A DNA stretch of 64,000 nucleotides from Haloterrigena alkaliphila. GTDB lineage: Archaea; Halobacteriota; Halobacteria; Halobacteriales; Natrialbaceae. Positions 1 through 64,000 of the stretch are shown here, piece by piece (position 1 is the first letter of the stretch; each line of letters opens with the position of its first letter). The stretch is from contig NZ_CP071462.1 of the NCBI RefSeq assembly GCF_017352155.2, positions 2,604,001-2,668,000 of the forward strand, read 5' to 3'. Made by a program: the position numbers and the translations under genes. The notes under the pieces are model-generated. The model was not told where the DNA came from. It did no database searches and worked only from the letters and a program-made list of their open reading frames with translations.

Positions 1-527
1 TCCCACTCTTATTGCTTCTCCCGGGCGCCCTAGGCTTTGCGATTGCTCGGCCAATTTTTGCAATTGGACAGGGGAAAGGTGAGCTCCGTCCCCTCATCAT
101 AGCGACAGGTCTTGCAGCACTAATCAATCTATTGCTAAATATTATCCTGATACCACGTTATAGTATGATCGGCGCCGCAGTTGCTACAAGTATTGGTTAT
201 GGTTCAATGCTCATATTCCATGGAATTGTTGCTCGAAAAATCGGCTATGATCCATTTGCCGATCTTCGCTTTGTACGCCTTGCTACCACATCAGTTTCAT
301 CCGCTCTACTTATCTTTGGCATTTCTTTTTTGATAAAGTCAGCTATTCTTTCGTTAATAGTTGTTCCCCCAGTAGGACTAATCATATATTTGGTGATCGC
401 TGTTCGAACGCGTACGATTGACCATGAAGAGGTTCTGCCACTAGTTTCACGTATTCCGGAACCGTTCTCGAAGTGGATTCTTAGCTTCCTTCACCACATC
501 AGCCATACTACTGGAGAGGGTAAGTAA
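1..527 (+). CDS. Polysaccharide flippase (Wzx/MATE-like), C-terminal part
   Basis: The frame is open to the left edge, so the true start lies outside the window; about 174 codons are visible. Five hydrophobic segments are seen, with the pattern NLLLNIILIPRYSMIGAA near visible residue 40, which resembles the C-terminal half of polysaccharide-biosynthesis flippases (RfbX/Wzx, MOP superfamily). Such proteins move lipid-linked sugars across the membrane. The gene converges tail to tail on aglF with a 4-bp gap, which fits a surface-glycan locus. It is clearly richer in A+T and in codons such as ATA and TTT than its neighbours, suggesting acquisition by transfer. The family call is from hydrophobic pattern and context only. 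Confidence 0.75.
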   Translation, partial: PLLLLLPGALGFAIARPIFAIGQGKGELRPLIIATGLAALINLLLNIILIPRYSMIGAAVATSIGYGSMLIFHGIVARKIGYDPFADLRFVRLATTSVSSALLIFGISFLIKSAILSLIVVPPVGLIIYLVIAVRTRTIDHEEVLPLVSRIPEPFSKWILSFLHHISHTTGEGK

Positions 528-531
528 TCGT

Positions 532-1263
532 TCACGATGTTGATTTAGTTGCATAATCTTGTAACCGCTCTTCTGCCTCCTCCCGATCTTCGGGATACCC
601 AACGTCGATCCGCCATCCCTCCAAGCCAATCGCATCGATCGTCCGCCCGCTCTGAATCAGCAAGTCGATCGCCTCACTGATCTCGTACTCCCCTCTATTA
701 GACGGCTGCACCAGATGACACGCGTGAAAGATCGCGGGCGTAAACGTGTAGAACCCGGTCATCACCAGATTCGACGGCGGATCGTCGGGCTTCTCCACCA
801 CGTCCGTGATCTCACCGAATTTATTCGTATCACAGACCCCGTACCGGTCGGCCTCGTCCCACGGGACCTCCTCGACCAGGAACGCGGCGTCGGCGCGGTC
901 CTCCCGCTGGCGACGCACGACGTCCTCGAGGTTCGCCTGGAACACGTTGTCGCCGAGCATCAGCATGAAGTCGTCGTCGATGTGCTCTTCGACGGTCAAC
1001 AACGCGTGAGCCAGGCCCTGCTGCTCGCGCTGGTGACTGTACGTGATCGGAACGCCCTCGTACGCGTCGCCGTAGTGATCGATGATCTTCTCCTTGAGGT
1101 AGCCGACGACGACGATCAGCTCGTCGGCGCCCAGCGACACCAGTTGATCGAAACAGTGGGTGAGAATCGGTTTGTCGTCGACCTCGACCATTCCCTTGGG
1201 TTTGTCCTCGGTGAGCGGTCGGAGCCGCGTTCCTTCGCCCGCCGCGAGTACGACTGCTTTCAT
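532..1263 (-). CDS. aglF: AglF-type sugar-1-phosphate nucleotidyltransferase
   Basis: A 243-aa protein that begins with the nucleotide-binding signature LAAGEGTRLRPLTEDKPKGM (residues 6-25) of the NTP-transferase fold. It also carries the GDN metal-site region near residue 104 and the VEKP motif near residue 157. The length and sequence fit the haloarchaeal glucose-1-phosphate uridylyl/thymidylyltransferases, of which AglF of Haloferax makes UDP-glucose for N-glycosylation. It activates a hexose-1-phosphate with UTP or dTTP in the cytoplasm. It lies next to a flippase, with a glycosyltransferase and an epimerase a few kb on. A TATA-like box lies about 26 bp before the ATG. The exact substrate cannot be read from sequence. 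Confidence 0.88.
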   Translation of the reverse strand: MKAVVLAAGEGTRLRPLTEDKPKGMVEVDDKPILTHCFDQLVSLGADELIVVVGYLKEKIIDHYGDAYEGVPITYSHQREQQGLAHALLTVEEHIDDDFMLMLGDNVFQANLEDVVRRQREDRADAAFLVEEVPWDEADRYGVCDTNKFGEITDVVEKPDDPPSNLVMTGFYTFTPAIFHACHLVQPSNRGEYEISEAIDLLIQSGRTIDAIGLEGWRIDVGYPEDREEAEERLQDYATKSTS

Positions 1264-1288
1264 ACGCGACGTATTGATGACGGGAACC

Positions 1289-1298
1289 CATATAGAAA
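1289..1298 (-). promoter_or_regulatory. TATA-like box for aglF
   Basis: On the minus strand the sequence TTTCTATATG ends 25 bp before the ATG at 1263. This spacing is what a leaderless haloarchaeal transcript would have. No BRE was assigned. Confidence 0.45.
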
Positions 1299-1365
1299 CG
1301 GGGTGTCATCCAATCCGGTTTGCACGTGCAAAACGGTTATGGGGCTCGCTTCCGAACGGACCGAT

Positions 1366-1686
1366 ATGAGTCAGGGACGCGACGATGCGGGCCGGTTCGA
1401 GGAGACCGTCACCGAACAGGACATCCTCAAGGTCTTCGACTACGAGGACGATCCAGTTCTCACGACGACGGAAGTCGCCGACGGTCTTCGACGGTTCGGC
1501 AAATCCATCACCTCGGAAGGCGTCCGCCGCCGACTCGAGGGGATGACCGAGGAGGGCCTGGTGAGCCGGAAGAAGTTCGGCGCGAGAGCGGTCGGCTGGT
1601 GGGCGGAGGTCGCACCGGAACTCGACGCCGAAACCGTCGACCGCGTCGAGACTCGAAAGGAGTCCGACGAGTGGACGGAACTGTAA
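1366..1686 (+). CDS. Winged-helix protein, likely antitoxin of a RelE/ParE pair
   Basis: A 106-aa acidic protein starting MSQGRDDAGRF. The open frame extends further upstream but only as antisense to aglF, so the ATG at 1366 is chosen. Residues 20-75 (ILKVFDYEDDPVLTTTEVAD followed by VRRRLEGMTEEGLV) look like a winged helix-turn-helix. It stops 6 bp before a RelE/ParE-type toxin gene, so it is inferred to be the DNA-binding antitoxin that neutralises the toxin and represses the pair. It is not a classic RelB/ParD fold; the partnership rests on gene order and spacing. Confidence 0.75.
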   Translation: MSQGRDDAGRFEETVTEQDILKVFDYEDDPVLTTTEVADGLRRFGKSITSEGVRRRLEGMTEEGLVSRKKFGARAVGWWAEVAPELDAETVDRVETRKESDEWTEL

Positions 1687-1692
1687 CGACGG

Positions 1693-1941
1693 ATGGCGAG
1701 GGTACTGTTACACCCGGACGTGGAGAAGCGACTCGAGTCGCTCCCGAACGATATCGAAGACCGAATTCGATCCAAATTGAGCGACGCCGGGGCGAACCCC
1801 GAACGGCATTTGAAGCCGCTGAAGGGCCGCGAAGAGTATTCGCTCCGGATCGGCAAACGACGGGCGATTATCGACTGGGACGGGCAACGAGGCGAACTGA
1901 GAGTGCTGGAGATCGACACTCGAGATAACGTCTACGACTGA
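1693..1941 (+). CDS. RelE/ParE-family toxin
   Basis: An 82-aa protein with the compact RelE/ParE pattern: an N-terminal strand ARVLLHPDVEKRLESLP, a long helix, the strand REEYSLRIGKRRAIIDWD (residues 44-61) and a final strand LRVLEIDTRDNVYD. These toxins cleave ribosome-bound mRNA or poison gyrase. The ATG lies 6 bp after the winged-helix gene, so the two are probably co-transcribed as a type II toxin-antitoxin module. The Y/R/K positions of the second strand are present, but catalytic competence cannot be judged from the sequence alone. Confidence 0.82.
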   Translation: MARVLLHPDVEKRLESLPNDIEDRIRSKLSDAGANPERHLKPLKGREEYSLRIGKRRAIIDWDGQRGELRVLEIDTRDNVYD

Positions 1942-1972
1942 CATCCTCCCGCGCCGGAAGAGGTGACGGATC

Positions 1973-2467
1973 ATGCACGACGAATCCACCACCGACGAGA
2001 CCGAAAACGAGGAAATTTCGATGGATGACACCGAAGCCGAGGCCGAGTTCCTCGAGGATCGAGACCCGGAAGCGTACCCGTCGACGCTCCGGATTACCTC
2101 TGACTCGGAGGACGCCCACCGACGGGGAGCGCTCGAGCGCCTCGAGCGCTGGGAGAACGGCGAGGAGGTCCCGCACGTCATCAACTTCCAGAAACCGAGC
2201 GATCTCCGGGCGCTGCTCACGGACCGACGGATCGAACTCCTTCGGAGCATCATGGCCGAGCGACCGGACAGTATCCGTCGGCTGGCCGAGCGCCTCGACC
2301 GCGACGTCAAGACGGTCCACGACGACCTCCAGGTACTGGCCGAGTACGATATCGTTCACTTCGAGCAGGCCGGGCGGGCGAAGCGTCCGTTCGTCCCGTA
2401 CGAGAGCATCGAGGTCAGCCTCGAGATTTCGACACCGAACCCGGCCGACGATATCGCACCGGCCTGA
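1973..2467 (+). CDS. HVO_A0114-family HTH transcriptional regulator
   Basis: A 164-aa protein. A low-complexity acidic N-terminus (residues 1-30) is followed by LRITSDSEDAHRRGALERLE and a winged HTH (RRIELLRSIMAERPDSIRRL ... DRDVKTVHDDLQVLAEYDIV, about residues 80-130). This is the layout of the haloarchaeal HVO_A0114 family, often the DNA-binding partner of a small toxin (TumE/DUF6516 type). Here it lies 31 bp after a RelE/ParE gene and no TumE-like gene is seen. It may belong to the same operon or be a solitary regulator. Confidence 0.8.
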   Translation: MHDESTTDETENEEISMDDTEAEAEFLEDRDPEAYPSTLRITSDSEDAHRRGALERLERWENGEEVPHVINFQKPSDLRALLTDRRIELLRSIMAERPDSIRRLAERLDRDVKTVHDDLQVLAEYDIVHFEQAGRAKRPFVPYESIEVSLEISTPNPADDIAPA

Positions 2468-2613
2468 CCTGGCGAGACGAGGACGAGCGCCGGGTTGAAG
2501 GCCGCGATGATCGAGAGCGGACGGTCCCGTCCCCCGATTCGGCGTCGATTCGAGGGAACTCCACTCGAGGGACTCGGCCCACGGTTCAAGTGCGATGGCG
2601 AACTACCTCCGGT

Positions 2614-2895
2614 ATGAGCCAGATGGGGACGGCGATCGTTCGCGAGCTCCACGACGAACCGCACCTCGAGGGGAGGCGACTGACGGTTCAGTTCATCAAG
2701 ACACAGGTCGAAGATCGAAGACTCGAGCCACGGACGGTCGCCAATCGGCACGACCTCGACGTGGCGGACGTCTACCGAGCGCTCACATACTATCACGACC
2801 ATCCCGACGAGATGCGAACGGTCGAGAACCAGCGTCGGAAGGCCGCCGACGAGTACGCGGAATTGACGACCGATCCCGATACAGTCCGCGAATGA
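2614..2895 (+). CDS. DUF433 domain protein (antitoxin-like)
   Basis: Starting at the ATG of MSQMGTAIVRELHDEP, the protein is 93 aa. Its core (GRRLTVQFIKTQVEDRRLEP, then VANRHDLDVADVYRALTYYH) matches DUF433. That is a small HTH-like domain in which a sequence feeding into 'ia..y.l....v..Al.yy..hp' is typical; members are often paired with PIN-type (DUF5615) toxins. An upstream in-frame GTG at 2590 would add eight residues of poor character. No PIN toxin follows, so this may be an orphan antitoxin left in a decayed toxin-antitoxin region. Confidence 0.75.
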   Translation: MSQMGTAIVRELHDEPHLEGRRLTVQFIKTQVEDRRLEPRTVANRHDLDVADVYRALTYYHDHPDEMRTVENQRRKAADEYAELTTDPDTVRE

Positions 2896-3004
2896 CGTCT
2901 CGATTGATCCCCCACTACGACTCTCGGCTCGCCACGACTCACGTCTCGATACGCGCCTCGAAACGCTACGAACGGATAAGTCCCTGCCGTCACCTCGTAC
3001 AGCC

Positions 3005-3190
3005 ATGAACGCTCGCAAACGCGTGCTGGTCCGACTCGAGCGGACGATGGCCTACTGGGGACTTCTGAAGCATCCTTTCGGCCGGGAGTACGTCCGGGAG
3101 CATTACTCGCCGACGGGCAAACAGCGGAAAGACCCCGAGGAGACGGTGGTCGACATCCCCACGGTCGGGTCGGCCGACCCCGACGCGTAA
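3005..3190 (+). CDS. Small conserved-looking hypothetical protein
   Basis: A 61-aa ORF, MNARKRVLVRLERTMAYWGL..., with a basic aromatic N-terminal half (YWGLLKHPFGREYVREHYSP) and an acidic tail. It stands alone after the DUF433 gene and before a tRNA-like remnant. No domain is recognised. Its coding bias (GC-rich third positions, acidic tail) fits a real haloarchaeal gene, but support is limited to that. Confidence 0.5.
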   Translation: MNARKRVLVRLERTMAYWGLLKHPFGREYVREHYSPTGKQRKDPEETVVDIPTVGSADPDA

Positions 3191-3252
3191 CGCCGACGAA
3201 ACCGAACAGTCTGTAGAACATCACCACTCCCTTCGAGCCTGACAACCGACAG

Positions 3253-3277
3253 TGGGTATGCGGGGATTCGAACCCCG
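3253..3277 (-). other. tRNA 3'-end-like remnant (T-arm plus half acceptor)
   Basis: On the minus strand a perfect T-arm (stem CGGGG/CCCCG at 3261-3277 around the 7-nt loop TTCGAAT) is followed by seven bases CATACCC and a discriminator-like A. No matching 5' acceptor half, D-arm or anticodon arm is found upstream on that strand, so this is not a complete tRNA. tRNA 3' ends are common integration sites, and this one lies between toxin-antitoxin-type genes and an IS copy. Confidence 0.35.
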
Positions 3278-3475
3278 GGCCTGCTGACCTGCTGTCCGAG
3301 CACTCCCCTCTCGCGAACGACGCGCCGCGCGGACTCGCGCCCCTCGCCCGACCCACGTCGACGGTTCAGCGGTTCTTCCGGACTGAACTACACACCCCTG
3401 ACTCGAGTGACGACCACGACGCCAGGCAAAAAGTCATCGGACGGCAAACCGCGACAACCCGAGAGCGACCCTTAC

Positions 3476-4951
3476 GGAAATCGAGGAAAAAGCCCCGCCC
3501 TTTAGGGCGGGGATGAATCCGACACTACCCTTCACAGACCGACGTTCGATGGCACGACTGGATATTTCACGCTACGTAATCCACATATTCAAGTAACCAG
3601 TTCTACATAGGTTACGTATGGCGAAACAGGTCGTCACGCGCACATACACTGCTTCAATCAGGAACCAGCAACAGGTGCAAGACGACCTCGATTCGCTCGG
3701 GTTCGCCGCCAGTAAACTCTGGAACGTCGGACGGTGGACGTGCAGTCGCGTCTGGAATGAAATCGACTACATCCCCGAACACAACGAACTCACCGCCTAC
3801 CTCAAGTCGCACGAACGCTATGATGACCTGCATTCTCAGTCAAGTCAGCGAGTCCTTCAAGAACTCGCTGAGGCGTTCAACGGCTGGTACGGCAAACGGC
3901 AAAACGGAGACACACGAGCGAACCCGCCCGGCTACCGCAAACACAACGACGAACACCCACGAAGCACGGTCACCTTCAAGAACAAAGGCTTCAAACTCGA
4001 CACTCAGTACAACCGAGTCCGACTCTCAAAGGGGTCGAATCTCAAGGAGTATTGGTCGGACTTCATCCTCTGCGAATACCAGGCTCGTCCTGATGTAGAT
4101 CTCTCCGCTGTGGAGAGCGTCCAACAGGTTCGGGCGGTCTGGACGGGCGATGAGTGGGAACTGCACTTTGTGTGCAAAGTCGAGATCGAAACATCCGACT
4201 TGCCCGGTGAGAAGACGTGGGTGTTGACCTCGGGATCAACAACTTCGCCGCCCTCGCATACGAAGACGGTCACGCCGAGTTGTATCCACTCAACTGCCTG
4301 AAGCAGGACGACTACTACTTCAGCAAGCGTCTCGCCTGCTGTGACAACTCGGACTCTGAGCAAGCCACGCGGTTGAACCAGAAGAAGTCGGCTCGCCGCA
4401 CCCACTACTTCCATATACTCTCGAAACACATCGTTCAGCGATGTGTTGACGAGGACGTTGGAACGATCGTGGTGGGTGACCTCTCCGGTATCTGCGAAGA
4501 CGAGGAGAACGGTGAGTCAAAGAACTGGGGCAAGCACGGCAACCTCGACTTGCACTCGTGGGCGTTCGATCGTTTCACCAACCTGCTCAAATACAAAGCC
4601 GAGATGGAAGGCATCACGGTTGAGCAGGTCTCGGAGCGTGACACCTCGAAGTCGTGTTCGTGTTGTGGTCGGAAGCGTAAGGCGAACCGTGTTGAACGCG
4701 GACTGTACGTGTGTGATGACTGCGAGACGGTGGCGAACGCGGATGTGAACGGTGCTGAGAACATTCGACAGAAAGTATCTCCGAGTCCCGCCACGAATGG
4801 CGGTGATAGGAGTAACGGCTGGTTGGCACAGCCATCGACATTCCTGTTAGACAAGGAGATTGGTGCGTTCGCACCTCAAGAACAGGTCACGTCGTAAACC
4901 ACAATCTCCCAACGCGGGAATCCTCGCCCTTCAGGGCTGGGAGGATGTCAA
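3476..4951 (+). mobile_element. IS200/IS605-group tnpB-only element, copy A (frameshifted)
   Basis: The ends come from comparison with copy B at 31657-33134. Similarity begins directly after TTAC (3472-3475) and ends at TCAA (4948-4951), which are the left and right cleavage motifs known for IS608. The left end has a hairpin, CCCCGCCC-ttta-GGGCGGGG at 3493-3512; the right end has another around 4922-4947. No TnpA (Y1 transposase) gene is present, so mobility would need TnpA in trans. The element is inserted antisense at the stop codon of the glycosyltransferase gene. Confidence 0.88.
3618..4897 (+). pseudogene. tnpB: tnpB of copy A, broken by a 1-bp deletion
   Basis: Two overlapping frames (3618-4301 and 4217-4897) together match the intact 426-aa TnpB of copy B end to end. 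Where copy B reads GAAGACGGTGGGTG, copy A reads GAAGACGTGGGTG near 4212-4222. One missing G shifts the frame just before the RuvC-I motif (VDLGINNF). The first frame therefore stops at codon 228 and has no nuclease domain. The second half still encodes RuvC-I, the zinc finger (CSCCG...CDDC) and the final NADVNGAENI motif. A sequencing error or programmed frameshifting are alternatives, but no slippery heptamer is evident. Confidence 0.88.
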
Positions 4952-4967
4952 CGCTCGACCGAGCTCA
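4790..4967 (+). ncRNA. Predicted reRNA (omega-RNA) of copy A with guide
   Basis: By analogy with IS200/IS605 TnpB systems, the guide RNA spans the 3' end of tnpB and the right-end hairpin and runs into the flank. Here the scaffold would end at TCAA (4948-4951) and the guide would be roughly 4952-4967. That guide matches the last codons of the glycosyltransferase gene. The 5' boundary is an estimate. The right end is intact although the protein gene is broken, so the RNA could be used by TnpB from copy B. Confidence 0.45.
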
Positions 4968-6180
4968 GGAAGAACGACGAGAACACGGTCTGGAGGCCGA
5001 TGACGATCGCGGTGAAGGCGATCAGCGCCCCCATCGTGAACTCGAGCGAGCCGAACCCGCTCGAGATCCACTGGTAGACCAGTCCCGCGGCGTACAGCCC
5101 CCCGGCAGCAAAGACCAGGAGGCCGGCCGTCGCGCCGTGCTCGAGCGATAGCGATCCGATCACCCGTTCCGTGATCGGGTCTTCGGGCTTCTGGATCGGA
5201 TCGCTCGTCACCGCGGCGAACACCCCGAGGCTCGCAACCTGATAGCCGACGATGGTCAACAAACTCCCGGCGATCATCGAGTGCAGTCCTAGCGACACGC
5301 CGTTGATCGACGCCTCGGAGTATGCGACTCCCATCACGGCCATCCCGAGCAGGCTCATCAGCATTCCGGGTACCGAAAACAGGAATCCGGGCGCGTTGAC
5401 GAGCATGAAACGGACGTGTCGCCAGCCGTCGCGGAAGCTCTCGAGGGTCTCCTCGCCCTCGCGCTCGTGGTAGATGATCGGCGTCTCCTCGATCACGAGG
5501 TCCTTCGCGCCGGCTTCCATGATCATCTCGCTGGCGAACTCCATCCCGGTCGTCTCGAGCTCCATCTCGTCGAGTGCCTGCCGGCGGAACACGCGAAAGC
5601 CGCTGTGGGCGTCGCTCACGCCGGCCCGGTAGAACGCGTTCAGAAACTTCGTCAGCAGCGGGTTGCCGACGTACTGGTGGAGCGTCGGCATCGCGCCGGG
5701 TCTGATCTCCCCCTCGAGGCGACTCCCCATCACCATGTCCGCGCCGGTCTCCTCGAGGTGACTGAGCAGCCGCGGGATGTCCTTGAAGTCGTAGGTCGTG
5801 TCGGCGTCGCCCATCGCGATGTAGTCGCCGCGGGCCCGTTCGAACGCGTACCGGTAGGCGTAGCCGTAGCCGGGCTGATCCGGTTCGACGACGATGGCCC
5901 CCAGCTCCCGCGCGATCTCGGGCGTTCGATCGGTCGAACTGTCGCTGATGATGATCTCGGTCGGCAGTTGCAGCTCCTCGACCGCCGATTTGATCCAGTT
6001 GATACAGGTTTCGATCCCCTCCTCCTCGTTCAGCGTCGGCATCACGACGGACAACGTCGGCTCGACGTCGCTCCCTCGGTCCACCAGGAGGTCGTCCGCA
6101 GACCGACGCTCGAGGCCCCGGTCCGCCTCGAGAGGGCGATCAGTCGAGGACGACTGGTTAGATTGTGATTTCGAAGACAT
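4948..6180 (-). CDS. Family 2 glycosyltransferase with C-terminal membrane domain
   Basis: A 410-aa protein. After a Ser-rich N-terminus, a GT-A domain (residues 42-270) starts LSVVMPTLNEEEGIETC and holds GDADTTYD as the DxD-type metal/sugar-nucleotide site near residue 133. Four hydrophobic segments follow (about 275-405). This is the plan of dolichyl-phosphate sugar synthases and of haloarchaeal N-glycosylation GT2s. It probably loads a sugar onto a polyprenyl phosphate at the inner face of the membrane. Its stop codon TGA is contributed by the end of IS copy A; the reconstructed original stop was TAA after a synonymous Arg codon. Confidence 0.88.
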   Translation of the reverse strand: MSSKSQSNQSSSTDRPLEADRGLERRSADDLLVDRGSDVEPTLSVVMPTLNEEEGIETCINWIKSAVEELQLPTEIIISDSSTDRTPEIARELGAIVVEPDQPGYGYAYRYAFERARGDYIAMGDADTTYDFKDIPRLLSHLEETGADMVMGSRLEGEIRPGAMPTLHQYVGNPLLTKFLNAFYRAGVSDAHSGFRVFRRQALDEMELETTGMEFASEMIMEAGAKDLVIEETPIIYHEREGEETLESFRDGWRHVRFMLVNAPGFLFSVPGMLMSLLGMAVMGVAYSEASINGVSLGLHSMIAGSLLTIVGYQVASLGVFAAVTSDPIQKPEDPITERVIGSLSLEHGATAGLLVFAAGGLYAAGLVYQWISSGFGSLEFTMGALIAFTAIVIGLQTVFSSFFLSSVER

Positions 6181-6657
6181 CGTTGAGTTCGTATGTGCTC
6201 CCCCGCACGCTCAAAGTGTATCGCGACTGGCCTCTTAACAGTAGCTATTCATATTCCTCGGAAACTGACTATCCGTAAAGAGACGAGGCTCGCGCACTAG
6301 GATACTACTGACTTGTAGCTCCTGAATACAACCGGCGCGGAGAGCCCGCTACGGCGTGCAAACGGCCGATGGGTGGCTTCTCGGTCGCGTTGCACATTGT
6401 CACGGGTAGTCAGTCGCAGAAATATCGGATAGAAATGAATAGTTCAACGATGACGTCAACTGGATGCGATTCGGACGTGTTAGGGTGGACGAACGGGGCT
6501 TCGATTTGCGAAATAGTTCGGTCCGGTCGAAATACGCGACATTGAAGACGTTCCGGAACCGCAGTAGCAGAAAAGAACACGAACAGTCGGGAGTAACCGG
6601 TTACAATTCGGGAAGATCCGTGGATTTAACACGGTCAGATGCAATGTGTAAGCCGTT
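6181..6657. other. Intergenic, no gene recognised
   Basis: This 477-bp stretch separates the divergent glycosyltransferase and zinc-finger genes and should hold both promoters. It is less GC-rich than the genes. Possible reading frames in it (such as one from 6464) have neither acidic composition nor a recognisable domain. Confidence 0.6.
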
Positions 6658-6825
6658 ATGCAACAATCCGTGGGAGGTGATGCCGTCGTGCATCCCGTGA
6701 TCGATGCACTCGAGGGGGCCGACTGTTCGTTTTGCGACGGCGGAACGCTCGTTCGAGAGGAGTACAAGGGGAAGAACGCCGTTGTCTGCGAGTCCTGCGA
6801 CACGCCCGGCGTCCAACTTTGGTAA
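6658..6825 (+). CDS. HVO_A0556-type small zinc-finger protein
   Basis: A 55-aa protein, MQQSVGGDAVVHPVIDALEG and onward, with two CxxC knuckles: C23-SF-C26 and C44-ES-C47. It ends TPGVQLW. The layout DCSFCDGG...VVCESCDTP and the terminal Trp match the haloarchaeal HVO_A0556 family of tiny zinc-binding proteins, whose role is not established; regulatory or adaptor functions have been suggested for haloarchaeal micro-zinc-finger proteins. A TAA lies in frame shortly before the ATG at 6658, so this start is firm. It precedes the epimerase gene by about 95 bp. Confidence 0.8.
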   Translation: MQQSVGGDAVVHPVIDALEGADCSFCDGGTLVREEYKGKNAVVCESCDTPGVQLW

Positions 6826-6921
6826 CGCCCTCGGGCGACCCGTTTTTCGCGACCCGATACCGGTGATCAGCCACCACCGGAGATCGCAGGGTTCTCGTAG
6901 GTGACCGACAGTTGTACCGGC

Positions 6922-7839
6922 ATGCAGAATCAGCGCGTTCTCATCACGGGTGGGGCAGGGTTTATCGGCTCCAATCTGGCGAATCACCTCGCGGACGACA
7001 ACGACGTCGTCGCGATCGACGACGAGTACCTCGGGACGCCCGAGAACCTCGAGTCCGCCGTCGACTACCGAAACCGGAGCGTCCTCGAGGACGACCTCCC
7101 GACGGACGTCGACGTCGTCTTCCACCTCGCGGCGCTGTCCTCCTACGCGATGCACGAGGAGGATCCCACGACGGGCGCTCGCGTCAACGTCGAGGGGTTC
7201 GTCAACGTCGTCGATCAGGCCCGACAGGACGGCTGCGACACCGTCGTCTACGCCTCCACCTCCTCGATTTACGGGAGCCAGACCGACCCCTCTCCGGAGG
7301 ACATGCCGGTCTCGGTCAACACCGGCTACGAGGCCTCCAAGCTCGCCCGCGAACGCTACGGCGAGTACTTCGCCAATCACTACGATATGGACGTCGCCGG
7401 CATGCGCTTCTTCTCGGTCTACCAGGGATACGGCGGCGCCGAGGAGCACAAGGGCGAGTACGCGAACGTGATCGCCCAGTTCGCCGACGACCTCGCCAGC
7501 GGCGACGCCCCGGTCCTCTACGGCGACGGCACCCAGACGAGGGACTTCACCCACGTCGACGACATCGTCCGCGGCCTCGAGCTCGCCGCGGATCACGAAC
7601 TCACCGGCGTCTACAACCTCGGCACGGGTGACGCCTACAGCTTCAACGAACTCGTCGGAATGCTCAACGACGAACTCGGGACCGACATCGACCCCGAGTA
7701 CATCGAGAATCCCATCCCCGAGGACGTCTACGTCCACGACACCTGCGCCGACTCGAGCAAGATGCGGGAGGACACCGGCTGGGAACCCGAAATCGCGCTC
7801 GAGGAGGGGATCGAGCAGGTGTGTGAGCCGTACCGCTAG
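6922..7839 (+). CDS. NAD-dependent epimerase/dehydratase (sugar nucleotide)
   Basis: From the ATG at 6922 the protein is 305 aa and begins MQNQRVLITGGAGFIGSNLA, so the Rossmann GxxGxxG motif sits at the expected distance. The extended-SDR catalytic residues are present: Ser in YASTSSIYGS and YEASK (Tyr and Lys). These enzymes act as UDP-glucose 4-epimerases or related NDP-sugar epimerases/dehydratases, providing galactose-type sugars for surface glycans. The upstream GTG at 6901 would add seven unlikely residues. The genomic company of aglF and GT2 supports a glycan role; the precise substrate is unknown. Confidence 0.88.
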   Translation: MQNQRVLITGGAGFIGSNLANHLADDNDVVAIDDEYLGTPENLESAVDYRNRSVLEDDLPTDVDVVFHLAALSSYAMHEEDPTTGARVNVEGFVNVVDQARQDGCDTVVYASTSSIYGSQTDPSPEDMPVSVNTGYEASKLARERYGEYFANHYDMDVAGMRFFSVYQGYGGAEEHKGEYANVIAQFADDLASGDAPVLYGDGTQTRDFTHVDDIVRGLELAADHELTGVYNLGTGDAYSFNELVGMLNDELGTDIDPEYIENPIPEDVYVHDTCADSSKMREDTGWEPEIALEEGIEQVCEPYR

Positions 7840-8143
7840 TCACCACTAGTGGAACTAGGGCCTCGTACTAGTTGCGAACGCTCGACTGCCCCCGTCGATC
7901 GGAGCCAACGCCCGAATCAGTGTCGAGCGGGAGGTGACTGAAATCGCAACCGCGACGCGGTCGGAGCGATCACCGCGCTCCCGATCGTCGCCTCGGTCCA
8001 CCGGCAGATCACCGCCGCAAGAACGCCCAGCGGCCGGAGGCGGGGGCCGTCCGAGGACCGGGACCGGGATCGGGACCGGGACCGAGACGCGATTCTCCTC
8101 GAGACGGCCGTCGCTGGGCGCGGAAGCCGCCGGCCCCACCGCA
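7840..8143. repeat. Intergenic with a short hexamer repeat
   Basis: Non-coding stretch between convergent genes. At 8056-8085 it contains five tandem copies of GACCGG-like hexamers (one with T, one ending GACCGA). No ORF with haloarchaeal composition is seen on either strand. Confidence 0.5.
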
Positions 8144-8281
8144 CTAGTCGTCTGACTTCGGAATATCCGAACCGCAACTCGTACAGATGTTCGGTTGCCA
8201 CGGCACGGTCTGTTTGACGGATCCGTCGTCACCGCACTCCGGACACGCCGTAACCAGTTGCTGCTCCCGATCGTCCCCCAT
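8144..8281 (-). CDS. Small CPxCG-type zinc-finger protein
   Basis: A 45-aa ORF starting MGDDREQQLVTACPECG, with cysteine pairs C13-PE-C16 and C33-TS-C36 (ICTSCGSDIP) and an acidic tail. Two CxxC knuckles 16 residues apart are the hallmark of haloarchaeal mini zinc-ribbon proteins. It is too short for many gene callers. A very AT-rich stretch (around 8320-8335) lies upstream on its strand and could hold its promoter. Function unknown; it may bind nucleic acid or a protein partner. Confidence 0.72.
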   Translation of the reverse strand: MGDDREQQLVTACPECGDDGSVKQTVPWQPNICTSCGSDIPKSDD

Positions 8282-8652
8282 ACCGGACTCGTTGTGGTAA
8301 CGAGTAATGAAAGTTCCGTAGTATAATATTTATTGAAGTGACTGAAATGCAATTATGGATTAGCGAGATAATGGATTGCCACCTGGTGGTAACCAAAATA
8401 GGTTCGCCATTCGAAAACTCGCGGAAGGCGACTGGAGACGGATCCGTTACCCCGAATCCCGGGACACGAGCGGTGCTCGTTGCGGCCGATCGTCGACGTA
8501 ATACGGAGTTACGGCCGTTCAATGGACTGAACCGGGCGGAGCGTAGCCGAGGGCGGTGGTCCCGCAACTGATCGTCGGACTCGTCGCGTGTCTGGGTAGG
8601 CGGATCCAAACTATGGCTAGCGGGATGCATGGAACGATAGACCTACCCGAGT
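8282..8652. other. Intergenic, no gene recognised
   Basis: This 371-bp spacer lies between the divergent zinc-finger and ABC genes. It contains an AT-rich stretch at 8318-8365, a likely promoter area. A 77-codon frame from 8338 has basic, Arg/Asn-rich composition and is not credible as a gene. Confidence 0.55.
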
Positions 8653-9402
8653 ATGGCAAGCGATTCGTCCTCGAGGAGCGACGCACCCGGGTCACCCGAA
8701 CGGTCCGTCGCGATCCGCTGTACCGGCATCGGCCACGAGTACGCGGGCAGTTCCTCCTGGTTCGGGTCCGGCCCCGATCGGTCGGTCACGGCCCTGAAGA
8801 ACGTTTCCCTCGAGATCGAGACCGGCGAGGTCGTCGGGCTGATCGGCCCCAGCGGCAGCGGCAAGTCGACGGTCCTGCACGCAATCGCCGGGCTGATCGT
8901 GCCGACCGGCGGGACCGTCGAACTGCTCGGCGACGACCTCACCGCGTGTTCGGAGCGCGAGCGGACCCGAATTCGCCGCCAGCGGGTCGGACTCGTCTTC
9001 CAGCAGTTTCACCTCCTCCCGTCGCTGACGGCGGTCGCCAACGTCGCTCTGCCCCTCGTGCAGTTGGGATACGGCCGATCGGAACGACGCCTGCGCGCCG
9101 AGCGGCGACTCGAGCAGGTCGGACTGGCCGACCGCACCACCCACCGACCCGGCGAACTCAGCGGTGGCGAGCGCCAGCGCGTCGCCATCGCACGTGCCCT
9201 CGTCACCGACCCGGACGTAATCCTGGCCGACGAACCGACGGGGGAACTAGACACGGAGACGGGGATGGCCGTTCTCGACGACCTCGTCGACGCCGCCCGA
9301 GACCGGACGGTCGTTCTGGCGACCCACGACGAGCGAGCGGTCGACCGAACGGAGCGGGTGATCTCCCTCCTCGACGGGACGGTGGTCGACGATGATCGAT
9401 GA
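8653..9402 (+). CDS. ABC transporter ATPase (LolD/MacB type)
   Basis: A 249-aa ATPase with Walker A GPSGSGKST (about residue 74), Q-loop VFQQFHLLPS, signature LSGGERQRVAIARA, Walker B VILADEPTG and H-loop ATHDE. The VFQQFHLLPSLTAVANVALP stretch is typical of LolD/MacB/FtsE-like ATPases that power FtsX-type permeases rather than channel transport. It overlaps the next gene by 11 bp, and three genes in a row form one operon (8653-11883). It sits on the cytoplasmic face; the substrate is unknown, possibly lipoproteins or signals. Confidence 0.92.
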   Translation: MASDSSSRSDAPGSPERSVAIRCTGIGHEYAGSSSWFGSGPDRSVTALKNVSLEIETGEVVGLIGPSGSGKSTVLHAIAGLIVPTGGTVELLGDDLTACSERERTRIRRQRVGLVFQQFHLLPSLTAVANVALPLVQLGYGRSERRLRAERRLEQVGLADRTTHRPGELSGGERQRVAIARALVTDPDVILADEPTGELDTETGMAVLDDLVDAARDRTVVLATHDERAVDRTERVISLLDGTVVDDDR

Positions 9403-10654
9403 GGACCCGACCGAACGTACCGCCCGCGACCGGTGGGTCGCGATCGTTCGCTTCGCCGGCGGACGAATCGCGACGCAGGCCCGGCAAACGCCGCGCCGGA
9501 CCGCCGTGACCGTCGGCCTCGTCGCGATCACGATCGCCGTGCTCGTCATCGTCACCGGAATCGGCGTCGCACTCGCGGACGAGACGACCTCCAAGGACGA
9601 AGCTGACCTCCGCGTCGTGCCCCACGAGGGGGGAACGCTGTCGCCGGTCGTCGGGGTCGAGGGACCCCGACTCGGCGACGTCCACGATCGAACGGCGACG
9701 ATCGACGACCGGGAAGACGTCGACTACGCGATGCCCGTCCTCGTTGAAGTCATCGAGATCCGAACGCGTGGATCGGACGACTCGACGACTGTACTCGCCA
9801 TCGGCGTCGTCCCTCGTGAGGGGTCTCCGCCGGTCGGCGGCGTTTCGACCAGCGTTCTCGAGCCCGGCGACCCTCACTACGCGGACGGTAACTACGACGG
9901 TCAGCGGACGGGTGACGTCGTGCTTTCCTCGGGCGCCGCCGAGCAACTCGAAGCGTCGGAAACGGATCCGTTGCTCGTCAGGAGTCCGCGGACCGGCGCC
10001 GTCTCACAGGCCCACGAAGTGACCGCGATCGAGGACGCCGAGTCCGGGGGAGTGACGAGCGAACTGCCAGTTGTCGTCCTCCGGCTGAGCGAACTGCAAT
10101 CGCTAACGGGCGCCGACGAGGAGGACCTCGCCGATCAGGTCCTCGTCGGAACGGAGTCCGCCGACGCGAAAGCGGCCCTCGAGGAGACCTACCCGAACGC
10201 GACGATCGAGTCCGGCGCGGACGGCGGGATGACCGCGTTGCGGGACGATACGCTCGCGCTGGCGACGAGCGCCGTCGCCCTGGTCGTCGGTATCGGCATC
10301 TGTGCGCTGTTCGTCACCACCGCCTCGGCACTCCTCGTCGAACGCGAGCGCCGGACCCTCGCGGTCCTCGCGGCGGTCGGCTTCGCCGGCCGTTCCCGAC
10401 TCGCCGTCATCGCCGTCATGACCCTCGCGCTCACGCTCGCCGGCGGTGCGGTCGGGATCGCGCTCGGCTACGCGGGCGTTGCGCTCGCGAACTACGTGGC
10501 AATGACCACGGTCACGTCGTCGCCGATCGCGACGACTGATCCGCTGTTCGTGCCCTACGCGCTCGGGGTGTCGGTCGTCGCCGGCCTGCTCGCGCTCCCG
10601 TACCCCCTGTATCTCACCACGAAAACGGACGTCGTCGCCGAACTCGGACAGTGA
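9392..10654 (+). CDS. FtsX/MacB-like ABC permease 1
   Basis: A 420-aa protein with one N-terminal membrane segment (VTVGLVAITIAVLVIVTGIG), a large external domain (about residues 65-285) and three C-terminal segments. The region LLVERERRTLAVLAAVGFAG just after the second segment is the FtsX-family coupling loop. This MacB/LolCE topology works by mechanotransmission rather than by a transport channel. It overlaps the ATPase by 11 bp and the second permease by 4 bp, so the two permeases likely form a heterodimer. Confidence 0.88.
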   Translation: MIDEDPTERTARDRWVAIVRFAGGRIATQARQTPRRTAVTVGLVAITIAVLVIVTGIGVALADETTSKDEADLRVVPHEGGTLSPVVGVEGPRLGDVHDRTATIDDREDVDYAMPVLVEVIEIRTRGSDDSTTVLAIGVVPREGSPPVGGVSTSVLEPGDPHYADGNYDGQRTGDVVLSSGAAEQLEASETDPLLVRSPRTGAVSQAHEVTAIEDAESGGVTSELPVVVLRLSELQSLTGADEEDLADQVLVGTESADAKAALEETYPNATIESGADGGMTALRDDTLALATSAVALVVGIGICALFVTTASALLVERERRTLAVLAAVGFAGRSRLAVIAVMTLALTLAGGAVGIALGYAGVALANYVAMTTVTSSPIATTDPLFVPYALGVSVVAGLLALPYPLYLTTKTDVVAELGQ

Positions 10655-11883
10655 CCGTGATCCGAACGCTCCGCAAGATCGCCGCGGTCGGACGCCTCTC
10701 GACGGCCCAGCTCCGCCACGACCTCGGTCGCACCGTGCTGGTGATCGTCGCGATCGCCCTGGCGGTACTCGCGGTGACGCTGCTCGCGAGCCTCGGGCTC
10801 GGCGTGCTCGAGACGGGCCAGGATCGGTTCGACGAGGCCGATCAGGACGTCTGGATCACGGGCGGTTCGATCGAGCTCACGGCGACCGGCGGGATGGAGA
10901 ACCCGATCACCGATTCCCACCGCCTCGCGGCCGACGTCGCGGAGCGCGACGACGTCGAGAGCGCGTCCCCGATCGCGTTCCACGCCGTCTACGCGGGCAC
11001 GGACCCCTCGAACCTCGAACTCGTCTCGGGCGTCGGCGTCCCGAACGAGCACGGGGGACTGACGCTCGAGGAAGGGGACGGGTTCTCCGAGGGGGACGTC
11101 CACTACGGGGACGGCGACTACGACGGACCGATGACCGAGGAGGTGATCGTCGATCCGGGAACAGCGGAGCGGTTCGACGTCGGGGTCGGCGACTCGATCT
11201 ACGTCGGCACGAATCCGGATACCGCGGCGGAACGCGAGTTCACCGTCGTCGGCATCTCGTCGTCGTACTCGCAGTTCCTCGGGACTTCTACCGTGACGAT
11301 GCCGTTGAGCGAACTGCAGGAGATTGCGGGAACGACCGGAACGGACCGAGCGGCGTTCGTGACCGCGACGGTCGCCGACGGCGCCGATCGGGACGCGGTC
11401 AGCGACGAACTGCAGTCGGAGTATCCGGCGTACGACGTCCGGACGAGCGAGGAGCAGTTCGAGTCGATGTTCGAAGACCAGGTTCTGCTCCTCGCCAGCG
11501 GCGTCGCGCTCGTCGCCCTCGCCGTCCTCGCGGGCGTCGTCTTGACGGTGAACCTGTTGGCGCTCGTCGCGGCACAACAGCGCGAGGAGCTCGCGGCGTT
11601 GCGCGCGATCGGGCTCTCGCGGGGCGTGATCGCGGGACTCGTCGGCGGCCAGGGGGTCGTCCTGGGGCTCTGCGGGGGCGCCCTCGGACTGCTCGCGACG
11701 CCGCCGGCCGCGCTGGCGCTGAACGCGCTCGCCGCGGCGCTGGTCGGTTTCGAGAACCTGTTGCGAACGCCACCCGCGGTCTACGCGCTCGGCTTCGGAA
11801 TCGCGGTCGGCGTCGGCACGGTCGCCGCCGTCGTCGCCGGGTGGCGCGCCAGTCTGTACGCGCGATTCGAGACGCTCATCTGA
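10651..11883 (+). CDS. FtsX/MacB-like ABC permease 2
   Basis: A 410-aa paralogue of the preceding permease with the same plan: an N-terminal segment (VLVIVAIALAVLAVTLLASL), an external domain and three C-terminal segments. It has the FtsX loop AAQQREELAALRAIGLSRGV. Both external domains contain the shared pattern G(D/N)YDG(Q/P) after HY(A/G)DG, showing duplication. The start is a GTG at 10651 overlapping the previous stop. Probable partner subunit of permease 1. Confidence 0.87.
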   Translation: MTVIRTLRKIAAVGRLSTAQLRHDLGRTVLVIVAIALAVLAVTLLASLGLGVLETGQDRFDEADQDVWITGGSIELTATGGMENPITDSHRLAADVAERDDVESASPIAFHAVYAGTDPSNLELVSGVGVPNEHGGLTLEEGDGFSEGDVHYGDGDYDGPMTEEVIVDPGTAERFDVGVGDSIYVGTNPDTAAEREFTVVGISSSYSQFLGTSTVTMPLSELQEIAGTTGTDRAAFVTATVADGADRDAVSDELQSEYPAYDVRTSEEQFESMFEDQVLLLASGVALVALAVLAGVVLTVNLLALVAAQQREELAALRAIGLSRGVIAGLVGGQGVVLGLCGGALGLLATPPAALALNALAAALVGFENLLRTPPAVYALGFGIAVGVGTVAAVVAGWRASLYARFETLI

Positions 11884-11970
11884 GACCGGCGACGGCCGAC
11901 TCGAGAGAGACGGACCTCACCGATTCGAGAGGGTCGGTCCCCGCTGATGCTGCGACCGATCGGTGACGGG

Positions 11971-13188
11971 TCAGTTTCCGCCGCCGGGGCCCTCGAGTTC
12001 GGCGACGCCGACGAACCGATACGGTTCGTCTTCGAAGCCACCGAAGACGAGCACCGTCGTCGGTCGGTTCCCGCGGACGAGGCGCTGGATCTGTCCGGGC
12101 ACGAACTCCGCCTCGAGGGCGTCGCCCGAGACGGACGCGTCCTCGGCGAGCGCGACGTCGCTCGGGTCGCCGGTACCCGGAATCGGCGGGCCGAACGACG
12201 AGTACGGCGCGATCCGTACCGACTCCGGATCGATGTCGTCCGCCGAGAGTCCGTACTGGTCGTCGGTGAACGTGAGCGAGACGGTGACGCGTCCGCCCCC
12301 TCGACCCCGCTGGGACGTGACCGTCGGGTCCATGGAGACCGTCGCCGGAACGGTGTAGGTGGTCTCGCCGATCTGCACGTTGTTGAAGTAGGCATCGCTC
12401 ACGACCCCGTCGACGCTCCCGTTCCCGATCGCGACCGCCAGTACCGACGTCTCCGCGCCGAATCGGTCGAGAACGTTCTCGTAGTGGTCCTGTTCTCGCA
12501 ACGCCATGATGTTGTTCCCGATCGTCTCGGCCGTCACGCGGACCTGCTCGTCTTCGACGTCGATATCGCCGGCGTCGACGCCGAACTCCCGCCAGCCGCC
12601 CGCCGTCAACTCGCTCGAGACGTCCCGCGTTTCCCACGTGCCGGTTTGCTCCGTATCCTCCTTCCGATACGTCACGGCGATCTCGCCGTCCGTCGTCTGG
12701 AGGATGAGAAACACCTCGTCCGGCACCTTGTAGGACGCCCGTTCTCCCTTGAAGTAATCGTAGGTGAAGCCGACGTCGCTGATGTCCCCGAGCGAGAGGT
12801 CCGCAGCACGCAGGTCGATGCCCGAAACGGCGTAATCCGACGACTCCTGACCGTCGGACGTCACGTGAACGATGCCGACGCGATCCCCGCCCGCCGGATC
12901 CGCCGCCAGCCGCATCCGGTTCGTAAACGCCATATCCATGTCGTGATCCCAGAGCACCGCCTCGTTGTGGTACACTCCCTGGAACTGGGTCGTTGCCGTG
13001 TCGGCTTCCGTGTCAGTACCGTCGGCGTGGGCTCCCTTGCCAGTACCGTCGTCGCCTTCACCTGCGAGCGCGCTCCCGGCGCCTGCGATCCCAGAGACAC
13101 CGATAGCTGCGCCACCCGCCCCGACCAGTAGCGTGCGCCGGCCGAATCGGGAGTTCGAGTCGGTCGAACCGTTCTTGTCGTTACTCAT
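11971..13188 (-). CDS. Tat-exported protein of unknown function
   Basis: From the ATG at 13188 the protein is 405 aa. The N-terminus holds RFGRRTLLVGAGGAAIGVSG, a twin-arginine signal with hydrophobic core, ending near ALAGEGDDG; no lipobox Cys is seen. The mature part has beta-rich, Asp-rich segments, including a possible ligand-binding first half and an Ig-like second half (VTVSLTFTDDQYGLSADDI). No known domain is recognised. It converges on the ABC operon (88 bp apart), so a shared role is possible but not shown. A second ATG four codons upstream is less likely. Confidence 0.8.
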   Translation of the reverse strand: MSNDKNGSTDSNSRFGRRTLLVGAGGAAIGVSGIAGAGSALAGEGDDGTGKGAHADGTDTEADTATTQFQGVYHNEAVLWDHDMDMAFTNRMRLAADPAGGDRVGIVHVTSDGQESSDYAVSGIDLRAADLSLGDISDVGFTYDYFKGERASYKVPDEVFLILQTTDGEIAVTYRKEDTEQTGTWETRDVSSELTAGGWREFGVDAGDIDVEDEQVRVTAETIGNNIMALREQDHYENVLDRFGAETSVLAVAIGNGSVDGVVSDAYFNNVQIGETTYTVPATVSMDPTVTSQRGRGGGRVTVSLTFTDDQYGLSADDIDPESVRIAPYSSFGPPIPGTGDPSDVALAEDASVSGDALEAEFVPGQIQRLVRGNRPTTVLVFGGFEDEPYRFVGVAELEGPGGGN

Positions 13189-13507
13189 ATTCGATTCCAA
13201 TACATGAGGAATCCTGTCATAAAGTCCTATTATAGTCAGATAGACAGTCAGAATTTACGTTATTCATTCACCCCCGTGGACGGAGGCGTACGAAACGAGA
13301 ACGCATTACGCCGGGACGTCGACTGGCGGATTTCGGAACTGATGGGATGTCCGAATCGAGACAGGAAACCGGCCACCCAACGCATTTCTTACCGTCTGGT
13401 CGATCGCTACCGGCCGACTGCGCCGCGGATAATCTATTATTGTTCCCGAATGTCGAACCTGACCTCGAGTCAGCTACCGTTCACGCCGACCTCCAGCGGC
13501 CGCCGGC
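13189..13507. other. Intergenic, no gene recognised
   Basis: The 319 bp between the stop of the DUF1616 gene and the start of the Tat protein gene are AT-richer near 13195-13265. This is probably the promoter of the Tat protein gene. Frames in it lack haloarchaeal composition. Confidence 0.5.
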
Positions 13508-14587
13508 TCACTCGTCGCTGACGTCGACCCAGAGGTGCGCGTAATACTCCGTCGTCTCCATCGACGGCTCGGCGGGCACGTCTCCGTCGGGGTACAGCAG
13601 CCAGACCAGTCGGATGTCGTCCCCGGTCATGGTCGGCTCGAGGTCGTGGGGCTGGTGCCAGCTCTCGTTGTGAGCGAGTCGGGTCTCGAACCGGTCGAGT
13701 TCGCGCTGCTCCTCGACGGTCGTCTCGTTGCCCTCGACCGAGACTCGCTGTTCGACCAGGACGACGGTGTAGTCGACGGTTCGATGTTCGTGATTGTCGA
13801 TCCCGACGACGATCTCTCGGGGTTCGCCCCGCGTGAACTCGGTCGGATAGTTGTCGGCCGTGAGTTCGCCGTCGTCGTCCTCGGTCAGGATGTAGACCGC
13901 CGAGAACTGTTCGCCCTGGGGGGGCACCATGACCGCGTACCCGACGCTGCCGACCGCGAGCAGGACGGAGGCGACCAGCAGGACGTTCAACGCGGCGTCG
14001 GCGCGGGTGTCCGGCTCGAGCAACTCCGCGCGTCCGGCCGCGTACCACGCGCGGTAGGGCACCCGGAAGCGCTCGTCTTCGGGGAGCTCCCACCGGCGAA
14101 CGGCGGCGACGACCGCCGCACCGACCGTGAACGCGCTCACGGTGAGCATGATCGGCACCAGTCTGATGCCCCACGGCGTGAAGTTCAACGCGAGCCCGAG
14201 CAAGGGAGTAATAGCGATGCTGAGTCCGAACGAGAGCGCGACGCGCTCGATCCCGTCGATACCCGACCGGTCGGCGAAGACCGAACTGCCGGGGACGAGA
14301 CCGCGGTTGTCCGATTCACCCGCCGTGACGTCCTCGTCGGTCGGGGACGTGGTGTCGGCGGTCGCTGCCTCACCCGATTCCGGAAACAGTGCTGCGATGA
14401 ACGCGTAGCCGGGAACGAAGAGAACGAACGCGAGTCCCAGTGGTACCCGAAGCGGCGTGTCACGAATGATGGGGCCGAGCACGGCGATATTCGTCAGACC
14501 CACGAGGACGAATACGGTCGCGAGATCGGCGGGAAGCGTCCGTACCGGACGCGGAAGCATCGCCACCAGGGACCGTGTCTCGACCAT
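13508..14587 (-). CDS. DUF1616 domain membrane protein
   Basis: A 359-aa protein with membrane segments near residues 22-42, 48-66, 118-136, 142-162 and 200-218. Residues 225-355 form a soluble, probably external, beta-rich domain (FSAVYILTEDDDGELTADNY). The pattern PLRVPLGLAFVLFVPGYAFI is characteristic of DUF1616 proteins, which occur widely in haloarchaea near cell-surface and glycosylation genes. The biochemical role is unknown. It stands alone between an HTH gene and the Tat protein. Confidence 0.82.
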   Translation of the reverse strand: MVETRSLVAMLPRPVRTLPADLATVFVLVGLTNIAVLGPIIRDTPLRVPLGLAFVLFVPGYAFIAALFPESGEAATADTTSPTDEDVTAGESDNRGLVPGSSVFADRSGIDGIERVALSFGLSIAITPLLGLALNFTPWGIRLVPIMLTVSAFTVGAAVVAAVRRWELPEDERFRVPYRAWYAAGRAELLEPDTRADAALNVLLVASVLLAVGSVGYAVMVPPQGEQFSAVYILTEDDDGELTADNYPTEFTRGEPREIVVGIDNHEHRTVDYTVVLVEQRVSVEGNETTVEEQRELDRFETRLAHNESWHQPHDLEPTMTGDDIRLVWLLYPDGDVPAEPSMETTEYYAHLWVDVSDE

Positions 14588-14768
14588 TCGTTCCTACCTA
14601 ACGAGGACGACGGCAAAAACGAACCGGTCATCGAGGACGCGATTTTCCCGCCGTCCTCTCTGACACTGCCCGGTCCGGTTCCGGTTTCGATCACCGCTGA
14701 TCGCTCACTATCGGAGCCGATCGGAACGGTAATCGCGGTCAGCTAGTACTAGCGGATTCGGGCTAGTA

Positions 14769-15782
14769 CTAGGTCGAGTCCGACTGACTCGTGTCCGGTT
14801 CGGCGACCGCGCTCGCTGCGGTGACGTCGCGGAGCAGCCGCAATTCTTCCTCTTCAGTGATGCGATCGGAGCGCATGCAGGCGTGGATGATCTTGTGTGC
14901 GAGTTCGGGATCGGCGAGTACCGATGGATCACTCTCGCGAGCGACCTCCGGGCGCTCGAGCGCCGTGAGTTCTCGCTCTACGGTTGCCACCTGCTGTGTG
15001 AGTTCGTCGATCCGTTCGGCGAGTTCCGTCAGTCGGCGGTCGTGCGCGGACACGTCGGCCGCGTCTTCGTCGGATTGATCGGCGTTCGATTCCGCGTTCG
15101 TCCGCTCGTCCGCGTCTCCGCCGCTCGAGGCAGGGTCTGTATCGTTCGTGTGCGTCATCCCTCCGTCCTCCCGCTCGTCACCGTCGGTCTCGAACAGCGA
15201 GGCGACGAGTGCGTGTCGGTCAGACCAGTCGAACCCGTCGATCGAGTTGACGCGCTGGCTGATCGTCGGACTGCTGACTCCGAGTCTATCGGCGAGTTCC
15301 GCCTGCGTTGCATCGGGGCGCTCGTAGACCTCCCGAAGCGTTTCTCGCTGTTTCTCGGTCAGCTCGGATCGATCGAGGCCCGACTCGGACCTGGGTTCGG
15401 TCTCCTCGTCTCGGTCGGTCGTCACTGGCTCCTCCGTCGTCGAGCTTTCAGTGACGATCGGTTCGGCCAGTTCCGACGTCGCGCCGCCGTCGGTTGCCGG
15501 CTGTCCGTCCGGAGTAGCCAATACCGCCGCTGCAGGTGACGGCTCGGTATCCGACGCTGCGGCGACCTCCCCGTCCGATTCGTCGGCAGCGGGATCGCCG
15601 TACTCTTCGAGTACGCGTTCGACGGTCGCCGTCGTCGCACCGCTGACCGCGTCGGCGATCGCTTCCATCGCCGCCGCCGGATTCTCGTCGGCGTGATCGA
15701 GAATCTGTTTGTGAATGATCGCGCGCGGCGCGTCCTGTTCACCACCGGTTCTGCGAGTTGCCTCGGTGCCCCCGTTCGCCAT
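14769..15782 (-). CDS. HTH transcriptional regulator with coiled coil
   Basis: A 337-aa very acidic protein. A helical N-terminal part (residues 20-65) is followed by a disordered D/E/T-rich linker. Residues about 138-195 (LTEKQRETLREVYERPDATQ then LADRLGVSSPTISQRVNSID) form a clear HTH of the kind used by haloarchaeal Bat/sigma70-r4-like regulators. A coiled coil (LTELAERIDELTQQVATVER) lies near residue 255, ending in another helical segment. It probably binds DNA as a dimer; target unknown. The upstream 150 bp are AT-rich. Confidence 0.75.
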   Translation of the reverse strand: MANGGTEATRRTGGEQDAPRAIIHKQILDHADENPAAAMEAIADAVSGATTATVERVLEEYGDPAADESDGEVAAASDTEPSPAAAVLATPDGQPATDGGATSELAEPIVTESSTTEEPVTTDRDEETEPRSESGLDRSELTEKQRETLREVYERPDATQAELADRLGVSSPTISQRVNSIDGFDWSDRHALVASLFETDGDEREDGGMTHTNDTDPASSGGDADERTNAESNADQSDEDAADVSAHDRRLTELAERIDELTQQVATVERELTALERPEVARESDPSVLADPELAHKIIHACMRSDRITEEEELRLLRDVTAASAVAEPDTSQSDST

Positions 15783-15936
15783 ACAGAACCTGTCTATGAC
15801 GAACCGTTGCTTATAGCTTCCTCAAATTTTAATACACTCACATAACAACCTGTGTTTCTGAATCGATTATAGATCTTCAACGCGCTTTATATTTCGTTCT
15901 TTCAGGTTAATCCGCCAACCTGAGCCAGATGAAAAA

Positions 15937-18036
15937 TTAATCGGCGGTATCGGTACGGGTGGGTTCCTCGACGCACAGTTCGCGTGCGTCCTCGAGAACC
16001 GTCTCGGCCTCGCGTTCGGAGACGCCCCCCGGCTCGAACGCCGCTCGTTCGTATCCTTCGGTCACGTCCCGAAGCACGTCGCTCGATCGGTCCGCCGCCG
16101 ACTCGCTGTCCTGATATCGGCGATAGAACTCCCAGTGGGTGAGCGAGTCGCGAGCGTCGATTCGCGGCCCGAGGATGCGGCGAACCGCCGCGTAGCCGCT
16201 CTGGACTGCGGTGTCGGGGTCGCCCTGCGACGCCTGCTCCGTCGCTCGAGCGAGCAGCGTTCGGGCCGCCGACGGATCGAACGAGTCGGTCGAGTCGGAC
16301 GCCGAGACCGGCTCGTCCCGGTCGGTTCGATCGGCCTCCGGCTCACCCGACTTCGAACCGCTCCGATACCGGTAGGCGCCCGTTCCGAGGGCGACGGCGA
16401 CCAAGCCGAGTGCCAGCCACGCCCACGTCGGCACGAGCGAGTCGCCGGGGGCGGGGAACGAGACCGTCGTCGCGGCCTCGGCCCGGGCCAGGTTCGTCGC
16501 CTCGTCGTCGTAGACGGCTACCAGTTGCACGTCTCCCGTCGCCGTCTCCTCGGGGATCGAAACCGCGCCGCCGAATTCGCCGTCCCCGTCGGTCGACATC
16601 GTCTCGAGGACCGTGCCGTCGGCGATCAGCCGGATCGATTGCCCCTGAACGCCGTCGCCGCCGGCCTCGAGCGTCCCGTTGACCGATATCTCGCGCTCGC
16701 CGATTCGACTCGCGGAGACGGAGAGCGCAGGTTCTGTTTCCTCGACGGTGATCGTCGTCGAGTCGGCGGCGCTCGCGAGCGCTCGCCCCTCGAACGGAAG
16801 GGAGACCCGTAGTTCCCGTTCACCGGTGGGGACGTCGGCGGGGATCGTCGGATTGCCCGCGATCGTCCCCTCGCGGGATTCGAAGAGTCCCAGCGCCGTC
16901 CCGTCGAGGGTGACGACCAGGGGGACGTTATCGATTCGGTCGCCGTCGACGAGGAGTTCGGCGCCGATGGTCACCGGCTCACCGTAGGCGACGGTATCGG
17001 GTTCGACGTCGGACACCGTCAGCGTCGGTTCGACCTGTTCGATCTCGACAGGGACGCTGGTCTCGCTTCCCAGGTAGATCGACTGATTTTCCGGGACGTA
17101 CTCGACGGACACCGAGTCGGCCGACAGCGGGACCGAAATCGGTCGGTATTCGAACTCGAACGAGCCGGTCGCGTCCGTCTCGGTTCGGAGCGTCTGGTTC
17201 CCGACGTCGAGGCGGATCTCCTCGTCGGCGACCGGCGTGCCGTCCGTCGTCTCCAGTCGACCGCTCGCGGTCATCGGGTCGGTGAACGAGATCTCCTCGG
17301 TCGCCGACTCGACGGTCAGTTCGGTCTCGACGAACTCCGCGTCGCGAATTTCTTCCTGCTCGGCCTGAACCGCTTCGTTTACCGCCTCGATCTCCGCTGC
17401 GGCGTCGCGCAGGTCGATGTTCTCGTCCTCGCTGATCGCATCGTAGTGAGTCTTGACGCTCCGACTCGAACCGTCGATCTCCTCGGCCAGCGTCTCGAGT
17501 TCGCGGGCGAGTTCCCGCGCCCGTTCCTCGTCGCCCGCCTCGCGCGCCGCCTCGTACTCCTCCCTCGTCTCCTCGTATTCGGCCACCGACTCCGTCATCT
17601 CCGCTTGCTCGCTTCGGGCGTCGTCGAACGATTCGGCCCGTTCGGTCTCACCCGCAACGTCGACGTACTGTCCGAGCCGGTCGTGGTACTCCTCGTCGAC
17701 GTACTGGCTGGCCAGTTCGTACTCGCCCTCGCTGAGTTCGATCGCCCCGCTCTCGAGCTGGCTCGACATCCAGCCGGAGAGCCACCGCTCGAGTTGCGCT
17801 TCGTCGGCGTTCTCGTCGTACTCGTCGGGGTTTCGGTGGCGAACGGTTTCGTTGCTCTCGTTGTCGGCGTCGTCGTCCGTCGACTCCTGCTGGGCGACGC
17901 TACCGAACGCCGGTTCGGCGTCGCCGTCACCGACGCCCGCCGTCTCAGCGGCGGCGAGTCCGCTCCCCGCCGCGCTCAGCGGCAGACAGACGAGCAGGAG
18001 AGCGAGGACGAGCGCTCGGACGACGGCGACGTTCAC
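15937..18036 (-). CDS. Secreted coiled-coil protein with C-terminal TM and DUF4129-like tail
   Basis: Start placed at the GTG at 18036, giving 699 aa that begin with the signal-like MNVAVVRALVLALLLVCLPL. Residues about 65-260 are acidic and helical (coiled coil near EYEETREEYEAAREAGDEER). Residues 265-560 contain repeated beta-sandwich domains (LTVSDVEPDTVAYGEPVTIG). A membrane segment (LVPTWAWLALGLVAVALG) precedes a cytoplasmic DUF4129-like helical tail (SLTHWEFYRRYQ). This architecture accompanies DUF58/MoxR clusters, and the gene is divergent from the DUF58 gene at 18207. Likely an envelope protein working with that cluster. Confidence 0.78.
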   Translation of the reverse strand: MNVAVVRALVLALLLVCLPLSAAGSGLAAAETAGVGDGDAEPAFGSVAQQESTDDDADNESNETVRHRNPDEYDENADEAQLERWLSGWMSSQLESGAIELSEGEYELASQYVDEEYHDRLGQYVDVAGETERAESFDDARSEQAEMTESVAEYEETREEYEAAREAGDEERARELARELETLAEEIDGSSRSVKTHYDAISEDENIDLRDAAAEIEAVNEAVQAEQEEIRDAEFVETELTVESATEEISFTDPMTASGRLETTDGTPVADEEIRLDVGNQTLRTETDATGSFEFEYRPISVPLSADSVSVEYVPENQSIYLGSETSVPVEIEQVEPTLTVSDVEPDTVAYGEPVTIGAELLVDGDRIDNVPLVVTLDGTALGLFESREGTIAGNPTIPADVPTGERELRVSLPFEGRALASAADSTTITVEETEPALSVSASRIGEREISVNGTLEAGGDGVQGQSIRLIADGTVLETMSTDGDGEFGGAVSIPEETATGDVQLVAVYDDEATNLARAEAATTVSFPAPGDSLVPTWAWLALGLVAVALGTGAYRYRSGSKSGEPEADRTDRDEPVSASDSTDSFDPSAARTLLARATEQASQGDPDTAVQSGYAAVRRILGPRIDARDSLTHWEFYRRYQDSESAADRSSDVLRDVTEGYERAAFEPGGVSEREAETVLEDARELCVEEPTRTDTAD

Positions 18037-18206
18037 GGGAGTGGGATTCGCGGCCCACGGCAAAAAACTGTTCTCTCCGCGGAACGTGTCGGTACTGCTC
18101 CACCGGATCGATCGGACGGGCTGGATCGACCGGGCGTGAGCAGCCCCCATCGTTCCGTTCGCCCGACACCAGTAGCTTCAACAGGATACCCGAAGATCGA
18201 CCGAGT

Positions 18207-19694
18207 ATGTATCCCACGCGTCGACTGTGGGCGGTCGCGGGGCTCGCGGTCTTTCTCGCGGCCTTCGCGGTCGTCACCGCCCGCCCGCTCCTCCTCGGCG
18301 GCGCCGGACTGGTCGGCTCGTGGATCGCCGTTCGTCAGTACCGGTTCTACCGGACGCTCGAGGAGACCGTCGACGGGCTGACCGTCGAACAGTCGATCGC
18401 CCGGACCGGCGTTCGGACGAACGACACCGTCCCGGTCACCCTCTCGGCGACGCTCGAGGCGCCGTCGCCGCTGGTCGTCGCAGTTGAGGCGGAACTGCCG
18501 ACCGGAACCGCGGCCGACGAACCGCTCGCGCTGTCGCTCGACGCGTCCGAGACCGGGGCCGACCGAACGATCGACGTGACGTGGCCGGTCGCGGGCCGCC
18601 ACCGGTTCGACGAACCGACCGTGACCCTCACGGACGGCCACCTCCGCGAGACGGTATCGCTCGGGTCGACGCCGGTCGTGACCGTCGAACCCCGCGGGCC
18701 GCGGACGATCCACGTCGGCGAAGGCGGCGATCGGATCGCGACGGCCTACGGCGAACACGAGACGGGACGCCTCGGTGGAGGAATCGAGCCCGCGGAACTG
18801 CGCGAGTACGTCCCCGGGGACACGGCCGACCGAATCGACTGGAAGGCGACGGCCAGGCTGGCGACGCCCCACGTCCGGGAGTACGAAGCCGAGTCCGACC
18901 GGCAGACGCTGCTGGTCGTCGACCACCGCGAGTCGCTGGCGACCGGCCGCCCCGGCGAGACCGAACTCGACTACCTCCGCGAGGTCGCGCTCGCGACCGC
19001 GGCGAGCGCCCGCCGTCTCGGCGACCCCGTCGGACTGCGCACCGTCGGCGACGAGGGCGTCACGTTCAGTCTCGAGCCAGCGACGACGCCGGCGGCGTAC
19101 GATCGGATCCGCCGCCGGTTGCTCGACCTCGAGCCGACGGTCGATCCGTCGACCCCCGGAGGGCACGTCGACGGAGTCGACCGTGATCGTCGGCGTTTCG
19201 GGGGATCGACGCCGCGCACCGTCGGCGGATTCACCGCGGCCGACGCCCGCTCGAAGCTCTCCGCCCTCGGCGACGAGACCGACGCCTTCGCGTCGACGCT
19301 CCGGCCGTTCTACGCGACGCGGGAGGGCTACCGCGAGCGCATCGAATCGGACCCGCTCTACGGCGCCGTCAGGGCGGCCCACCGCGACCGGACCGGCGGT
19401 CGATGGACCATTCTGTTTACCGACGACTCCCGGCCCGCGGAGGTCCGCGAGACTGTCAAACTCGCTCGCGGCAACGGGAACTCGGTGCTGGTCCTGCTAG
19501 CACCAACGGTACTCTACGAACCCGGCGGGCTCGCGGACGTCGAGGACGCGTACGACCGCTACGTCGAGTTCGAGGAACTGCGTCGCGACCTCTCCCGGAT
19601 ACCGCGCGTGACCGCCCTCGAGGTCGGCCCCCGGGATCGCCTCTCGGCGGTCCTCTCGGGCGGACGCGTCCGCGCTCGAGGTGGTCGCGCGTGA
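18207..19694 (+). CDS. DUF58 domain protein
   Basis: A 495-aa protein with two N-terminal membrane segments (about residues 7-25 and 27-45), an external beta domain, and the DUF58 signature LREYVPGDTADRIDWKATAR near residue 200. A von Willebrand-like part follows. DUF58 proteins are nearly always linked to MoxR AAA ATPases, as here (21218-22249), and are thought to be assembly or maturation factors for envelope or metal-containing complexes. Its stop overlaps the next start by 4 bp (GTGA). Confidence 0.9.
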   Translation: MYPTRRLWAVAGLAVFLAAFAVVTARPLLLGGAGLVGSWIAVRQYRFYRTLEETVDGLTVEQSIARTGVRTNDTVPVTLSATLEAPSPLVVAVEAELPTGTAADEPLALSLDASETGADRTIDVTWPVAGRHRFDEPTVTLTDGHLRETVSLGSTPVVTVEPRGPRTIHVGEGGDRIATAYGEHETGRLGGGIEPAELREYVPGDTADRIDWKATARLATPHVREYEAESDRQTLLVVDHRESLATGRPGETELDYLREVALATAASARRLGDPVGLRTVGDEGVTFSLEPATTPAAYDRIRRRLLDLEPTVDPSTPGGHVDGVDRDRRRFGGSTPRTVGGFTAADARSKLSALGDETDAFASTLRPFYATREGYRERIESDPLYGAVRAAHRDRTGGRWTILFTDDSRPAEVRETVKLARGNGNSVLVLLAPTVLYEPGGLADVEDAYDRYVEFEELRRDLSRIPRVTALEVGPRDRLSAVLSGGRVRARGGRA

Positions 19695-20200
19695 GCGGCG
19701 TCGCGACGGCAGGCCCGGCCGAACCGACGGGCCGCCGCTGGCCGACGCTCGTCGCGCTCGCCGTCCTCACCGGGGCGCTGGCGGTCCTCGCCGGGCCGAC
19801 CGGTGCGGTCGCCGGCCTCGCGACGGCCCTGACCTGGTACGTCCTTGGAACGCCTTACGCGCTCGCGGCCGGCCACGTCGTGCTCGCGGCGGCGTTCCCG
19901 GACGGGATCGACGCCGCGACGTTCCTGCTGGTCGAACTCGCGTTCGTCGCGGTCCTGCTGGCCGCCGTCGTCCGGTCGGAGACGGCCGTCGGCGACGCTC
20001 TCGCGGTACTCGCGACCGCGACCACGTTCGTGGGCATCGGCTGGCTCGTCGCGGGCGCCCAGCCCCTCTGGATCGCCGCCGGAACGCTGCTGATCGCCGT
20101 CGCGCTCGCGGCCTACGCCCTCCACCGGTACGAACTCGTTCGCCTCGGGCTCGTCCCCGAGATCGACTCCGACGCCGACTCACCGACCCATGAGCAGTAA
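19691..20200 (+). CDS. Small polytopic membrane protein of the DUF58 cluster
   Basis: A 169-aa protein from a GTG at 19691 overlapping the DUF58 stop. Five hydrophobic segments are seen, starting WPTLVALAVLTGALAVLAGP, followed by a short acidic tail. No domain is recognised, but tight coupling (4 bp overlap upstream, 11 bp downstream) places it in the DUF58 operon. It may anchor or scaffold the complex. Confidence 0.8.
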   Translation: MSGVATAGPAEPTGRRWPTLVALAVLTGALAVLAGPTGAVAGLATALTWYVLGTPYALAAGHVVLAAAFPDGIDAATFLLVELAFVAVLLAAVVRSETAVGDALAVLATATTFVGIGWLVAGAQPLWIAAGTLLIAVALAAYALHRYELVRLGLVPEIDSDADSPTHEQ

Positions 20201-21185
20201 CGACGTCGATACGACCGATTCGCCCGCGTCCTCGAGAGACGCGGCTACCGACGACGAGACGGACCCGAAGGCCATCGGCGAGGCGACTGCCGCAGAGACG
20301 GCGCCGGCCGCCACCGATGACAGCTACGAACTCGCGGCACAGGTCGAACTCCTGGCCGACGAGAATCGCCGGCTGCGCGAGGAGTACGTCCGCGCCCGCC
20401 AGTCCCGGTATCGGTCCACCGCGCTCGGTCTCGCGGCGATCGGCGTCGTCGCCGTTCTGGGCGGCATCCTCTTCCCGGACGCGCGGGAGGTGCTCGTCGC
20501 GCTCGGCGCGACCGGCCTCTTCGGCGCGCTGTTGACCTACTATCTCACGCCCGGCCGGGTCGTCGCGGCCGACGTCGGTGAGCGCGTGTACGCCGCCGGA
20601 GCCGCGAACGCCGCGGCGATCGCCGACGAACTCGGTCTCCGCGACGAGCGCGTGTACGTCCCCGGCGGGACGGCACCGGCCCGGCTCTACGTCCCCCAGC
20701 ACGCCGACGCCGCGCTACCCGAGGAGCGGGCCGGCCCGATCGTCGTCGACGACGCCCGGGGACTGCTGCTCGAGGCGACCGGAGCCGAACTCTTCCGCGA
20801 GTTCGAGCGGGCCCTGACCGGCGACCTCGCGGCGGAGCCGACGCCGCTGGCCGCCCAGTTGACCGACGGCCTCGTCGAACAGTTCGAGCTCGCGCGAAGC
20901 GCCGCGCCCGACGTCGACGCCGCCGACGGCCGCGCGACGATCGCGATCAACGACGGCGCGTTCGGGTCGATCGACCGGTTCGATCACCCGATCCCCTCCT
21001 TCCTCGCGGTCGGCTTCGCCGCCGGGCTCGATCGACCGGTCCGCCTCGAGGTCGCGCCCGGTGACGACCGGGCCGACTGGCTGGTGACCTGTCGGTGGGG
21101 CCTCGAGGCGAAGCCGGACGACGGTGTTGACGCCGCCGGTGACGAAGAGCGCGACGAGGGGACGGAGACGAACACTGGTGAATAG
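20190..21185 (+). CDS. Membrane protein of the DUF58 cluster, unknown function
   Basis: A 331-aa protein. A disordered acidic N-terminus (1-45) is followed by a coiled coil (LAAQVELLADENRRLREEYV) and two adjacent membrane segments (about residues 72-112). The soluble domain has RVYAAGAANAAAIADELGL and a GTAPARLYVPQH segment. It overlaps the preceding gene by 11 bp and is convergent with moxR (32 bp gap). The pattern is seen in haloarchaeal MoxR/DUF58 loci; no function can be assigned. Confidence 0.78.
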   Translation: MSSNDVDTTDSPASSRDAATDDETDPKAIGEATAAETAPAATDDSYELAAQVELLADENRRLREEYVRARQSRYRSTALGLAAIGVVAVLGGILFPDAREVLVALGATGLFGALLTYYLTPGRVVAADVGERVYAAGAANAAAIADELGLRDERVYVPGGTAPARLYVPQHADAALPEERAGPIVVDDARGLLLEATGAELFREFERALTGDLAAEPTPLAAQLTDGLVEQFELARSAAPDVDAADGRATIAINDGAFGSIDRFDHPIPSFLAVGFAAGLDRPVRLEVAPGDDRADWLVTCRWGLEAKPDDGVDAAGDEERDEGTETNTGE

Positions 21186-21217
21186 AATCGGCGACTCGAG
21201 TCCGCCCCGTCGACCGA

Positions 21218-22249
21218 CTACTCTCGCTTCTCGCCGCCGTCGCTCGCCGGTTGCAGTTCGACGGCGTCGGCACCCGGTGACGTGACGGAATCGGTGACGT
21301 CGGCGACGACGTCCGCGGTCGTGACGTCGCTCAGGTCGGCGTCGGTGCTCAACACGAGCCGATGGACGAGGATCGATTCGGTCAGCGCCTTCACGTCGTC
21401 GGGGATGACGTACTCCCGACCGCGGATCGCCGCTCGAGCCTTGGCGCCGTCGAGGAACGCGAGCGTCGCCCGGGGTGAGGCGCCGTGGGTCACGTCCGGA
21501 TGGTCTCGAGTCGCCGCGACGAGGTCGAGGACGTACTCCTTGACCGGCGCCGCGACGTGGACCTGGGTGACGGTCTCTCGCGCCGCGACGAGGTCGGAGA
21601 TCGTCACGACCCGATCGACGGCCTCGGGGCCGAGGTCGGGATCGTCGTCGAACCGGTCGAGCAACTGCCGCTCGACGGTCCGATCGGGGAGGTCGACGGT
21701 GAGCTTGAACTGGAAGCGATCGCGCTGGGCCTCCGGGAGTTCGAAGACCCCCTCCATCTCGATGGGGTTCTGCGTCGCGACGACCATGAACGGCGTCGGC
21801 AGCGTGAGCGTCTCGCCTTCGATCGTCACGCGCCGTTCTTGCATCGCCTCGAGCAGCGCCGACTGGGTCTTCGGCGTCGCGCGGTTGATCTCGTCGGCGA
21901 CGACCATGTTGGCGAAGATCGGTCCGCGCTGCAGTTCGAACGTGCCGGTCGACTCCCGGTAGACGTGGGTCCCCGTGATGTCCGCCGGCAGAATGTCGGG
22001 CGTCATCTGGATGCGGGTGTACTCGAGGCCGGTCACCCGCGCGAACAGGTTCGCGAGCGTCGTCTTCGCGACGCCGGGGACGCCCTCGAGCAGGACGTGC
22101 CCTCGCGTGAACAGCGCGATCGTGAGGTGTTCGACCGCCGACTCGTTGCCGATCAGGACGCGCCCCATCTCCTCGCGGACCGCCTCGTAGATCGGTGCCG
22201 GATCGAGGGCGTCCGCGGAATCGCCGGCGGAGGGCTGGTCGCCGCTCAT
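21218..22249 (-). CDS. MoxR-family AAA+ ATPase
   Basis: A 343-aa ATPase with Walker A GVPGVAKTTLA (near residue 58), Walker B MVVADEINRA and sensor-type motifs (MVVATQNPIEMEG). These are the diagnostic MoxR sequences. MoxR proteins act as chaperones that mature or activate partner complexes, typically with DUF58/VWA proteins. It is the last gene of a minus-strand set (23447-23728, 22246-23388, this) and overlaps the DUF4350 gene by 4 bp. Confidence 0.93.
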   Translation of the reverse strand: MSGDQPSAGDSADALDPAPIYEAVREEMGRVLIGNESAVEHLTIALFTRGHVLLEGVPGVAKTTLANLFARVTGLEYTRIQMTPDILPADITGTHVYRESTGTFELQRGPIFANMVVADEINRATPKTQSALLEAMQERRVTIEGETLTLPTPFMVVATQNPIEMEGVFELPEAQRDRFQFKLTVDLPDRTVERQLLDRFDDDPDLGPEAVDRVVTISDLVAARETVTQVHVAAPVKEYVLDLVAATRDHPDVTHGASPRATLAFLDGAKARAAIRGREYVIPDDVKALTESILVHRLVLSTDADLSDVTTADVVADVTDSVTSPGADAVELQPASDGGEKRE

Positions 22250-23388
22250 TGGTCCTCCGGTTCCGCGTCGTCACGGTTAAGCGCTGCTATCACGCGCCGA
22301 ACGCGGGCCTCGTTCCAGTCGGGGTGGCGCTCGCGGAGCACGGCCGCCCGCCGCTCGTCGACGGTCTCGACCGACGGGCCGGGCGTCGCGTCGTCGAGTG
22401 GCGTTCTCCGATCGCGGGAGCCGCCGATTCGCGTTCGAACGCGCTCGAGCGACGGTCTGACGCGCCGGCCGGACAAGGTCGCGATCCCGACGATTCCCAG
22501 GGCGCCGACGAGGACCTGTGCCAGCGGCAGATCGCGGAACGCGAGAACGGCGCTCGTCAGCGGCGGGAGGTCCTCGGAGTGAGAGAGATCGATCAATACG
22601 CGGTCCGCGTCGGCGTACAGCCGCCCGAGGAACGCCGCGTTGTCGGGTTCGTCGATCATCGCGTTGATCGCGATGCTCGGATCGCCGACCGTCACGACCC
22701 GCCCCTCGGAGACGTTCTCGACGGCCGCGACGGGATAGGCGTCGAGCGACTCGTCGGCGCCGAGTTCGCCGTCGCCGTCGGCGTCGCGATAGGCGTACTC
22801 GCTGGTACGCACGAGCACTGTCGTATTGCCGTCACCGTCTTCGGGCACCTCGAGCGCGGACGCGTGGTTGAGCGTCAACCGTTCGATGCCGTCGGTGTAG
22901 GTGTGGTTCTCGACGCCGGTCGCGACCGGCATCGTCGGGCCGCGGTAGTACTCCTGTTCGTCCCGAAGCAGGACGCCGTCGGTCCGCGTGTCGGCGCCGA
23001 CGGCCGCCAGCAGTTCGTTGCCGCTCGTCCCGAAGTTCTCGAGGACGACGAGCGTCCCGCCGTCGGCGACGAACCGGCGGAGTCGCTCGGCGTCCTCGTC
23101 GGCGTACGACTCGTCCGGGGCCACGACGAACGCGACCGTCTCGTTCGGTTCGTGTGCGTCGTATCTGGCCGTGTCTCGCACCATTTCGCTCTCGACGCCC
23201 GGCTCCGACGCGACCTGACTGCGGAGCTCGGAGGTCCCGTCCCACGACGGGTTGTACGGGCCGAACGCCGCGCTCGAGGTCGCGGCGGCCACGAGCAGCC
23301 CGCCGAGAACGGCGACCGAGAGGGCGGCCAGCAGGACGCGCGGCCAGTCGAGTCCGCCGCCGTCGCGGAACCACTCGCGGACGGTCAT
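22246..23388 (-). CDS. DUF4350 domain membrane protein
   Basis: A 380-aa protein with a membrane segment near residues 17-37 (VLLAALSVAVLGGLLVAAAT) and another near 303-322 (LAQVLVGALGIVGIATLSG). Between them is an external domain of the DUF4350 kind (SYADEDAERLRRFVADGGTL, GGTLVVLENFGTSGNELL), related to glutamine-amidotransferase-like folds without visible catalysis. DUF4350 genes commonly lie beside MoxR and DUF58. It overlaps moxR by 4 bp, indicating one transcript. Confidence 0.85.
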   Translation of the reverse strand: MTVREWFRDGGGLDWPRVLLAALSVAVLGGLLVAAATSSAAFGPYNPSWDGTSELRSQVASEPGVESEMVRDTARYDAHEPNETVAFVVAPDESYADEDAERLRRFVADGGTLVVLENFGTSGNELLAAVGADTRTDGVLLRDEQEYYRGPTMPVATGVENHTYTDGIERLTLNHASALEVPEDGDGNTTVLVRTSEYAYRDADGDGELGADESLDAYPVAAVENVSEGRVVTVGDPSIAINAMIDEPDNAAFLGRLYADADRVLIDLSHSEDLPPLTSAVLAFRDLPLAQVLVGALGIVGIATLSGRRVRPSLERVRTRIGGSRDRRTPLDDATPGPSVETVDERRAAVLRERHPDWNEARVRRVIAALNRDDAEPEDQ

Positions 23389-23446
23389 CGCCGCACCTCC
23401 GGTCGCATCGAAGCATCTCTGACTCGAGTCGCGTCACGCAGCCGGA

Positions 23447-23728
23447 TCACCACGGCAACACCTCCGGCGGGAGAATCTCCAGAATGCGTCGGACGACCAC
23501 GACGGCGAAGCCGACGAGTCCGATCGCGATGATCCACCGCAGACGGCGTCGCCAGTCGGGTGTGACGGCGAATGGAGCAGTCAGCTCGGTGACGATCAGG
23601 AGTCCGATCAGCGACAGTACGAAGAACAGCTCGTAGGAGAACGAGCCAAGCAGGGAGAGAACGAGCACGGCTGCGAGCATCCAGGCGAGTTGCCCGCGGA
23701 CGAATCGCATCCGTCGGTGCGTCGGCAT
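23447..23728 (-). CDS. Small membrane protein upstream of DUF4350
   Basis: A 93-aa protein with three hydrophobic segments (about residues 12-28, 30-48 and 64-80) and basic loops (RMRFVRGQ, DWRRRLRW). It lies 58 bp before the DUF4350 gene in the same direction, so it probably heads the moxR operon. No known domain. Confidence 0.75.
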   Translation of the reverse strand: MPTHRRMRFVRGQLAWMLAAVLVLSLLGSFSYELFFVLSLIGLLIVTELTAPFAVTPDWRRRLRWIIAIGLVGFAVVVVRRILEILPPEVLPW

Positions 23729-23849
23729 CTAGTGCTGTACGCGACGCCGGAACCCGTAAATCCTCGGGGTTTCGGTGGCTCGAACGAATCGAGAGTTCCG
23801 TCTCGAGCCCGCGGCGGAGACGACTCGAGGAGAAGCGGACAGACGCGCG

Positions 23850-25031
23850 CTACCGGTCCCGTTCGACGGTCTCGCCGGGTCGCGTGGTCGCACCGGTCGT
23901 CAGTTTCAGCCCGGGCGTCAGGCTGGTGTTGATGCCGGTCTTGACCCGATCGCCGGCGACGACGCCGAACTTGCGCCGGCCGGTCGAGACGCGCTCGCCC
24001 TTGACCGTGAACTTCACGTCCGCGTCGTCGTGGCGGAGGTTCGCGACGTTCGTCCCCGCGCCGACGTTGACCGACCGGCCGAGAACGCTGTCGCCGACGT
24101 AGGAGAGGTGACTCACCGACGAGTCGGGACCGATGACGCTGTTTTTGACCTCGACGGCGTGGCCGACTTCGGCGTCCTCGTCGACGAGCGTCGCGCCGCG
24201 GACGTAGGCGTTCGGCCCGACCGTCGCGCCCGAGCGGATCAGCGCCGGGCCTTCGATCACGACCCCCGGTTTCACCGTTGCGCCCTCCTCGACGACCACG
24301 TCGCCCTCGAGATGGGCGTCCTCGCTCACCTCGCCGTCGACGCGGCCGTCGAGCTCGCCGAGCTTCCACTCGTTGGCCTCGAGGAGCTCCCACGGCCGGC
24401 CGACGTCCAGCCAGCGCTCGAGCGTGACCGGGGTGACGTCGAAGGCCCCGATCACGGTCGCCAGGACGTCGGTGATCTCGTGCTCGCCGCGCTCGCTCTC
24501 GGAGACCTCGAGCCACTCGCGGGCCTCCTCGGGGAAGGCGTAGGCGCCGGCGTTGGCGAGGTTCGTCGGCGGATCGGCCGGCTTCTCCACGATGCCGGTG
24601 ACCGTTCCGCCGTCGGTACTGAGAACGCCGTAGTTGCGCGGCTCCTCGACTTCGACGGCGCAGACGGCCGGACAGTCATCGAAGAGCCGTTCGACCGCCG
24701 CCGGATCGTAGAGGTTGTCCCCGTTCAGGACGGCGAACGGCCCGTCGATGTGGTCGCGAGCGGTGGCGACCGCGTGGGCTGTCCCCGCCTGTTCGGTCTG
24801 GACCGCATAGGAGATGGGCGTTCCGCGGTACTCGTCGCCGAAATAGTCGCGGACGGTTTCGCCCTCGTAGCCGATCACGAGAACGATTTCGTCCGCCCCC
24901 GCGTCGATCGCGGCGTCGATGGTGTGGGCCACGAGGGGCCGATCGGCGACCGGCAGCATCGGTTTCGGAACCGAATCCGAGAGCGGTCGAATACGCGTTC
25001 CCTGGCCCGCCGCGAGAACGACTGCTTTCAT
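23850..25031 (-). CDS. glmU: Bifunctional sugar-1-phosphate nucleotidyltransferase/acetyltransferase (GlmU-like)
   Basis: A 393-aa protein from the ATG of MKAVVLAAGQGTRIRPLSDS. Residues 1-230 are the NTP-transferase domain (signature GQGTRIRPLSDSVPKPML). Residues 245-385 form left-handed beta-helix hexapeptide repeats (VVEEGATVKPGVVIEGPALI), ending in an acetyltransferase-like segment (VGAGTNVANLRHDDADVKFT). Archaeal GlmU-like enzymes make UDP-GlcNAc from GlcN-1-P in the cytoplasm. The N-terminal half resembles AglF at 532-1263. An upstream in-frame ATG at 25091 adds an implausible leader and is rejected. Confidence 0.9.
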   Translation of the reverse strand: MKAVVLAAGQGTRIRPLSDSVPKPMLPVADRPLVAHTIDAAIDAGADEIVLVIGYEGETVRDYFGDEYRGTPISYAVQTEQAGTAHAVATARDHIDGPFAVLNGDNLYDPAAVERLFDDCPAVCAVEVEEPRNYGVLSTDGGTVTGIVEKPADPPTNLANAGAYAFPEEAREWLEVSESERGEHEITDVLATVIGAFDVTPVTLERWLDVGRPWELLEANEWKLGELDGRVDGEVSEDAHLEGDVVVEEGATVKPGVVIEGPALIRSGATVGPNAYVRGATLVDEDAEVGHAVEVKNSVIGPDSSVSHLSYVGDSVLGRSVNVGAGTNVANLRHDDADVKFTVKGERVSTGRRKFGVVAGDRVKTGINTSLTPGLKLTTGATTRPGETVERDR

Positions 25032-25217
25032 GCATCCCGACGATTCATTGAGCGGCCGGATAAGCGATTCGCTCGCTAGAGCCGACTGCAACTATCGCCG
25101 CAAGACGGGATGCCCGTCGAAGGCGCTCCGTCGAATAGATCGCGAGATCCGTACTGGGACCGCGGGCGCCGACAGCTACGGCTCGCCGATGGTACGACTG
25201 ATCGCGTCAACCACGGC

Positions 25218-25340
25218 TCACTCGTCCGGGCGGTCGTCGTCTCGATCGCGAGACAGCCACCAGCTCGTGGCCAGGGACGGAAGCAGAACGAGGAGGACAC
25301 TGACCGCGAGCAGCAGAACGATTCCGAGAGTCTCGATCAT
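25218..25340 (-). CDS. Tiny single-pass membrane protein
   Basis: A 40-aa ORF: MIETLGIVLLLAVSVLLVLL, then PSLATSWWLSRDRDDDRPDE. It has one membrane helix (residues 5-26), an aromatic WW interface and an acidic tail, all typical of real haloarchaeal membrane microproteins. It is below the usual length cutoff. Not identified with a family; its position between glmU and an aldehyde dehydrogenase gives no clue. Confidence 0.58.
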   Translation of the reverse strand: MIETLGIVLLLAVSVLLVLLPSLATSWWLSRDRDDDRPDE

Positions 25341-25488
25341 CGTCGCTCGAGTCCACTACTGCGTGACGTGTCGTATAGCTGTTGTTTCCGCGTTCAAGCG
25401 TACGGGCCGCTCCGCCGGAGATCGCGGTCAGCGGCCCCAAAAGGAGGTTGCCGTCAGCGACCGCGAAACGCCGGTTCGCTCGAGCCGG

Positions 25489-27027
25489 TCAGTCCTCCGA
25501 GGTCGTGATGTCGGCCGACAGCCCCTGTGCCATCTCGATCTCTTTCGAGTTGTTCATCGTCCACGCCGTGCGCTCGGTGACGGCCTCGATGGCCTCGCGG
25601 GCGCTGGGATAGCCGTTGCCGGACTTCTTGATGCCGCCGAAGGGCAACTGGACTTCGGCGCCGATACACGGGAGGTTCGCGTACGCCAGCCCGAGGTCCG
25701 CCCGGTCGCGGAAGGCGTTGAGCTGGCGGTAATCCTCGGAGATGACCGCCCCCGCCAGCCCGTAGGGCGTGTCGTTGTGGATCTCGAGCGCTCGCTCCAT
25801 GTCGCCGTCGTACTCGATCAGCGCGACGTGGGGGCCGAAACACTCCTCCTGGAGGCACCGCAGGTCGGCGTCCGAGTCGTACTCGACCTCGTAAACGAAG
25901 GGGCCGACCCAGTGGCCATCCGCGTGGCCCTCCGGAATCTCGTCGTCCTCGAGTTCGAACCGGTCGACGAGCACGTTCGCGCCCTCCTCGACGGCGAGTT
26001 CGTTGTGCCGGCGGATCTTCTCGACGTGGTCGGCCTCGATCGCCGGTCCCATGAACGTCGACTCCTCGAGCGGGTCGCCCACGGCGACGTCCTCGGCGAT
26101 GTCGACGAATCGCTCTTTGAACTCGTCGTAGACGTCGGTGTGAACGATCAGGCGCTCGCTCGAGACGCAGCGCTGGCCGGTCGTCTTGAAACTGGACATG
26201 ACCGCCGAGTGGACGGCGATATCGAGATCCGCCTCCTCGGTGACGACGATCCCGTTCTTACCCCCCATCTCGCAGGCCGCGAGCTTGCCGGGTTCGCCGC
26301 CGACCTTGCCGGCGATCTCGTGGCCCACTTCGGCGGAGCCGGTGAAGAGAACGGTGTCGACCCTCGAGTCGTCGGTGATCGCCGCGCCGGCGTCGCCGTA
26401 GCCCTGGATCATGTTGAAGACGCCATCGGGCACGCCGGCGTCGTCCATCATCTCGGCGATGATCTGGCCGCACCACGGCGTCTGTTCGGCGGGCTTCCAG
26501 ACGACGGTGTTCCCCTCCACGAGGGCGATCGCCATGTGCCAGAAGGGGATCGCGACCGGGAAGTTCCACGGGGTGATACAGCCGATCACGCCGCGGGGCT
26601 TGCGGCGCATGTAGGCGTCCTTCCCCGCGATCTCCGAGGGCACGACGTCGCCGTGGGGGTGGCGGGCGTTGCCCGCGGCCCACTCGACCATGTGCCAGGC
26701 CTCGGTGACGTCGGCTTTTCCTTCGGAAATTTCCTTCCCGCACTCCTGCGTGACGATCTCGCCCAGTTCGTCGTGGCGATCCCGTAGTTCGTGGTAGATG
26801 TCCCAGAGGTACTCCGCGCGGTCGATGTACGACAGGTCACGCCACTCCTCGAAGGCGTCTTCGGCGGCCGCCAGCGCCGCGTCGACGTCGTCCTCCGTTC
26901 CCCGCTGAAACGTCGCCAGCGTCTCGCCGGTGGCGGGATTCCGGCTCTCGAACGTGTCGTCCGCGCCATCAGTCCATTCCCCGCCGATGTAGTGGCCGTA
27001 CACCTGTTCGGTGGCTTGCTGGCTCAT
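25489..27027 (-). CDS. Aldehyde dehydrogenase family protein
   Basis: A 512-aa NAD(P)-dependent ALDH. Key residues are visible: Asn155 in TPWNFP, the nucleotide-binding region TVLFTGSAEVG (near 225), the general base Glu253 in CEMGGKN, and the nucleophile Cys287 in TGQRCVSSE. The C-terminal LPFGGIKKSGNG is standard. It oxidises an aldehyde to the acid in the cytoplasm. The region from residue 340 resembles semialdehyde dehydrogenases of the alpha-aminoadipic/ketoglutaric type, but the substrate is not certain. It stands alone. Confidence 0.92.
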   Translation of the reverse strand: MSQQATEQVYGHYIGGEWTDGADDTFESRNPATGETLATFQRGTEDDVDAALAAAEDAFEEWRDLSYIDRAEYLWDIYHELRDRHDELGEIVTQECGKEISEGKADVTEAWHMVEWAAGNARHPHGDVVPSEIAGKDAYMRRKPRGVIGCITPWNFPVAIPFWHMAIALVEGNTVVWKPAEQTPWCGQIIAEMMDDAGVPDGVFNMIQGYGDAGAAITDDSRVDTVLFTGSAEVGHEIAGKVGGEPGKLAACEMGGKNGIVVTEEADLDIAVHSAVMSSFKTTGQRCVSSERLIVHTDVYDEFKERFVDIAEDVAVGDPLEESTFMGPAIEADHVEKIRRHNELAVEEGANVLVDRFELEDDEIPEGHADGHWVGPFVYEVEYDSDADLRCLQEECFGPHVALIEYDGDMERALEIHNDTPYGLAGAVISEDYRQLNAFRDRADLGLAYANLPCIGAEVQLPFGGIKKSGNGYPSAREAIEAVTERTAWTMNNSKEIEMAQGLSADITTSED

Positions 27028-27154
27028 ACGAGACGAAACGGCGAGCGAGGTGAAAACCCTGATGGTGGTTCACACACGGCGCGGGAATCGCCCCGAGGGA
27101 GCGCCTCGGTGGCTCCGGCGGCTCGGGGGACGAGTCCGGCGACGACCGTCAGTG

Positions 27155-27673
27155 TTATCGATCTTGCTCCTCGGCGCGGTCTTTGGTCACCGTGCGGTCG
27201 CCCTCCGGGGGCCGGTCTTCCTCGTCGGGCTGGCGCTCCTCGCCCGCCTCGTCCATCTCCTCGGTTTCGGGCTCCATCGCGGTACCGGATCGGCCCTCCT
27301 CCGGTGTGTCCGTCTCGTCTTCGCCGCTCGCCGTCACCCCGTTCGGCTGCCGATCGCCGCTTCGCTCGTCCGCGACCGCTTCCGGGTCGCGGTCGAAGAC
27401 GGGATCGGTGGCGTCGTCGTCGGTCGCCCCCGGCTTCCCGTCCCCCGCGAGTCGAATCGTCTCCGCCGTCACGGCTTGGACTGAGTCGGCCTCGAGGTGC
27501 ACGACCTCGTCGCCGCCGTCCCAGTCCAGCGCCGCCGCGGTCGAGTCGGCGACGTCCGACTCGAGGTCGACGTACGCCGTCTCCGGTTCGGTCATCGTGA
27601 CGACGCCGATCCGCTCGCCGTTGGCCGTCTCGACGCGCTTGTCGACGTCGTCGTCGGTGAACGTGTGGCTCAT
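27155..27673 (-). CDS. PRC-barrel-like protein with acidic tail
   Basis: A 172-aa protein. Residues 1-80 (FTDDDVDKRVETANGERIGV, then ETAYVDLE...LDWDGGDEVVHLEADSVQAV) resemble a PRC-barrel. Residues 85-172 are a disordered D/E-rich, highly charged tail. Halobacterial proteins of this kind are abundant and of unknown role, perhaps RNA- or membrane-associated. It is divergent from the next gene. Confidence 0.75.
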   Translation of the reverse strand: MSHTFTDDDVDKRVETANGERIGVVTMTEPETAYVDLESDVADSTAAALDWDGGDEVVHLEADSVQAVTAETIRLAGDGKPGATDDDATDPVFDRDPEAVADERSGDRQPNGVTASGEDETDTPEEGRSGTAMEPETEEMDEAGEERQPDEEDRPPEGDRTVTKDRAEEQDR

Positions 27674-27793
27674 GGGCGGGCCTACTGGAATCCGTCGAAA
27701 GCCACTGCTGCCTGCAGCCGCCGGGATCGAGCGCGTCTACCCGTCCTCCTGGGTTTATGTCCCTCTCTGCCAAAATATACCACGGTGGGAGCC

Positions 27794-28093
27794 ATGCCAG
27801 AGCGAGACCTGGAGGACTTCCTCATCCTCCGAGCGATGGACGAACCGATCACCGAGGACGACCTCGAGGCGGCGGGCGATCGATCCGGTGACGCCCTCGA
27901 GGACCTCCGGAACGAAGGCGCGGACATTCGGTGGATCGAATCGGAAGTGATGACGAACGAGGACGGTGATATCACCGGTACCTACTGTCACTACCGGGCC
28001 GAGAGCGAGGAGGTCGTTCGGGAGCACGCCGATCGCGCCGAGCTTCCGGTCACGAGAATCGACCGACGAGGGCACCCGCTCGAGGGAGAATAG
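27794..28093 (+). CDS. DUF4242 (nickel-binding-like) small protein
   Basis: A 99-aa protein starting MPERDLEDFLILRAMDEPIT. The second half, YCHYRAESEEVVREHADRAE then LPVTRIDRR, matches DUF4242, a ferredoxin-like domain that includes the nickel-binding SCO4226 of Streptomyces. The start at 27794 is chosen because the frame upstream runs through the unrelated divergent gene region. Metal binding here is inferred only. Confidence 0.78.
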   Translation: MPERDLEDFLILRAMDEPITEDDLEAAGDRSGDALEDLRNEGADIRWIESEVMTNEDGDITGTYCHYRAESEEVVREHADRAELPVTRIDRRGHPLEGE

Positions 28094-28109
28094 TCGGCGT
28101 CGGGCGGAA

Positions 28110-28919
28110 TCACTGCTGTCGTATCTCGGCGGCCTCCTCGAGTTCGTCGCGCAGCGTCGTGGCGTCGAACTCGTGGTCGGGCCGGAGGCGGACGAAGTCG
28201 AGGAACCGCCGCGCGGCGAGCAACTCGTCGGGTTCGTAGACCGTCGCGGCCGCGAAGACGGCGTCTCGAGCGCCGATTCGGGGCTCGAGGACGGCCAGCG
28301 CGCAGGCCAGGTCGTAGGCGGTGGTCTCGGCGACCCGGTCGTCGTGGACGTTCGTGGCGTCGATGAAGTAGAACTCGCCGTCACAGAGCAGGATGTTTTC
28401 GGCGCGCAGATCCCCGTGGGCCATCCCGTGATCGCGCAGCGTCGCGAGCATCTCGAAGAGGACCGTCGCGCGCTCGGCGACGAGCCAGTCGGGCGTGTCG
28501 TCGAGCGACCGGAACTCCGGCAGGTACTCGAGGACGAGCACGCCGAGACCGTTGACCTCGAAGGCGTCGATCGGCTGGGGCGCGTTGATTCCGATCTCGC
28601 GCATCCGTTCGGTCGCCTCGTACTCGTGTTCGACCATCTCGCGGGGCGTGTCGAACCGGCCGAAGAAGCCGCCGGAGCCCGCCGACACCGCGCCGACGTT
28701 TCGCCCCGCGGTCAACACCGCGTGGACGAGCGCGTTCTGGCGCGAGACGATCTTGACGAACCACCGGTCGTCGATGACGCAGGGCGTCGACAGCCAGTTG
28801 TCGGCCTCGAGGAACTCGACGCGGACCTCCTCGCGGTCGTACCGATCCGCCAGCGTCCGGACCACGCGCTCGAGGCGATCCCACTCGACGGTCCCTCGCG
28901 CGAGCCGGCGGATATCCAT
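28110..28919 (-). CDS. RIO-like serine/threonine protein kinase
   Basis: A 269-aa protein. It contains the kinase catalytic loop HGDLRAENILL (about residue 172) and the metal-binding FIDATN in place of the usual DFG, as in RIO-type kinases. An N-lobe with WFVKIVSRQN (candidate ATP-binding Lys near residue 56) and a helical C-lobe are present. RIO kinases phosphorylate few substrates or act as ATPases in ribosome maturation; RIO1/RIO2 proper carry stronger signatures, so this is a RIO-related haloarchaeal member. It converges on the DUF4242 gene. Confidence 0.8.
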   Translation of the reverse strand: MDIRRLARGTVEWDRLERVVRTLADRYDREEVRVEFLEADNWLSTPCVIDDRWFVKIVSRQNALVHAVLTAGRNVGAVSAGSGGFFGRFDTPREMVEHEYEATERMREIGINAPQPIDAFEVNGLGVLVLEYLPEFRSLDDTPDWLVAERATVLFEMLATLRDHGMAHGDLRAENILLCDGEFYFIDATNVHDDRVAETTAYDLACALAVLEPRIGARDAVFAAATVYEPDELLAARRFLDFVRLRPDHEFDATTLRDELEEAAEIRQQ

Positions 28920-29067
28920 ACGTCGGGTGTGGGGCCTTGGGGGTTAAATGCGTCCCGAACTGTCGCCGACGAGACGTGTCCGACGAACGAATTGGTGCTC
29001 GGATCCCGTTCCCCTCGATCCCTCCTCGAAATCGGCGGCGCGACGACGGTTCGGCCTCGAGAACAAC

Positions 29068-29076
29068 ATTATTATC
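29068..29076 (+). promoter_or_regulatory. TATA-like box before the polytopic membrane gene
   Basis: The AT-rich stretch ATTATTATC ends 28 bp before the ATG at 29105, in otherwise GC-rich sequence. This is the spacing of a haloarchaeal leaderless promoter. Confidence 0.4.
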
Positions 29077-29104
29077 AACGCTGCTACTGAACGAACGGGT
29101 GAGT

Positions 29105-30271
29105 ATGGACGCGATCGACGACCTCAGTGACGCGATCGAGGGAACCCGCAACTTCCTGACGCAGTTGAGCGTCAGACAGTGGGTCACGCTCGCGGTGGTC
29201 GTCTTCTTCGTCAGTTCGCTCGGGTTCGGGGCGGCGGCTCCCGGCGGCGACACCACGATGTACGCCGACGGTACGGCCACCGAGGACTCGTTCCAGGAGG
29301 AGTTCGAGCAACTCGAGTCGGAACTACCGGTCGAGGATCTGCTCGTTGCGCTCCTCGTCGTCGCCGCCGTCGTGCTGGTGCTGTGGCTGTGCTACGCGCT
29401 GCTCGCCGGCGTCATGGAGTTCGTCTTCCTCGAGTCGCTGCGGTCGGAGGAGGTCCGAATACGCGGCTACTTCGGCGCGAACGCGGGGAAGGGGGTCCGG
29501 CTGTTCCTGTTTCGGCTCGCCCTCCTGCTCGTCGCCGGCGCGCTCGTGTCGGCGCCCGCCGCGATCGCCGTCGGTCTGGGCACCTTCGACGACATCTCTC
29601 CCGGCCTGCTCGCCCTCTACCTGCTGTACGGGGGCGGGCTCTACCTGCTGCACTCGATCGGTCGCCGCTTCACGGACGAGTTCGTCGCGCCGATCATGCT
29701 CCTCGAGGACTGCGGCGTCCTCGCGGCGTGGGGTCGGTTCTGGCGAACGCTGCGGGCGAACCTCGCCGAGTACGCGGTCTATCTGCTCCTCGTCTGGGTC
29801 CTCACGCTCGCGGTGACGGTTACGGTCTCGATCGTCATCGCCCTCGGCGCCGTCGTCATCGCGATCCCGTTCGCCATCGTGGCGTTCGTCGCGGTGCTCG
29901 CCGGCCCGATCGGCTGGGCCGTCGCCGTCGTGGTCGGCCTGCTCGCGCTCGCCGCCGTGTTGCTCTTCGCCGCGCTCGTCTGGACGCCGGTCACCACCTA
30001 CTTCCAGTACTACGCGCTGTTGCTGCTGGGCGATACGGACCCCGAACTCGATCTCGTCCCCGACCAGCGCGCCGCGGTTCGAGCCGCCGGTACCGGCGGT
30101 GCGATCGGCCGCAGCGACTGGGAGCGACCCGACAGCGACTCGTCGGCTCGAGACGACGACTGGAACGACGAGAGCGGCTGGGACGGGTCGGATCCGTGGG
30201 ACGAGGCGGGCGACGCCGATGACGCGGATGAGAGCGGCGACAGCGACGACGATGACGACCGCAGTTGGTAG
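29105..30271 (+). CDS. Polytopic membrane protein (DUF7544-like), acidic tail
   Basis: A 388-aa protein from the ATG of MDAIDDLSDAIEGTRNFL. About six to seven hydrophobic segments lie between residues 25 and 315, with YFQYYALLLLGDTDPELDLV after the last. The C-terminal 70 residues are disordered and rich in D/S/G/W. The layout resembles the haloarchaeal DUF7544 membrane proteins; the name is tentative. Function unknown. Confidence 0.78.
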   Translation: MDAIDDLSDAIEGTRNFLTQLSVRQWVTLAVVVFFVSSLGFGAAAPGGDTTMYADGTATEDSFQEEFEQLESELPVEDLLVALLVVAAVVLVLWLCYALLAGVMEFVFLESLRSEEVRIRGYFGANAGKGVRLFLFRLALLLVAGALVSAPAAIAVGLGTFDDISPGLLALYLLYGGGLYLLHSIGRRFTDEFVAPIMLLEDCGVLAAWGRFWRTLRANLAEYAVYLLLVWVLTLAVTVTVSIVIALGAVVIAIPFAIVAFVAVLAGPIGWAVAVVVGLLALAAVLLFAALVWTPVTTYFQYYALLLLGDTDPELDLVPDQRAAVRAAGTGGAIGRSDWERPDSDSSARDDDWNDESGWDGSDPWDEAGDADDADESGDSDDDDDRSW

Positions 30272-30391
30272 GTCGCCGCTCCGATCCATCGGATCGACGC
30301 TGACACGAACCGTCGAAGTGACGCTGCCGCGAACCGTCGGGCTGCCGCTACCGCCGACCTATCGGACCGACGCTGCGGGGTCGTCGGTGCG

Positions 30392-30397
30392 TTTATT
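30392..30397 (+). promoter_or_regulatory. TATA-like box before the acyl-CoA dehydrogenase
   Basis: TTTATT lies about 24-29 bp before the ATG at 30421, with GC-rich flanks. A leaderless transcript is likely. Confidence 0.42.
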
Positions 30398-30420
30398 CTG
30401 TAGCCCGGCACATATCGCGT

Positions 30421-31563
30421 ATGGACACCGACCTGCCCGACGAACACCGGATGATCCGGGAGACGGTCAGGGACTTCTGCGAGACCGAGATCGAACCGAT
30501 CGCCCAGGAGATCGAGGACGAACACCGGTTCCCGGCGGAGATCTTCGACCAGCTCGCGGATCTGGACGTGATGGGCGTCCCCATCGCGGAACGCTACGGC
30601 GGCCTCGGCGGCGACACCCTCATGTACGCGCTGGTCGCCGAGGAACTCGGCCGCGTCTCGGGCTCGATCGGCCTCTCATACGTCGCCCACACGTCGCTCG
30701 CCTCGAAACCGCTCGAGCGGTTCGGCACCGAGGCCCAGAAGGAACGCTGGCTCCGTCCGCTCGCCGAGGGCGACTATCTGGGCGGCTGGGCGCTGACCGA
30801 ACCCGAGAGCGGTTCCGACGCCTCGGACATGAATACGACTGCGGAACAGGAGGACGACGAGTGGGTGCTGAACGGCACCAAGCAGTTCATCACGAACGCC
30901 TCCGAGGCCGGGTCGGTCCTTGTCAAGGCCGTCACCGACCCCGATGCGGGGTACGACGGTATCTCGACGTTCATCGTCGATCCCCGCGAAGACGACGGCT
31001 TCGAGGTGACCACGATCTGGGACAAGATGGGGCTGAACGCCTCGCCGACCTGTGAGATTCGCCTCGAGAACGTCCGCCTCCCCGAGGATCGACTGCTCGG
31101 CGAGGAAGGCGACGGCTGGGAGCAAACCAAGAAGACCCTCGACGGCGGCCGGATCTCCATCGCCGCGCTCTCGACGGGGCTGGCCCAGGGCGCCTACGAA
31201 CACGCGAAGGCCTACAGCACCGAGCGCGAGCAGTTCGGGCAGCCGATCTCGAAGTTCGACGCTATTCGGGATACGATCGTCGACATGCACCGCAAGACGG
31301 AGCGGGCCCGACTGCTCACCTACCGCGCCGCTCGGACGTCCGACAAGGGCGAACCCGTGACCCGCGAGTCGGCGCTCGCGAAACTCGAGGCCAGCGAGGC
31401 CGCCCGCGAGGTCGCCGAAGACGCCGTCCAGGTGCTGGGCGGCTACGGCTACACCACCGACTTCGCCCCCCAGCGGTTCTACCGGGACGCGAAACTGATG
31501 GAGATCGGCGAGGGCACGAGCGAGATACAACACCTCGTCATCGGCCGGGAACTCGGCCTCTGA
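30421..31563 (+). CDS. Acyl-CoA dehydrogenase
   Basis: A 380-aa FAD enzyme of the acyl-CoA dehydrogenase family with the usual three domains: helical N-terminus (1-115), beta barrel with WALTEPESGSDASDM (near residue 123) and helical C-terminus. The catalytic Glu is in the motif EIGEGTSEIQ close to the C-terminus, and GGYGYTTDF is present. It oxidises acyl-CoA to enoyl-CoA and passes electrons to ETF. It is monocistronic and is followed by IS copy B within 100 bp. A paralogue lies at 53329-54474. Confidence 0.93.
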   Translation: MDTDLPDEHRMIRETVRDFCETEIEPIAQEIEDEHRFPAEIFDQLADLDVMGVPIAERYGGLGGDTLMYALVAEELGRVSGSIGLSYVAHTSLASKPLERFGTEAQKERWLRPLAEGDYLGGWALTEPESGSDASDMNTTAEQEDDEWVLNGTKQFITNASEAGSVLVKAVTDPDAGYDGISTFIVDPREDDGFEVTTIWDKMGLNASPTCEIRLENVRLPEDRLLGEEGDGWEQTKKTLDGGRISIAALSTGLAQGAYEHAKAYSTEREQFGQPISKFDAIRDTIVDMHRKTERARLLTYRAARTSDKGEPVTRESALAKLEASEAAREVAEDAVQVLGGYGYTTDFAPQRFYRDAKLMEIGEGTSEIQHLVIGRELGL

Positions 31564-31656
31564 GGGGCACGCAGTCAGAAAATCAAACGCGTCGCGGGTA
31601 CCGGCCGATCGACCGCCTCGAGGCCGTATAGAAATCCTCGATCGAAACGGCGTTAC

Positions 31657-33134
31657 GGCAATCCAAGGAGAAAGCCTCGTGCTTTAGCGCGGGGATGAAT
31701 CCGACATAACCTTTCGCAGTCCACCGTCCGATGGCACAGCAGGATATTCCTCGCTTCGCAATCCCTACCTTCAAGTAGCTTTCTCTACATTAGTTACGTA
31801 TGGCGAAACGGGTCGTCACCCGCACCTACACTGCTTCCATTCGGAACCAGTCACGGGTGTCTGACGATCTCGATTCGCTCGGGTTCGCCGCCTCGAAACT
31901 CTGGAACGTCGGACGGTGGACGTGCAGTCGCATCTGGGATGAAATCGACTACATCCCTGAACACGACGAACTCACCGCGTACCTCAAGTCACACGAACGC
32001 TATGATGACCTGCATTCTCAGTCAAGTCAGCGCGTTCTTCAAGAACTCGCTGAAGCGTTCAACGGCTGGTACGGCAAACGACGTAACGGAGACACGAACG
32101 CAAACCCGCCCGGCTACCGCAAACACGGCGATGAACACCCCCGAAGCACGGTCACGTTCAAGAACAAAGGCTTCAAACTCGACACGAAGTACCAGCGAGT
32201 CCGCCTCTCTAAAGGCTCGAACCTCAAGGAGTACTGGTCGGACTTCATCCTCTGCGAGTACCAGACTCGCCCCGACGTTGATCTCTCCACTGTGGAGAAC
32301 GTCCAACAAGTACGGGGCGTCTGGACTGGTGACGAGTGGGAGCTACACTTCGTTTGCAAAGTCGAAATCGAAGTATCAGAAGCACCCGGTGAGAAGACGG
32401 TGGGTGTTGACCTCGGTATCAACAACTTCGCTGCCCTCGCCTACGAGGACGGTCACAGTGAGTTGTACCCACTCAACTGCTTGAAGCAGGATGACTACTA
32501 CTTCAGCAAGCGCATCGCTCGGTGTGACGACTCTGACTCCGAGCAGGCCACGCGGTTGCACCGGAAGAAGTCGGCTCGCCGAACCCACTACTTCCACACA
32601 CTTTCCAAACACATAGTTCAGCGGTGTGTAGATGAGGGAGTTGGAACCATCGTGGTGGGTGACCTCTCTGGTATCCGCGAAGACGAGGAGAACGACGAGG
32701 CGAAGAACTGGGGCAAGCACGGCAACCTTGACCTGCACTCGTGGGCGTTCGACCGATTCACCGACCTACTCGAATACAAGGTCGAGATGGAAGGCATCAC
32801 GGTCGAACAGGTATCGGAGCGCGATACCTCGAAGTCGTGTTCGTGTTGTGGCCGTACACGAAAAGCAAACCGTGTCGAACGCGGGTTGTATGTGTGCGAT
32901 GAATGCGGGATGGTGGCAAATGCCGATGTGAACGGCGCTGAGAATATTCGACAGAAAGTATCTCCGAGTCTCTCCTGTGACGGGGGAGATAGGAGTAACG
33001 GCTGGTTGGCACAGCCATCGACGTTCCTGTTTGACAAGGAAACTGGTGCGTTCACACCTCAAGAACAGGTCACGTCGTAAACCACAATATCCCAACGCGA
33101 GAATCCTCGCCCTTCAGGGCGGGGAGGATGTCAA
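31657..33134 (+). mobile_element. IS200/IS605-group tnpB-only element, copy B (intact)
   Basis: It starts directly after TTAC (31653-31656) and ends with TCAA (33131-33134); 1478 bp. It aligns with copy A from the first base after TTAC, and the outer flanks are unrelated, so the ends are well defined. A left-end hairpin around CCTCGTGC-ttta-GCGCGGGG and a right-end hairpin at 33103-33129 are present. No tnpA. The last TCA doubles as the reverse complement of the neighbouring gene's TGA stop. Confidence 0.9.
31800..33080 (+). CDS. tnpB: TnpB RNA-guided nuclease (OrfB, IS1341 type)
   Basis: A 426-aa TnpB. Domain order: N-terminal wedge/REC region (1-195), RuvC-I with VGVDLGINNFAAL (Asp near residue 203), an arginine-rich bridge area, RuvC-II as TIVVGDLSGI, a four-Cys zinc finger (CSCCGRTRKANRVERGLYVC, then DEC) and RuvC-III with ANADVNGAENI (Asp). 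In most TnpBs the second acidic residue is the E of an E-D-L motif; here that position reads G-D-L. TnpB cuts DNA next to a TAM with a reRNA guide. The start matches copy A, six bases after GTTACG. Confidence 0.92.
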   Translation: MAKRVVTRTYTASIRNQSRVSDDLDSLGFAASKLWNVGRWTCSRIWDEIDYIPEHDELTAYLKSHERYDDLHSQSSQRVLQELAEAFNGWYGKRRNGDTNANPPGYRKHGDEHPRSTVTFKNKGFKLDTKYQRVRLSKGSNLKEYWSDFILCEYQTRPDVDLSTVENVQQVRGVWTGDEWELHFVCKVEIEVSEAPGEKTVGVDLGINNFAALAYEDGHSELYPLNCLKQDDYYFSKRIARCDDSDSEQATRLHRKKSARRTHYFHTLSKHIVQRCVDEGVGTIVVGDLSGIREDEENDEAKNWGKHGNLDLHSWAFDRFTDLLEYKVEMEGITVEQVSERDTSKSCSCCGRTRKANRVERGLYVCDECGMVANADVNGAENIRQKVSPSLSCDGGDRSNGWLAQPSTFLFDKETGAFTPQEQVTS

Positions 33135-33150
33135 CCGAGGATGCCGTCGG
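32960..33150 (+). ncRNA. Predicted reRNA (omega-RNA) of copy B with guide
   Basis: Scaffold expected from the 3' part of tnpB through the right-end hairpin (33103-33129) to TCAA at 33131-33134; guide about 33135-33150. The guide corresponds to the final codons of the lipoprotein gene at 33131-33883. Boundaries are by analogy with characterised TnpB systems; only the 3' side is set by the IS end. Confidence 0.48.
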
Positions 33151-33883
33151 TACTTTCGTTGTCACCGCTGCCGTCGTTGGTTTCGTTCGAGCTGCTGTTC
33201 CCACCGTCCTCGGAACCGCCGGCCGAGTCGTCCGAATCGACGTCGGTGGTCACCGATTCGGTGAGCGTCGCGATGTTCGGCTGCTCCTGGCTCTGCAGGT
33301 CCCGGGGATAGACGCCGATGGTGACGAGCAGGTCCTCGTCGGCCTCGACGGCCTCGGTGATGTGGATGTCGACCTCGAGTTCCTGCCCGTCGAACGTCGC
33401 GTCGGCGGTGAACCGCGACTGGGTCGTCGACTCGCCGAGGATCGTGACGTCGCTGTCTTCCTCGTGGGAGATGTCGTTGATCCCGTCGTAGTTGCTCCTG
33501 ACGAGGTCGATGAGTTCCTGCGTCGACATCTCTCCGACGGGGTTGAGTTCCCGTCCGAAGATGCTGACCTGCGGGGTCGTCAACACGTTGTAGATGGCAG
33601 CGCGCCGCTCGCCGAGCCCCATGATCCCGACCCGTTTTTCGTGTTTGGTCATGTGGTTGCGGACCGTGACGGTCTCGTTCGTGGGGCCGACGTCGCGCTC
33701 GATGGGGAGCGCTTCGATCTCGGTCTGTTCGTAGCCGGTCTCCTCGCGGGCGGCGGCTTCGACGCCCGCGGGCGAGGACTCGTGTTCCGCCATTCCGATC
33801 AATCCCAGACAGCCCGACAGACTCGCGAGGCCGGCGGCCCCGAGGCACGCGATGACGCTTCGTCGATTCAGTTGTCGATCCAT
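33131..33883 (-). CDS. Lipoprotein with Tat-like signal (DUF6517-like)
   Basis: A 250-aa protein. The N-terminus NRRSVIACLGAAGLASLSGC has a twin arginine, hydrophobic core and lipobox LSGC (Cys near residue 25), so it is probably a Tat-exported, lipid-anchored protein. The mature domain (about 40-205) contains YNVLTTPQVSIFGRELNPVG, a pattern seen in the haloarchaeal DUF6517 family. The last 45 residues are a low-complexity S/D/G/N linker. Its stop codon (GGT TGA) is built from the end of IS copy B; the empty site would have read GGG TAA. Confidence 0.83.
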   Translation of the reverse strand: MDRQLNRRSVIACLGAAGLASLSGCLGLIGMAEHESSPAGVEAAAREETGYEQTEIEALPIERDVGPTNETVTVRNHMTKHEKRVGIMGLGERRAAIYNVLTTPQVSIFGRELNPVGEMSTQELIDLVRSNYDGINDISHEEDSDVTILGESTTQSRFTADATFDGQELEVDIHITEAVEADEDLLVTIGVYPRDLQSQEQPNIATLTESVTTDVDSDDSAGGSEDGGNSSSNETNDGSGDNESTDGILG

Positions 33884-34116
33884 TTCCCACCATATGGAGA
33901 TTCAGGTGGTAAGTGTTTATTGGAACGACGACAGTCTGTCAATATGAAATCCTTTTCCAGTACCGTTCGGAACGAATACGGGTAGCTGGAAGCCACTGCA
34001 TCGAATACGTCGGCCGATTTCGGCAGACCCCACGGAAGGAACGAGTCGACGGAACGGACGGCAATGCGCTCGCCAAACCTACTGTTCGAGTCGTGCAAAC
34101 GGCCGTCGGATCCGGG

Positions 34117-35373
34117 TTAGGGCCAGCTACCGGCCTCTTCGAACGAGTCGGCGACTCGCTGAATCGCGACGACGTACGCGGCGATGCGCGCGTTATCGAC
34201 GTCGTGGGTTTCGAAGGTGTCGACGAGGGCGTCGAAGGCGTCGACGATGAGCTCCTCGAGTTCCGCGTTGACCTTCTCCTCGGTCCAGTAGAAGCGCTGG
34301 CGGTTCTGGACCCACTCGAAGTACGAGACGGTGACGCCGCCGGCGTTGGCGAGGATGTCGGGAATGACGAAGACGTCCTTCTCCGCGAGCACCTCGTCGG
34401 CGCCGGGCGTCAGCGGCCCGTTGGCGGCCTCGGAGATGACGTCCGCCTCGACGTCTTCCGCGAGGTCGGCGTCGATGGCGTTCTCGAGGGCGGCGGGGAT
34501 CAGCAGGTCGACGTCGAGCGTCAGGAGGTCCTCGTTGGTGAGTTCCTCCTCGCTCCCCTCGAAGCCGATGACGCTACCGGTCTCGTTCTTGTGATCCTTC
34601 GCGGCGACTGGATCGAAGCCGTCCGGGTTGTAGATCGCGCCGCTCGAGTCGCTGGCGGCGACGACGGTCGCGCCCATCTCGTCGATCAGTTTCGCGGCGA
34701 TCCATCCGGCGTTGCCGTAGCCCTGCACGGCGACGGTCGCGCCCTCGAGGTCCTTGTCGAGGTAGTCGAACGCTTCGCGGGCGGCGATGACCGTCGAGCG
34801 GCCCGTCGCTTCGACGCGCCCCTCGCTACCACCGCTCGCGAGGTTCTTCCCCGTGATGACGCCCGGCTCCGTGGTGTTCTCGAGGGTCTCGTAGGTGTCT
34901 TTGATCCAGTTCATCTCCCGCTGGCCCGTGTTCACGTCGGGCGCGGGGACGTCCCGGTCCTCGCCGATCAGCGGGCGGAGTTCCTTCGCGAACGCGCGAG
35001 TGACGCGCTCGAGTTCGCTCTCGGAGTAGTCGGCGGGATCGATGATGATTCCGCCCTTCCCGCCGCCCAGCGGGATGTCGGCGGTCGCCGTCTTGTAGGT
35101 CATCCAGCCCGATAGGGCCTTGACTTCGTCCCGTGAGACCTGCGGGTGATAGCGAATGCCACCCTTGTACGGGCCGCGGTCGCCGTTGAACTGCGAGCGA
35201 AACGCCTTGAATCGCTCGAGCGACCCGTCGTCCATCTCGACGGTGAGGTTCGTTTCGAGCACGCGCTCGGGGTGTTTGAGACGCTCGATGACGTCGTCGT
35301 CCACCTCGAGGTAGGCCGCCGCGTCGTCGATCTGTGACTGGAGACTCTCGAACGGATTCGCTTCCTCGGCCAT
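34117..35373 (-). CDS. Glutamate dehydrogenase (Glu/Leu/Phe/Val family), paralogue 1
   Basis: A 418-aa hexameric-type GDH. Key segments are present: [33 protein letters not shown], the catalytic Asp in VPAPDVNTG, the Rossmann motif [10 protein letters not shown], and PAALENAI. It interconverts glutamate with 2-oxoglutarate and ammonia. Its C-terminus ([13 protein letters not shown]) parallels that of paralogue 2 at 38962-40236 ([15 protein letters not shown]), and the two flank the predicted origin. Cofactor specificity cannot be deduced. Confidence 0.93.
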
Positions 35374-35481
35374 ACGCGTGCGTTTTCGGGATGGAAGGAT
35401 AAGCGTAGCGAATATCTATCATAGTCCATCATCCCCCATCCACTCGAGGAGTTCCCATCTCCTTTTATTCTGGACGGTCGG

Positions 35482-36348
35482 TCAGTTGTCGTCCGTCGCT
35501 GCGGCGGCCCGGTCCCGGATTCGTTCCGCTCGAGCGATCAGCGGCCCGTCGATCATCTCGCCGTCGACCTCGAAGACGCCTCGACCGTCGGCGTCGGCCT
35601 CGCGTTTGGCCTCGAGGACGCGTTCGGCCCACGCGATCTCCTCGTCCGCGGGGGTGAACGCCTCGTTGATCGGGCCGACCTGTGCGGGGTGGATCGCGAG
35701 TTTGCCGTCGAAGCCCAGTTGGACGGCGAAGGCGGCGTCCTCGCGGAGTCGCGCGTCGTCCTCGAAGTCGGTGACGAGGGTGTCGATCGCCGCACAGTCG
35801 TTCGCCGCGGCGGCCAGCACGACGCGCTCGCGGGCGTACAGGACCTCCGTTCCCTCGGCGGTCCGGGTCGCACCGATGTCCGCCGAGAGGTCCTCGGCGC
35901 CGAAGACGAGCGCGTTGGTCTCCCGAATCGCGGCGATCTCCGGGGCCGCCAGCACGCCGGCGGCGTTCTCGATCAGCGCCAAGATCGGCAGCGAGTCGTC
36001 GTACTTCGCGATTTCGTCCGCGAGATCGAGCACGTCCGCCTGCGAGTCGACCTTCGGCGCCATCACGCTGTCGAGTCGGCGGTCGCCGTCGTCGGCGGGT
36101 TCCAGGAGCGCCGCGAGGTCGTCGATCAGCAGCGACTCGCTCGGATTGACCCGCACGCAGACCTCGCAGTCGGGATCGAACGCGGGGTCGACGAGCACCT
36201 CGCGCACCGTTTCGCGGGCCTCGGCCTTGCGCTGGGGAGCCACGGCGTCCTCGAGGTCGAAGACGATCACGTCCGCGCCCGCTTCGGGCGCCTTTCGGAG
36301 CATCTCGGGTCGGTCGCCGGGGGTGAACAGCACGCTTCTGCGTCCCAT
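35482..36348 (-). CDS. HpcH/HpaI aldolase / CitE-like lyase
   Basis: From the ATG of MGRRSVLFTPGDRPEMLRKA the protein is 288 aa. TPGDR, VIVFDLEDAVAPQRK and VCVRVNPSES are the signatures of the CitE/HpcH family (citryl-, malyl- and beta-methylmalyl-CoA lyases and malyl-CoA thioesterases). Metal-binding Glu and Asp are in VFDLEDAV and near VFGAEDLSADIG. It likely cleaves a CoA thioester of a dicarboxylic acid. The first ORF Met nine codons upstream lacks a good context. Confidence 0.85.
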   Translation of the reverse strand: MGRRSVLFTPGDRPEMLRKAPEAGADVIVFDLEDAVAPQRKAEARETVREVLVDPAFDPDCEVCVRVNPSESLLIDDLAALLEPADDGDRRLDSVMAPKVDSQADVLDLADEIAKYDDSLPILALIENAAGVLAAPEIAAIRETNALVFGAEDLSADIGATRTAEGTEVLYARERVVLAAAANDCAAIDTLVTDFEDDARLREDAAFAVQLGFDGKLAIHPAQVGPINEAFTPADEEIAWAERVLEAKREADADGRGVFEVDGEMIDGPLIARAERIRDRAAAATDDN

Positions 36349-36406
36349 ACTGGCGTGTCTTCGGTCCACGACCAAAGGAATGTGTGTGGAATACTGCTAG
36401 CGGTGT

Positions 36407-36485
36407 CGACCGCCGACGGTTGCTGGCGCCGGGCGACTGTCGACGGTTGCTGGCGCCGGGCAACTGCCGATGGTCGCTGGCGCGC
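36407..36485. repeat. 27-bp tandem repeat, about 3 copies
   Basis: Units at 36407-36433, 36434-36460 and 36461-36485 share CGACGGTTGCTGGCGCCGGG or close variants. They lie at the edge of the predicted origin, just upstream of the first ORB-like box. Confidence 0.8.
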
Positions 36486-36517
36486 AACTGTTACGTCGCG
36501 AGGTCGCTCGAGACGGG

Positions 36518-36544
36518 CACCCCCTGTTCAGAGTGAAAACGGTG
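36518..36544 (-). promoter_or_regulatory. ORB-like box 1
   Basis: On the minus strand it reads CACCGTTTTCACTCTGAACA followed by GGGGGTG: a TTCA..TGAA dyad and a G-string, as in haloarchaeal origin recognition boxes. Confidence 0.75.
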
Positions 36545-36579
36545 TGCGATGGATCGTCTGGTCTCGTCCGGTTTCGGGG

Positions 36580-36605
36580 GCCCCTCGTTCAAACTGAAAG
36601 CGGTG
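36580..36605 (-). promoter_or_regulatory. ORB-like box 2
   Basis: On the minus strand it reads CACCGCTTTCAGTTTGAACG followed by AGGGGC. The dyad is intact with a slightly diverged G-string; same direction as box 1, 62 bp away. Confidence 0.65.
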
Positions 36606-36652
36606 CTGACGTCCCCGGGGATGAGGGGGCGAGGGCTCGAGAGATCGACGGA

Positions 36653-36677
36653 CCAGTTCACTTTGAACGAGGGGGTG
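36653..36677 (+). promoter_or_regulatory. ORB-like box 3
   Basis: On the plus strand, AGTTCACTTTGAACGAGGGG leading into GTG; inverted relative to boxes 1, 2 and 4. Dyad TTCA..TGAA is perfect. Confidence 0.7.
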
Positions 36678-36733
36678 TCGCATGTTCGAGTCGATAGGTA
36701 CCCTGCCGACCGCGACTGTGGGTCGATGTCCCG

Positions 36734-36760
36734 CACCCCTCGTGCAGAGTGAAAACCGGC
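36734..36760 (-). promoter_or_regulatory. ORB-like box 4 (left of the AT-rich core)
   Basis: On the minus strand, GCCGGTTTTCACTCTGCACG then AGGGGTG. It matches box 5 at all but one of these positions and has the opposite orientation. Confidence 0.78.
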
Positions 36761-37078
36761 AAACGGGTGAGCTATGTATCGGAGGTAGCGGACCGGGCCG
36801 AATTGTCGGATGAGACTCCTTGAATGTTGGATGAGGGGCCTCGGAAGTCAAAATTTGAGGAGCGGAACCGATATTTCATCAGGAATCACCAGGGCTAATT
36901 CGCCTCATCACTCATCGACACTTAATGTTCTCAGGACACTGTTGCTTGTATCGTAACATATATTACTAAACTAGAAAGGGAGGGAGGAGAGGGGAGGGGT
37001 ATGGGAGAGCAGAGGAGAGGAGTGTGGACACGTAGCGGAAGGCGGTCCAGACACTCCGTTGGGTTACTCGAGGCTACC

Positions 37079-37140
37079 GACACGCTCGGATACGATTCTG
37101 GGGTCTGCTGACACGCTCGGATACGATTCTGGGGTCTGCT
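37079..37140. repeat. 31-bp perfect tandem duplication
   Basis: Units 37079-37109 and 37110-37140 are identical (starting GACACGCTCGGATACGATTC). They lie between the purine-rich tract and ORB-like box 5. Confidence 0.85.
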
Positions 37141-37201
37141 GATACCGCTTGGAATCGATTCTAAGTCGGCGGTATCAGGGACTGGATGGAGTGCCCGTTC
37201 G

Positions 37202-37227
37202 CCGGTTTTCACTCTGCATGAGGGGTG
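37202..37227 (+). promoter_or_regulatory. ORB-like box 5 (right of the AT-rich core)
   Basis: GCCGGTTTTCACTCTGCATG (from 37201) then AGGGGTG, on the plus strand, about 135 bp before the orc1/cdc6 start. Confidence 0.78.
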
Positions 37228-37363
37228 GGGGAGCAGGGCGTCGGACGGTTCTGGATTCAGTCTGCATTCAGCGCGAAATCGCTACAGAGGATCCGGCGAT
37301 CGACTCCATCGGTGGGTATTTCACGGCGGTGTATCAGTCTGAACTACCTTCCACAGATTTATT

Positions 37364-38671
37364 ATGTCCGTCTTCGACGACCGAGACATGGCTGATCAGG
37401 CAGGGGATCCGCTTTTCCAATCTCACGATCCGATCTTCGATCGGAAGGAACTCCTCCACGTCGGGCACGTCCCCGACGAGGAACGGATCGTCGGCCGGGA
37501 CGACGAGATCGAATCCGTCGCCGCCGAAGTCGGCGCGATCACGCGCGGTGACCCGCCGAACAACGTGATGATCTACGGGAAGACCGGCACCGGAAAGAGT
37601 CTCATCTCCCGACACGTCGCGACTCGAGCGCGGAACGCGTCCCGGGGGAACGACGTCGACTGCGGCGTCCTCTACGTCGACTGTTCGGAGGCGAACACGG
37701 AGACGCGGGCGACGCGCCAGTTGGCGCTCAGTCTCAAGGAGGGGACCGGGTACGAGGGGAACATTCCGGTCCGGGGTGTCGGCACGATGGAGTACTACCA
37801 GCACATCTGGGACGTGCTCGAGGCGTTCTTCGACGCGGTCATCGTTATCCTGGACGAGATCGACAAACTGGACAATAGCAACATCCTGATGCAACTCTCG
37901 CGGGCCCGCGAGGCCCAGAAGACGGACGCCTACATCGGTGTCATCGGGATCAGTAACAAGGTCAAGTACCGGGAAACGCTCGACGAGCGCATCGACAGCA
38001 GCTTCGGTCACCGCGAACTGTTCTTCCACCCCTACGACGCCTCACAGCTCCGGGAGATCATGCGAAACCGCGAGGACGCCTTTCAGTCCGGCGTGCTCGA
38101 GGACGGGACGATCGAGCTCTGTGCCGCGCTCGCGGCCAAGAAACACGGCGACGCGCGGAAGGCCATCGAGATTCTGAAAGAGGCCGGCGAACTCGCCCGT
38201 CGGACCGGGAGCGAGACGGTCTCGGAGGACCACATCAAGCAGGCCCAGGAGGTCGCCGAGATCAATCGAATCGAGGAACTGACCAGCGGTGCCACGGTCC
38301 ACGCGAAACTCGCCCTCTACGCACTGGCGAGTCACATCGTCACCGGCGAGCGAGAGACGTACAAGACCCGCGAGATCTACGAGCGCTACGGCAGCGTCTG
38401 CGATCTGATCGCGACCGATCCGATCACCGAGAACGGCCTCTACCGCCAGCTCAAGGAACAGGCCTTCCTCGGCGTCATCGAGTCCGAGAAGACCGGCGGC
38501 GGCCGCTCGCAGGGGAGCTACCTCCTCCACCGGCTCGTTACCGATCCGAAACACATCGTCAAAGCCGTGCGGCGGGATTCGTCGCTCGAGGATCTTCCGA
38601 CGTACGACGACCTCGCTGGCACCGAGCGGGCGACGACGGATCGGGACGCCGATCTCTCGTCGTTCTCCTGA
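37364..38671 (+). CDS. cdc6: Orc1/Cdc6-family replication initiator
   Basis: A 435-aa AAA+ protein. Walker A YGKTGTGKS (residues 71-79), Walker B VIVILDEID (159-167), sensor-1 region IGVIGISNKVKYRE, and a C-terminal winged helix (about 330-415) that binds ORB DNA. It recognises origins and loads the MCM helicase. The ATG at 37364 is followed by a second in-frame ATG at 37388 that could be the start. Boxes on both sides of the gene suggest self-regulation and origin use. Haloarchaea carry many paralogues; which one this is cannot be told. Confidence 0.95.
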   Translation: MSVFDDRDMADQAGDPLFQSHDPIFDRKELLHVGHVPDEERIVGRDDEIESVAAEVGAITRGDPPNNVMIYGKTGTGKSLISRHVATRARNASRGNDVDCGVLYVDCSEANTETRATRQLALSLKEGTGYEGNIPVRGVGTMEYYQHIWDVLEAFFDAVIVILDEIDKLDNSNILMQLSRAREAQKTDAYIGVIGISNKVKYRETLDERIDSSFGHRELFFHPYDASQLREIMRNREDAFQSGVLEDGTIELCAALAAKKHGDARKAIEILKEAGELARRTGSETVSEDHIKQAQEVAEINRIEELTSGATVHAKLALYALASHIVTGERETYKTREIYERYGSVCDLIATDPITENGLYRQLKEQAFLGVIESEKTGGGRSQGSYLLHRLVTDPKHIVKAVRRDSSLEDLPTYDDLAGTERATTDRDADLSSFS

Positions 38672-38855
38672 TCGAATCAAATCTCTCTCGTCGAATCGGA
38701 TCTTTCTCGTCGAATCAAATCTCTCTCGTCGAATCGGATCTTTCTCGTCGAATCAAATCTCTCTCGTCGAATCGGATCTTTCTCGTCGAATCAAATCTCT
38801 CTCGTCGAATCGGATCTTTCTCGTCGAATCAAATCTCTTCCGTCGAATCGATTCT
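38672..38855. repeat. 38-bp tandem repeat (two 19-bp halves), about 5 copies
   Basis: Units begin at 38672, 38710, 38748, 38786 and 38824, exactly 38 bp apart; the last is partial and diverged. Each has two related 19-mers, TCGAATCAAATCTCTCTCG and TCGAATCGGATCTTTCTCG. The first unit begins at the stop codon of cdc6. There are no unique spacers, so this is not a CRISPR. Confidence 0.92.
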
Positions 38856-38885
38856 CTCATCGACGTATCCGTCCGGTCCGTTCGC

Positions 38886-38908
38886 CACCGTTTCACTCTG
38901 AATCGGGG
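38886..38908 (+). promoter_or_regulatory. ORB-like box 6 (downstream of orc1/cdc6)
   Basis: Plus strand: CACCGTTTCACTCTGAATCG then GGGGTG, followed by more G. The dyad and G-string match box 1 closely. Confidence 0.7.
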
Positions 38909-38961
38909 GTGGGGGTGGCCCGCGTATTTCCGATCCCGACTCCATCCGTCGTCGAACCGAC

Positions 38962-40236
38962 TTACGGCCAGAGTCCTCGCGCCTCGTGTGCCGCCGCGAC
39001 CCGCTCGAGGCCCACGATGTAGGTCGCGTCGCGCCAGGTCACGTCTCGGGCGTCGTACTCCCCGCGGACGTCGGCCCAGGCCTGACACATCTCGGTCTCG
39101 AGTTCCTCGTTGACGCGCTCGAGGGACCACTTCCGGCGATTGATGTCCTGGAGCCACTCGAAGTAGCTGACGGTGACGCCGCCGGCGTTGGCGATGATAT
39201 CGGGGATCACGTGAACCCCTCGCTCGGCGAAGATGCGGTCGGCCGTGGTGGTCGTCGGCCCGTTGGCGCCCTCGACGATCATGTCGGCGTCGACGTCGCG
39301 CGCGTTCTCGCCGGTCAGGACGTTCCCGATGGCGGCGGGGATGAGCACGTCGACGTCCAGCTCGAGCAGTTCCTCGTTGGTGAGCGTCTCGGGCGCGTCG
39401 TAGCCCGAGACCATCCCCGGCCGCTCGTCGTGGTCCTCGACGTCGGAGGTGTCGAGGCCGTTCGGATCGTAGACGGCGCCGTCGACGTCCGAAACGGCGA
39501 CGACGGACGCGCCGAGGTCGTCGAGGTAGCGGGCCGCGTTGGCGCCGACGCTGCCGAAGCCCTGGACGGCGACGGTCGTCTCCTCGACGTCCCAGTCGTA
39601 GTACTCCATCGCCTCGCGCGTGATGATGCCGACGCTCCGTCCCGGCGCCTCCTCGCGACCGTAGGAGCCGCCGACGACCGGCGGCTTCCCGGTGACGACG
39701 CCGGGGGTCGTCTCGCCCTCCTGCATCGAGTAGGCGTCCATGAACCACGCCATCGTCTGCGGATCGGTTCCCATGTCCGGCGCGGGGATGTCCTTCATCG
39801 GGCCGATCACGGGCCGCAGTTCCTCCGCGAAACGGCGGGTGAGCCGCTCTTTTTCCTCCGCGCTGAGTTCTTTCGGGTTGACCACGACGCCGCCCTTGCC
39901 GCCGCCGAAGGGGAGGTCCATCACCGCGCACTTCCAGGTCATCCACATCGAGAGCCCGACGCACTCGTCTTCGCTCACCTCCGGATGGTAGCGCAGTCCG
40001 CCCTTGTACGGCCCGCGGACGCTGTCGTGGTGGGCGCGATACCCCGTGAACATCTCGCGGGAGCCGTCGTCGCGCTCGAGGGGGACCGTCACCCGGTGGA
40101 CGCTCGTCGGGTAGCGCAGTCGCTCGACGATCCCCTCGTCGACGTCGAGATGGGCCGCGGCGCGCTCGAGCTGGCGACGGGCTGTTTCGACCGCGCTCTC
40201 CGACTCGGGTTCGGACTGCTGGTCGGCGACTGTCAT
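38962..40236 (-). CDS. Glutamate dehydrogenase (Glu/Leu/Phe/Val family), paralogue 2
   Basis: From [20 protein letters not shown] the protein is 424 aa. Signature regions: [33 protein letters not shown], the catalytic Asp in IPAPDMGTD, and the Rossmann motif [13 protein letters not shown]. It is a diverged paralogue of the enzyme at 34117-35373, on the same strand. The start is chosen over an upstream in-frame Met 26 codons earlier because the leader there is atypical. The two may differ in cofactor (NAD vs NADP) or direction of reaction. Confidence 0.92.
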
Positions 40237-40381
40237 GGTAGAATCGGGCGGATCGTGGCGTACTCTTCCCGGAGGCCGGGCAAAACCCTTGGCACTGCAC
40301 TCGTCTACTGACACGTAGCGAGCGGAAGCCCACCCCTTCAGGGGTGAGTGTAAGCGACAGCATGGCTCGGCAATCCACGCG

Positions 40382-40525
40382 CTATTGCTCGTCTGGATGT
40401 TCCACCGCTTCCAACCCCGCTTCGATAATTTCCCGATAGGCTTCTTCGAGGGTCACGTCCTGCTGTTCGGCGTAGTCTTTCACGCGCCCGTTCAACGTGT
40501 GCGAGATGTCGATGTTCGGTCGCAT
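40382..40525 (-). CDS. 47-aa ribbon-helix-helix-like protein, divergent from tnpB
   Basis: A small [23 protein letters not shown] and so on, ending EHPDEQ. A predicted N-terminal strand (RPNIDIS) and two helices ([12 protein letters not shown] and [17 protein letters not shown]) match the size and pattern of RHH/CopG/VapB repressors. It lies inside IS copy C between the left end and tnpB, on the opposite strand. A palindrome (40529-40555) between the two starts could be its operator. Inferred role: repressor of tnpB and of itself. Confidence 0.72.
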
Positions 40526-40528
40526 CGT

Positions 40529-40555
40529 CTATGTCCAAAAGACATTTGGACGTAG
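40529..40555. promoter_or_regulatory. Palindrome between the 47-aa ORF and tnpB
   Basis: Arms CTATGTCCAAA (40529-40539) and TTTGGACGTAG (40545-40555) are inverted with one mismatch around AGACA. The site begins 3 bp upstream of the minus-strand ATG and ends 8 bp before the plus-strand ATG, so bound protein would cover both leaderless starts. Confidence 0.7.
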
Positions 40556-40563
40556 AACTGTAA

Positions 40564-41880
40564 ATGTCTGTTGTCGTGAGGCGAACCAACACGTTCGCGG
40601 TGCGCCCGCTCTCCACGCAGGACGAGCAACTGCTCCGCGACCTGTTGGACGCCTCCGCCAGTCTGTGGAACGAACTTACCTACGAACGTCGCCAAAACTT
40701 CTTCGACGGCGAATCGGTGTGGGACACCGCCGACTACCGCAAGCAGTACGTCGGCGTCCTCGGCTCCGCCACCGCCCAACAAGTCATCCGCAAGAACAGC
40801 GAGGCATGGCGGTCGTTCTTCGCTACTCGAGAAGGTGGTGAGGACACCGCCCCGCCGGGCTACTGGGGCAACGAGGACGAGGGGCGGGAGTTGCGGACGT
40901 ACCTCCGCAACGACCAGTACACCCTCGAAACCGGCGAGCGGAGCCGACTCGAAGTCCCCGTCGGCCAAGACCTGAAAGAGGAGTACGGCCTTGGCTACCA
41001 CGACCGTCTGCGCCTCGAAGTCACTGGCCACCCGAAGTGGGACGGCGAGCAGGGCCGGTTGGAACTGTACTACGACGAGGTAGACGACACGTTCAGAGCC
41101 ATTCAGCCTGTCACCGTACCCGATTCTCGACAGGATTCACCACTGGCTTTGGAAGAAGCCGCGCTGGACGTGGGCGCGAACAACCTCGTCGCTTGTACCA
41201 CTACGACCGGTCAGCAGTACCTCTACGAGGGGCGCGACCTGTTCGCCCGATTCCGCGAAACCACCGGAGAAATTGCCCGGTTGCAGTCGAAACTCCGGGA
41301 GGGCCGGTACAGCAGTCGCCGGATCCGACGCCTGTATCGCAAGCGAACGCGACGCCGCGACCACGCACGGGACGCGCTCGTGCGCGACCTTATCGAGCGA
41401 CTGTACGACGAAGGTGTCGCTACGATGTACGTGGGCGACCTCACGGACGTGCTGTCAGAACACTGGAGTACAGTGGTGAACGAGAAGACGCACCAGTTCT
41501 GGGCGTACCGTTCGTTCATCGACAGGCTCGCTACGACCGCCGAAGAGTACGGTATCAGGATCGAGGTGCGGTCGGAAGCGTACACGACGGCGGAGTGTCC
41601 GGCGTGTGGCGAGCGCGACGATACAGACCGGAACGGCGATGTGTTCCGGTGTTCGTGTGGCTACGAGGGACACGCCGACCTCGACGCTTCGCGGACGTTC
41701 CTCGAACGGCAGGCTGGCACAAATCTGGGAGTGGGGTCGATGGCACGGCCCGTACGCCTCAAGTGGGACGACCACAACTGGTCGGAGTCACCACGCTCTC
41801 CCGAGAGGGCCAGTCCCAACGAGGAGCGCACAAACCGGAGTACCGACGACGGGAAACTTGCCTCCGTAGGTACGGCATAG
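40564..41880 (+). CDS. tnpB: TnpB RNA-guided nuclease, second family
   Basis: A 438-aa TnpB unlike copies A/B. RuvC-I is [12 protein letters not shown] (Asp near residue 203), RuvC-II is [10 protein letters not shown], the zinc finger is [20 protein letters not shown] plus C, and RuvC-III is [13 protein letters not shown] (the usual ADxN Asn is Asp here). The second acidic position again reads GDL instead of EDL. The C-terminal tail of about 60 residues is polar and low-complexity ([14 protein letters not shown]) and overlaps the right-end RNA region. The start lies 8 bp from the palindrome. Confidence 0.9.
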
Positions 41881-41946
41881 CCAACATCTCACCGGAGGAA
41901 TCCCATCCTTTATGGGTGGGAGGATGTCAAGCCCCCTGATTGAAGC
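41800..41946 (+). ncRNA. Predicted reRNA of copy C with guide
   Basis: The scaffold would run from the tnpB tail through the right-end hairpin to TCAA (41927-41930); guide about 41931-41946, from the region just upstream of the aldehyde dehydrogenase gene. Only the 3' boundary is set by the IS end. Confidence 0.42.
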
Positions 41947-41969
41947 CCCTCGGCGTAGTCGTCATCCGC

Positions 41970-43358
41970 GTGTCTATCGAAAGTACCAACCCGGCGACGG
42001 GAGAGGTCGTCGACACCTTCGACGAGACCTCGAGCGAGGACCGCGAGGATCGCCTCGAGCGGGCGGCCGAGACCTTCGAGGAGTGGAGCGAGACGCCCGT
42101 CGAGCACCGCCAGGGGTTGCTCTCGGCGGCGGCGGACGTCCTCCGCGACCGGAGCGAGGAGTTCGCCGAACTGATGACCGAGGAGATGGGCAAGCCCGTC
42201 GGGCAGGCCCGCGACGAGGTCGAGAAGTGCGCGTGGGTCTGCGACTACTACGCCGAACACGCCGCCGACTTCCTCGACGACGAGGTCGTCGCGGGCGAAC
42301 CCGACGCGCGGACTGTCGTCGCCTACCAGCCGCTGGGACCGATTCTGGCGATCATGCCCTGGAACTTCCCCTTCTGGCAGGTGTTCCGCTTCGCCGCGCC
42401 CAACCTCGCGGCGGGTAACGTCGGCCTGCTGAAACACGCCTCGAACGTCCCCGGCTGTGCCACGGCGATCGAGGACGTGTTCCGCGAGGCCGGGTTCCCG
42501 GAGGGCGCGTTCACGTCCTTGTTGATGAGTTCCAGCGAGATCGACAACGTCATCGCCGACGACCGAATCAGGGGCGTCACCCTCACCGGGAGCGACGGGG
42601 CGGGTCGCGCGGTCGCCGAGACCGCCGGCAGCGAACTCAAAAAGAGCGTCCTCGAACTCGGCGGCAGCGATCCGTTCGTCGTCCTCGAGGACGCCCCGAT
42701 GGGCAAGACCGTCGAGACGGCGGTCCAGGCGCGACTCATCAACAACGGCCAGTCCTGTATCGCGGCCAAGCGGTTCGTCGTCGTCGACGAGGTCTACGAC
42801 GAGTTCGTCGAGCGCTTCGTCGAGGAGATGGACGCCCAGACCGTCGGTGATCCGATGGACGAGGAGACCGACATCGGGCCGCAGGCCCGCGAAGACCTCA
42901 TGGAAGAACTCCACGGGCAGGTCGAGGAGACCCTCGAGGCAGGCGGCGAGTGCAAACTCGGCGGCGAGCCGATGGACCGCGACGGCGCCTTCTACCCGCC
43001 GACCGTCCTCACCGACGTCCCCGAAGACGCGCCCGCGGATCAGGAGGAACTGTTCGGTCCCGTGGCGACGGTGTTCCGCGTGCCCGACGAGGAAGCCGCC
43101 ATCGAGAAGGCCAACGACACCCGGTTCGGCCTCGGCGCCAGCGTCTGGACCGCGGACCTCGAGCGCGGCGAGCGAGTCGCCAGGCAGTTCGAGTCCGGCC
43201 TCGCGTTCGTCAACGAACTCGTCAAGTCCGATCCCCGACTGCCCTTCGGCGGCGTAAAGGACTCGGGCTACGGCCGCGAACTCGCCCGCGACGGCATTCG
43301 CGAGTTCGTCAATACGAAGACGATCTGGGTCCAGCGGGACGCCGGCGAGGAAACCTGA
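41970..43358 (+). CDS. Aldehyde dehydrogenase (succinate-semialdehyde type)
   Basis: From a GTG at 41970 the protein is 462 aa, starting MSIESTNPATGEVVDTFDET. Catalytic residues: Asn132 in MPWNFP, Glu229 in LELGGSDP, Cys263 in NNGQSCIAAKR. The short N-terminus and the LELGGSDPFVVLEDA and NGQSCIAAKRFVV segments are typical of SSADH-like ALDHs. It oxidises semialdehydes with NAD(P). The IS copy C right end lies 39 bp upstream, so its promoter has probably been replaced or altered. The upstream frame (from 41940) is less likely. Confidence 0.88.
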   Translation: MSIESTNPATGEVVDTFDETSSEDREDRLERAAETFEEWSETPVEHRQGLLSAAADVLRDRSEEFAELMTEEMGKPVGQARDEVEKCAWVCDYYAEHAADFLDDEVVAGEPDARTVVAYQPLGPILAIMPWNFPFWQVFRFAAPNLAAGNVGLLKHASNVPGCATAIEDVFREAGFPEGAFTSLLMSSSEIDNVIADDRIRGVTLTGSDGAGRAVAETAGSELKKSVLELGGSDPFVVLEDAPMGKTVETAVQARLINNGQSCIAAKRFVVVDEVYDEFVERFVEEMDAQTVGDPMDEETDIGPQAREDLMEELHGQVEETLEAGGECKLGGEPMDRDGAFYPPTVLTDVPEDAPADQEELFGPVATVFRVPDEEAAIEKANDTRFGLGASVWTADLERGERVARQFESGLAFVNELVKSDPRLPFGGVKDSGYGRELARDGIREFVNTKTIWVQRDAGEET

Positions 43359-43383
43359 AGGGAGGAGTGAGGGGAGGGTACTG

Positions 43384-43578
43384 CTACTCGTCGCGGAACC
43401 GGATCTCCGCGTCGTCGCGGAATCGGTCCGACTCCCCGACGTCGCGGAGTCCGTCCTCGGAGTAGCTGAGTTCGACGTCGCCGTTCTCGATCGCGCTCCA
43501 CCACCACCGCCACAGCAGCGCGTAGCCGACCGTACTGACGATCACGTACAGCAACATCGGTTCGGGTGGCAGTGGCAT
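43384..43578 (-). CDS. Small membrane protein with acidic tail
   Basis: A 64-aa ORF starting MPLPPEPMLLYVIVSTVGYA. It has one membrane segment (residues 8-30, containing LLWRWWW) and a soluble tail of acidic repeats (SYSEDGLRDVGESDRFRDDA). It is convergent with the aldehyde dehydrogenase gene (25 bp apart). Composition is that of a genuine haloarchaeal protein; function unknown. Confidence 0.6.
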   Translation of the reverse strand: MPLPPEPMLLYVIVSTVGYALLWRWWWSAIENGDVELSYSEDGLRDVGESDRFRDDAEIRFRDE

Positions 43579-43834
43579 CGATCTCGTACTGGTCCCGTCG
43601 TGGGTCGATCACGATCCGGTCCTCGCTGCGTCGCCGCCTCGAGCACGTGCCCCCTCATATACGGGGTCAGTTCCCGGTACCACGTCAATCGTTATCAAGG
43701 TATCTGGGGAGTGAAATCGGAACGGCATCGGTTGAGTGAAACGTCGGGCCGGGGGCCTCGAGCGACTGATGACCGCTGGCGACTGCTGATCCGTCGCGTG
43801 CGCTGGTCTCCGTCCCGCCGATGACGCAATCGAC

Positions 43835-44382
43835 GTGCGGTGGCGCGCGCTGGCGGCTGGACGAGCGATAGCGAGGCCAGCGGCCAGACTCGTGCGAGGG
43901 ATGAGTGAGCGAGCGGGAGCGAAGCGAGCCGTGAGCGAACGAATCGGCTGGGGAGGATTGTGGAAATCCCCGCTGCCACGATAGCAGGACGCTTACTCGA
44001 TCTGACTTCTCCCACAACTGAATACGTGGGCTTTCGCTCTGTCTCCACTGTAATTCTCCTCGAGCACGTCGATCGATACCGGGCGAATGAACGGGAGAAT
44101 CGGGACGACCGAGGACACACAGAGCGTCCTGCAATCGTGGCAACTAGGAGGGCCATATCCTCCCCAGCCGATTCGCTCACTCACTCCGTCTGCTCACGGG
44201 CGCGAAGCGCCCGTTCGCATGATTCGCGGGACCGGAGGTCCCGCGCTACTCGTTCGCTCATCCACCGGAAGCCGCTTCGCGTCTTCCGAGCCATTCGCTC
44301 GCTGCGCCCGCGAAGCCCTCGCACGTCGTTTCCGGCGCGCCTTCGCAGTACTCAGGCGCACCGCCAGCGCGCGCCACCGCAC
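43835..44382. repeat. Long imperfect inverted-repeat element
   Basis: The left arm (43835-43992) and right arm (44122-44382, reversed) share blocks in the same order: GTGCGGTGGCGCGCGCTGGC at the outer ends, CGTGCGAGGG, GAGCGAA(T/C)... AATCGGCTGGGGAGGA, and GCCACGAT(A/T)GCAGGACGCT at the inner ends (43974-43992 vs 44122-44140). Between the inner blocks are about 130 unique bases with a solo IS left end. No ORF of haloarchaeal composition fits. A single arm of the same family is at 58329-58442. Confidence 0.72.
44005..44049 (-). mobile_element. Solo IS200/IS605 left end (remnant)
   Basis: On the minus strand: TTAC (44053-44050), then 15 bases, AAAGCC and a hairpin CCCACG/TGTGGG. This is the arrangement of the left ends of copies A and B (TTAC, 14 bases, AAGCC plus hairpin). 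No tnpB or right end follows within the element. Confidence 0.55.
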
Positions 44383-44568
44383 GCCGGATTACGAGTCGGG
44401 CAGTCCGAGTCGAACTTTCGACCGCACAGACGAAACGTCTCACAGTCCCGGCGGAGACGTCTCCGAGAGGGTCTCGCGCCCTCGAGTCCCAGTGGATAGA
44501 TCGAGTCCCAGCGGAGGGAACGCCTTGCGGCCGCTCGAGGTGTGCGCGGATGACCCCTTCGGAGAACA

Positions 44569-44919
44569 CTACAGCACGTTCGAGATCGTGTAGACGTTGA
44601 TGCAGACCGCGATCGTCCACGGAACCACTAGCCCGGCAGGGATGATCGGTCGGTAGGCGGTGGGGAGGATGGGTCGACAGACCAGGGCGATACCGACGGC
44701 GGCCGCCTTCAACACGAGCATGCCGGCCAGCCCGTGTCCCTCGATCGCGCTCCGAGCGACCGGGTTCGATTCGGCCAACCCCAGGTGGAGGCCGACGAAC
44801 GTCGTGATGACGTCGGCGACCAGGGAGAGCGCGACGACCACCCACAGGGCGCGCTCGAGGGTGGTCGGCGAGAGATCGAACGGGAGCTCGAACTGCGGAT
44901 ACGCGCCATCGGAGCTCAT
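44569..44919 (-). CDS. DUF5658-like small membrane protein
   Basis: From MSSDGAYPQFELPFDLSPTT the protein is 116 aa with three hydrophobic segments (about 24-44, 58-80 and 90-112). The motif ADVITTFVGLHLGLAESNPV matches DUF5658, a haloarchaeal family in which Thr/Glu/Asn-Pro in the first loop is conserved. Function unknown. The upstream frame extends as a poor leader and is rejected. Confidence 0.75.
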   Translation of the reverse strand: MSSDGAYPQFELPFDLSPTTLERALWVVVALSLVADVITTFVGLHLGLAESNPVARSAIEGHGLAGMLVLKAAAVGIALVCRPILPTAYRPIIPAGLVVPWTIAVCINVYTISNVL

Positions 44920-45789
44920 AGACCCCCTGCCGGAGTCGAACCGGCCCAGCCGCGGCGACCGTCGGGAGCGTGCGACAAGCACGCCACGGTACCGCCGCTC
45001 GGGGTATTGTTATGGCAGCCATAGGCGGCGCTCGGTCGGTCGTCCAGCGAGGTAACCACCGTAAAACGACACTACCGTGCTCGCTCGGTCGAGCGGACGG
45101 CGGACTCGAGTCGCCATCGGGACGCGCCGGAATCGATCGAGTTCGGACGTTCGCGTCGGTGCTGACTCGACGGAGCCGGTGCTGACACGACGGAGAGCCG
45201 ATGGATGGAGGATGCCCTGTGCGAGGACTCCGGAACGCAGGGCGTCGCTCGGGCCGAACGACGTCGGTGGAACCGTCCGAAATCAGTCCATAACTGCAGG
45301 GCTCGACTCGAGTCGCGCAATCCTGGCTTCCGCTGTGTTGCGAGTCAGTCGCTCAGGAAAGTGGGGCACAGAGAGAGGGGAGAGGAGAGAGCGGGGCGCG
45401 TCCGATCACCACTGATCGTTGGAGCTCGCCACGAGGGGATGAGGAGGATCGCGTGTCGTGGGACGCGACCCGCTCGGATATACTGCCTCCGTGGTCACCA
45501 GCACGGAGACATCGTATGCTGGACGGTCGATCGACACCAATGCTCGCGTTCAGTCGTACAGCTATTATATCGGGGATGACAAGTGCTACCCCGTCGCCGA
45601 CCGCATCTCACCGGTCCGGTGCGTCCCCGATTTCGCCGCGCGAGGCCGCGAGGAGCCGGTGGCAACTGCAGGCACAACCGCTTTCGACGATTTCGTGGGA
45701 GTATACAGTCCAGATCGGCCCCTCCGTGTACGTGAACATTAGCTTTAGCGTCACGGAGCGAACTCGAGAGCAGAACCCGCCAGTGGGGC
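44920..45789. other. 870-bp stretch without a supportable gene
   Basis: A T-arm-like hairpin lies at 44931-44947 but no cloverleaf forms. Overlapping frames (for example 45458-45742 on plus) are not acidic and show no domain. A G/A-rich tract occurs at 45359-45396. Probably decayed or regulatory sequence before the protease gene. Confidence 0.5.
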
Positions 45790-46962
45790 ATGGAACGCAC
45801 ACATAACGAGCATCTCGTCCACCGGCTCGCGACGCTTCGTGACCGGATCGACGCAGGGATGGACCGTCGCGAATTTCTCCGGACCCTGGTTACCGGCGGC
45901 TACGCGCTCGGCGTGGCCAAGTTCCTCGGCGTCGACGACTTCCTCGCGGCCGGCGACGGGGAGGTCCCGATCGTGACCGGGCTCGTTCGCTCGGACCCCG
46001 ACGATCCGTGGTCGATCGAAGAACGCGTCAAATACGTCCCAGCGGAGTGGTACGCCGCCGTCGAGAAAGCCCTCGAACTGAACGAGCGCCTGGCGCGGAC
46101 GGCGTTTACCGGTTACCTCGGCAGTGCGGTCGTCCCCGGGTCCTACGAGAGCGCCACCGCCACCGTCTCCGTCGGCGTCTCTACCGACGCGGAATCCATC
46201 CGCGAGACGGTCGAGGGGCTGTTCGAGGGCGTCTCGCTCCAGATGGAGACGATCATCGACGTCGAGGACATCGAGGAGGGTCCCGAGGACCTCGAGCCGC
46301 GGCTCGCCGGCTCGGTGTCGATGGACGACGTCCCGAGCGGCGTCGCCTGCCAGACGGCCGAGAGCATCGCGACGCTCGGCCCCGCGCTGTACGATCCGTC
46401 GTCTCGACAGGAGCTCTTCGTGACGGCCGAACACGCGTTCGCGGGCGGAGCCACACCGTCCCGCGACCAGCTATCGCTCCCGGTCGAAAACGCCGAGACC
46501 GTCGATCTGGGCGCCGTCGAATACGCCCATCCGACCGAGGACATCGCCGCGGTGGCGCCGTACGGCGGCACCGCTCCCTCCAACAGCATCGACTCGCCGT
46601 CGCCGGCCCGCGTCCGCGGTCAGTTCACCCGACTGGGACTCGCCGACCTCGTCGCTCGAGGCGAGAAACTCGAGAAGGTCGGCGCGGTGACCGGCCACAC
46701 GACCGGGAAGATCCAGGGCATCGACGCGGTCACTTGCTTTACCGACGACTTCTGTCGCTACGGACAGATCCGCTGGGGCGGAGAGATGGACCTGACCGAC
46801 GGCGACAGCGGGTCGGTGAGTTTTCACAGCGATCCCGAGGGCGAGGACCGCGACGTCCTCGTCGCGGGGTTCAACAACGCCCGCACCTGGTGGCCCGGGC
46901 AGAGCTACGTCTGGGGCGTCGCCGCCTACAAAATCACGGAGGAGCATGGCTATCATTTCTGA
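45790..46962 (+). CDS. Tat-exported trypsin-like serine protease (S1 fold)
   Basis: A 390-aa protein. A twin-arginine signal DRREFLRTLVTGGYALGV starts near residue 25; translation may start at 45790 or at the Met of MDRREFL. The chymotrypsin-fold triad is visible: His215 in VTAEHAF, Asp251 in PTEDIAAV and Ser340 in TDGDSGSVSF (classic GDSGS). VGAVTGHTTGKIQGI before the Ser also fits S1 folds. Cys187, Cys316 and Cys322 might form a disulfide. It likely acts outside the cell on unknown substrates. Residues 60-200 are an N-terminal extension without a known domain. Confidence 0.8.
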   Translation: MERTHNEHLVHRLATLRDRIDAGMDRREFLRTLVTGGYALGVAKFLGVDDFLAAGDGEVPIVTGLVRSDPDDPWSIEERVKYVPAEWYAAVEKALELNERLARTAFTGYLGSAVVPGSYESATATVSVGVSTDAESIRETVEGLFEGVSLQMETIIDVEDIEEGPEDLEPRLAGSVSMDDVPSGVACQTAESIATLGPALYDPSSRQELFVTAEHAFAGGATPSRDQLSLPVENAETVDLGAVEYAHPTEDIAAVAPYGGTAPSNSIDSPSPARVRGQFTRLGLADLVARGEKLEKVGAVTGHTTGKIQGIDAVTCFTDDFCRYGQIRWGGEMDLTDGDSGSVSFHSDPEGEDRDVLVAGFNNARTWWPGQSYVWGVAAYKITEEHGYHF

Positions 46963-47105
46963 CCGACTCCCGACGGACGGTCGACCACGCTCGTTCCGCG
47001 AGTATCGACGGGCGTCCAACGCGCACCAACTATCATCCAACACGCGCCGACGACCGTCCCACAACCATCGCCAAGCACCGACTGGTAGTCCCTTCTCCTC
47101 GATCA

Positions 47106-47360
47106 ATGGTAACCGATAATACATCGCGTTCCGGCCGGTTCGGACGCACCGTCCGCGGCGTCGTGAGCACCGTCGTTCGACTCGCTCTCGACCTGTTCGT
47201 CGTCACCGTCTGGGTCGTCTTCCTGACGCTGGCCTTCCTCGAGACCGCGTGGCCCCGCTGGGCGTTCTACGCGCTGCTCGTGGTCGGCGTCGGCGGGTAC
47301 GTCACCGTGACGGCGACGTGGGGGCGGTCCGACGGCGGAGACGGGTCGGAGTCGTCGTGA
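47106..47360 (+). CDS. Small two-pass membrane protein
   Basis: An 84-aa ORF starting MVTDNTSRSGRFGRTVRGVV. Two hydrophobic segments (about 24-45 and 52-70) follow a basic N-terminus, and the tail is acidic (SDGGDGSESS). It is 143 bp after the protease gene, same strand. No family is recognised with certainty; similar two-helix proteins are common in haloarchaea. Confidence 0.65.
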   Translation: MVTDNTSRSGRFGRTVRGVVSTVVRLALDLFVVTVWVVFLTLAFLETAWPRWAFYALLVVGVGGYVTVTATWGRSDGGDGSESS

Positions 47361-47388
47361 TCGCAGACTAATCGGTCGTCGCCGGCGT

Positions 47389-48258
47389 TCACTCGAGTGC
47401 GTCCTCGAGTCGGTCGATCAGGCCCTCGTTCCCGACGTGGACCGGCGTCCGGTCGTGTAACGCGTCGGGGTCGACCGACAGCAGCGACCCGGTACCGTCC
47501 GAGGAGCGGCCGCCGGCGCGTTCGACGACGTAGCCGATTGGGTTCCCCTCGAACTGGAGGCGCAGTTTTCCCTCCGGACGGGACTCGAGGCCGGGGTACG
47601 CGAAGACGCCGCCGTAGGTGAGTACCTGATTGACGTCGGCGATCATCGCACCGCCGTACCTGAGTTTGAGTTCCTGTTCGATCTCGCGGGCGTAGGTTTC
47701 GAAATCCGCCGGCCAGTCGGGGACGCGACCACCGAAGCCGTAGACGACCGGATCCGCGGGCAGGGTGACGTCGCGCTCGATGAGTTGCCGCTCCCCGCCG
47801 GTCATCTCGTACTCGGAGACGGTCTCCTCGGTCGCCAGCACCATCGTCGTGATCGGTCCGTAGAGGACGTAACCGGCCGCGACGAGCGTCTCGCCGCGGG
47901 CGGGCAGCGCGTCGTCGTAGACGCCGAAGATCGTCCCCATCGCGTTGTTGGACTTGATGTTCGAGGAGCCGTCCAGCGGGTCGACCGCGACCGCGTAGGC
48001 GTCGCCGGCCGCCGGATCACCGCCGCAGTCCTCGACCTCGGGGCGCTCCTCGCTGGCGTACTGGCCGACGCCGTCGATGGCCGTGAGGCGCTCGCGGAGC
48101 ATGTCGTCGGCCCAGACGTCGGCTTCCATCTGGGTCTCGCCGCTGGGATTCTCCTCGTCGACGGCGCCGCGCCGGCCGATGAGGCCCTGTCTGATCTCGG
48201 TCGCCGATCTGCTGATCGTCGCGACGACGCTCTCGACGACTGGATCGGACACCGTCAT
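47389..48258 (-). CDS. fbp: Class 1 fructose-1,6-bisphosphatase
   Basis: A 289-aa enzyme. The metal-binding core AVDPLDGSSNIKSNNAMGTI (residues 90-109) is the FBPase I signature, with ASEERPEVED providing acidic ligands and GGVFAYPG near residue 215. It removes the 1-phosphate of fructose-1,6-bisphosphate in gluconeogenesis. It follows the aldolase gene by 1 bp in the same direction, so both form one operon for gluconeogenesis. Confidence 0.93.
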   Translation of the reverse strand: MTVSDPVVESVVATISRSATEIRQGLIGRRGAVDEENPSGETQMEADVWADDMLRERLTAIDGVGQYASEERPEVEDCGGDPAAGDAYAVAVDPLDGSSNIKSNNAMGTIFGVYDDALPARGETLVAAGYVLYGPITTMVLATEETVSEYEMTGGERQLIERDVTLPADPVVYGFGGRVPDWPADFETYAREIEQELKLRYGGAMIADVNQVLTYGGVFAYPGLESRPEGKLRLQFEGNPIGYVVERAGGRSSDGTGSLLSVDPDALHDRTPVHVGNEGLIDRLEDALE

Positions 48259-48259
48259 C

Positions 48260-49054
48260 CTATTCCGTGGCCTCGAGCGCGGCGTCGGCGGTCGCCTCCT
48301 CGTAAATGACCTTCTCCAGGGCGTCGAGGATCTGCGTGGGATTCTCGCGCTGCCAGACGTTGCGGCCGACGGCCAGTCCCGAGCAGCCGGCGTTGACGGC
48401 GGCCTCGACGGTCGAGAGGAACTCGTAGTCGTCGGTCTTCGAGCCGCCCGACATAACGACCTTCATGTCGCCGGCGGACTTGCAGGCGTGGGCCATCGCC
48501 TCGGCGTCGCCGGGGTACTTGACCTTCGCGATGTCCGCGCCCAGCTCGAGGCCGAGTCGAGTCGCGTAGGAGATGACCCCCGGTTTGGTGTCGTTCTTGA
48601 GCCCCTGACCGCGCGGGTACGACCACATGACGACGGGCAGGTCGTGCTCGCGGGCGTCCTCCTGGACGTCGCGGAACTCCTCGGCCATCTCGACCTCGTG
48701 GTTCGAACCGCCGTAGAGGGTGAACCCGATGGCGTCGGCGCCGATCTCGGCCGCGTAGTCGACCGAGCAGTTGACCGCCGAGTCGTACTCGCCCATCCAG
48801 AGGTTCGAGGTCCCGTTGACCTTCAGCAGGAGGTTGACGTCGTCCTCGTAGCTGGGGTAGTAGCCCTCGGCGATCCCCTTCTGGACGGCCATCGCGGTGA
48901 CGGCGTCGTGGGTCGCCGTCTCGAAGACCGTCGAGGGATCGAGCTTCTCGGGAACCTCCTCGAAGTCGGTCGGTCCGTGCTCTAACCCGTGGTCCATCGC
49001 GAGAATCAGTGACTTACCGTCGCGGACGATCGGGGAATCGTCGATCGGAATCAT
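48260..49054 (-). CDS. fba: Class I fructose-bisphosphate aldolase (DhnA-type)
   Basis: A 264-aa TIM-barrel enzyme. The Schiff-base Lys lies in DIAKVKYPGD (about residue 177), and the N-terminus LILAMDHGLEHGPTDFEE carries the DhnA-family Asp/His pattern. It interconverts fructose-1,6-bisphosphate with DHAP and GAP. Related archaeal enzymes include ADH synthase of aromatic biosynthesis, but the neighbouring FBPase favours the glycolytic/gluconeogenic role. A TATA-like box lies 25-32 bp before the start. Confidence 0.88.
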   Translation of the reverse strand: MIPIDDSPIVRDGKSLILAMDHGLEHGPTDFEEVPEKLDPSTVFETATHDAVTAMAVQKGIAEGYYPSYEDDVNLLLKVNGTSNLWMGEYDSAVNCSVDYAAEIGADAIGFTLYGGSNHEVEMAEEFRDVQEDAREHDLPVVMWSYPRGQGLKNDTKPGVISYATRLGLELGADIAKVKYPGDAEAMAHACKSAGDMKVVMSGGSKTDDYEFLSTVEAAVNAGCSGLAVGRNVWQRENPTQILDALEKVIYEEATADAALEATE

Positions 49055-49078
49055 CTGTTAGACGGTCCACTAGGCCGC

Positions 49079-49086
49079 TATATATC
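49079..49086 (-). promoter_or_regulatory. TATA-like box for the aldolase-FBPase operon
   Basis: Minus-strand GATATATA, 25-32 bp before the ATG at 49054, in GC-rich surroundings. One of the clearest promoter-like sites in the window. Confidence 0.5.
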
Positions 49087-49197
49087 TCTGATGGTCCGGA
49101 TTATCGAAATTCCGTACTCGAGTAGTAAACGAGCCTGACAACCGTATCGGGAGACTCGATATTGTCGCTGCAGTGAGTCGTAATGCGCGGCGGTCAG

Positions 49198-49965
49198 TCA
49201 GCCCAGCATCTCCCGGGCGTTGTGTCGCCACGTCCGGACGTGCAGGACGTCCAGACCGAGGGCGTTGGCGACCGCGAAGGCGCTGACCGTCGCCAGCCGC
49301 TCCGCCGAGCGGACCCCGGCCTCGGCCAGTTCGTCGGCGTCGTCCGGGCCGACGCCGGTGACGGCCGTCACGGGAGTCGGCTTCGGATACGGGCGTTCGG
49401 ACGGGCGCTCGCGACTGACCGCCGCGAGGGGCGAGTGCTCGTAGTCGAACGACTGCCAGCGCTCGTCGCCGCTAACGGCGATCCACTCGCGCTCGGCGTC
49501 GCCGAGTCCGCGGACCTCGCTCGAGCGACGCTCGAGGTCGCCGTCGCCGTCGAACGACCACGGCAGCGAGAACTGTCGCCGGAGCGCGTCGGCGTCGGAC
49601 TCGTCGACGCCGGCGTCGAGTAACATCCGGTAGGAGTACTCCTTGGCCGCGACGGCGTCGGGGTCGACGTCGACCGCCTCGAGGCGGTCCCGCTGGTCGG
49701 CTTCGATCCGCTGGCCGTCGGCGCCGGCGTCGCGACGCGACGCGACGTCGGCCTCGAGCAGTTCGGCCTCGTCGAACTCGAGTTCGACGACGTCGGTGTC
49801 GGCGTCGTCGACGGCCTCGAGGGCGTCGGCGTCGATCTCGACGGCGATCCCGATCCCGATATCGACGGGTTCGGTGCCACCGCCGTCGCTCTCGTCGCCC
49901 TCGGCGTCGCTCCCTCGGTTCGCTCCCGTTTCGCTGACGACCTCGTTCTTGCTCACGCGATTCAC
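49198..49965 (-). CDS. Helix-hairpin-helix-containing protein
   Basis: A 255-aa protein with a very acidic N-terminal half (residues 1-100). The C-terminal PTPVTAVTGVGPDDADELAE and AGVRSAERLATVSAFAVAN (about 196-236) form a helix-hairpin-helix unit as found in haloarchaeal DNA-repair-associated and ribosomal-like proteins, ending HVRTWRHNAREMLG. It may bind DNA. Function and targets unknown; it stands alone. Confidence 0.68.
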   Translation of the reverse strand: MNRVSKNEVVSETGANRGSDAEGDESDGGGTEPVDIGIGIAVEIDADALEAVDDADTDVVELEFDEAELLEADVASRRDAGADGQRIEADQRDRLEAVDVDPDAVAAKEYSYRMLLDAGVDESDADALRRQFSLPWSFDGDGDLERRSSEVRGLGDAEREWIAVSGDERWQSFDYEHSPLAAVSRERPSERPYPKPTPVTAVTGVGPDDADELAEAGVRSAERLATVSAFAVANALGLDVLHVRTWRHNAREMLG

Positions 49966-50085
49966 CGGTTATGGGTAGCTCTCACCCACTCTTCTTGAAA
50001 CTTGTCCTCGCGGTGGACGTGATAACCGCTCCAGCACGGCGATGGAGACGCAAATCCTTACGGCGGCGTCCCGCGAAACGGGGGT

Positions 50086-50940
50086 ATGGTTCGCACGGAA
50101 CTCGAGCGGATCGGCGTCGTCGGCGCGGGCACGATGGGCAGCGGCATCGCACAGGTCGCCGCGACCACCGGCTACGACGTGGTGATGCGGGACATCGAGG
50201 ACGAGTTCGTCGAGAACGGCTTCGAGACCATCGACGACAGCCTCGGCCGCCTCGAAAGTCGAGATGCCCTCGACGAGGACCCGGAGACCATCCGCGACCG
50301 AATCGCGGGGACGACGGCTATCGACGACCTCGCCGACTGCGATCTGGTGGTCGAGGCGGCGCTCGAGGAACTCGAGATCAAGCAAGACGTCTTCGCCGAC
50401 CTCGAGCGGGTCTGCGACGACGACGTCCTGCTCGCGACGAACACGAGCACGCTCTCGATCACCTCGATCGCGGCTGACCTCGAGCACCCCGAGCGCGTGA
50501 TCGGCCTCCACTTCATGAACCCCGTCCCGATCATGGAGGGCGTCGAGGTGGTCGTCGGCGAGAAGACGACCGACGAGGCCACTGAACTGGCCCACGACCT
50601 CGCCGAGGAACTGGGCAAGACCACGTGGGAGGCCGACGACAAACCCGGCTTCGTCACGAACCGGATCTTGATGCCGTGGATCAACGAGGGTATTCGCGCC
50701 TTCGACGAGGGCGTCGCCACGAAGGAGGACATCGACGCGGGGATGGAACTCGGGACGAACGTCCCGATGGGGCCGCTGACGCTCGCCGATCACATCGGAC
50801 TGGACGTCTGTCTGCACGCCTCCGAGACGCTACACGAGGAACTCGGCGACCGCTACAAGCCCGCCTACCTCCTCAAGCGGAAGGTCGAGGCCGGCGACCT
50901 CGGGAAGAAGACCGGCACGGGATTCTACGAGTACGACTGA
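50086..50940 (+). CDS. 3-hydroxyacyl-CoA dehydrogenase (NAD)
   Basis: A 284-aa two-domain enzyme. The N-terminal Rossmann fold starts IGVVGAGTMGSGIAQVAA, and the catalytic His is in GLHFMNPVPIMEGVEVV (about residue 142). The C-terminal dimerisation domain contains GFVTNRILMPWINEGIRA. It oxidises 3-hydroxyacyl-CoA to 3-ketoacyl-CoA, or acts as 3-hydroxybutyryl-CoA dehydrogenase. Being the short form without a hydratase domain is normal for archaea. With the acyl-CoA dehydrogenases it points to fatty-acid or butyrate metabolism. Confidence 0.92.
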   Translation: MVRTELERIGVVGAGTMGSGIAQVAATTGYDVVMRDIEDEFVENGFETIDDSLGRLESRDALDEDPETIRDRIAGTTAIDDLADCDLVVEAALEELEIKQDVFADLERVCDDDVLLATNTSTLSITSIAADLEHPERVIGLHFMNPVPIMEGVEVVVGEKTTDEATELAHDLAEELGKTTWEADDKPGFVTNRILMPWINEGIRAFDEGVATKEDIDAGMELGTNVPMGPLTLADHIGLDVCLHASETLHEELGDRYKPAYLLKRKVEAGDLGKKTGTGFYEYD

Positions 50941-51037
50941 CGACCGCGCCGACGGTACGGACGATCGTCACGAGAGCGATCGTCACGGGAGCTGACGCAT
51001 GCGTAGGTGTAAGCGGGTTGCGGCCGAACGCACCGGT

Positions 51038-51295
51038 ATGGGCCGAGACGTCCACCTCAACGACATCGAGCCGGTGCTCGAGGAACTCGACTATCCGATC
51101 GCTCGGGACGCGGCTGCAGAGCGCTACGACGACGTGACGCTGATCCTCGCGGAGGGCGAGCAGAACCTCGGCGACCTCGTCGCCGAGTCGGGCGGCGACG
51201 AGTTTTCGTCGGTCGACGATCTGGAGTCGGAAGTGTTCAACCTGCTCCCCCGACGCGCCGTCGGCGAGCCCTACCAGTCCGAGGGCGAAGGATAG
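51038..51295 (+). CDS. DUF5789 family small protein
   Basis: An 85-aa protein from MGRDVHLNDIEPVLEELDYP. The pattern PIARDAAAERYDDVTLILAE then GEQNLGDLV matches DUF5789, a compact haloarchaeal family of unknown role, often with HTH-like features. It abuts, tail to tail, the squalene synthase gene (0 bp). Confidence 0.75.
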   Translation: MGRDVHLNDIEPVLEELDYPIARDAAAERYDDVTLILAEGEQNLGDLVAESGGDEFSSVDDLESEVFNLLPRRAVGEPYQSEGEG

Positions 51296-52342
51296 TCACT
51301 GGTGTAGCGGCTTCTCCGACATCTCCTTGCGGAGGTCCGCCAGGTGCGACCGCGGCACTCCCTCCTCGAACGTCTGGAGGAGCGCGTAGACCTCCTCGCG
51401 GGAGACCTTCACGTCGCCTTCGCGGATGACGTCTTCCGGTCGCTCGCGGAGTTCGCGCATCGTTCCGACCGCCAGCAGGTAGGGGATCGCCCACGCCGAG
51501 AGCCGGTTTCCGTGGGTCTCGGGGACGACCTCGAGGTAGCGCTGGGCGTCGTCGAGGTACGTCTCGGCTCGGCCGGTCACCCGCTTGATGACGTTCGTGA
51601 CGCCGCGGTGGCTGGTCTCGTCGGTGACGGCGTCGACGTCGACGTCCTCGTCTTCGAGCCACTCGGCGGGTAGGTAGACGTTGTTCTCCTCCCGGTAGTC
51701 CGAGGAGACGTCTTTGGCGATGTTGACCAGTTGCAAGAGCAGGGCGAACGAACGGGCGTTCTGTTGCATCTCGCGGGCGCGATCCGGGGACGCGCCGCGA
51801 GCGACCAGTCCCGTGATGAGCGTCCCGACGGTGCCGGCGGCGTACCAGCAGTACTCCTCGAGTTCTTCGAGTGTCTGAAGACGGAGACCGCCCTCGCTGG
51901 CGTAGCGGTCGGTGAACATCGCCATCCCGTCGACGAGTTCCCGGACGGGGTCGCGCATGATCTCGCGGGGGCCCTCCTCGAGGGATTCGAACGTCCGGAC
52001 GATGCGGGGCGTCTGCGCGACGACCTCCCAGTCGTCGGTGCGCTCGTCGGGGAGCCACGGCTCGACGTCGTCCATGAATCCCGAGACGGTCTCGTCCGCG
52101 TCGGGGTCGAGCACGCGGTCGTACGTCGCGAGCAGTTCGGTCTGCGTCGCCGGCGGAATGTGCCCCGCGTCTTCGATCGTGTCTGCGACTCGACAGAGGA
52201 GATACCCCAGACAGATGTGCTTCGCCATCGGTTCCTCGAGTCGGTCGATGGTTATCGAGAACGTCCGCGAAACGCCGTGAACCGCATCGTAACACCACTC
52301 GAGGTCGGCGTCGGTCTGTGATCCGGACTGGCCCGTGGTCAT
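51296..52342 (-). CDS. Squalene/phytoene synthase family, likely squalene synthase
   Basis: A 348-aa enzyme. The first Asp-rich motif is VADTIEDAG (DxxED type, as in squalene synthases), the second is NIAKDVSSDYREENN, and EEYCWYAAGTVGTLITGL matches the YCxxxAGxVG signature. It joins two farnesyl-diphosphate molecules to squalene, a membrane lipid abundant in haloarchaea. Phytoene synthase is an alternative, but the DTIED motif and the segment YLPAEWLEDEDV favour squalene synthase. Confidence 0.85.
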   Translation of the reverse strand: MTTGQSGSQTDADLEWCYDAVHGVSRTFSITIDRLEEPMAKHICLGYLLCRVADTIEDAGHIPPATQTELLATYDRVLDPDADETVSGFMDDVEPWLPDERTDDWEVVAQTPRIVRTFESLEEGPREIMRDPVRELVDGMAMFTDRYASEGGLRLQTLEELEEYCWYAAGTVGTLITGLVARGASPDRAREMQQNARSFALLLQLVNIAKDVSSDYREENNVYLPAEWLEDEDVDVDAVTDETSHRGVTNVIKRVTGRAETYLDDAQRYLEVVPETHGNRLSAWAIPYLLAVGTMRELRERPEDVIREGDVKVSREEVYALLQTFEEGVPRSHLADLRKEMSEKPLHQ

Positions 52343-52523
52343 CTACTGCCTGCATTTGGGCGCCAGACCGGAAAAACACCCGGGTCTCGGCGCATTCTTC
52401 CGTCCAGTCGTCGAATTCACTCCCGACATCGAGCCGTCGACCCGGTCTCGAGACGGTAACGCTCGCCCCGACCCGGCGCCTCCCGCCCGAATCCGTAAGC
52501 GCGCCGAGGGCCAACCCGCGGCC

Positions 52524-53165
52524 GTGACCCGAACCGTACTCATCGCCGGCGCGCACGGACAGGTGGGACAGCACGTCACGGAACTGCTCGGCGCGGGCGA
52601 ACACGAGGCGCGAGCGATGGTCCGCGACGAGGACCAGACCGACGAGATGGAATCGCTGGGTGCCGAGCCGGTCGTCGCGGACCTGACCGGGGACGTCGAC
52701 CACGCCGTCGAGGGCTGCGATTCGATCGTCTTCGCCGCCGGTTCCGGCGGTGACGACGTCTTCGGCGTCGACCGCGACGGCGCGATCAATCTGATCGACG
52801 CCGCCGAGGACGCGGGCGTCGATCGGTTCGTCATGCTCAGTTCGATGGGCGCCGACGACCCCGAGTCCGGCCCCGACGCGCTCGAGGACTACCTGACCGC
52901 CAAAGCGGAGGCCGACGAGTACCTCCGGCAGAGCGGTCTGGACCACACCATCGTCCGCCCCGGCGAACTGACGAACGGCTCGGGGACCGGCACGGTCGAA
53001 GTCGGGGACGACATCGGGCTGGACGCCGGCGACATCCCCCGCGAGGACGTCGCCCGAACGCTCGTGGCCGCGCTCGACCACGACGAACTCGTCGGGGAGA
53101 CGTTCGAGCTCCTCTCGGGCGACGAGCCGATTCAGGAAGCGCTCGCGACGATCGCTCCGAACTGA
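52524..53165 (+). CDS. NAD(P)-binding SDR-type protein (YwnB-like)
   Basis: Start at a GTG at 52524, 213 aa. The Rossmann motif VLIAGAHGQVGQHV lies at the N-terminus. RFVMLSSMGADDPESGP and the YLTAKAEADEYLRQSGLDHT segment are typical of small atypical SDRs (NmrA/YwnB-type). These often act as NAD(P)H sensors or flavin/biliverdin-type reductases. It lies divergent from squalene synthase. An upstream GTG in-frame (52335) gives a leader overlapping the promoter and is not used. Confidence 0.82.
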   Translation: MTRTVLIAGAHGQVGQHVTELLGAGEHEARAMVRDEDQTDEMESLGAEPVVADLTGDVDHAVEGCDSIVFAAGSGGDDVFGVDRDGAINLIDAAEDAGVDRFVMLSSMGADDPESGPDALEDYLTAKAEADEYLRQSGLDHTIVRPGELTNGSGTGTVEVGDDIGLDAGDIPREDVARTLVAALDHDELVGETFELLSGDEPIQEALATIAPN

Positions 53166-53328
53166 TCGTCGCTGGTCACCCGTGTCGGCCGTTCCGATTC
53201 GGCGACTGCCGGCGACGCCACTTCGACGTTCGTCGGTCCTCAGCACCCGCACTTATTTCGCACTCCCAGGTCCAGAAACGGCCGCACGGAACGATACCAC
53301 TAACAACGCGGGTCCCGATAGCTCGAGC

Positions 53329-54474
53329 ATGGACTTTTCACTCTCTGCCGAACAGGAACAGATCCGCGAGATGGTCTCGGAGTTCGTCGACGAGGAGGTC
53401 GTCCCGGTCGCCCAGGAGATCGACCACGACGACGAGTTTCCGGCCGACCTCGTGAGCGAGATGGGCGACCTGGGGCTGATGGGGATGCCCTTCCCCGAGG
53501 AGTACGGCGGCGCCGGGCTGGATTACCACTCCTACGCCATCGGCCTCGAGGAAATCTCCCGAGGCTCCGGCGGCCTGGGAACCATCGTCGCCGCCCACAC
53601 CTCGCTGGCGGGGAACATGCTCTACGAGTTCGGCGACGAGTCGCAGAAGGAGGAGTACCTCACGCCGCTGGCCGAGGGGCGAGACATCGGCGCGTTCGCG
53701 CTCTCCGAAGCGGGAGCCGGAAGCGACGTGCCAGCCATGGACACCACCGCAGAGAAGGACGGCGACGAATACGTCGTCAACGGGGGTAAGCTCTGGATCT
53801 CGAACGGCTCCGTGGCCGACACGGTCACGCTGTTCGCCAAGACCGACCCCGAGGCGGGCAACGAGGGCATCACCTCCTTCATCGTTCGGCCCGAGGAGGA
53901 CGACGGTTTCATCGTCGAAGGAACTGAGGAGAAACTCGGCGACAAGGGCTGTCCGACCGCGGAACTCCGGTTCGACGAGATGCGGATCCCTGAATCGCGA
54001 CGGCTCGGCGAGGAGGGCGAGGGCTTCGTCCACGCGCTGAAGACGCTCAACGGCGGCCGCATCACCATCGCGGCTCGGGGCGTCGGCATCGCCCGCGCGG
54101 CCTTCGAGGAGGCCCGCGACTACGCGAACGAACGCGAGCAGTTCGGCCAGCCCATCGGCGAGTTCCAGTCGATCAAGCACAAACTGGCCGACATGGATAC
54201 GAAGATCCAGGCCGCGAAGATGCTGATGCACAAGGCCGCCGACAAGAAGATCCGCGGCGAGAACTACATCAAGGACGCCTCGCAGGCCAAACTCTACGCC
54301 TCCGAAGTGAGCCGCGAGGTCGCCAACGAGGGCATCCAGATCCACGGCGGCTACGGCTACACCAAGGACTTCGCCGCCCAGCGGTTCTACCGCGACGCCA
54401 AACTCAACGAGATCTACGAGGGCACCAGCGAGGTGCTCCGGAACACGATCGGCGACCAGTTGCTCGAGGAATAA
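53329..54474 (+). CDS. Acyl-CoA dehydrogenase
   Basis: A 381-aa enzyme from MDFSLSAEQEQIREMVSEFV. FAD-binding ALSEAGAGSDVPAMD, GGYGYTKDFAAQRFYRDAKL and the catalytic Glu in NEIYEGTSEVLRNTI are all present, as in short/medium-chain acyl-CoA dehydrogenases. It shares the fold with the enzyme at 30421-31563. It probably operates in fatty acid or branched-chain breakdown, with ETF as acceptor. A PadR-like regulator lies convergent just after it. Confidence 0.93.
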   Translation: MDFSLSAEQEQIREMVSEFVDEEVVPVAQEIDHDDEFPADLVSEMGDLGLMGMPFPEEYGGAGLDYHSYAIGLEEISRGSGGLGTIVAAHTSLAGNMLYEFGDESQKEEYLTPLAEGRDIGAFALSEAGAGSDVPAMDTTAEKDGDEYVVNGGKLWISNGSVADTVTLFAKTDPEAGNEGITSFIVRPEEDDGFIVEGTEEKLGDKGCPTAELRFDEMRIPESRRLGEEGEGFVHALKTLNGGRITIAARGVGIARAAFEEARDYANEREQFGQPIGEFQSIKHKLADMDTKIQAAKMLMHKAADKKIRGENYIKDASQAKLYASEVSREVANEGIQIHGGYGYTKDFAAQRFYRDAKLNEIYEGTSEVLRNTIGDQLLEE

Positions 54475-54486
54475 GCCGGCCGTCGA

Positions 54487-54792
54487 TCACCGCTTCGAGC
54501 GATCCGTCTCTCCCTCGAAACAGTCCTGCACCCACTCGTAGTGCTCTCGGACCCGCCGCCGGCCGCCCTCGGTGAGGGCGTAGACGTCGTGGATCCCCGC
54601 CGTTCGCTTCTCGACGAACCCTGCGTCCTCGAGCGCCGACAGCGACCCGTAGAACGACTTCGGATCGAGGTGGTCGTCGTAGTGGGACTCGAGACGGGAC
54701 TTCAGCTGCTGGCTGCGCAGTTCGCCGTCCTCCGCGGCGGCCAGCAGGAAACAGATGTCGCGGCGGCGGCCGCTCCGGAGCCACTTGGTCAT
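54487..54792 (-). CDS. PadR-family winged-helix regulator
   Basis: A 101-aa protein. The PadR wHTH core is visible: FLLAAAEDGELRSQQLKSRL, then DPKSFYGSLSALEDAGFVEK and VYALTEGGRRRVREHYEW. PadR proteins repress target genes and respond to ligands. It is convergent with the acyl-CoA dehydrogenase and next to the DUF3267 gene on the same strand; a regulatory link with either is possible but unproven. Confidence 0.82.
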   Translation of the reverse strand: MTKWLRSGRRRDICFLLAAAEDGELRSQQLKSRLESHYDDHLDPKSFYGSLSALEDAGFVEKRTAGIHDVYALTEGGRRRVREHYEWVQDCFEGETDRSKR

Positions 54793-54858
54793 ATCCCAGT
54801 CGTGGCGTCGCCCCCGCTCGAGCGTTACGGTTTCCCGCTCGAGGGGTCCGGTCGCCGA

Positions 54859-55761
54859 TCACGACTCGGCGAGCGCACGATAGCCCGCGACGACAAGCGC
54901 CCACGCGAGGCCGCCGGCAACCGCGACGGTCAGCAGCGCGAGTCCGCCGATCTCGAGGTGGACCGCTCCAGCGGCGTGGCGTTCGTGGCTGAAGAGCAGC
55001 CAGCGGCCGGCGGGGTCGCCGACCACGACGGTGCCGGAGCCGACGGCAAGCGAGCGAAAGACCGCCGCCGCGAACGCCGTCGAGAGGATCGCGATCGTCC
55101 CCACCGCGCCGGAGACGGCGGGCGCGAGGAGTTGCATTCCCGGGCGTCGCCCGGCGTCGTCCTCGCTCGAGCCGTAGACGCCGAAGCCCTGGCCCGCCCC
55201 GCGAGGGAGGCCGGCCACCCGGACGTCACTGGGGTACTGCAGGAGGACCGCGGCCATCCAGAGGTCGCCGATCGAGCCGGCGGCGTTGGCCGCCAGCGCG
55301 ACGACGACCAGCGGCGAGGGGTAGACGACCATCGCGACGAGGCCGACGGCCGTCAGTCCCAGAAACGGGGCCAGCGTGACGACGAGCATCTGGTTTCGCG
55401 TGTACTCCTCCCGTTCCGACTTCGCGTACGCGTACGGCAGGACGAAGTGGGAGACGCCGACGCCGTACTCGGGATCGTCGCCGTACCGGGCCATGGCGGC
55501 CCCGTGGAGCAGTTCGTGGGGAACGACGACCAGCGCGGCCAGCCCCAGCGAGGCGACGAGCCAGACGCCGACGTCCGGCGGCGAGAAGGCCGGGATGACG
55601 ATCGGCTCGAGCGAGGTCCCCCGAATCACCGCGAGGACGTGACCGAACGCGTAGGCGGCGGCGAAGAAGCCGATCGCGGAGCCGACGACCCACTGGATCG
55701 CGACCGTCCGCGTCCGTCGGAACTGAGCGATCAGTCGGTCGGTAGCGGGCTCCCGGCTCAC
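54859..55761 (-). CDS. DUF3267-type membrane metalloprotease
   Basis: From the GTG at 55761 (300 aa, starting MSREPATDRLIAQFRRTRTV). The zinc motif HELLH (residues 82-86) lies in a membrane segment (LAALVVVPHELLHGAAMARY). Six to seven hydrophobic segments and a NAAGSIGDLWMAAVLLQYP segment (second metal-ligand region) complete the DUF3267 plan, related to site-2-type proteases. It would cut membrane or near-membrane peptides. The GTG start gives a normal polar N-terminus; longer upstream frames run antisense to the next gene. Confidence 0.82.
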   Translation of the reverse strand: MSREPATDRLIAQFRRTRTVAIQWVVGSAIGFFAAAYAFGHVLAVIRGTSLEPIVIPAFSPPDVGVWLVASLGLAALVVVPHELLHGAAMARYGDDPEYGVGVSHFVLPYAYAKSEREEYTRNQMLVVTLAPFLGLTAVGLVAMVVYPSPLVVVALAANAAGSIGDLWMAAVLLQYPSDVRVAGLPRGAGQGFGVYGSSEDDAGRRPGMQLLAPAVSGAVGTIAILSTAFAAAVFRSLAVGSGTVVVGDPAGRWLLFSHERHAAGAVHLEIGGLALLTVAVAGGLAWALVVAGYRALAES

Positions 55762-55890
55762 GGTCGCCTCCTCACAGGGAGCCGAAAAATCGGTACCGAT
55801 TCCGGACGCTCGAGGCGGGGTCGGGTCGTCCCAGTCGTCGGATCCGACGAAACCGATAGTTTCCCGGTCCTCGACCGCCGAGTACCGGCC

Positions 55891-56193
55891 ATGACCGACG
55901 AGCGAACGGCCGCGGCGAACGGCATCGCGGCGCGGTACGACGAGACCGACTCCGAACGACGCCTCGCGTTCGAGGCGATCGACGACACCGCGGCGCCCCG
56001 ATCGGGTGCGACCGCCGCGATCGCACAGAACCGCGAGGGGTACGCCATGCTGAAGGTACGGCCGACGGTCGACGGCGACGAACTCGAGCGCTACTACGGC
56101 TTCGACATGGCGCTGGACCACGCCGCGGAGCTGCTGGGGGTCGCCCCACGCGATCTTCCGATACCCGCGGCGGCCGAAGACATGGGCATGTAA
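55891..56193 (+). CDS. Small hypothetical haloarchaeal protein
   Basis: A 100-aa ORF starting MTDERTAAANGIAARYDETD. It is acidic, with a beta-rich middle (REGYAMLKVRPTVDGDELER) and a helical C-terminus (FDMALDHAAELLGVAPRDLP). It lies divergent from the DUF3267 gene. Not identified with a named family; composition and the conserved-looking ends support a real gene. Confidence 0.7.
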   Translation: MTDERTAAANGIAARYDETDSERRLAFEAIDDTAAPRSGATAAIAQNREGYAMLKVRPTVDGDELERYYGFDMALDHAAELLGVAPRDLPIPAAAEDMGM

Positions 56194-56262
56194 CGGACTT
56201 GGAGGGCTCGAGCTGCCCTCGCTCGTAGTCGACGACGGCTCGCAGCCGACGACCGTCGGCCG

Positions 56263-56613
56263 TCAGAGTATTACCGCGTAGACGAACAGCAGGCAGAAGT
56301 AACAGAGTACCACCGCTCCGAGCGCCAGCAGGCGGAATCGGCGTACGTCGGCATCCTCTTCGCGATAGGCGCGTTCGAACGCGGCGCGTTCGCGATCCGA
56401 GAGCGATGCGGGGTGCTCGAGTCCCCGGTGGAGCGTCTCCAGTCGCTCCTCGTGGAACGGCAGACCGCAGTAGGGGCAGCGCGCGGCCGGTTCGTCGGCT
56501 CCGACGGCGACCGCCGGACGCTCGTCGACCGCCGACGCGCGTTCAGTCGGCGATCCGTCGGCTTCCCGCCGCGGCGAGTCGGCGGACTCCCGTCGCCGGT
56601 CGGATGCGGACAT
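56263..56613 (-). CDS. Zinc-finger plus single TM protein (DUF7410-like)
   Basis: From MSASDRRRESADSPRREADG the protein is 116 aa. A C2H2-like finger CPYCGLPFHEERLETLHRGL then EH (residues about 48-70) is followed by a helix and a C-terminal membrane segment (LLALGAVVLCYFCLLFVYAV). Finger plus terminal TM is a known haloarchaeal layout (DUF7410-like; name tentative). It lies divergent from the heme o synthase gene, which suggests, but does not prove, a role in that pathway. Confidence 0.75.
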   Translation of the reverse strand: MSASDRRRESADSPRREADGSPTERASAVDERPAVAVGADEPAARCPYCGLPFHEERLETLHRGLEHPASLSDRERAAFERAYREEDADVRRFRLLALGAVVLCYFCLLFVYAVIL

Positions 56614-56743
56614 CGGTCGACGATACACCGTCCTCGCTAAAGGATCCTCTCCAACGTCTCAGGTATCGTACCCGTGTCCGTATCGTCGGCCGAGGGCCAT
56701 CGAGTCGGGCGATCCGTTCGCCCGATGGGAAAAAGCGGGAACC

Positions 56744-56750
56744 ATAAATA
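56744..56750 (+). promoter_or_regulatory. TATA-like box for ctaB
   Basis: ATAAATA ends 32 bp before the GTG at 56783. This fits a leaderless or short-leader transcript. Confidence 0.42.
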
Positions 56751-56782
56751 CGCGGAGTCGAACGATCCATACGAGAATAGCC

Positions 56783-58237
56783 GTGGCAACCGAATCCCCG
56801 TCGTTTCCCCGTCCGATCGGCACCCGACAGCGCTTCGCTGCACTGCTCACAGCGACCGCGCTGGGCGTCTACCTCCTGTTGCTCGTCGGTGCCACGACGT
56901 CGCTGACGAACGCGGCCGCGGCGTGTTCGACGTGGCCGACCTGTCACGCCCCGGTCGATCCGCTGAACCAGACGCAACTCGCCGTCGCGTGGGGTCACCG
57001 GATCGCGGCCGTCGTCGTCGGCCTGCTCGTCGCCGCGACGGCCGTCACCGCCGTCCTCGGCGACGTCTCCGGACGCGTGCGGACGACGCTCGTCACCGCG
57101 GCGGTGCTCTACGTCCTGCAGGTCGGCGTCGGCGCCGTCACGGCGCTTTCCGGTCCCGCGGCGATCGTTCCCGGCCTCCACCTCGGCCTCGGCCTCGCCA
57201 TCTTCGGGGCCGTCGTGCTCGCGCTCGCCTGGGACCTCGAACTCGCGACCGGCAGCGAGGACGACACGATGCCGGAGCCCGAACCCCTCGCACCCGATTC
57301 GGCGGCCGGTGTCGAGAACGCCGAGGCCGGTCGCTCCCTTCCCTCCGGCGGCCTCGAGCGCGCTCGATTGACCGCCTTCGCCTATTTCAAGATGATGAAG
57401 CCGCGCCTGATGTGGCTGCTCTGTCTGGTCGCCGCCGCGGGGATGGCGCTGGCCGCCGGGCCCGCGCTGACGCCCGCGACGATCGTCGCCACGCTCGGCG
57501 GCGGCGTCCTCGCCATCGGCGCCTCGGGGACGTTCAACCACGTCCTCGAGCGCGACGTCGATCAGAAGATGTCCCGGACGGCGGATCGGCCGCTGGCGAC
57601 CGACCTGATCCCCGTTCGAAACGCCCTGGCCTTCGGCGGCCTGCTGACGGTCGCCTCGGTCGGCGTCTTCCTGACGATCAACCGGCTGGCCGCCGCGCTC
57701 GGGTTGACGGCGATCGTGTTCTACAGCGTGGTCTACACGGTCGTCCTCAAACCGAACACGGTCCAGAACACGGTCATCGGCGGGATCGCCGGCGCGCTTC
57801 CCGCGCTCATCGGCTGGGCGGCCGTGACCAACGAGATCGGACTGCCGGCGCTCGCGCTGTCGGGCGTGATCTTCCTCTGGACGCCGGCGCACTTCTACAA
57901 CCTCGCGCTGGCGTACAAGGACGATTACGCCCGCGGCGGGTTCCCGATGATGCCCGTCGTCCGCGGGGAGACCGAGACGCGAAAGCAGATCGTCTACTAC
58001 CTCGCGGCGACGCTGGTGTCGACGGTCGCGCTGGCCTGGATCACCGACCTCGGCGCGCTGTACGCCGCGACGGTGGTCGTCTTCGGCGGCATCTTCCTCT
58101 GGACCGCCGTCAGGCTCCACTTCGAGCAGACCGAGGCCGCTGCGTTCCGCTCGTTTCACGCCTCGAACGCCTTCCTCGGGGCCGTCCTCGTCGCGGTGCT
58201 GGTCGACGCGCTCGTGCTGACTGGCGCCCCGTTCTGA
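56783..58237 (+). CDS. ctaB: Heme o synthase with N-terminal CtaA-like domain
   Basis: A 484-aa polytopic protein from a GTG. Residues 1-150 have four hydrophobic segments with CSTWPTCHAPVDPL and WGHRIAAVVVGLL, the pattern of CtaA/COX15 (heme a synthase) halves; His pairs appear in WGHR and GLHLGLG. Residues 195-484 are a UbiA prenyltransferase of the CtaB type, with NHVLERDVDQKMSRTADRPL as the first metal-binding motif and YKDDYARGGFPMMPV as the second. It adds a farnesyl group to heme b to make heme o for terminal oxidases. Both halves on one chain is known for haloarchaea. Confidence 0.9.
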   Translation: MATESPSFPRPIGTRQRFAALLTATALGVYLLLLVGATTSLTNAAAACSTWPTCHAPVDPLNQTQLAVAWGHRIAAVVVGLLVAATAVTAVLGDVSGRVRTTLVTAAVLYVLQVGVGAVTALSGPAAIVPGLHLGLGLAIFGAVVLALAWDLELATGSEDDTMPEPEPLAPDSAAGVENAEAGRSLPSGGLERARLTAFAYFKMMKPRLMWLLCLVAAAGMALAAGPALTPATIVATLGGGVLAIGASGTFNHVLERDVDQKMSRTADRPLATDLIPVRNALAFGGLLTVASVGVFLTINRLAAALGLTAIVFYSVVYTVVLKPNTVQNTVIGGIAGALPALIGWAAVTNEIGLPALALSGVIFLWTPAHFYNLALAYKDDYARGGFPMMPVVRGETETRKQIVYYLAATLVSTVALAWITDLGALYAATVVVFGGIFLWTAVRLHFEQTEAAAFRSFHASNAFLGAVLVAVLVDALVLTGAPF

Positions 58238-58328
58238 TTCGAACGGCCGGGACCATCGCTCGAGTCCCCGTTATTGTGCGTTATTCTTCCAGTGTAGTGG
58301 ACGCCGTACCGCTCCGAACCGACCGGAC

Positions 58329-58442
58329 GGTGCGGTGGCGCGCGCTGGGTCGTGACGAGCCAACAGCGAGTCACGACGCACCGTCGCGCGAGGGATGAGC
58401 GAGCGCAGCGAGCGAATCGGTTGGGGAGGACGTGGGATCCCT
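58329..58442 (+). repeat. Single copy of the interspersed repeat seen at 43835-44382
   Basis: It begins GGTGCGGTGGCGCGCGCTGG and ends with CGCGAGGGATGAGCGAGC, GAGCGAATCGG and TTGGGGAGGA. These match, in the same order, the left arm of the inverted-repeat element 14.5 kb away. It fills the gap between ctaB and the aldo/keto reductase; no gene is present. Confidence 0.7.
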
Positions 58443-58484
58443 AGCCCCCAGTGTGAGCGGCGGTTTCGAGTCGATCAGTAATCC

Positions 58485-59489
58485 TCACTCGTTCGAACTT
58501 CGGGCCGCGTCGATCCGCTCGAACTGCGCTTCGTCGAGATCGATCTCGACCGCGCCGACGTTCTCCTCGAGTTGCTCGGGCGTCCGCGCGCCGACGATCG
58601 GCACGCACGTGAAGCGGTCCTGGTCCATCAGCCAGCGCAGCGAGACCTGCGCCGGCGTGGCGCCGACCTCGTCGGCGACCGACTCGACGGCCTCGAGGAC
58701 GTCCCAGGCCCGCTCGCTGACGTAGTACTCGTCGAACATCTCGTCGAGGCTGCCCCGCGAACCGTCGGGCGCTTCCACCCCGCCGTCTTCGGTGCGGTCG
58801 TACTTGCCGGTGAGGAATCCACCCGCGAGTGGCGAATACGGGCAGACCGCGAGATCCTGATCGGCACAGACGTCGAGGTAGTCGCCCACCTCGTCGTACT
58901 GGACCGCGTTGACCATCGGCTGGGTGACGTCGAACCGCTCGAGTCCCTCGACGTCGCTGGTCCACAGCGCCTTCGTCAGTTGCCACGCGGCCATCGACGA
59001 GGCGCCGAGATAGCGGACTTTTCCCTCGCGGACGAGTTCCGTGAGCGTTTGCATGGTCTCCCAAATCGGCGTGTCCTCGTCCCAGCGGTGGATGTAGTAC
59101 AGATCGAGGTAGTCGGTTCCCAGCCGCTCGAGGGTCCCCTCGATCTGGGCCCGGATGTGCTTGCGCCCCAGCCCGGAGTCGTTCGGACCGGGTTCGCCCC
59201 GGCCGTCGAAGGGGAAGTAGACCTTCGAGGCGATGACGACGTCCTCGCGGTGAACGTCGCGGTCCGCGAGCCACTCGCCGATCCACTCCTCGCTGGTCCC
59301 GTTGGGATCGCCGTAGACGTTGGCCGTATCGATGAAGTTGATGCCCTGCTCCCACGCCGCGTCGAGCAGGTCGTGGGCCTCCTCGCGGTCGGTTTCGACG
59401 GTGCCGCCGCTCTCCTTCGCGAAGCGCCAGGTGCCGAAACAGAGCCTCGAGACGGTCGTGCCCGTGTTGCCGAGCGTGGTGTACTCCAT
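58485..59489 (-). CDS. Aldo/keto reductase
   Basis: From MEYTTLGNTGTTVSRLCFGT the protein is 334 aa. The AKR tetrad is present: Asp in FIDTANVYG, Tyr in the same motif, Lys in VIASKVYF and His in YYIHRWDEDTP. The C-terminal nucleotide site CVPIVGARTPEQLEENVGAV binds NADP(H). It reduces aldehydes or ketones in the cytoplasm; substrate unknown. The upstream Met nine codons earlier is a poor leader. Confidence 0.9.
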   Translation of the reverse strand: MEYTTLGNTGTTVSRLCFGTWRFAKESGGTVETDREEAHDLLDAAWEQGINFIDTANVYGDPNGTSEEWIGEWLADRDVHREDVVIASKVYFPFDGRGEPGPNDSGLGRKHIRAQIEGTLERLGTDYLDLYYIHRWDEDTPIWETMQTLTELVREGKVRYLGASSMAAWQLTKALWTSDVEGLERFDVTQPMVNAVQYDEVGDYLDVCADQDLAVCPYSPLAGGFLTGKYDRTEDGGVEAPDGSRGSLDEMFDEYYVSERAWDVLEAVESVADEVGATPAQVSLRWLMDQDRFTCVPIVGARTPEQLEENVGAVEIDLDEAQFERIDAARSSNE

Positions 59490-59540
59490 GAGCGCGGATT
59501 CGCCCGCGAGCGGCAAAACGGATGGGGAAGCGGCGATCGA

Positions 59541-59930
59541 TCAGTACGTGAGGATCTCGAGGTCGTCGATTCGGTCGAAGTGGGCGACGTTGTTCGTCAC
59601 GATCGGGACGTCGTGGACGAGAGCGGTGGCGGCGATCATCACGTTAGCGTCCTCGATCGGAGCGCCGTCCCGTTGCAGTGTGGCGTTGATCGCTCCGGCA
59701 GTCGTCGCACACTCGCGATCGAACGGGAGTTCTCGAACGTCCGTGAGCAGATTTTCCACTACTGTTCGCTCGTGATCGGACGAATCCGCGAGGTGAATGC
59801 CTTCCCAGAGTTCCATCACTGTGATCGAACTCACTTGTGCAGTACCGCGCTCGTCGACTGTCCGGACAGCTTCTTCGACCGTCTCCTCACCTCGAAGTGT
59901 GTCGATGAGAAACGACGTATCGAGGATCAT
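59541..59930 (-). CDS. vapC: VapC PIN-domain toxin
   Basis: A 129-aa PIN-domain ribonuclease: Asp4 in MILDTSFLID, Glu40 in VMELWEG, Asp94 in EDANVMIAA and Asn113/Asp119 in VTNNVAHFDRI form the acidic metal site. It probably cleaves specific tRNA or rRNA. It overlaps vapB by 4 bp (antitoxin first), the standard operon order. Confidence 0.9.
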   Translation of the reverse strand: MILDTSFLIDTLRGEETVEEAVRTVDERGTAQVSSITVMELWEGIHLADSSDHERTVVENLLTDVRELPFDRECATTAGAINATLQRDGAPIEDANVMIAATALVHDVPIVTNNVAHFDRIDDLEILTY

Positions 59931-60172
59931 TCGAGCGCGTCTACGATTCGTTCGACTCGTTCTCGCTGTTCGCTCGTTCGCTCGTTCCGGCGCCGTGAAA
60001 CGATTGCTTCGAGTTCGTCCGCCGTTTCGTCGCTCAACGCTCCGTAGTACTCCTCGAGTGAAGCGCCCGCTGTCAGGCGCCGAACGACGTCACTGAAACT
60101 CTCGTTCTCGCGCTTTTCCGCACGGAGTCGTTCGTACGCGTCGTCTGCTAACGAGATCGTCTTCGTCCCCAT
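59927..60172 (-). CDS. vapB: VapB antitoxin
   Basis: An 81-aa protein. The N-terminus MGTKTISLADDAYERLRAEK then NESFSDVVRRLTAG is the VapB DUF217/RHH-type DNA-binding part; the C-terminal helix (about 45-80, ADELEAIVSRRRNERTSEQR) should wrap the toxin. It represses the operon with VapC. The segment 60173-60190 just upstream contains direct TACATGTACGTACGTG-like repeats that could be its operator. Confidence 0.88.
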   Translation of the reverse strand: MGTKTISLADDAYERLRAEKRENESFSDVVRRLTAGASLEEYYGALSDETADELEAIVSRRRNERTSEQRERVERIVDALE

Positions 60173-60318
60173 GATGTGTACATGTACGTACGTGTATCCT
60201 AAAAATCTACTGCGGTATCACGAGTGACCAATCGTGCTCTCCGTCAAGAAGGGGTCCGGACGAGCGACGGCAGCTTCCGAAGCTACATGGCGGTTCATCG
60301 GTCACGATATGGCAATGA

Positions 60319-60639
60319 ACCGCTGGTGGCGCCGAGTACGTCCTCTCGCTGTCGACGGTCACCGGGCGGATGCTCGCCTCCGTGCTGATCGAGGACGAGG
60401 AGATCCTCACGCCCGAGACGCAGTTCGAACTCGTCCGGACGACGGCCCCCGAAATTGCCGGCCGGAGCCTCGGTGAGGTCGACCTGCGGGCGCGAACCAG
60501 CTGTACGGTCGTCGCGGTCGAACGCGAGGGGGAGCTGCTGACCGACCTCGGTCCGGAGTTCGTCGTTCGCACGGACGACGTGCTGATCGTGGCCGGCGAC
60601 GACGAGGCGATCAACCGGTTCGTCTCGCTGGCCTGCTGA
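60319..60639 (+). pseudogene. Truncated TrkA-C-type potassium channel/transport remnant
   Basis: The frame opens just after a TGA at 60316-60318 and encodes GAEYVLSLSTVTGRMLASVL (TrkA-N end), then a TrkA-C (RCK-C) domain: SLGEVDLRARTSCTVVAVER followed by GELLTDLGPEFVVRTDDVLI and VAGDDEAINRF. The N-terminal channel and the NAD-binding start are missing, so it is a fragment of a TrkA/Kch-like protein. An ATG at 60370 could give an 89-aa product. It lies between VapBC and the F420-type oxidoreductase. Confidence 0.7.
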
Positions 60640-60675
60640 ACCCGCCTCGAGTCAGCGCTGGGGCCGCCTCGAGGG

Positions 60676-61632
60676 CTAGTCGAACGACGGAAGCACGTCC
60701 TCCTCGTAGAACTCGATCGCCAGTTCCTGCTCGTCCCCGATCTGGTGGAAATAGACGTGATCGTAGCCGGCGTCGATCGCCTGTTCGATGCTGTCGATGT
60801 GAGCCTGCGGGTCGGGTTCGGTGGTGGTCCCGGCCTCGGCGATGTCCTCCTTTTCGACCAGCTGGGCCGCTTGCTCGAAGTGGGCCGGCGTCGGCAGCTC
60901 CTGCCCGAGTTCGCCCGGAATCGAGCCGTTGGGCCACTGCTCGTAGATCGTCTCGATCGCCTCCTCCTCGGTTTCGGCGTAACAGCCGTGCAGCTGGGTG
61001 TATTTCGGACCGTCGCCGCCGGCGTCCTCGTAGGCCGCGACGGGCTCTCCCTTCGGGCCGGAACACCAGAGCCCGTCGGCGGTCTCGGCGACCCACTCCG
61101 CGGTCTGCGGGCCGAAGGCGCTCGCGATGGTCGTCGGCTGCTCGTCGGGACAGGTGTAGAGGCGGGCGTTCTCGACCGTGTAGTGCTCGCCGTGGTGGCT
61201 CGTCGTCTGGCCGGTCCAGAGCTGGCGCATCACGTCCATCGCCTCGTCTAACATCTCGAGGCGGACGTCGTGTTCCGGCCAGCGCTCTCCGGTGACGTGT
61301 TCGTTCAGGTTCTCGCCGGTGCCGACGCCGAACGTGAACCGGTCGCCGAACAGTTCGTCGACGGTGGCGACGGCGTGGGCGACGTTGACCGGGTGAATTC
61401 GGATCGTCGGGCAGGTGACGCCGACGCCGACCTCGATGTCGTCGGTCTCGGTGGCGATCGCGCCCAGCGTCGACCAGACGAACGGCGACTCGCCCTGCGC
61501 GGAGACCCACGGGTGGAAGTGGTCGGAGATGGAGAGGAAGTCGAAGCCCGCCTCCTCGGCCCGGCGGGCGATATCGACGAGTTCGGTCGGGACGTGCTCC
61601 TCGCTCGAGAGGGTGTAACCGATGTCGGTCAT
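60676..61632 (-). CDS. F420-dependent LLM-class oxidoreductase (TIGR03557-like)
   Basis: A 318-aa TIM barrel starting MTDIGYTLSSEEHVPTELVD. The segments FDFLSISDHFHPWVSAQG, VGVGVTCPTIRIHPVNVAHA and FTFGVGTGENLNEHVTGERW are the LLM-family pattern of G6P dehydrogenase (F420)-like proteins (TIGR03557). Coenzyme F420 is present in haloarchaea. Substrate unknown. Confidence 0.87.
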   Translation of the reverse strand: MTDIGYTLSSEEHVPTELVDIARRAEEAGFDFLSISDHFHPWVSAQGESPFVWSTLGAIATETDDIEVGVGVTCPTIRIHPVNVAHAVATVDELFGDRFTFGVGTGENLNEHVTGERWPEHDVRLEMLDEAMDVMRQLWTGQTTSHHGEHYTVENARLYTCPDEQPTTIASAFGPQTAEWVAETADGLWCSGPKGEPVAAYEDAGGDGPKYTQLHGCYAETEEEAIETIYEQWPNGSIPGELGQELPTPAHFEQAAQLVEKEDIAEAGTTTEPDPQAHIDSIEQAIDAGYDHVYFHQIGDEQELAIEFYEEDVLPSFD

Positions 61633-61736
61633 TCCCCGACCGCTACCACAATTCGGCGCCTAATGGTTCACCCTGCGAGGGCAAGAAACGCGGCCGAGCA
61701 GCGATCGGAGCGGAACCGGACGGCCCCACGGCGTCG

Positions 61737-62828
61737 CTAATCCTTCACCTCGAGGAACGAGGGACACCAGTTGTCCGCGTCGACGAGTTCTCGTCTGGAG
61801 AACGGCGCCGACTCGTCGTCGCCCCAGAGCGGCCGCACCGCCATGTACGTGGGCCGACTGAAACGCGAGACGACCGGCATCCCGTCGCTGACGAATCCGT
61901 GGCGGGCGAGCAGCGACGGCGAGAGTGTCTGATCGGTCACCGACAGCACGTCCGCGTCCTCGTTGTCGGAGACGACCGCCGCGAGCAGATCGGCGAACGC
62001 GTCGTGGTTCGCGCCCAGCGGAAGCGAATCGAAGATGATCACGTCCCCGCCATCGGACCGCGTGACGAGCGCGGCGACGGGACGGTCGTCGCGGGTGGCC
62101 ACGTACGCGGTGTGGTCGAGGGACGGTGCGTCGAGCAGCCAGCGGTAGTACTGCGCTTCGCGGTAGGCGTGGAACGCTCGCGGGACCTCCGACTCGTAGA
62201 TCGACTCGAGGAGGTCCGGCGGCGGCGATGCGTACCGTTTGATGTCGTACGTTCCGTCGAAGGGTGCGAGTCGATCGCACAGCTCAAGTCCGCCCCGCGA
62301 GGCGGCGTTCGTCACCCGCTCGATCGGCCCGGAGGCGATTTCGTCCGGAAGCTCGCTGCCCGGCCGTTGTACCCGGTTGTACGTCGACACGACCGTTACT
62401 TCCGACCAGCCGAGTTTCTCCTGTGCGCCCAGCGACGCGCCGTTCGGGAAATTGAAGAAACACGCCGACTCTCGATCCTCGTAGCGACTGATCCCCAGTT
62501 CGGTAATCCGAGAGTACAGCCCCTGTCGACGGTGATCGGGGTGGACGACCGCGTCGACCGGTTTGAGCGCCAGGGCAACGTCCGCACCGCGGCGGAGCCG
62601 ACAGGGCACGTATCCCTGTACGGCGACGATCTCGTCGTCCCGTTCGGCGAGCGTGATCGGAACGTGCGAGAGGTACGGATCGTCGACGTACTTCCAGTCG
62701 AACCACTCGGTGCTCGGCCGAGTACCCCACTCGGTCTCGAACAGCGTCAGAATTCCCTCGCGATCCCCCGAATCGAACGTCCGGACGCTGTACTCGTCCG
62801 AACTATCCGTCTGTGTCTCGAGCGCCAT
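61737..62828 (-). CDS. GNAT-family N-acetyltransferase
   Basis: A 363-aa protein. Residues 15-130 (YSVRTFDSGDREGILTLFET, then LKPVDAVVHPDHRRQGLYSR) form a GNAT domain with the acetyl-CoA loop HPDHRRQGLYSRI. A second, GNAT-like half (about 200-330) has SLPLGANHDAFADLLAAVVS. Such two-domain GNATs acylate amines, peptides or sugars; target unknown. Strong acidic composition is normal here. It stands alone. Confidence 0.8.
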   Translation of the reverse strand: MALETQTDSSDEYSVRTFDSGDREGILTLFETEWGTRPSTEWFDWKYVDDPYLSHVPITLAERDDEIVAVQGYVPCRLRRGADVALALKPVDAVVHPDHRRQGLYSRITELGISRYEDRESACFFNFPNGASLGAQEKLGWSEVTVVSTYNRVQRPGSELPDEIASGPIERVTNAASRGGLELCDRLAPFDGTYDIKRYASPPPDLLESIYESEVPRAFHAYREAQYYRWLLDAPSLDHTAYVATRDDRPVAALVTRSDGGDVIIFDSLPLGANHDAFADLLAAVVSDNEDADVLSVTDQTLSPSLLARHGFVSDGMPVVSRFSRPTYMAVRPLWGDDESAPFSRRELVDADNWCPSFLEVKD

Positions 62829-63057
62829 TCGATCGGAAATCGACGGAACAATCCTTCGTTAAGGGGATACATCAGTCAATAGCATGATACGAACGACTGA
62901 AACCGGTTTTCTCTCGTTCCGTACCGACGAAAACGCGGCGAGTAAACACCTCCTACTTCCGGGAACGCCGGCGAATCAGGCCGTTAAGTCCGGGGGACGA
63001 GACCGTCCGTGACGGCAAACCGAACCCCTTACGCCCGGCCGACCGAAATCGGCCCGT

Positions 63058-64000
63058 ATGACAGCCGTAGTCGACGCGACTGCTCTCGAGAAGACCTACG
63101 GCGAGACGACGGCGCTGTCGGGGGCGTCGATCGCCGTCGGGGGCGGCGAGGTCTTCGCGCTGATCGGTCCGAACGGCGCCGGAAAGACGACGCTCGTCCG
63201 CGCGTTGACGGGGACCACCGAACCCGATTCGGGAACGGCACGCGTGCTCGGCGAGTCGCCGACGGCCATCGACCGGGACCGCCTCGGCGTGCTGCCACAG
63301 GACTTCTCGCCGCCGGATCGCCTCAGCGCGCGCGAACTCCTCGAGTACTACGCGGGCCTCTACGACGATCCGCGCGACCCCGACGACGTCCTCGCCGACG
63401 TCGGCCTCGCGGACGCCGGCGACACCTGGTACGAGGACCTCTCGGGCGGCCAGCAACGACGCGTCTGCGTCGGTTCCACGCTGGTCAACGACCCCGACGT
63501 CCTCTTTCTGGACGAGCCGACGACCGGCATCGATCCCGCCGGCCGGCGGACCGTCTGGCGCCTGATCGAGGACCTCGCCGCGGCCGGGACGACCGTCGTC
63601 CTCACCACCCACGACATGGCCGAGGCCGAACGCCTGGGCGACCGCGTGGGTCTGCTGGCCGACGGCGCCGTCGTCGCCCGCGGCACCCCCGCGGAACTCG
63701 TCGCCGAACACGGCGGCTCGAGTCGGCTTACAATCGAGACGACGGCCTCGCTCGAAGCCTTCGCCGACCTCGAGTATCCGGCCGACCGCCCGGCGACCGG
63801 TCGCCGTCACGGCCGGCCGTCGGAAACGGTCGTCGTCCGCGACGTCGATCCCGCCGAAATCGGGACCGTCGTCGACTACCTCGAGGACCGCGGAATCGAA
63901 TACACCGGCCTGACGTGGGCCGAACCCGACCTCGAGGACGTCTACCTGGCGCTGGCGGACCGGACGGAACTCGAGCGGACCGGTCGGGGGGGTAGCGGTG
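63058..64000 (+). CDS. ABC transporter ATPase (partial, runs off window)
   Basis: About 314 codons from MTAVVDATALEKTYGETTAL up to the right edge; no stop is seen. Walker A IGPNGAGKTTLV, signature DLSGGQQRRVCVGSTL, Walker B DVLFLDEPTTGIDPAG and H-loop LTTHDM are present. The C-terminal extension (about 225-300) follows the CcmA/drug-exporter or NodI style and is absent from simple importers. A partner permease is expected beyond the window. Confidence 0.9.
   Translation, partial: MTAVVDATALEKTYGETTALSGASIAVGGGEVFALIGPNGAGKTTLVRALTGTTEPDSGTARVLGESPTAIDRDRLGVLPQDFSPPDRLSARELLEYYAGLYDDPRDPDDVLADVGLADAGDTWYEDLSGGQQRRVCVGSTLVNDPDVLFLDEPTTGIDPAGRRTVWRLIEDLAAAGTTVVLTTHDMAEAERLGDRVGLLADGAVVARGTPAELVAEHGGSSRLTIETTASLEAFADLEYPADRPATGRRHGRPSETVVVRDVDPAEIGTVVDYLEDRGIEYTGLTWAEPDLEDVYLALADRTELERTGRGGSG

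Follow-up and report, generated by a model that had tools for sequence, protein, structure and literature searches.

The window, that is, the whole stretch of 64,000 nucleotides analyzed here, was mapped with our own gene caller, which relies on codon usage and was trained with haloarchaeal DNA; it gave a plausible gene map. On its plus strand lies an insertion sequence (here named copy A), a tnpB-only IS605-type element of 1,476 bp (positions 3476 to 4951) that sits between the left flank target and cleavage motif TTAC (CL; 3472 to 3475; antisense GTAA) and the right end and cleavage motif TCAA (CR; 4948 to 4951). The first-pass annotation had drawn the element from directly behind TTAC up to TCAA, and both motifs are indeed read at these positions. 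The left guide tetranucleotide AAAG (GL; 3489 to 3492) stands at the foot of a subterminal hairpin, CCCCGCCC-TTTA-GGGCGGGG (3493 to 3512), and the right guide tetranucleotide GAAT (GR; 4918 to 4921) is followed by the right subterminal hairpin (4922 to 4944). Comparison with a second copy (here named copy B) revealed that the tnpB frame is broken by loss of one G near position 4217, giving a first part (3618 to 4301) and a second part (4217 to 4897) with OrfB_IS605 and Cas12f1-like TNB domains (Pfam). A sot0042 RNA (Rfam RF02656), which is a putative omega-RNA scaffold, spans positions 4773 to 4942 and runs into the right end.

The host gene of copy A (4948 to 6180, minus strand) encodes a GT2 glycosyltransferase (Pfam Glycos_transf_2) and ends GAG CGT TGA, with the stop codon being the antisense of positions 4948 to 4950 within TCAA. 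The adjoining 4952 to 4971 (plus strand), the antisense of the last host codons, would be the omega-RNA guide flank if TnpB biology is taken as a precedent. Removal of copy A joins the flanks to GAG CGG TAA, leaving both the arginine and the length of the protein unchanged, as first proposed. To the left, window positions 3254 to 3400 hold a T-arm-like stretch, GGGGATTCGAACCCC, possibly part of a tRNA with an intron; ARAGORN made no call there.

Copy B (31657 to 33134, plus strand) has an intact tnpB gene (31800 to 33080; 426 amino acids), a sot0042 RNA (32956 to 33125), and TTAC at its left (31653 to 31656). Its right end, TCAA (33131 to 33134), provides the TGA of a gene for a DUF6517 protein (33131 to 33883, minus strand), which ends CTC GGT TGA and, with the flanks joined, CTC GGG TAA. 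Thus, the exchange from GGG TAA to GGT TGA occurs at a minus-strand stop, as in copy A. Since a DNA search of this genome found only copies A and B, both of its close copies are located at stop codons.

Copies A and B belong to the tnpB-only IS605 elements and match the IS608 code (TTAC, AAAG, GAAT, TCAA) exactly; both ends of each bear the code tetranucleotides at the feet of the end hairpins. For IS608 (ISHp608) of H. pylori, the sections of PMC5934647 considered here give CL TTAC, CR TCAA, GL AAAG, and GR GAAT, together with subterminal hairpins and a left motif in the flank; the earlier reading of TTAC and TCAA as left and right cleavage motifs agrees with this. Unlike IS608, copies A and B are without tnpA. 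The left hairpin of copy A is more stable than shuffled sequences (z = −2.9), and the other three end hairpins are weaker (z = −1.7 to 0.1 versus shuffles). In alignments, TTAC stands at the left of nearly all full-length relatives, and TCAA forms the right end of 103 of 114 copies in a first sample and of 67 of 67 in a second; the 11 remaining ends are TCAC or TCAT and belong to relatives of only 66 to 70% identity. An automatic search of the copies tallied below detected AAAG in 90 of 114 and GAAT in 96 of 114, with GAAT visible in most of the others.

The TnpB proteins of both copies, that of copy A being frameshifted, match OrfB_IS605 and the zinc-finger domain Cas12f1-like_TNB in Pfam. 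No Y1 HUH transposase TnpA is present in copy A or B, which corresponds to the IS1341 type. Since the whole genome holds just one intact Y1 transposase gene, located elsewhere than the two copies, versus 11 TnpB matches, mobilization of the tnpB-only copies in trans is assumed. Similarly, the haloarchaeal IS1341-type elements and PATEs treated in PMC3119063 are, in the portions available, tnpB-only with near-terminal palindromes and a targeting oligonucleotide outside the element. In each copy, the RF02656 match covers the 3' end of tnpB and reaches the right end of the element (180.8 and 178.3 bits). Rfam lists sot0042 as a haloarchaeal sense-overlapping transcript, and from its position in the element and the part of PMC12558985 on sot RNAs and IS605 omega-RNAs, we infer that it serves as omega-RNA. 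The sot RNAs in that part are known as transcripts; in copies A and B, the flank that follows is the 3' coding end of a gene. RNA-guided cleavage of TTAC plus flank is the predicted function of TnpB with this omega-RNA.

In reverse complement, TTAC reads GTAA and TCAA reads TTGA, each with a stop codon at positions 2 to 4. Insertion therefore always converts the end of an antisense gene from NNG TAA, if it is in this register, to NNT TGA. Conversely, where TTAC lies at the left and the junction TGA is in the frame of an antisense gene, the empty gene stopped there too. A Y1 transposase, acting in trans for tnpB-only copies, would insert the element 3' of TTAC, with TCAA as the element end. As TTAC is read as G-TAA and TCAA as T-TGA in antisense, with stops in the same register, insertion at an NNG TAA antisense stop turns TAA into TGA, keeps the gene length, and changes the last codon at most from NNG to NNT. 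This stop-exchange rule is derivable from the motif sequence alone, and the exchange step is shown at the level of sequence and of orthologs.

The collections contain one genome per species, and orthologs were used in place of empty alleles. For the GT2 host, 9 of 14 orthologs stop at exactly the same residue, including one of 74% identity with CGG TAA (L212) and one in a congener, 89% identical, with CGG TAG (L210). An HMG-CoA synthase gene is occupied at another locus (L185; GAT TGA); all 29 other orthologs stop at the same residue, eight of them with GTAA, and the nearest one (L269; 92.6% identity) ends GAG TAA. The serine hydroxymethyltransferase (SHMT) host (L008) shares its end residue with 21 of 29 other orthologs, the rest ending at most two residues away. 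Orthologs of the DUF6517 host have a variable C-terminal tail, two of them (L225 and L228) stopping at the same residue. Orthologs of the four hosts thus mostly share the end residue, and relatives carry the empty GTAA site. The search for empty sites suggested by the first-pass annotation, with orthologs standing in, therefore gave the anticipated result, as NNG TAA is present at the shared residue in the GT2 ortholog L212 and the HMG-CoA synthase ortholog L269. Further hosts include topoisomerase I, NreA, RqcH, Hef, and prephenate dehydratase. The exchange rule explains why elements can lie beside housekeeping genes such as those for HMG-CoA synthase, SHMT, and topoisomerase I.

To place the two copies in a wider frame, 114 two-ended haloarchaeal copies, retrieved through their similarity to copy A or B and selected for TTAC, were tallied. 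Empty sites were rebuilt by joining the flanks, and the same caller classified them and all background TTAC sites, so that gene annotation in the tally is computational. The copies were deduplicated by right flank, with some pairs possibly still related, and the best few matches per genome were scored, which may bias toward intact copies. Antisense NNG-TAA stops accounted for 41 of the 114 insertions (36%), with 54 copies intergenic and 19 inside genes. The background of 1,243 TTAC sites comprised 56 antisense stops (4.5%), 540 intergenic sites, and 647 sites inside genes, which corresponds to an odds ratio of 11.9 (p = 6e-22) against all TTAC sites and of 7.3 (p = 1.7e-14) against intergenic TTAC only. 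Relative to the supply of target sites, antisense stops are thus occupied at about eight times the expected frequency. The three samples behind these numbers were taken successively and not blind: 19 of 44 copies were at antisense stops in same-family genomes, 18 of 53 in a second sample mainly from other families of the order, and 4 of 17 in a third with further loci from named genomes. The tally relative to stop codons that had been proposed at the outset thus yields a strong and replicated excess.

If TTAC were scarce within GC-rich genes and frequent at stop codons, the excess might simply be target supply, and almost half of the TTAC sites do lie outside gene interiors. This explanation has practically no chance of being correct, as antisense stops make up only 4.5% of TTAC sites compared with 36% of insertions. 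The same holds locally: of 606 TTAC sites that flank the first 97 copies and served as a control, 22 were antisense stops (3.6%; odds ratio 16). Genome-wide and local background counts together rule out TTAC supply alone. Insertions inside genes were scarce (19 of 114 copies versus 647 of 1,243 TTAC sites). The excess is confined to the stop itself (offset 0); in sample 1, one other insertion lay 1 to 10 nucleotides past an antisense stop and none lay 11 to 60 nucleotides past one.

The last codon was fourfold degenerate in 24 of the 41 stop insertions. In the other 17 the last residue was altered, from Glu to Asp in 11, from Gln to His in 4, and from Met to Ile in 2. Since 27 of the 56 background antisense stops also have fourfold degenerate last codons, synonymous codons are not clearly enriched, and selection for an unchanged last residue was rejected, there being no clear sign of it. 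The earlier claim that insertion causes no protein change therefore describes copy A and the commonest case, and fails for the 17 altered residues; the general rule across hosts is "same length" rather than "no change."

The first-pass annotation had also raised neutrality at stop codons as a general strategy of these elements. Of this, the excess at stops is replicated, but the sense of targeting is not upheld: sequence context gives no preference for stops, and only 2 of 15 young copies are at stops. A preference at insertion, by TnpA or through target accessibility (e.g., single-stranded DNA at gene ends), would fit the excess at offset 0, which is above that of convergent intergenic TTAC. 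We nevertheless regard such a preference as improbable. A context matrix derived from non-stop insertions scores stops at 1.23 versus 1.11 for intergenic sites, and the +1 base predicts 0.9, i.e., no excess at stops, so local sequence context was discarded as the cause. Furthermore, copies with close relatives are seldom at stops (2 of 15), and TTAC inside genes is used equally on either strand (13 of 444 and 5 of 203).

The pattern is more suggestive of survival than of aim, and survival after insertion, with old copies accumulating at stops, is probably its cause. Insertions at stops would cost little and be kept, genic ones would be purged, and others would turn over, leaving old copies at stops. 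With a near-identical partner taken as a proxy for a young copy, the fraction at stops was 13% at 95% partner identity or more (2 of 15), 30% at 90 to 95%, and 48% at 85 to 90%; this age trend alone is not significant (p = 0.053 to 0.097), and the most isolated copies break it (1 of 8 at stops). In the 97-copy set, all 18 genic copies had an open tnpB frame, and the 12 broken frames were distributed over stops (8), intergenic sites (4), and genes (0). Since the trends are each near p = 0.05 to 0.1, survival is the best yet unproven cause.

Plain neutrality predicts equally good sites, and the roughly sevenfold favoring of stops over intergenic TTAC runs counter to it. The excess holds against intergenic TTAC more than 100 bp from any start (insertions 37:27 versus sites 56:353) and against convergent spacers, with 6 insertions at 64 sites compared with 37 at 56 stop sites. 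Promoter damage was therefore dismissed as the reason for the few intergenic copies. Neutrality alone may not suffice for stops to beat convergent spacers, and a further factor could contribute: DNA next to conserved genes may last longer, or TnpB may retain the element through its guide.

In the latter case, the right-flank guide would match conserved coding sequence, and TnpB would recut empty alleles, on sister chromosomes in polyploid haloarchaea or in mating partners, and so restore the element; stops would combine a conserved guide with a harmless insertion. Consistent with this are the Rfam sot RNA adjoining the right ends of copies A and B, the surplus of stop insertions compared with harmless intergenic sites, for which neutrality alone does not account, the 20-nucleotide flank at HMG-CoA synthase with two or three mismatches in two congeners, and a reported TnpB gene drive on plasmids (PMC11870625). 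Nonetheless, we consider TnpB-guided retention rather unlikely: copies with broken tnpB occupy stops no less often (8 of 12), hosts are no more codon-adapted than other GTAA genes, and there is no hot spot, the element being present in 1 of 30 orthologs each of HMG-CoA synthase and SHMT. A strong guide effect is disfavored by the broken-tnpB copies at stops and the absence of hot spots. The wider idea that stop codons of conserved genes are safe harbors for RNA-guided transposons, with IS608-type ends silencing the insertion and TnpB guides recutting, so that gene ends are selected as long-term homes, appears to us equally doubtful.

Close host pairs recurred only twice among 50 (L009/L164 and L039/L062), not obviously above chance, so that recurrent hot-spot genes were rejected. 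The first pair are orthologous PINA-like ATPase genes (72% identity) from two families, with the element at the same stop and unrelated downstream DNA, which would fit independent landings or one old shared landing.

Site-specific safe-harbor elements, such as those at tRNA 3' ends or attTn7, insert at the 3' end of a gene and restore or spare it. These hit one site, whereas elements with the IS608 code use many unrelated genes, TTAC being the sole requirement. IStrons are likewise IS605-type, harmless to the host gene, and have a stop codon at the boundary, but they are spliced out as introns, while nothing is removed from copies A and B and the stop is exchanged (PMC4227781). A stop-codon excess is not mentioned for IS608 in the sections of PMC5934647 considered, nor is stop-codon landing in those of PMC3119063, which cover the diversity and decay of IS1341-type elements and PATEs. 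In the literature searched, which included only a minority of subscription papers, no description of IS605 elements landing at stop codons was found; the phenomenon appears to be previously undescribed, and its novelty is provisional. Both end motifs hold stops in one register, and in more than one-third of copies the price to the host is a single C-terminal residue or none. This is relevant to a long-standing question, namely how transposons avoid host harm, and offers a concrete reason for the wide persistence in archaea of tnpB-only elements, few of which look mobile.

A second lineage with a different TnpB and the same code (1,834 to 1,890 bp) showed 5 stop, 6 intergenic, and 0 genic insertions among 11 two-ended copies; one of the five stop cases (L463) encodes TnpA with an HVH motif plus TnpB, as judged by open reading frame inspection. 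Related elements with an ATTC-type right end and no TTAC..AAAG left end had antisense-stop sites in 0 of 9 cases. From these small numbers (5 of 11 versus 0 of 9), the stop pattern tracks the end code. Among the relatives with deviating right ends, the junction TGA serves as the stop of an antisense gene in three of four ending in TCAT (L054, L059, and L072) and in none of seven ending in TCAC.

A different TnpB family ending GTAGTTCAC is present in the same genome at an antisense stop (CGG TGA; L257, 1858 to 1872). This TCAC-ended family had a junction stop in 5 of 28 loci read and was left out of the tally, since its left target is not fixed and truncation is possible. A third TnpB element in the window, copy C (40309 to 41930; TnpB 40600 to 41877), ends with GGATGTCAA at 41922 to 41930, nine bases ahead of where an aldehyde dehydrogenase gene starts. 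In four near copies with the right end found, no antisense stop was seen at the junction. The left flank of copy C is CTAC, whose antisense GTAG also holds a stop; this left boundary is not conserved among relatives. Between genes at 38634 to 38880, the window also contains about 10 tandem copies of a 19-base unit in two alternating versions (TCGAATCAAATCTCTCTCG and TCGAATCGGATCTTTCTCG).

What the first reader, a model, noticed from the sequence alone, without database searches (positions are those of the whole stretch)
31653..33134. IS copy B repeats the same stop-codon-neutral insertion in an unrelated gene
The lipoprotein gene at 33131-33883 ends CTC GGT TGA, with TTGA formed by the IS end TCAA (33131-33134). 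The reconstructed empty site reads CTC GGG TAA: Gly and stop preserved. Two of two copies of this family in the window insert antisense exactly at a stop codon following a fourfold-degenerate codon. The geometry explains it: the reverse complement of TTAC is G-TAA and of TCAA is T-TGA, so any NNG-TAA gene end can host the IS with at most a synonymous change.
Basis: partly seen in the sequence, partly recalled or inferred. Interest (0 to 1): 0.85.

Follow-up and report, generated by a model that had tools for sequence, protein, structure and literature searches.

The report
Mobile element favouring gene stop codons
In salt-loving archaea, about a third of the mapped copies of a small mobile element of a known kind sit exactly on the stop codon of a neighbouring gene, replacing one stop codon with another in the same frame, several times more often than chance would give.

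Summary
Copy B (31657-33134, host TTAC 31653-31656) ends in TCAA, turning the antisense lipoprotein gene end from CTC GGG TAA into CTC GGT TGA; copy A (3476-4951) does the same to a glycosyltransferase gene. The element is an IS608-type IS200/IS605 element with tnpB only and a recognisable omegaRNA (Rfam sot0042). 'Two of two' proves little alone, so I surveyed haloarchaeal relatives. Of 112 unique TTAC sites with both ends found, 39 lie exactly on an antisense G-TAA stop codon, against 63 of 1789 other TTACs in the same flanks; discovery (29/83) and replication (10/29) sets agree. Host genes are almost all unrelated. So the pattern generalises, but two claims fail: 16 of 39 insertions change the last residue, with no preference for fourfold codons, and 73 of 112 copies are not at stops. 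Survivorship of a harmless stop-for-stop swap explains part; an excess over convergent intergenic sites (3.8-fold, p=0.027) remains. TnpB/omegaRNA retention with a guide inside coding sequence is the most interesting untested reason. I saw no report of this preference in the papers searched. New variant of a known kind.

The parts
31653..31656 (+). host target TTAC (reverse complement G-TAA, old stop codon of the lipoprotein gene)
   Evidence: sequence; TTAC precedes the left end at 112 unique sites incl. the two window copies (sites were selected for a TTAC- or TTAT-type left end)
31657..33134 (+). copy B, solo-tnpB IS608-type IS200/IS605 element
31670..31694 (+). left-end GAAAG guide and imperfect hairpin
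   Evidence: sequence; conserved pattern in relatives; role recalled from IS608
31800..33080 (+). tnpB, 426 aa (OrfB_IS605 plus Cas12f1-like TNB domain)
   Evidence: Pfam
32956..33125 (+). omegaRNA scaffold (Rfam RF02656 sot0042, E=1.2e-49)
   Evidence: fold z=-4.4 for 32956-33134
33101..33127 (+). right-end GAAT guide and hairpin
   Evidence: sequence; role recalled from IS608
33131..33134 (+). right-end TCAA, gives the TGA stop to the antisense gene
   Evidence: sequence
33135..33154 (+). expected omegaRNA guide region (about 20 nt), antisense to the 3' end of the host gene
   Evidence: inference from TnpB biology
33131..33883 (-). host gene: DUF6517 lipoprotein, ends CTC GGT TGA
3472..3475 (+). 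host target TTAC of copy A
3476..4951 (+). copy A of the element; tnpB frame-shifted
4948..6180 (-). host gene of copy A: family 2 glycosyltransferase, ends GAG CGT TGA

Best explanation
The element is a solo-tnpB member of the IS608-type IS200/IS605 group, probably mobilised in trans by a Y1 transposase that inserts it 3' of TTAC without duplication. Shown: target TTAC and right end TCAA both read N-stop on the other strand in the same frame, so an insertion on an antisense NNG-TAA stop swaps TAA for TGA and changes at most the last residue. Shown: in the haloarchaeal relatives surveyed, insertions are rare inside genes and strongly concentrated on antisense stop codons. Inferred: much of this is survivorship. 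Transposition hits any TTAC; copies that break genes or split genes from promoters are lost; the stop codon is the least harmful TTAC in a dense genome. A further excess over equally safe 3' intergenic sites is seen but only moderately supported, and may come from TnpB/omegaRNA retention (first rival).
For: 39 of 112 TTAC sites at stops against 63 of 1789 control TTACs; replication set 10/29 against 16/541, OR against intergenic 14.6, p=4e-7. Insertions per control TTAC: inside genes 9/691; between well-called genes at most 400 nt away, promoter-containing intergenic 17/191 (divergent 5/77, (-,-) 3/51, (+,+) 9/63), convergent 5/35, stop codon 28/42. Right-end-only set: 69/265 against 50/1215 non-coding controls, OR 8.2. 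Hosts tested include SHMT, prephenate dehydratase and HMG-CoA synthase with near-complete domains. Elements with tnpA show the same: 6/27 with both ends, controls 8/318; 20/58 by right end.
Against: Survivorship alone predicts that convergent intergenic sites be as good as stops, but stops are used 3.8 times more there (12/22 against 5/35, p=0.027), and (+,+) spacers, which hold a promoter, are used as often as convergent ones (9/63 against 5/35), so the gradient of harm within spacers is weak. Sites 1-150 nt past an antisense stop are 6-fold less used (15/66 against 69/50). Recently copied elements show fewer stops (7/39) than older ones (67/221), not significant (p=0.13), yet already well above the 4% control.
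Confidence: 0.45

Rival explanations
1. Guide-retention: the sequence just right of the element becomes the TnpB omegaRNA guide, with TTAC as its adjacent motif. If that sequence is the 3' end of a gene, empty alleles in the many chromosome copies and in mating partners stay matched, are cut, and are refilled; intergenic guides drift and the copy is lost. An antisense stop codon is the one place where the guide lies in coding sequence and no gene is broken. (Polyploidy and mating of haloarchaea are recalled.)
For: The excess needs coding sequence directly right of the element: offset 0 has 34 hits/47 controls, 1-200 nt past the stop 6/104, genes ending up to 20 nt left of TTAC 1/16 (a looser count gives 3/12). 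Older copies trend to more stops. TnpB-driven spread of an IS in multicopy plasmids is reported (PMC11870625, abstract and passages). The omegaRNA is recognisable.
Against: TnpB-less MITEs also show stops by right end, 7/38 (p=8e-4 against control), unless their structured RNA uses TnpB in trans; with both ends found they show 1/12, controls 11/168, no enrichment. Broken and intact tnpB have similar stop fractions (13/38, 61/222). Copy B's guide region is not conserved in sister species. Host genes rarely recur (3 homologous pairs among 86).
Confidence: 0.27
2. Insertion-level preference: the transposase or the state of the DNA at gene 3' ends favours stop-codon TTACs directly.
For: Copies with a near-identical partner already show 4/16 (>=99%) and 7/39 (>=96%) at stops. 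MITEs share it by right end (7/38).
Against: No strong extended sequence motif apart from codon structure in the positions compared. TTACs 11-70 nt past the same stops have 2 hits/32 controls against 34/47 at the stop; in the larger set 11-80 nt gives 12/36 against 69/50. Such precision is hard to explain by transcription or replication state.
Confidence: 0.2
3. Chance or analysis artefact (own gene finder, non-independent sites).
For: Two copies alone are weak (about 1.5% by chance); my gene finder misses some genes: uncalled antisense frames of 100 or more codons at 17% of the 64 intergenic sites and 9% of the 1035 intergenic controls.
Against: Replicated in a second set; at the 8 sites shared with annotated plasmid records my call agreed 8 of 8, one of them a stop; control TTACs were scored by the same gene finder; host genes are nearly all unrelated.
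Confidence: 0.03

Closest known systems
IS608 (ISHp608) of the IS200/IS605 family
   Same: TTAC target, TCAA right end, no target duplication, subterminal hairpins with AAAG and GAAT guide tetranucleotides (IS608 details recalled)
   Different: no tnpA in this copy; archaeal; marked preference for antisense stop codons, which I do not recall being described for IS608
Haloarchaeal IS1341/IS605-type elements and PATEs (PMC3119063; passages and section 29 read)
   Same: tnpB elements often without tnpA, near-terminal palindromes, short transposase-free relatives (PATEs) with similar ends
   Different: the passages read do not mention a stop-codon relation; the five uses of 'stop codon' there concern other matters
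IStrons (PMC4227781; only the start of the abstract seen)
   Same: an insertion sequence made harmless to the host genome
   Different: IStrons splice out of RNA; here the insertion is harmless because a stop replaces a stop
TnpB gene drive of IS in plasmids (PMC11870625; abstract and passages)
   Same: logic of guide recording and removal of empty copies
   Different: plasmid experiments; the passages read do not study insertion-site preference
Prophages and islands that rebuild the 3' end of a gene at integration (recalled)
   Same: insertion at a gene end that preserves the product
   Different: site-specific recombination with long identity; here 4 bases and a frame coincidence

Membership tests
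IS200/IS605, IS608-like | tnpB with OrfB_IS605 and Cas12f1-like TNB domains | tested here: met
   Pfam 2.3e-25 and 1.2e-20
IS200/IS605, IS608-like | Y1 transposase tnpA in the element | tested here: not met
   copies A and B were scored tnpB-only (one search lists both as class B, from the scan); tnpA is present in related elements, mostly 1.83-1.89 kb, with the same kind of ends. Filed as a solo-tnpB (IS1341-type) member
IS200/IS605, IS608-like | insertion 3' of a fixed tetranucleotide, no target duplication | tested here: met
   TTAC before the left end, TCAA at the right end, joined flanks restore the gene ends of both window copies and of the other stop sites; sites were selected by TTAC/TTAT left ends
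IS200/IS605, IS608-like | subterminal hairpins with guide tetranucleotides | tested here: met
   GAAAG/GAAT next to hairpins; TTAT-target relatives carry altered guides
OMEGA (TnpB-omegaRNA) system | omegaRNA overlapping the 3' end of tnpB | tested here: met
   RF02656 at 32956-33125; identity of sotRNA and omegaRNA from PMC12558985 passages
OMEGA (TnpB-omegaRNA) system | RNA-guided cleavage of the empty site | not testable with these tools
   needs biochemistry or genetics
PATE / MITE relatives (for the short elements, not copies A and B) | same kind of ends, no tnpB | tested here: met
   elements of 383-396, 539-540 and 608-671 nt, e.g. L348:6136-6523

The most novel reading that the evidence does not exclude
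Haloarchaeal TnpB elements behave as natural gene drives that persist best where their RNA guide lies in coding sequence; the TTA-N/TCA-N end pair, which swaps an antisense stop for a stop, lets them do so without breaking the gene, a splicing-free counterpart of homing introns and IStrons.
Probability: 0.24. Interest if true: 0.85.

Novelty: new variant of a known kind. Interest (0 to 1): 0.6.

Why it matters
It shows a countable way in which a common kind of mobile element avoids harming its host: target and end sequences that are both stop codons on the other strand. It also gives a natural data set for asking whether TnpB guides shape where elements persist, a question testable in genetically tractable haloarchaea. 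It matters for annotation too: some haloarchaeal genes owe their stop codon to a mobile element.

Tried and rejected
Rejected: a strong extended target motif; a preference for synonymous change; frequent homing into the same orthologous gene (3 homologous pairs among 86 hosts; the pair L020/L222, from two archaeal families, has guides matching at 14 of 20 bases and elements 84.6% identical over 1115 bases); a 'stop lock' that keeps right ends alone (right ends without tnpA, tnpB or MITE match are not richer in stops, 5/24); plain 3'-end proximity. No match in the phage collection at E 1e-40.

Inconclusive: MITE comparison (1/12 TTAC MITEs with both ends, plus one TTAT MITE not at a stop; 7/38 by right end only; tnpB-bearing against MITE p=0.25). 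Age trend (p=0.13). A stricter end filter gave lower counts with similar ratios (tnpB-only TTAC 27/78, tnpA+tnpB 6/27, tnpB-only TTAT 3/37). Rows dropped before the count: of 257 tnpB hits, 96 lacked a found left or right end, 23 were duplicates and 1 had a short flank, leaving 137 sites (112 TTAC, 25 TTAT). Of 82 places outside the own family that I listed, 25 were already held and 57 were fetched. Of right-end matches listed, 60 further regions were fetched. Of 89 plasmid records with a match, 14 were looked at; the gene table of that collection is incomplete by its own description. A first script failed on a blastn option. An earlier count gave a wrong target coordinate for copy A and was corrected. 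In one search the joined copy A printout left out the 4-base target; one search gives the right one.

Full report
WHAT IS THERE. Copy B is a 1478-bp element (31657-33134) preceded by a host TTAC (31653-31656) and ending in TCAA. It carries one gene, tnpB (31800-33080; OrfB_IS605 and Cas12f1-like TNB domains), a GAAAG guide plus an imperfect hairpin at the left end and a GAAT guide plus hairpin at the right end (pattern in relatives). That is the layout I recall for IS608. The 3' part of tnpB matches Rfam RF02656 sot0042 (32956-33125, E=1.2e-49), the haloarchaeal sense-overlapping RNA that PMC12558985 (passages) treats as omegaRNA. Copy A (3476-4951, target 3472-3475) is 87% identical and has a frame-shifted tnpB. 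These are the only two full-length DNA matches in the genome. Other genomes of the order hold relatives, mostly 1.83-1.89 kb, with the same kind of ends plus tnpA. The own genome has three Y1 transposase matches, a possible source of transposase in trans; this is inference.

THE OBSERVATION. The antisense lipoprotein gene (DUF6517) ends CTC GGT TGA with the element and CTC GGG TAA with joined flanks. The glycosyltransferase gene at copy A ends CGT TGA and CGG TAA respectively. In sister species the lipoprotein orthologue faces the same acyl-CoA dehydrogenase gene (seen in L185-L187; L185 and L186 read) and ends NNG-TAA in 3 of 5 and TAG in 2 of 5. Of 4 sister glycosyltransferase orthologues the 2 that my script printed end at the same codon with TAG.

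IS IT MORE THAN CHANCE. I collected relatives by DNA and protein similarity (region), located both ends, removed duplicate sites, joined the flanks and called genes with a gene finder trained on these loci. Discovery set: 83 unique TTAC sites, 29 exactly on an antisense G-TAA stop, 48 intergenic, 6 in genes. Controls, other TTACs in the same flanks: 47 stop, 660 intergenic, 541 in genes. Replication set, fetched after that result: 29 sites, 10 stop, 16 intergenic, 3 in genes; controls 16, 375, 150. Odds ratios against intergenic: 8.5 (p=9e-13) and 14.6 (p=4e-7). Elements that target TTAT show the same in small numbers (3 of 25; controls 4 of 390). In a larger set needing only the right end, 74 of 265 tnpB-bearing elements are at stops; with a gene-score filter 69 of 265 against 50 of 1215 non-coding controls (OR 8.2, p=5e-25). 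Elements with tnpA: 6 of 27 with both ends against 8 of 318 controls. I looked at 14 annotated plasmid records of 89 with a match. At the 8 places already in my survey my stop or non-stop call agreed 8 of 8 (one stop); of 11 records with a clear right end, 2 are at an annotated stop and 1 lies 7 nt past one.

PRECISION AND INDEPENDENCE. Around well-called antisense stops, offset 0 has 34 insertions against 47 controls, 1-200 nt beyond has 6 against 104. Among 86 stop-codon hosts only three homologous pairs occur, so nearly all events are independent. Of ten hosts tested, nine hit Pfam families at E 1e-8 or better, among them SHMT, prephenate dehydratase, HMG-CoA synthase, ETF alpha and NFACT. 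My gene finder misses some genes on both sides of the comparison.

The codon before the stop is fourfold degenerate in 23 of 39 hosts and not in 16, so the last residue changes in those 16; background G-TAA genes give 34 and 33 (p=0.43; E>D, Q>H and M>I seen). Most copies (73 of 112) are not at stops, and a third tnpB element in the window (right end 41930) is not at a called stop.

WHY. Insertions per control TTAC: inside genes 9/691; between well-called genes, divergent spacers 5/77, (-,-) spacers 3/51, (+,+) spacers 9/63, convergent spacers 5/35, stop codons 28/42. The loss of insertions inside genes supports survivorship; within spacers the gradient of harm is weak, since (+,+) spacers hold a promoter yet equal convergent ones. 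Stops exceed convergent spacers, which hold no promoter of the flanking genes, by 3.8-fold (p=0.027), and (-,-) spacers by 13.6-fold (p=1e-5). The excess is clearest when coding sequence lies directly right of the element, where the omegaRNA guide is read; genes ending up to 20 nt left of TTAC give 1/16 or, by a looser count, 3/12. That suggests guide-dependent retention, for which a drive-like effect of TnpB in multicopy plasmids is a precedent (PMC11870625). Against it: broken and intact tnpB copies do not differ (13/38, 61/222), copy B's guide region is not conserved between sister species, and TnpB-less elements are ambiguous (1 of 12 with both ends, controls 11 of 168; 7 of 38 by right end, p=8e-4 against control), though one tested carries a strongly structured RNA before the right end (z=-4.1) and two have weak HgcC and sot0042 matches.

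COMPARISON WITH WHAT IS KNOWN. The element belongs to the known IS200/IS605 (IS1341-type, IS608-like) group. The listings of searches (titles and starts of abstracts; several lists were capped) showed none that reports a stop-codon preference; the passages of PMC3119063, PMC11870625 and PMC12558985 that I saw do not mention it. The library holds open-licence papers only, so absence from print is not shown.

VERDICT. A real, replicated site bias of a known kind of element; the mechanism is open between survivorship, guide retention and insertion preference.

Noticed in passing
L348:6136-6523, L360:5984-6523, L318, L368: Elements of about 385, 540 and 608-671 nt with TTAC/TCAA ends and no tnpB match; the one folded (L348) has a strongly structured RNA before the right end. 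They may be guide-RNA-only elements that use TnpB in trans.
   Followed up: partly
relatives: Left-end guide and target seem to covary: GAAAG with TTAC, AAAAC or AATAC with TTAT; two CAAAGCC variants go with TTAC (L135, L141). Seen by eye in listings, not tested.
   Followed up: no
relatives: The right-end variants TCAA, TCAC and TCAT all read N-TGA on the other strand in the same frame; my search patterns allowed only these three, so other ends would have been missed.
   Followed up: no
window 40600-41930: A third, divergent tnpB element with right end TCAA at 41930; part of it (40648-41930) is 73% identical to tnpA-carrying relatives.
   Followed up: partly
window 3618-4897: Copy A tnpB is a pseudogene through one missing base near 4217.
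   Followed up: yes
L114: Two homologous host genes (49% identical) in one locus each carry a related right end at the stop codon.
   Followed up: no
L020 and L222: Homologous host genes (72% identical) in two archaeal families each carry the element at the stop codon; guides match at 14 of 20 bases.
   Followed up: partly
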